From Anaerolineae bacterium (GTDB lineage: Bacteria; Chloroflexota; Anaerolineae; JAAYZQ01), in contig JAFGOG010000125.1 of assembly GCA_016926595.1 (NCBI GenBank), forward strand, positions 1 through 9,700: 9,700 nt of DNA, written 5' to 3'. The position numbers were made by a program, and so were the translations under genes. Under the pieces are notes generated by a model. The model ran no database searches. It had not been told where the DNA came from and worked only from the letters and a program-made list of their open reading frames with translations. Positions within the stretch are counted from its first letter, which is position 1, and each line of letters starts with the position of its first letter. Shown piece by piece: positions 1 through 9,700 of the stretch.

Positions 1-1
1 G

Positions 2-106
2 CTGGGCGGCTCGCGGGCGTACGTGCAGTTGGGCCGGCGGGATGTGGGCCAATCAAATCCTGGCCCAGAGATGCCGGGAGGGGGAGGGGATGGCGATGCC
101 GGTTAG
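2..106 (+). CDS. C-terminal end of an upstream gene, probably another GAF sensor (5' end outside window)
   Basis: The frame beginning at base 2 stays open for 34 codons and ends at TAG 104-106. Its first residues, LGGSRAYVQLGRRD, align by eye with the last residues of the three complete sensors here (LDLDEVEVRMGRA, LGLEALDLQVGIVE, LGLHDLAIRLEVGSE), following the pattern L-[GD]-x3-hydrophobic-x-hydrophobic-[RQ]-hydrophobic. It then runs into a Gly-rich tail ending DGDAG, similar to the DGDGE end of the sensor at 4488-6755. It overlaps the next gene by 17 bases, the same overlap length as at 6739-6755. The product is inferred from a short alignment only. It could be an unrelated gene end or a chance open frame. 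Confidence 0.45.
   Translation: MGGSRAYVQLGRRDVGQSNPGPEMPGGGGDGDAG
76..89 (+). promoter_or_regulatory. Shine-Dalgarno region of the PotD-like gene, two possible registers
   Basis: The run GGGAGGGGGAGGGG contains GGAGG at 77-81 and again at 83-87. The first lies 8 bases before ATG 90 and the second 8 bases before ATG 96, so the site supports both starts equally. I chose 90 because it is the upstream one. The difference is two residues ahead of the signal peptide and does not affect the mature lipoprotein. Confidence 0.55.
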
Positions 107-1211
107 CAGGTTGGGGTGGCAAAGGGCCGTTGCCGTTGCGGTGGTGGTTTGCGGGCTGTTGGCGCTGGCTGGCTGCGGCGCGACGCCGGCGCCGGCGCCA
201 TCGCCCACGCCGGCGCTCCCTTCGGTCGCAGACCAGGCGTTGAATATCTACAACTGGGATACGTACATCGACCCGGCGGCGCTGACCGATTTCGAGCAGG
301 AGTTTGGGGTCAAGATCCGCTACGACCTGTACGAGAGCAACGAGGCGATGCTGGCTACGGTAGAGGACGGCGCCACCGATTACGACATCGTGGTGCCGGG
401 CGATTACATGGTCGAGATCATGCGCGCCGCCGATCTGCTGGCTCCCCTGGACAAGGCCAATATCCCCAATTTCGGCAACCTGGACGCGGCGTTCGTCAGC
501 CCGGCCTATGACCCCGGCAACCGCTACTGCGTGCCCTATCAGTGGGGGACGATGGGCATCGGCTATAACGTCAAGGCGACCGGGCGGGAGCTGAGCGGTT
601 GGCAGGATCTGTTCGATCCAGCGTTCGCCGGGCGGGTGTCGCTGCTGGCCGATCCGCGCCTGACGATGGGCGTGGTGTTGTTGTACCTGGGCTACAGTCC
701 CAATACCACCAGCGCCTTTGAGATCGCCCAGGCGCGCGATTTCTTGATCGAGCGCGCCGCTCAGATCGCCGAGTACGCGCCCGATACCGGCCAGGATCTG
801 CTGGCCGACGGGACGGTGGACATCGCCTTTGAGTGGAGCGGCGACATTTTCCAGGCGATGGAGGGCAACCCCGATCTGCGCTACGTGATCCCCCAGGAAG
901 GGTCTATCATCTGGACCGATAACTTGTGCATCCTGGCTACTGCTCCGCACAAGGAGATGGCCGAGAAGTTTATCAACTATGTGCTAGAGCCGAAAGTGGG
1001 AGCGGCGATTTCGAATTATATCCGCTTCGGCTCGCCTAACCGGGCGGCGCTGCCGTTGTTGAATCCAGAGGATCGCAACGATCCGGCGATCTATCCGCCG
1101 GATCAGGTGCGACAGCGGTTATTTTTCCTGACCGACGTTGGACCGGCGGCGACGGAGCTGTACGAGGCGGCGTGGGCCGAGGTGTTGGCGGCACAAGAAA
1201 AGGGCGACTGA
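90..1211 (+). CDS. PotD-like extracytoplasmic solute-binding lipoprotein (polyamine family)
   Basis: The 373-residue product has a signal peptide (residues 11-28) ending in lipobox LAGC with Cys29 as the predicted lipidation site, then a Pro/Ala-rich tether (31-45). The mature part is a full-length periplasmic-binding-protein-II fold of the spermidine/putrescine type, with landmarks at NIYNWDTYIDP (52-62), DYDIVVPGDYMV (97-108), PYQWGTMGIGYN (149-160), W249, IWTDNL (274-279) and a C-terminal DVGPAATELYEAAW. Aligned from memory to E. coli PotD, the Trp34, Asp168, Trp229, Trp255 and Asp257 equivalents are kept (W56, D188, W249, W275, D277). The Glu171 and Gln327 positions look like Leu (L191, L347) and Tyr293 looks like F313, so the ligand may differ from spermidine. 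No permease or ATPase follows; a membrane sensor begins one base after the stop. It may be a ligand-presenting protein, as NspS is for MbaA, or it may serve a transporter encoded elsewhere. Confidence 0.92.
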   Translation: MAMPVSRLGWQRAVAVAVVVCGLLALAGCGATPAPAPSPTPALPSVADQALNIYNWDTYIDPAALTDFEQEFGVKIRYDLYESNEAMLATVEDGATDYDIVVPGDYMVEIMRAADLLAPLDKANIPNFGNLDAAFVSPAYDPGNRYCVPYQWGTMGIGYNVKATGRELSGWQDLFDPAFAGRVSLLADPRLTMGVVLLYLGYSPNTTSAFEIAQARDFLIERAAQIAEYAPDTGQDLLADGTVDIAFEWSGDIFQAMEGNPDLRYVIPQEGSIIWTDNLCILATAPHKEMAEKFINYVLEPKVGAAISNYIRFGSPNRAALPLLNPEDRNDPAIYPPDQVRQRLFFLTDVGPAATELYEAAWAEVLAAQEKGD

Positions 1212-1212
1212 T

Positions 1213-3480
1213 ATGGCTACCGGAACAGCACCGGCACTAGGCACCGGAACAGCACCATCGCAGGGCAGGAAGACTCGCCGGCCGAGGTCGATCCAGACCC
1301 AGTTGTTGCTGGGGACTGGCGTCATCCTGGCGCTGGCGGTGGTGATCGCGCTCACGGGCTATTTTAGCCTGCGCCAACTGCAGGCCGGCGTCCAGACGAC
1401 GCTGCAAGAAGCGAGCCAGATCCGGGACGCGAGCCTGGGCATCGAGAACAGTTTCTTGCTTGCCCGCCAGGATGAGGCGAGCTTTGTGGCCAACTGGCCG
1501 TCGATGGGCTACGAGGCCGCATATGACCAGTATGCGCTGTCCAACGCCGTCCGGCTGAGGCAGGCGCAGACGGAGCTGGATAGGATGAGCAGCCTGGTGG
1601 CGACGGCCCGCGACCAGGAGCTCAGATCGCTGACGGCTGAGGCCGAGGAGCTGGCGCCGCTGCTGGATAGCTATGAAGCGGCGTTCCTGGCGACGGTGGC
1701 CAAGGTGGAGCAGCGTACGCGGGGCGGGGGCCTGGACGCGGCGATGCGAGGTGAGCTGGACGGGTTGGAGGCGATGGTTGAGCCGCTGGCGAGACCCGAG
1801 TTCCGCGCACTGTTGTTGGAGATCCGTGCTGCCGAGCGGGGCTATGCGGCCACCGGACGCCAGGAGTACGTGGACGAGGTGCGGCTGCTGGTCGATCGCT
1901 TTGTCGGGTTGGTGGAGGGGAGCGACGCGGCTGATCTCGAGACCGATGCTGGCGCCAGTGTGGCGGCGGCGGATCTGACCGGGTCGATCGAGGCCTACTT
2001 GGCCCAGTTTACCCGATTGGTAAACGTGGACCGTGACATCAAGGTCAACACCGGGATCTTTCGCGAAGTGACGGCCGATATCGGCGACATGACGGCGGCG
2101 ATCCGGCAAAAGAGCGAAGCCGGCCTGGCGCGAGCCCAGGATCAGCTGCGGCGGATCGGCCAGCAGAGCACGATCGCACTGGCGGCGACGGCGGTGCTGG
2201 CGCTGGGGTTGGGGGTGTTGGCGGCGGTGATGGTGGCCCGCCGCATCGCCGGGCCGTTGGGCGAGCTGAGCCAGGCGGCGCAGCGGATGGGCAGCGGCGA
2301 TCTGACCCAGCCGATCAAGGCCGGCGGGGCAGCCGAAGTGGTGACGTTGGCCCAGGCGTTTGGCGCCATGGCCGATCGGCTGCGGGAGCTGATCGGCAGC
2401 CTGGAGGACCGGGTGACCGAGCGAACGCGCAGCCTGGAGGCCGCGGCCGAGGTGTCGCGGGCGACGACGCTGCTGCGCGATCCTGACGAGCTGCTGCGCC
2501 AGGTGGTGGATCTGGTGCAGGAACGGTTCAACCTGTATTACGTTGGGCTGTTCCTGGTCGAGCCACTATCCCCAGCCGCGAGTCCCCAGCCGGGGATCTC
2601 CGTCGGCCCTGCACGTGGCGGGGATCTCCGTGAAGCAGGCGGCACAGGCGAGGCGAGGCAGTGGGCGGCGTTGCGGGCCGGGACGGGCGAGGCGGGCGCG
2701 ACGATGATCGCCCAGGGGCACCGGCTATCTGTCGCTGGCGAGTCGATGATCGGCCGGTGCGTAGCCGAGGACCGGGCCCGGATCGCTTTGGATGTGGGCC
2801 AGGAGCCGGTCCGCTTTGACAACCCGCTGCTGCCCCAGACGCGCTCGGAGATGGCGCTGCCGCTGCACTCGCGGGGGCAGGTGATCGGGGCCATGACGGT
2901 GCAGAGCACGGTCGAGGCGGCGTTCGACGAAGCGGATATTGCCGTGATGCAGACGATGGCCGACCAGGTGGCGGTCGCCATCGACAACGCCCGGCTGTTT
3001 GTGGAGACGCAGGCGGCGCTGAAGGAGATGGAGGCGGTCCACCGCCAGTATCTGCGCGAGGCGTGGACGGGGTACGCGCCGACTGCCGGCGCGACCTACT
3101 ATGAGACGGCGCCGTCCCGGCAAAAGCAGCCAGGACTTTCACCGGGAGACGGGGGCGGACAGACGTTGGCAGCGCCGATCACGCTGCGCGGCGAGGAGAT
3201 CGGGACGGTGGGGATCGAGGTTGACACGGAGGCGCGACAGTGGACCGCGGAGGAGGCAGCCCTGGTGCGGGCGGTCACGGACCGGCTGGCGCTGGCGGCG
3301 GAGAACCTGCGGCTGCTGGACGAGACGCAGCGCCGCGCCGCCGAGGAACGGTTGGTGGGCGAGGTGACGGCGCAGATGCGGCAGACGCTGGACCTGGACG
3401 CCATTTTGCAGGCTGCCGCTCGCGAGATGCGCGGTGTTTTGGATCTCGACGAGGTAGAGGTGCGGATGGGCCGCGCATAG
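1213..3480 (+). CDS. Membrane sensor: helical bimodular-like input, HAMP, GAF modules, no kinase domain
   Basis: The product is 755 residues from ATG 1213, preceded by AAAAGGG at 1198-1204. The open frame extends upstream to 1138, but that part overlaps the previous gene and is Arg-rich. Residues 1-26 are a low-complexity cytoplasmic leader made by a DNA repeat. TM1 is about 31-53 and TM2 about 320-343. Between them lie about 265 mostly helical residues with two similar motifs, LLARQDEASF (82-91) and LEIRAAERGY (202-211), suggesting a helical bimodular or paired four-helix-bundle sensor. HAMP follows (344-396), then a short coiled coil and a GAF domain (about 425-600) with DNPLLPQTRSEMALPL (536-551) and MADQVAVAIDNARLF. 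Next come a degenerate GAF (about 605-702) and a coiled coil leading to a GAF stub (705-755). A 64-base repeat encodes residues 452-473, in the loop after FLVE. There is no HisKA, HATPase, GGDEF or chemoreceptor domain, so it probably relays through a partner. The PotD-like protein just upstream is a plausible partner; its true ligand is unknown. Confidence 0.85.
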   Translation: MATGTAPALGTGTAPSQGRKTRRPRSIQTQLLLGTGVILALAVVIALTGYFSLRQLQAGVQTTLQEASQIRDASLGIENSFLLARQDEASFVANWPSMGYEAAYDQYALSNAVRLRQAQTELDRMSSLVATARDQELRSLTAEAEELAPLLDSYEAAFLATVAKVEQRTRGGGLDAAMRGELDGLEAMVEPLARPEFRALLLEIRAAERGYAATGRQEYVDEVRLLVDRFVGLVEGSDAADLETDAGASVAAADLTGSIEAYLAQFTRLVNVDRDIKVNTGIFREVTADIGDMTAAIRQKSEAGLARAQDQLRRIGQQSTIALAATAVLALGLGVLAAVMVARRIAGPLGELSQAAQRMGSGDLTQPIKAGGAAEVVTLAQAFGAMADRLRELIGSLEDRVTERTRSLEAAAEVSRATTLLRDPDELLRQVVDLVQERFNLYYVGLFLVEPLSPAASPQPGISVGPARGGDLREAGGTGEARQWAALRAGTGEAGATMIAQGHRLSVAGESMIGRCVAEDRARIALDVGQEPVRFDNPLLPQTRSEMALPLHSRGQVIGAMTVQSTVEAAFDEADIAVMQTMADQVAVAIDNARLFVETQAALKEMEAVHRQYLREAWTGYAPTAGATYYETAPSRQKQPGLSPGDGGGQTLAAPITLRGEEIGTVGIEVDTEARQWTAEEAALVRAVTDRLALAAENLRLLDETQRRAAEERLVGEVTAQMRQTLDLDAILQAAAREMRGVLDLDEVEVRMGRA
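1219..1266 (+). repeat. Two 24-base tandem units at the 5' end of the first complete sensor gene
   Basis: Units 1219-1242 and 1243-1266 share 19 of 24 bases, both starting ACCGGAACAGCACC, and encode TGTAPALG and TGTAPSQG. The same unit recurs at 8022-8045 in another sensor gene, followed there too by a partial second unit at the same 24-base period, but in a different reading frame. Here it supplies most of a leader ahead of the first membrane helix. The cross-gene match is visible directly; that it is a dispersed element is inference. Confidence 0.75.
2568..2631 (+). repeat. 64-base dispersed repeat, copy 1, inside a GAF loop
   Basis: This stretch matches 6622-6685 at 56 of 64 bases without a gap. 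Internally it has TCCCCAGCCG twice (2569-2578, 2583-2592) and GGGGATCTCCGT twice (2592-2603, 2620-2631). A small perfect hairpin, TCCCC-AGCC-GGGGA, sits at 2583-2596. It is read as L452 to R473 of the host sensor, in a loop between two GAF strands that is short in the paralogues. The other copy is translated in a different frame, so the similarity is held at DNA level. Confidence 0.8.
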
Positions 3481-3489
3481 TACCAGATT

Positions 3490-3496
3490 GGGAGGG
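3490..3496 (+). promoter_or_regulatory. Shine-Dalgarno site of the OpuAC-like gene
   Basis: GGGAGGG, with core GGAGG at 3491-3495, lies 7 bases before ATG 3503. It favours that start over TTG 3488, which has no site, and over ATG 3518, which would give a typical MKKLLL signal start but is preceded only by a close, weak AAGG. Confidence 0.7.
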
Positions 3497-3502
3497 CGAG
3501 AG

Positions 3503-4465
3503 ATGACCCATGCAAGGATGAAAAAGCTGCTGCTGGCGGCCGTGGCGATGGCGCTGGTGACTGTGACGGCCTGCGGGTCGGAGCCGGGAACGGCGGTTCC
3601 AACCAGGCCGGTGATCAAGCTGGCGATTAGCCCCTGGGTGGCCAGCGAGGTCAATGCCACTGTGGCCAAGATCCTGCTCGAGGAGCAGATGGGCTATACT
3701 GTCGAGATCGTGCCGATCGACGAGTATGCCCAATGGGAGGCGATGGCCAAGGGGGAGGTGCACGCCGGCCTGGAGGTCTGGCCCTCAGGCCACGCCGAGG
3801 ACGTGCAAAAGTATATTGTCGAGGCCAAGACGGTGGAGGACGGCGGGCCGTTGGGGCCGGTGGGCAAGATCACCTGGTATATCCCCTCTTATTTGCGGCG
3901 CGAGCATCCCGAATTGGCGACGTGGGAGGGTCTGAAGGACCCGGACAATGTGGCTCTGTTTGCGACGGCGGCGACGGGGACCAAGGGTCAGTTCCTGGCC
4001 GGCGATCCGAGCTGGGTGCAGTATGACGAGCAGATTATCAATAACCTGGGACTGAATTTCCAGGTGGTGCGGCTGGACTCGGAAGAGAAGCTGCTGGCGG
4101 CCCTGGACGCGGCTTATCAGAAGCAGGAACCGATCCTGCTCTATTTCTGGACGCCCCATTGGGCTCACTCGCTGTACGACCTGGTGCCGGTTGAGCTGCC
4201 GGCTTATAGTGAGGAATGCTATGCCAGGGCGGCGGAGGGCGGGGTGGACTGCGACTATCCGCCAGACCCGTTGTTCAAGATTTTCTGGTCGGGTTTCAAG
4301 GACTATGCTCCGCAGGCCTATGCCTTTCTGAAGAGGATGAGCTATACAAACCTGGATCAGATCGCGATTCTGGCCACGGTGCAGTTGGACAAAAAGAGCG
4401 TGGAGGAAGCGGCCCGCGCCTGGATCGCCGAAAACGAGGAGGTATGGAAGGGGTGGATACCGTAG
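3503..4465 (+). CDS. OpuAC/ProX-like solute-binding lipoprotein (glycine betaine family)
   Basis: The 320-residue product begins with a basic n-region and hydrophobic core, then VTAC with Cys24 as the likely lipidation site. This lipobox is weaker than in the PotD-like protein because Val, not Leu, is at -3. The mature part matches the quaternary-amine ABC binding proteins: AISPWVASEVNATVAKILLE (41-60), a typical N-lobe start; LEVWPSGHAED (90-100); ITWYIPSYL (123-131); and YFWTPHWAHSLYDL (214-227), the most diagnostic motif. W93, W125, W216 and W220 are candidates for the aromatic cage that holds a trimethylammonium group in this family, though I cannot assign them without a structure-based alignment. 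Cys240 and Cys250 could form a disulfide. No transporter partner is encoded here. It lies 22 bases after one sensor and 22 bases before another whose input is dCache. Ligand presentation to a sensor, as CosB does for CosT, is a reasonable inference; serving a distant transporter is the alternative. Confidence 0.92.
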   Translation: MTHARMKKLLLAAVAMALVTVTACGSEPGTAVPTRPVIKLAISPWVASEVNATVAKILLEEQMGYTVEIVPIDEYAQWEAMAKGEVHAGLEVWPSGHAEDVQKYIVEAKTVEDGGPLGPVGKITWYIPSYLRREHPELATWEGLKDPDNVALFATAATGTKGQFLAGDPSWVQYDEQIINNLGLNFQVVRLDSEEKLLAALDAAYQKQEPILLYFWTPHWAHSLYDLVPVELPAYSEECYARAAEGGVDCDYPPDPLFKIFWSGFKDYAPQAYAFLKRMSYTNLDQIAILATVQLDKKSVEEAARAWIAENEEVWKGWIP

Positions 4466-4487
4466 CGCGCCAAGGGCAGGTGGCAGG

Positions 4488-6755
4488 ATGCGAACCAGTC
4501 TCCGCACTCGACTGACGGCGATCTTTATCGGGCTGGCGGTGGTGCCGCTGTTGTTGGCGGGCCTGGCGCTGGCCTGGCAGAGCCTCCAGGTGCAGCAGCG
4601 GCAGGCGCTGGCGCTGCAGGGCGAGGTGGCCAGGCGGGTTTCGACGGCGGTGGACGCCTTTGTCCGCGGCCTGGAGGGCGATCTGCTGAGTATGGTGCAG
4701 GTGCAGGGGCTGGCCGAGCTGGACGCCGGGCAGCAGAAGCAGGCGCTTGCGCAGCTCCTTGACTACCAGGGCGCCTTTGCCGAGCTGACGCTGCTGGACG
4801 GCGACGGGCGCGAGCAGGTTCGCCTGGCCCGCCTCAGGACTTTTGCCGACGCCGACCTGGGCAGCCGTTCCACGGCCGACGAGTTTACCATGCCCAGGGC
4901 GACTGGCGAGACCTATTACAGCGCGGTGCGGTTTGACCAGGTGTTGGGCGAGCCGCTGATGACGGTGGCTGTGCCCCTGGCGACGTCCACCGGCGGCCAG
5001 GGGGGGGTGCTGGTGGCCGACGCGCGGCTGAAGAAGGTGTGGGATGTGATCGCCGCTACGCCGGTGGGCGAAGGCGAGAGTGTGTATATTGTGACCGAGG
5101 ATGGCCGGGTGATCGCCCACCGCAATCCATCGGTGGTGCTGAGGGGCGCGCGTTTCGCGCCGGCCGAGGATGGGATCCAGGCAGGGCTGGACGCGCCGCG
5201 GGTGGTGCTGGCCAGCGATGCGCTTCAATTCGGTGCGCAGTCGTTCAGGGTGGTGGCCGAGAAGGCGACGTCGCAGGCGCTCAACCTGGCGCTCAATGCG
5301 CTGGTTATTACGGGTGTTCTGACGCTGATCGCGCTGGCCGGGGCGATTGTGCTGGGGTTTACGGCGGTGCGCCGCATTCTGCGGCCTATTGACAGGCTGA
5401 CGGCCACCGCCCAGGCTATTACCAGCGGCGATCTGTCGCAGGAGGCCAGGGTGGTGGGCTCGGACGAGATCGCTTACCTGGGCAATGCCTTTAACAGGAT
5501 GACCGGGCAATTGCGGCAGACGCTGGCAGGTCTGGAGCAGCGGGTGGCCGAGCGAACGAGCGACCTGGAGCGGCGCTCGGCCTATCTGCGCGCCGCCGCC
5601 GAGGTAGGGGCTGTGGCCACGTCGATCCTGGACGCAGAGGAGCTGATCGACCGGGTGGTTGAGCTGATCCGCGAGCGGTTTGGGCTGTACTACGTGGGGT
5701 TGTTCCTGGTGGGTGAGGAAGGCGGGGCAGGAGGTGAGTGGGCGGTGCTGCGGGCCGGCACGGGAGCGGCCGGGCAGGCGATGATAGCCCGCGGGCATCG
5801 GATTCGGGTGGGCGACGCGCCTTCGGGCATGATCGGTTGGAGCATCGCTCACGGCCAGGCGCGGGTGGCTTTGGAAGCGGAGGCTGACGCGGTGCGGCTG
5901 GCCACGCCCGAATTGCCCGAGACACGCTCTGAGGCGGCGCTGCCGCTGCGCTCGCGGGGCCGGGTGCTGGGCGCGCTGACGGTGCAGGACACAAAGCCGA
6001 GCGCTTTTGACGAGGCGGCGCTCTCTGCGCTGCAGGCGATGGCCGACCAGGTAGCGGTGGCGCTCGATAATGCCCGCCTGTTTTCGGAGAGCCAGGTGGC
6101 CCTGGAGGTGGAGCGGCGGGCCTATGGCGAGTTTAGTCACAGGGCCTGGCTGGAGCTGACTCGCAGCCAGGCGGGGCTGGGTTATGTGTGCGATAGGGAG
6201 GGTTTCAAGGCGCCGGGACGGTGGCAGCCGGCGATGGTGGAGGCCAGCCGGACAGGCCGGCCTATTAGCGACGGTGGATCGACGCTGGCCGTACCGGTCA
6301 AGATCGGCGACCATGTAGAGGGAGCTGTGAGGCTGTGCAAACCTCAGGGGGCCAGGCCGTGGACGCCAGATGAGGTCAGGCTGATGGAGACGCTGGCCGG
6401 GCAGCTCGGCGCGGCTTTGGAGAGCGCCCGGCTGTACCGGGATACGCAGCGCCGGGCAGCCGAGGAGCGGCTGGTGGGCGAGGCGACGGCGCGGATGCGG
6501 CAGACGCTGGACGTGGACGCGGTGCTGGACACGGCGGTGGAGGAGATGGTCAGGGTGTTGGGGCTGGAAGCGCTCGATCTGCAGGTGGGGATTGTCGAGG
6601 GCAAGCGCCGGAGCGGCGACCATCCCCAGCCGCGGGTCCCCAGCCGGGGATCTCCGCCGGCCCCGCATGTGACGGAAATCCCCGTCGAGGGCAAGCGCCG
6701 GAAGAAGGGCGCCGCAAGACGGCAAGGGAAGAGGCAAGATGGCGACGGTGAATAG
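4488..6755 (+). CDS. Membrane sensor: dCache input, HAMP, GAF modules, no kinase domain
   Basis: The product is 755 residues from ATG 4488, with GGCAGG at 4475-4480 seven bases upstream. TM1 is about 11-30 and TM2 about 271-292. Between them lies a dCache-type domain with ETYYSAVRFD (141-150), MTVAVPL (158-164), GGVLVADARL (172-181) and VYIVTEDGRVIAH (199-211). HAMP (292-345) and a coiled coil (345-372) precede a GAF domain (about 378-535) with ELPETRSEAALPL and MADQVAVALDNARLF. A degenerate GAF with WLELTRSQAGLGYVCD (554-569) follows, then a coiled coil and GAF stub (655-700). Residues 701-755 form a basic tail absent from the paralogues. It is built from a 64-base repeat inside a 90-base segment bounded by direct repeats, and probably lengthened an older, shorter C-terminus. 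There is no catalytic output domain. A run of eight G at 5000-5007 lies in the dCache region. The last 17 bases overlap the next gene. The adjacent betaine-family binding protein is a plausible partner. Confidence 0.87.
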   Translation: MRTSLRTRLTAIFIGLAVVPLLLAGLALAWQSLQVQQRQALALQGEVARRVSTAVDAFVRGLEGDLLSMVQVQGLAELDAGQQKQALAQLLDYQGAFAELTLLDGDGREQVRLARLRTFADADLGSRSTADEFTMPRATGETYYSAVRFDQVLGEPLMTVAVPLATSTGGQGGVLVADARLKKVWDVIAATPVGEGESVYIVTEDGRVIAHRNPSVVLRGARFAPAEDGIQAGLDAPRVVLASDALQFGAQSFRVVAEKATSQALNLALNALVITGVLTLIALAGAIVLGFTAVRRILRPIDRLTATAQAITSGDLSQEARVVGSDEIAYLGNAFNRMTGQLRQTLAGLEQRVAERTSDLERRSAYLRAAAEVGAVATSILDAEELIDRVVELIRERFGLYYVGLFLVGEEGGAGGEWAVLRAGTGAAGQAMIARGHRIRVGDAPSGMIGWSIAHGQARVALEAEADAVRLATPELPETRSEAALPLRSRGRVLGALTVQDTKPSAFDEAALSALQAMADQVAVALDNARLFSESQVALEVERRAYGEFSHRAWLELTRSQAGLGYVCDREGFKAPGRWQPAMVEASRTGRPISDGGSTLAVPVKIGDHVEGAVRLCKPQGARPWTPDEVRLMETLAGQLGAALESARLYRDTQRRAAEERLVGEATARMRQTLDVDAVLDTAVEEMVRVLGLEALDLQVGIVEGKRRSGDHPQPRVPSRGSPPAPHVTEIPVEGKRRKKGAARRQGKRQDGDGE
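6594..6702 (+). repeat. Perfect 19-base direct repeats bracketing copy 2 of the 64-base element
   Basis: GTCGAGGGCAAGCGCCGGA occurs at 6594-6612 and again at 6684-6702, exactly 90 bases apart, so both are read in the same frame as VEGKRR. They enclose the second copy of the 64-base repeat. This could be a long target duplication from insertion, or a unit boundary of a larger repeat family, or a slippage duplication. The flanks of copy 1 do not carry this 19-mer, which fits a site-specific duplication better than a conserved part of the element. Confidence 0.75.
6622..6685 (+). repeat. 64-base dispersed repeat, copy 2, in the C-terminal tail of the dCache sensor
   Basis: It aligns without gaps to 2568-2631 with 8 differences. 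The TCCCCAGCCG pair and the TCCCC-AGCC-GGGGA hairpin are intact, while the second GGGGATCT unit has decayed. It is translated as H712 to V733, one reading frame away from copy 1, giving a Pro/Arg-rich peptide unrelated to that of copy 1. Confidence 0.8.
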
Positions 6756-8418
6756 CAGGGCTATGTCGGGCATAGAGGAGGTGCGGGCCTGGCAGCGGCG
6801 GCTGCTGCAGGGTGTGCTGCGGGCGCTGGCTATCATCACGCTTGTTGCTGTAGTGACCGGCACGGTCGACTCGGTCGGCCGCGGGCAGTACTGGACGGTG
6901 CCTTTCTACTGGGTGTCGTACGCGGTGATCATTCTGTTTGCTTTATGGCGGCGGGCCCCCTATCAACTGGGCGCCTGGTCGGTGATTGTGCTGCTTTACG
7001 TGCAGGGTTTCATCGACGTGGTCCAGGACGGGCTGTCGGGCAGCGCCCGTGTCTTTATGCTGACGCTCGTCTTTGCGGCTGCGATCTTTTTGGGACGGCG
7101 GGCGAGCATCTTTGCCCTTGCTCTCGCCGTTCTGACGCTGGCCGGCTTTGGGGTGTCGTACACCACCGGCTGGCTGACCGTCCCCGGCGTGACCGGGGTC
7201 AGCGACCCGACGGCATGGATCGTCGCCACTGCTACCTTTCTTATGCTGGGTGTGTTGGTGGCAGTGTCCCTCAACTTTATGGTCCCCAGGCTGGCCACGG
7301 CGTTGGGCCAGAGCCGCCAACTGGCCCAGGAGCTGGAGGCGGAGCGGGTCCAACTGGAGTCGCAGGTGAAGGAGCGGACGGCCGACCTGGCCCGGCGGAC
7401 GGTGCAGTTGGAGACGGCGGCCGAGGTGGCCCGCGACGCCGGGGCGATCCGGGACGTGGAGCGGTTGTTGGCCGAGACGGCGCGCCTGATCTCGGCCCGT
7501 TTTGGGTTTTATCACACCGGCATTTTTCTGCTGGACGAGAAGAAAGAGTATGCGGTGCTGCGGGCCGCGTCGTCGGCGGGCGGGCAGCGGATGATGGCCC
7601 GCGGGCACAAGCTGGAGGCCGGGGACGCGCCGGTGGGGATCGTCGGCGAGGTGGCGGCCCGGGGCGGGGCGCACATTGCCCTGGACACGGGGGCCGACGC
7701 GGTGTTCTTTGACAATCCCGATCTGCCCGAGACGCGCTCAGAGCTGGCGCTGCCGCTGCAAGCGCGGGGGGAGAGGATCGGGGTGCTGGACGTGCAGAGC
7801 ACAGAGCCAGACGCGTTTGGCCCGGAGGATGTGGCGGTGCTGCAGACGCTGGCCGACCAGGTGGCGGTGGCGATCAGCAACGCGCGGTTGTACCAACAAG
7901 CGCAGGCGAGCCTAGAGGCCGAGCGGCGGGCGTACGGGGAGCTGAGCGCAAAGGGGTGGCAGGAGCTGGCGCGCCTGGGGGGCACGCTGCGGCGGCGTTA
8001 TGACCCGCACGGGGTGCTTACACCGGAACAGCACCGGCACCTTGCACCGGAAGGGGGCGCGGGGCAGGGCGGCATGGCGATACCGATCAGGGTCCGCGGC
8101 CAGGTGATCGGGACGCTGGACGCTTACAAGCCGGCCGGAGGCGGGCCGGCAGGCGCATCGGGCGCAGGGGAGTGGACGGAGGAGGAGAAGGCGCTGCTGG
8201 GGACGCTGGCGGATCAGTTGGGGGCGGCGCTGGACAGCGCGCGGCTGTACCAGGAGACGGAGCGGCGGGCGGCGCAGGAGCGGCTGGTGGGCGAGGTGAC
8301 GGCGCGGATGCGGCAGTCGCTGGACGTGGACGCGGTGCTGCGGACGGCGGCGCAGGAGATCGGCGAGTCGCTGGGCCTGCATGATCTGGCCATCCGCCTG
8401 GAGGTGGGATCGGAATGA
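6739..8418 (+). CDS. Six-helix membrane sensor with GAF modules, no kinase domain
   Basis: The product is 559 residues from ATG 6739, with AAGGGA at 6724-6729 nine bases upstream. ATG 6763 is an alternative start with little upstream support. Six hydrophobic segments (about 25-46, 54-72, 77-93, 105-119, 123-141, 158-183) form a MASE-like input region that I cannot assign to a family, with only short loops outside the membrane. A coiled coil (about 190-228) leads to a GAF domain (about 235-385) with FGFYHTGIFLLDE (255-267), FFDNPDLPETRSELALPL (323-340) and LADQVAVAISNARLY. The degenerate GAF (about 395-505) includes a linker containing the 24-base repeat (T428-E437). The coiled coil and GAF stub close the protein (508-556). 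No catalytic output domain is present. It overlaps the previous gene by 17 bases and the next by 4. Its GAF is closest to that of the next gene, with a 48-base identical stretch, pointing to duplication or gene conversion. The signal could be membrane-borne or a GAF-bound cytosolic ligand. Confidence 0.87.
   Translation: MATVNSRAMSGIEEVRAWQRRLLQGVLRALAIITLVAVVTGTVDSVGRGQYWTVPFYWVSYAVIILFALWRRAPYQLGAWSVIVLLYVQGFIDVVQDGLSGSARVFMLTLVFAAAIFLGRRASIFALALAVLTLAGFGVSYTTGWLTVPGVTGVSDPTAWIVATATFLMLGVLVAVSLNFMVPRLATALGQSRQLAQELEAERVQLESQVKERTADLARRTVQLETAAEVARDAGAIRDVERLLAETARLISARFGFYHTGIFLLDEKKEYAVLRAASSAGGQRMMARGHKLEAGDAPVGIVGEVAARGGAHIALDTGADAVFFDNPDLPETRSELALPLQARGERIGVLDVQSTEPDAFGPEDVAVLQTLADQVAVAISNARLYQQAQASLEAERRAYGELSAKGWQELARLGGTLRRRYDPHGVLTPEQHRHLAPEGGAGQGGMAIPIRVRGQVIGTLDAYKPAGGGPAGASGAGEWTEEEKALLGTLADQLGAALDSARLYQETERRAAQERLVGEVTARMRQSLDVDAVLRTAAQEIGESLGLHDLAIRLEVGSE
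8022..8052 (+). repeat. 24-base repeat unit plus partial second unit in the linker of the six-helix sensor
   Basis: Unit 8022-8045 begins ACCGGAACAGCACCGGCAC, identical for 19 bases to 1219-1237, and ACCGGAA restarts at 8046 with the same 24-base period. Over 31 bases it matches 1219-1249 at 28 positions. Here it is translated as T-PEQHRHLAPE, a frame different from the TGTAPALG reading of the other locus, in a Gly-rich linker that varies among paralogues. Confidence 0.75.
8400..8404 (+). promoter_or_regulatory. Shine-Dalgarno site of the last sensor gene
   Basis: GGAGG lies inside the end of the previous gene, 10 bases before ATG 8415 and 13 before ATG 8418. The spacing favours 8415, whose ATG overlaps the TGA stop at 8416-8418 in an ATGA arrangement typical of translational coupling. 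Confidence 0.6.
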
Positions 8419-9700
8419 TGAACTGGATCAGACAATTCCTTGCTCCGCCGGTGTTTGACAGGGACGAGGATAGGACTCGCACCGCCGCTCTGCTCAATAT
8501 CATTTTGCTGAGTATCCTGGCTGTCGCGGGTCCGATGGCCATCATCGCGCCTTTGGCGCTTCCCCAGCCGCTGCTTGGGGTGATAGTTGCTGTGCCTATG
8601 TCGCTGGTGTGTGTGGGCGCGCTGCTCCTGATGCGCCGCGGCTATGTTCAGCTCGCAAGCGTGATACCTGTGTCGCTGCAATGGATTGCCTATGCAGCGC
8701 TGGCCCTCATCTCTGGCGGGATAACCAGTATTCTCTGCGTTGGTCTTGTCACGGATGTGGTGATGGCCGGTCTGCTGTTGGGCAGGCGTGCGGCTTTGGC
8801 CATCGCCGGTTTGAGCATGGTGTTCGGCTTGGGGTTGTTTTACATGGCGAACGCCGGCCTTCTTCCAGCTCAATACTTTGTCGCCGATGCGGGTACGGCG
8901 TGGCTGGTGGTGGCGGCGAACCTGTTTGAGACGGCGGTGATCCTGTACCTTGCCTCCAGCAGCCTCGACCAGGCGCTGAGGCGCGCTCGCGGCCTGACGG
9001 CCGAGCTGGAGGGGGAGAGGGGACGCCTGGAGGCGACGGTGGAGGAGCGGACGCGTGACCTGGCGCGCCATGCCCGGTACCTGGAAGCAGCCACGGCCAT
9101 CGCCCACGACGCTGTTTCGGTGTTGGATGTGCAGGCGCTGCTGTCGCGGGTGGTGACGCTGGTCAGCGAGCGGTTTGGTTTCTATCACACCGGGATCTTT
9201 TTCGTGGATCCCACAGGCGAATGGGCTGTATTGCAGACGGCGTCCAGCGAAGGAGGGCAGCGGATGGCGGCCGGGGGGCACCGGCTCAAGGTCGGCCAAA
9301 CCGGGATCGTGGGCGAGACTGCTGCCCGAGGCCAGCCGCACATCGCCCTGGACGTGGGAGCCGACGCGGTATTCTTTGACAATCCGGACCTGCCCAACAC
9401 GCGCTCGGAGGCGGCTCTGCCGCTGCAGGCGCGGGGGGAGATCATCGGCGTGCTGGATGTCCAGAGCACGGAGCCGGCAGCGTTCAGCCAGGAGGATGTG
9501 GCGGTGCTGCAGACGCTGGCCGACCAGGTGGCGGTGGCCATCGACAACGCGCGGCTTTTCCGCCAGGCGGAGGAAAGCCTGGAAGCAGAGCGGCGGGCCT
9601 ATGGCGAGCTGGGCCGCCAGGCCTGGACGGAGATGGTGCGCGCTCGCCCTGGCCTGGGCTATCGCTATTACGAGCGCAAGGTGGAACCGATTGGGCGCGA
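8415..9700 (+). CDS. Second six-helix membrane sensor with GAF module (3' end outside window)
   Basis: The frame from ATG 8415 stays open for 428 codons to the window edge. Six hydrophobic segments (about 25-48, 52-73, 78-99, 103-121, 124-144, 160-181) form an input region with the topology of the previous sensor but little sequence similarity to it. A coiled coil (about 183-222, with VEERTRDLARHARYLEAA) leads to a GAF domain (about 237-385), very close to that of the preceding gene: FGFYHTGIFFVD (254-265), DAVFFDNPDLPNTRSEAALPL (317-337) and LADQVAVAIDNARLF. The degenerate GAF has begun with WTEMVRARPGLGYRYYE (404-420). The first 480 or so bases look less GC-rich than the surroundings by eye, which may reflect a separately acquired input domain. 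Whether it ends in the same GAF stub or carries the array's missing output domain cannot be seen here. Confidence 0.88.
   Translation, partial: MMNWIRQFLAPPVFDRDEDRTRTAALLNIILLSILAVAGPMAIIAPLALPQPLLGVIVAVPMSLVCVGALLLMRRGYVQLASVIPVSLQWIAYAALALISGGITSILCVGLVTDVVMAGLLLGRRAALAIAGLSMVFGLGLFYMANAGLLPAQYFVADAGTAWLVVAANLFETAVILYLASSSLDQALRRARGLTAELEGERGRLEATVEERTRDLARHARYLEAATAIAHDAVSVLDVQALLSRVVTLVSERFGFYHTGIFFVDPTGEWAVLQTASSEGGQRMAAGGHRLKVGQTGIVGETAARGQPHIALDVGADAVFFDNPDLPNTRSEAALPLQARGEIIGVLDVQSTEPAAFSQEDVAVLQTLADQVAVAIDNARLFRQAEESLEAERRAYGELGRQAWTEMVRARPGLGYRYYERKVEPIGR

Follow-up and report, generated by a model that had tools for sequence, protein, structure and literature searches.

Solute-binding lipoproteins and kinase-less GAF receptors in a putative multi-receptor signalling array of Anaerolineae-type Chloroflexota

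What do two solute-binding lipoproteins do among membrane receptors, with no permease or ATPase beside them as in an ABC importer? The window, i.e. the whole stretch of 9,700 nt analysed here, is filled by six genes, all on the same strand and with intergenic gaps of +1, +22, +22, -17 and -4 bases. They encode two solute-binding protein (SBP) lipoproteins and three complete receptors that lack a kinase, plus a fourth receptor truncated at the window edge; gene calls, Pfam and PDB matches agree in this with the sequence-only reading, which had seen three complete sensors, one partial sensor and two binding proteins of different families in one tight operon. Similarly built genes recur side by side in relatives, therefore the operon is more than a chance arrangement. 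We propose that the window probably covers part of a multi-receptor signalling array found in Anaerolineae-type Chloroflexota, in which SBP-assisted receptors feed a shared hybrid kinase.

Gene 1 (90–1211, + strand) encodes a PotD-like solute-binding lipoprotein (SBP_bac_8, E 1e-31), which the NCBIfam PotD/PotF models also match, below their cut-offs. The start codon is an ATG at 90 or 96, and searches were run with 99–1211 or 99–1208. Its five best PDB matches have E-values of 2e-67 to 4e-62, and among the best solved relatives are spermidine/putrescine-binding proteins such as E. coli PotD. The product of gene 3 (3503–4465, +) is an OpuAC/ProX-like solute-binding lipoprotein (OpuAC, E 7e-49; PDB 4xz6, E 2e-40), and a script found a lipobox-like motif in both proteins. 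The ligands are probably a polyamine for gene 1 and a quaternary amine for gene 3.

The receptors differ in their input regions. Receptor 1 (gene 2, 1213–3480, +) reads TM-helical domain-TM-HAMP-GAF1-GAF2-tail with no kinase, as judged by Pfam, TM segments near residues 26 and 318, and a structural model. Its extracellular helical domain (1414–2124, +) is predicted to have an McpS-like fold, which replaces a four-helix-bundle reading based on a weak Pfam match to 4HB_MCP_1; the full-length model has a mean pLDDT of 67, with block means of 82–96 across residues 61–300. Receptor 2 (gene 4, 4488–6755, +) is, by Pfam, a dCache-HAMP-GAF1-GAF2-tail protein, also without a kinase, whose dCache_1 domain lies at 4590–5123 (+; residues 35–212, E 2e-18). 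In receptor 3 (gene 5, 6739–8418, +), a MASE11 membrane domain (E 3e-18) is followed by GAF1 (GAF, E 2e-23), GAF2 and the tail. Receptor 4 (gene 6, 8415–9700, +), cut by the window end, carries a MASE11-like membrane domain (Pfam E 0.1, below cut-off) and GAF1 (GAF_2, E 1e-19), and is 50% identical to the neighbour of a receptor-3 relative in the genome G008. The GAF1-GAF2-tail cassettes of receptors 1 (2365–3474, +) and 2 (5517–6593, +) were delimited by alignment and HMM, that of receptor 3 (7339–8406, +) by alignment and a model with a mean pLDDT of 87.7, and the incomplete cassette of receptor 4 (9012–9698, +) by an HMM match of 342 bits. As a correction, the second GAF is short: in the model, one full GAF domain is followed by a helix of 53 residues, a GAF-like sheet of half size, a helix of 45 residues and finally the tail helix. 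A GAF2-tail model matched 244/244 receptors, a result that follows by construction, because the receptors were selected via the whole cassette. At the level of sequence, varied input regions (helical McpS-like, dCache, MASE11 and others) are carried by one common, non-catalytic GAF1-GAF2-tail cassette.

Pfam searches of the six window genes gave no match at E ≤ 1 to HisKA, HATPase_c, GGDEF, EAL, SpoIIE or MCPsignal, nor to any permease or ATPase-cassette family, in agreement with the earlier claim that permease, ATPase and catalytic output domain are all missing from the complete genes. A cryptic kinase in the sensors, which the sequence-only reading had named as evidence that would count against it, is ruled out by the Pfam and NCBIfam profile results for the window and 20 further array receptors of relatives: Pfam found no kinase domain in any of these, and the NCBIfam kinase matches of the window genes cover HAMP or GAF parts among the matches listed (for gene 4, the best 25 of 40). 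The other arrangement it had named, ABC transporter genes beside the SBPs and GAF genes that are not conserved there, was not seen in the arrays of relatives, where one ABC-ATPase seed run against 45 array sequences gave no match at E ≤ 10; the same seed matches in 3/24 other loci.

In Chloroflexota relatives, receptors with the same cassette lie in same-strand arrays, the largest of which has 18 cassette genes in one sequence (G008a), and the survey of gene order revealed a recurring layout. Array genes were called with our own codon-usage script and HMMs, one of which supplied the HAMP counts; the class scan scored ten candidates per genome, and its match counts are lower bounds. These sequences cannot be counted as independent: L021 duplicates a part of G066 and was left out of some counts, and within each of the pairs G125/G192, L006/L008, L003/L016 and G009/L015 long stretches are 83–87% identical. 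In 24/44 of the relatives' sequences the array includes a soluble histidine kinase with multiple GAF domains and, mostly, two receivers, which supports the expectation of a shared effector encoded nearby. No such kinase is seen in the other 20, in most cases because the sequence ends inside the array, nor is one seen in the 9,700-nt window. The cultured Levilinea saccharolytica (L008) is among the relatives with an array kinase. With HisKA including its H-box, HATPase_c and REC, the array kinase is a hybrid histidine kinase, and in 18/24 cases (not in the other 6) the receptors' own GAF1 type stands directly before HisKA. Some arrays have a second kinase, and lone receivers are found at the array start. 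An accessory role in ordinary chemotaxis is rejected for most array genomes, since 18/20 have no match to MCPsignal or CheW (PF01584); MCP and CheW are present in G001 and G008, near the window.

The SBPs had been described as orphans; they appear instead to be partners of particular receptors. In the window, SBP gene 1 lies beside receptor gene 2 and SBP gene 3 beside receptor gene 4. Across the arrays, the SBP gene precedes a HAMP receptor in 20/20 cases, with HAMP present in 48% of receptors, and the best foreign match of an SBP-linked input region is linked to the same SBP family in 18/21, compared with a mean of 1.2 and a maximum of 8 in 10,000 shuffles. The counts retain weak SBP calls below cut-off (L001:4415-6172, SBP_bac_8 E 2e-4; G001_C263 and G133, PF04392 E 4e-5 and 0.006), together with G008b_29986 (E 2e-10, above cut-off); one SBP in L024 is truncated where its locus begins. 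The pairing test also includes G174, L090 and a third G147 pair as further SBP-linked loci, G174 and L090 having been found via their SBPs. When the input domains of the window served as queries, in searches free of this bias except for the already known L090, an adjoining SBP gene was present in 11/11 places opened, and in G174, G188 and G270 PotD immediately precedes an input of the receptor 1 type. Two contigs, of 155,823 and 108,976 bases, seem to carry close relatives of genes 1 and 2 together. The pairing partly reflects common descent of adjoining genes. A role of the SBPs in ABC transporters encoded far away, their place in the array being due to chance or to co-expression, is in accordance with their origin, as both window SBPs come from transporter families, and with the genome G144, where a PotD with 56% identity adjoins a multi-TM protein and an ABC ATPase and no cassette match occurs at E ≤ 1e-60. 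The position before HAMP receptors, the pairing and the reciprocal finds, however, make such hitchhiking very unlikely, as does the existence of a gene in which SBP, TM segment and cassette are fused; the PotD beside an ABC ATPase in a genome without a cassette match at this cut-off fits recruitment of SBPs.

The route by which these receptors act is open to other explanations. Their resemblance to kinases extends as far as GAF1, after which the GAF2 tail stands in place of HisKA; GAF1-type domains are present outside the arrays too, and some arrays begin with a HAMP-GAF-HK gene. All this would suit receptors that form mixed dimers with several kinases of the cell, in which case the array would be a collection of independent modifiers instead of a single receptor cluster. 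RetS-GacS are kinase heterodimers, and a receptor without its own output could likewise act by pairing with a kinase; the array receptors differ in lacking HisKA and HATPase and in numbering up to 18 cassette genes (G008a). Against mixed dimers, G037 and G182 have no whole-length cassette outside the array, and the arrays repeatedly come with the same type of kinase; we regard this explanation as unlikely, although it is the strongest rival. Less probable again is action via a non-kinase partner, ParA or another protein, with the kinase merely adjacent. In 25/45 sequences ParA precedes the kinase or stands at the start of the array, and the cassettes have no known catalytic domain; yet G008b and G133 show the kinase and no ParA, and the SBP-dCache input is mounted elsewhere on true kinases and chemoreceptors (MCPs).

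Under the favoured reading of SBP-assisted receptors feeding a shared hybrid kinase, we infer both coupling of the receptors to the kinase and a physical multi-receptor complex. The ligand-loaded, lipid-anchored SBP would dock on the extracellular domain of its receptor, like TorT on TorS, and the signal would then run via HAMP and coiled coil to reach the GAF cassette. By GAF/coiled-coil contacts, this cassette may couple sideways to the shared kinase and set the kinase's activity, the REC domains and the array-start lone receivers would next take up the phosphate, and ParA, where encoded, may position the receptor cluster. It would follow from this proposed route that the receptors take the role of MCPs and the hybrid kinase that of CheA, with unrelated signalling domains. 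The arrangement suggests many-inputs, one-output sensing with parts other than the known chemotaxis machinery.

TorT-TorS consists of a periplasmic binding protein and a hybrid histidine kinase, and resembles the window in that an SBP is encoded beside its sensor (genes 1–2 and 3–4). TorS is itself the hybrid kinase, whereas the window receptors have neither kinase nor receiver (no HisKA/HATPase_c at E ≤ 1), and here different receptors within an array have SBPs from several families. To our knowledge, integration of many receptors by one kinase is known mainly from MCP/CheA arrays. As described in PMC8079147, NspS-MbaA joins a polyamine SBP to a c-di-GMP enzyme; it has in common with the window a gene for a polyamine-binding protein directly upstream of a membrane sensor, while the window sensors lack GGDEF and EAL (none at E ≤ 1), have the GAF cassette as output and are array members. 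MCP-CheA chemosensory arrays, for which PMC5706961 treats ParC/ParP placement in Vibrio, have in common with the GAF arrays many enzyme-less receptors, a kinase that in the GAF arrays is putatively shared, lone receivers, in many cases a ParA-like ATPase, and the use of SBPs by some inputs; in the GAF arrays, by contrast, the receptors stand together in one operon and have GAF domains at the end, and PF00015 is absent from the window's four receptors (Pfam, E ≤ 1). By its gene layout in relatives (kinase in 24 of 44 sequences), the array would fit a many-receptors-one-kinase scheme like that of MCP-CheA.

More tentatively, the arrays may be sensory super-arrays that evolved independently of MCP/CheA, in which enzyme-less membrane receptors, numbering up to about 20 and interchangeable in their inputs, of which some work through captured transporter binding proteins, are assembled by their GAF/coiled-coil cassettes around one soluble hybrid kinase and placed by a dedicated ParA in many lineages, as a chemoreceptor-array-like integrator for bacteria without chemotaxis genes. 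No description of such arrays was found among the matches listed in the open-access literature. If true, a second solution with GAF receptors would reveal general features of such arrays, would supply defined SBP-receptor pairs (split, fused and domain-swapped) for studying transporter proteins turned co-receptors, and would point to a function of many Chloroflexota proteins labelled only 'GAF domain-containing protein'. Two further genes, L004:4545-7358 and L036:5354-7981, combine Peripla_BP_3 and the cassette without a TM segment; they are therefore excluded as proof of SBP docking and probably encode cytoplasmic sensors.

The six genes of the window all lie on the forward strand, with intergenic gaps of +1, +22, +22, -17 and -4 bases. 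They encode two solute-binding proteins (SBPs), each with a lipobox-like motif, PotD-like in gene 1 and OpuAC/ProX-like in gene 3, and four membrane receptors (receptors 1-4; genes 2, 4, 5 and 6, the last cut by the window end), which differ in their input regions and have a cytoplasmic ending of one kind, the GAF1-GAF2-tail cassette. A family search of the six genes returned no catalytic output domain, permease or ABC ATPase at E <= 1. In an alignment of 24 cassettes, GAF1 and the tail are conserved and GAF2 is variable. The model of the receptor 3 cassette (pLDDT 87.7) shows one full GAF, then a helix of 53 residues, a GAF-like sheet of half size, a helix of 45 residues and a tail helix; its top Foldseek matches are GAF-fold proteins. 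The best matches of genes 5 and 6 adjoin each other in the relative's genome G008 (45% over 564 columns to G008b_16941 and 50% over 431 to G008b_18661, respectively).

Genome contigs scanned once with gene 5 yielded 31 loci, and each title names either Chloroflexota or a taxon of that phylum. Similar same-strand rows of kinase-less receptors occur in most of them and are absent from loci L030 and L031; in L016 (8000-12700) the receptor genes are apparently split over several overlapping frames, which points to disrupted genes or to an assembly error. Larger pieces came from genomes reached via these loci and via a class sample, and were annotated with HMMs of our own and a gene caller based on codon usage. 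A common gene order, exemplified by the large contigs of genomes G037 and G182, opens with two lone receivers and a multi-GAF protein. Next come several receptors, whether accompanied by SBP genes or not, then ParA, the GAFn-HisKA-HATPase-REC-REC kinase, a PLP-enzyme-REC fusion and a gene resembling a transporter (in G037, EamA by Pfam); after these, the opposite strand encodes a regulator, of OmpR type in G037, and two kinases. Two receivers and a HAMP-GAF-HK gene stand at the array start in the window's nearer relatives G008, G001 and G188, and a multi-GAF hybrid kinase closes the second array of G008 and the array of G147. In 17 of 45 sequences the array kinase is followed by a gene for a PLP-dependent enzyme (PALP), frequently adjoining an EamA-like transporter gene; this enzyme is fused to a receiver domain at L018:17503-19179, where its start is Cys-rich, and at L052:10001-11470 (minus strand).

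A HAMP receptor follows 20 of the 21 array SBP genes, the remaining one lying at a sequence end; HAMP is present in 120 of 251 receptors overall. An extra gene intervenes in two of the 20 cases, in one a putative cyclase by Pfam. Such a cyclase, with a lipoprotein-like start, separates an NMT1-type SBP from its receptor in two related genomes (L055:1801-2580, PF04199; L069:193-978, minus strand, where the gene starts alike). The input region of 21 of 23 SBP-linked receptors matches a receptor input of another genome (L001_6176 and G147_C140_6929 have no foreign match), and in 18 of these 21 the best foreign match comes from a receptor linked to an SBP of the same family, against a mean of 1.2 and a maximum of 8 in 10,000 shuffles among 119 HAMP receptors. 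With best matches of >= 50% identity removed, the figure is 12 of 14 (shuffled mean 0.7, maximum 9). The misses are G001_C303, L024_332 and G066, whose SBP family is linked to no other receptor of the set. For the window itself, the single match of the receptor 1 input (helical, McpS-like) in this set is a G174 receptor preceded by a PotD homologue (29%, E 2e-27), and the best match of the receptor 2 input (dCache) is a G147 receptor preceded by an ABC_sub_bind-OpuAC double SBP (53%). A double SBP of this kind, in one open frame (L090:247-2280), directly precedes a receptor whose input domain resembles that of gene 4. Judged by these sequence comparisons, the SBPs belong to their receptors.

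The reciprocal test used the receptor 1 and receptor 2 inputs. The former, searched alone in 48 genomes from the order to which G147 belongs, turned up in two places, one in G188 and one in G270, each immediately following a PotD homologue (474 and 438 bits). In protein searches, six of 14 gene 2 relatives lie on contigs of the same size as one with a gene 1 relative (best 120 of 1216 gene 1 relatives), which suggests that the pair is kept on those contigs too. The receptor 2 input was found in 16 places in 10 genomes; an ABC_sub_bind-type SBP adjoins it in all nine places opened, on the upstream side in eight of them and on the downstream side in the ninth (own HMM in 9/9, Pfam in 4/4 scanned), and is fused to OpuAC in G147. 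Behind this dCache-HAMP input stands the cassette, whole or as a cut start (G258, G147, G188, G256), a HisKA kinase (G242 and contig C2 of G008), GAF-GAF-HisKA-HATPase-REC-REC-REC (G239) or an MCP signalling domain (G008 contigs C109 and C40). One input is thus mounted on cassette, kinase or MCP domain, and the cassette therefore takes the place of an output module. The G008 MCPs with this dCache domain beside an ABC_sub_bind SBP (L120:2556-5765 and L121:3606-6503, both minus strand) suggest SBP-assisted chemoreceptors in Chloroflexota.

The cassette was matched at E <= 1e-100 in 32 of 199 sampled genomes of the class of G004, with ten candidates scored per genome; it is present in all 12 of the first-searched genomes, which had been found through it; whole-cassette matches are confined to one stretch in G037 and likewise in G182. 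The array kinase, a soluble multi-GAF hybrid histidine kinase, was not seen within the 9,700-nt window. Of the 44 sequences from relatives, 24 contain it (23 in complete form, that of L012 cut after the kinase core); the other 20 show none, most of them because the sequence stops within the array. ParA is present in 25 of 45 sequences, the window included: directly before a complete kinase in 18, before the cut kinase in L012, before a GAF gene truncated at the end of the sequence in two (L025, L028) and ahead of receptors in four (G003, G009, L002, L015). The receptor GAF1 model scores 151-200 bits on the GAF immediately preceding HisKA in 18 of 24 terminal kinases, and <= 62 bits on the opposite-strand kinases. 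Among the other six, a receptor-type GAF lies further upstream in G003, G009 and L015, and the GAF adjoining HisKA matches weakly (15-27 bits) in G008b, G133 and G190. In 238 of 244 receptors chosen by whole cassette, the protein ends <= 60 residues past the tail. With GAF1 in common and an end at the tail, the receptors look like kinases in which GAF2 and the tail replace HisKA-HATPase, and on this resemblance we infer sideways coupling to the kinase.

The arrays, the common cassette, the missing output domain, the relatives' kinase and the SBP-receptor pairing are established at the level of sequence, and we regard it as fairly probable that the receptors of an array share one kinase. Each SBP would dock on its receptor, the receptor would couple sideways to the shared kinase, phosphate would pass from the kinase to the receivers, and ParA may place the receptors. 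MCP and CheW both went unmatched in 18 of 20 array genomes, so that there the arrays do not serve as an accessory of chemotaxis; both were matched in G001 and G008, genomes near the window.

MCP/CheA is the known example of many-to-one receptor logic, and TorT-TorS is a known single SBP-sensor pair. Another such pair is NspS-MbaA (PMC8079147). Among the matches listed in the open-access literature there was no description of kinase-less GAF receptor arrays. What is new here is the combination of two known kinds, single SBP-sensor pairs and many-to-one receptor logic, and the receptor arrays are possibly an independent invention. Some arrays carry other genes among their receptors: that of G003 contains DUF3782-PDDEXK_10, FAD-binding-domain (scanned as its L009 copy) and Methyltransf_19 genes (L049:6482-7267, 9184-10329 and 19188-19979), and similar genes occur in G009.
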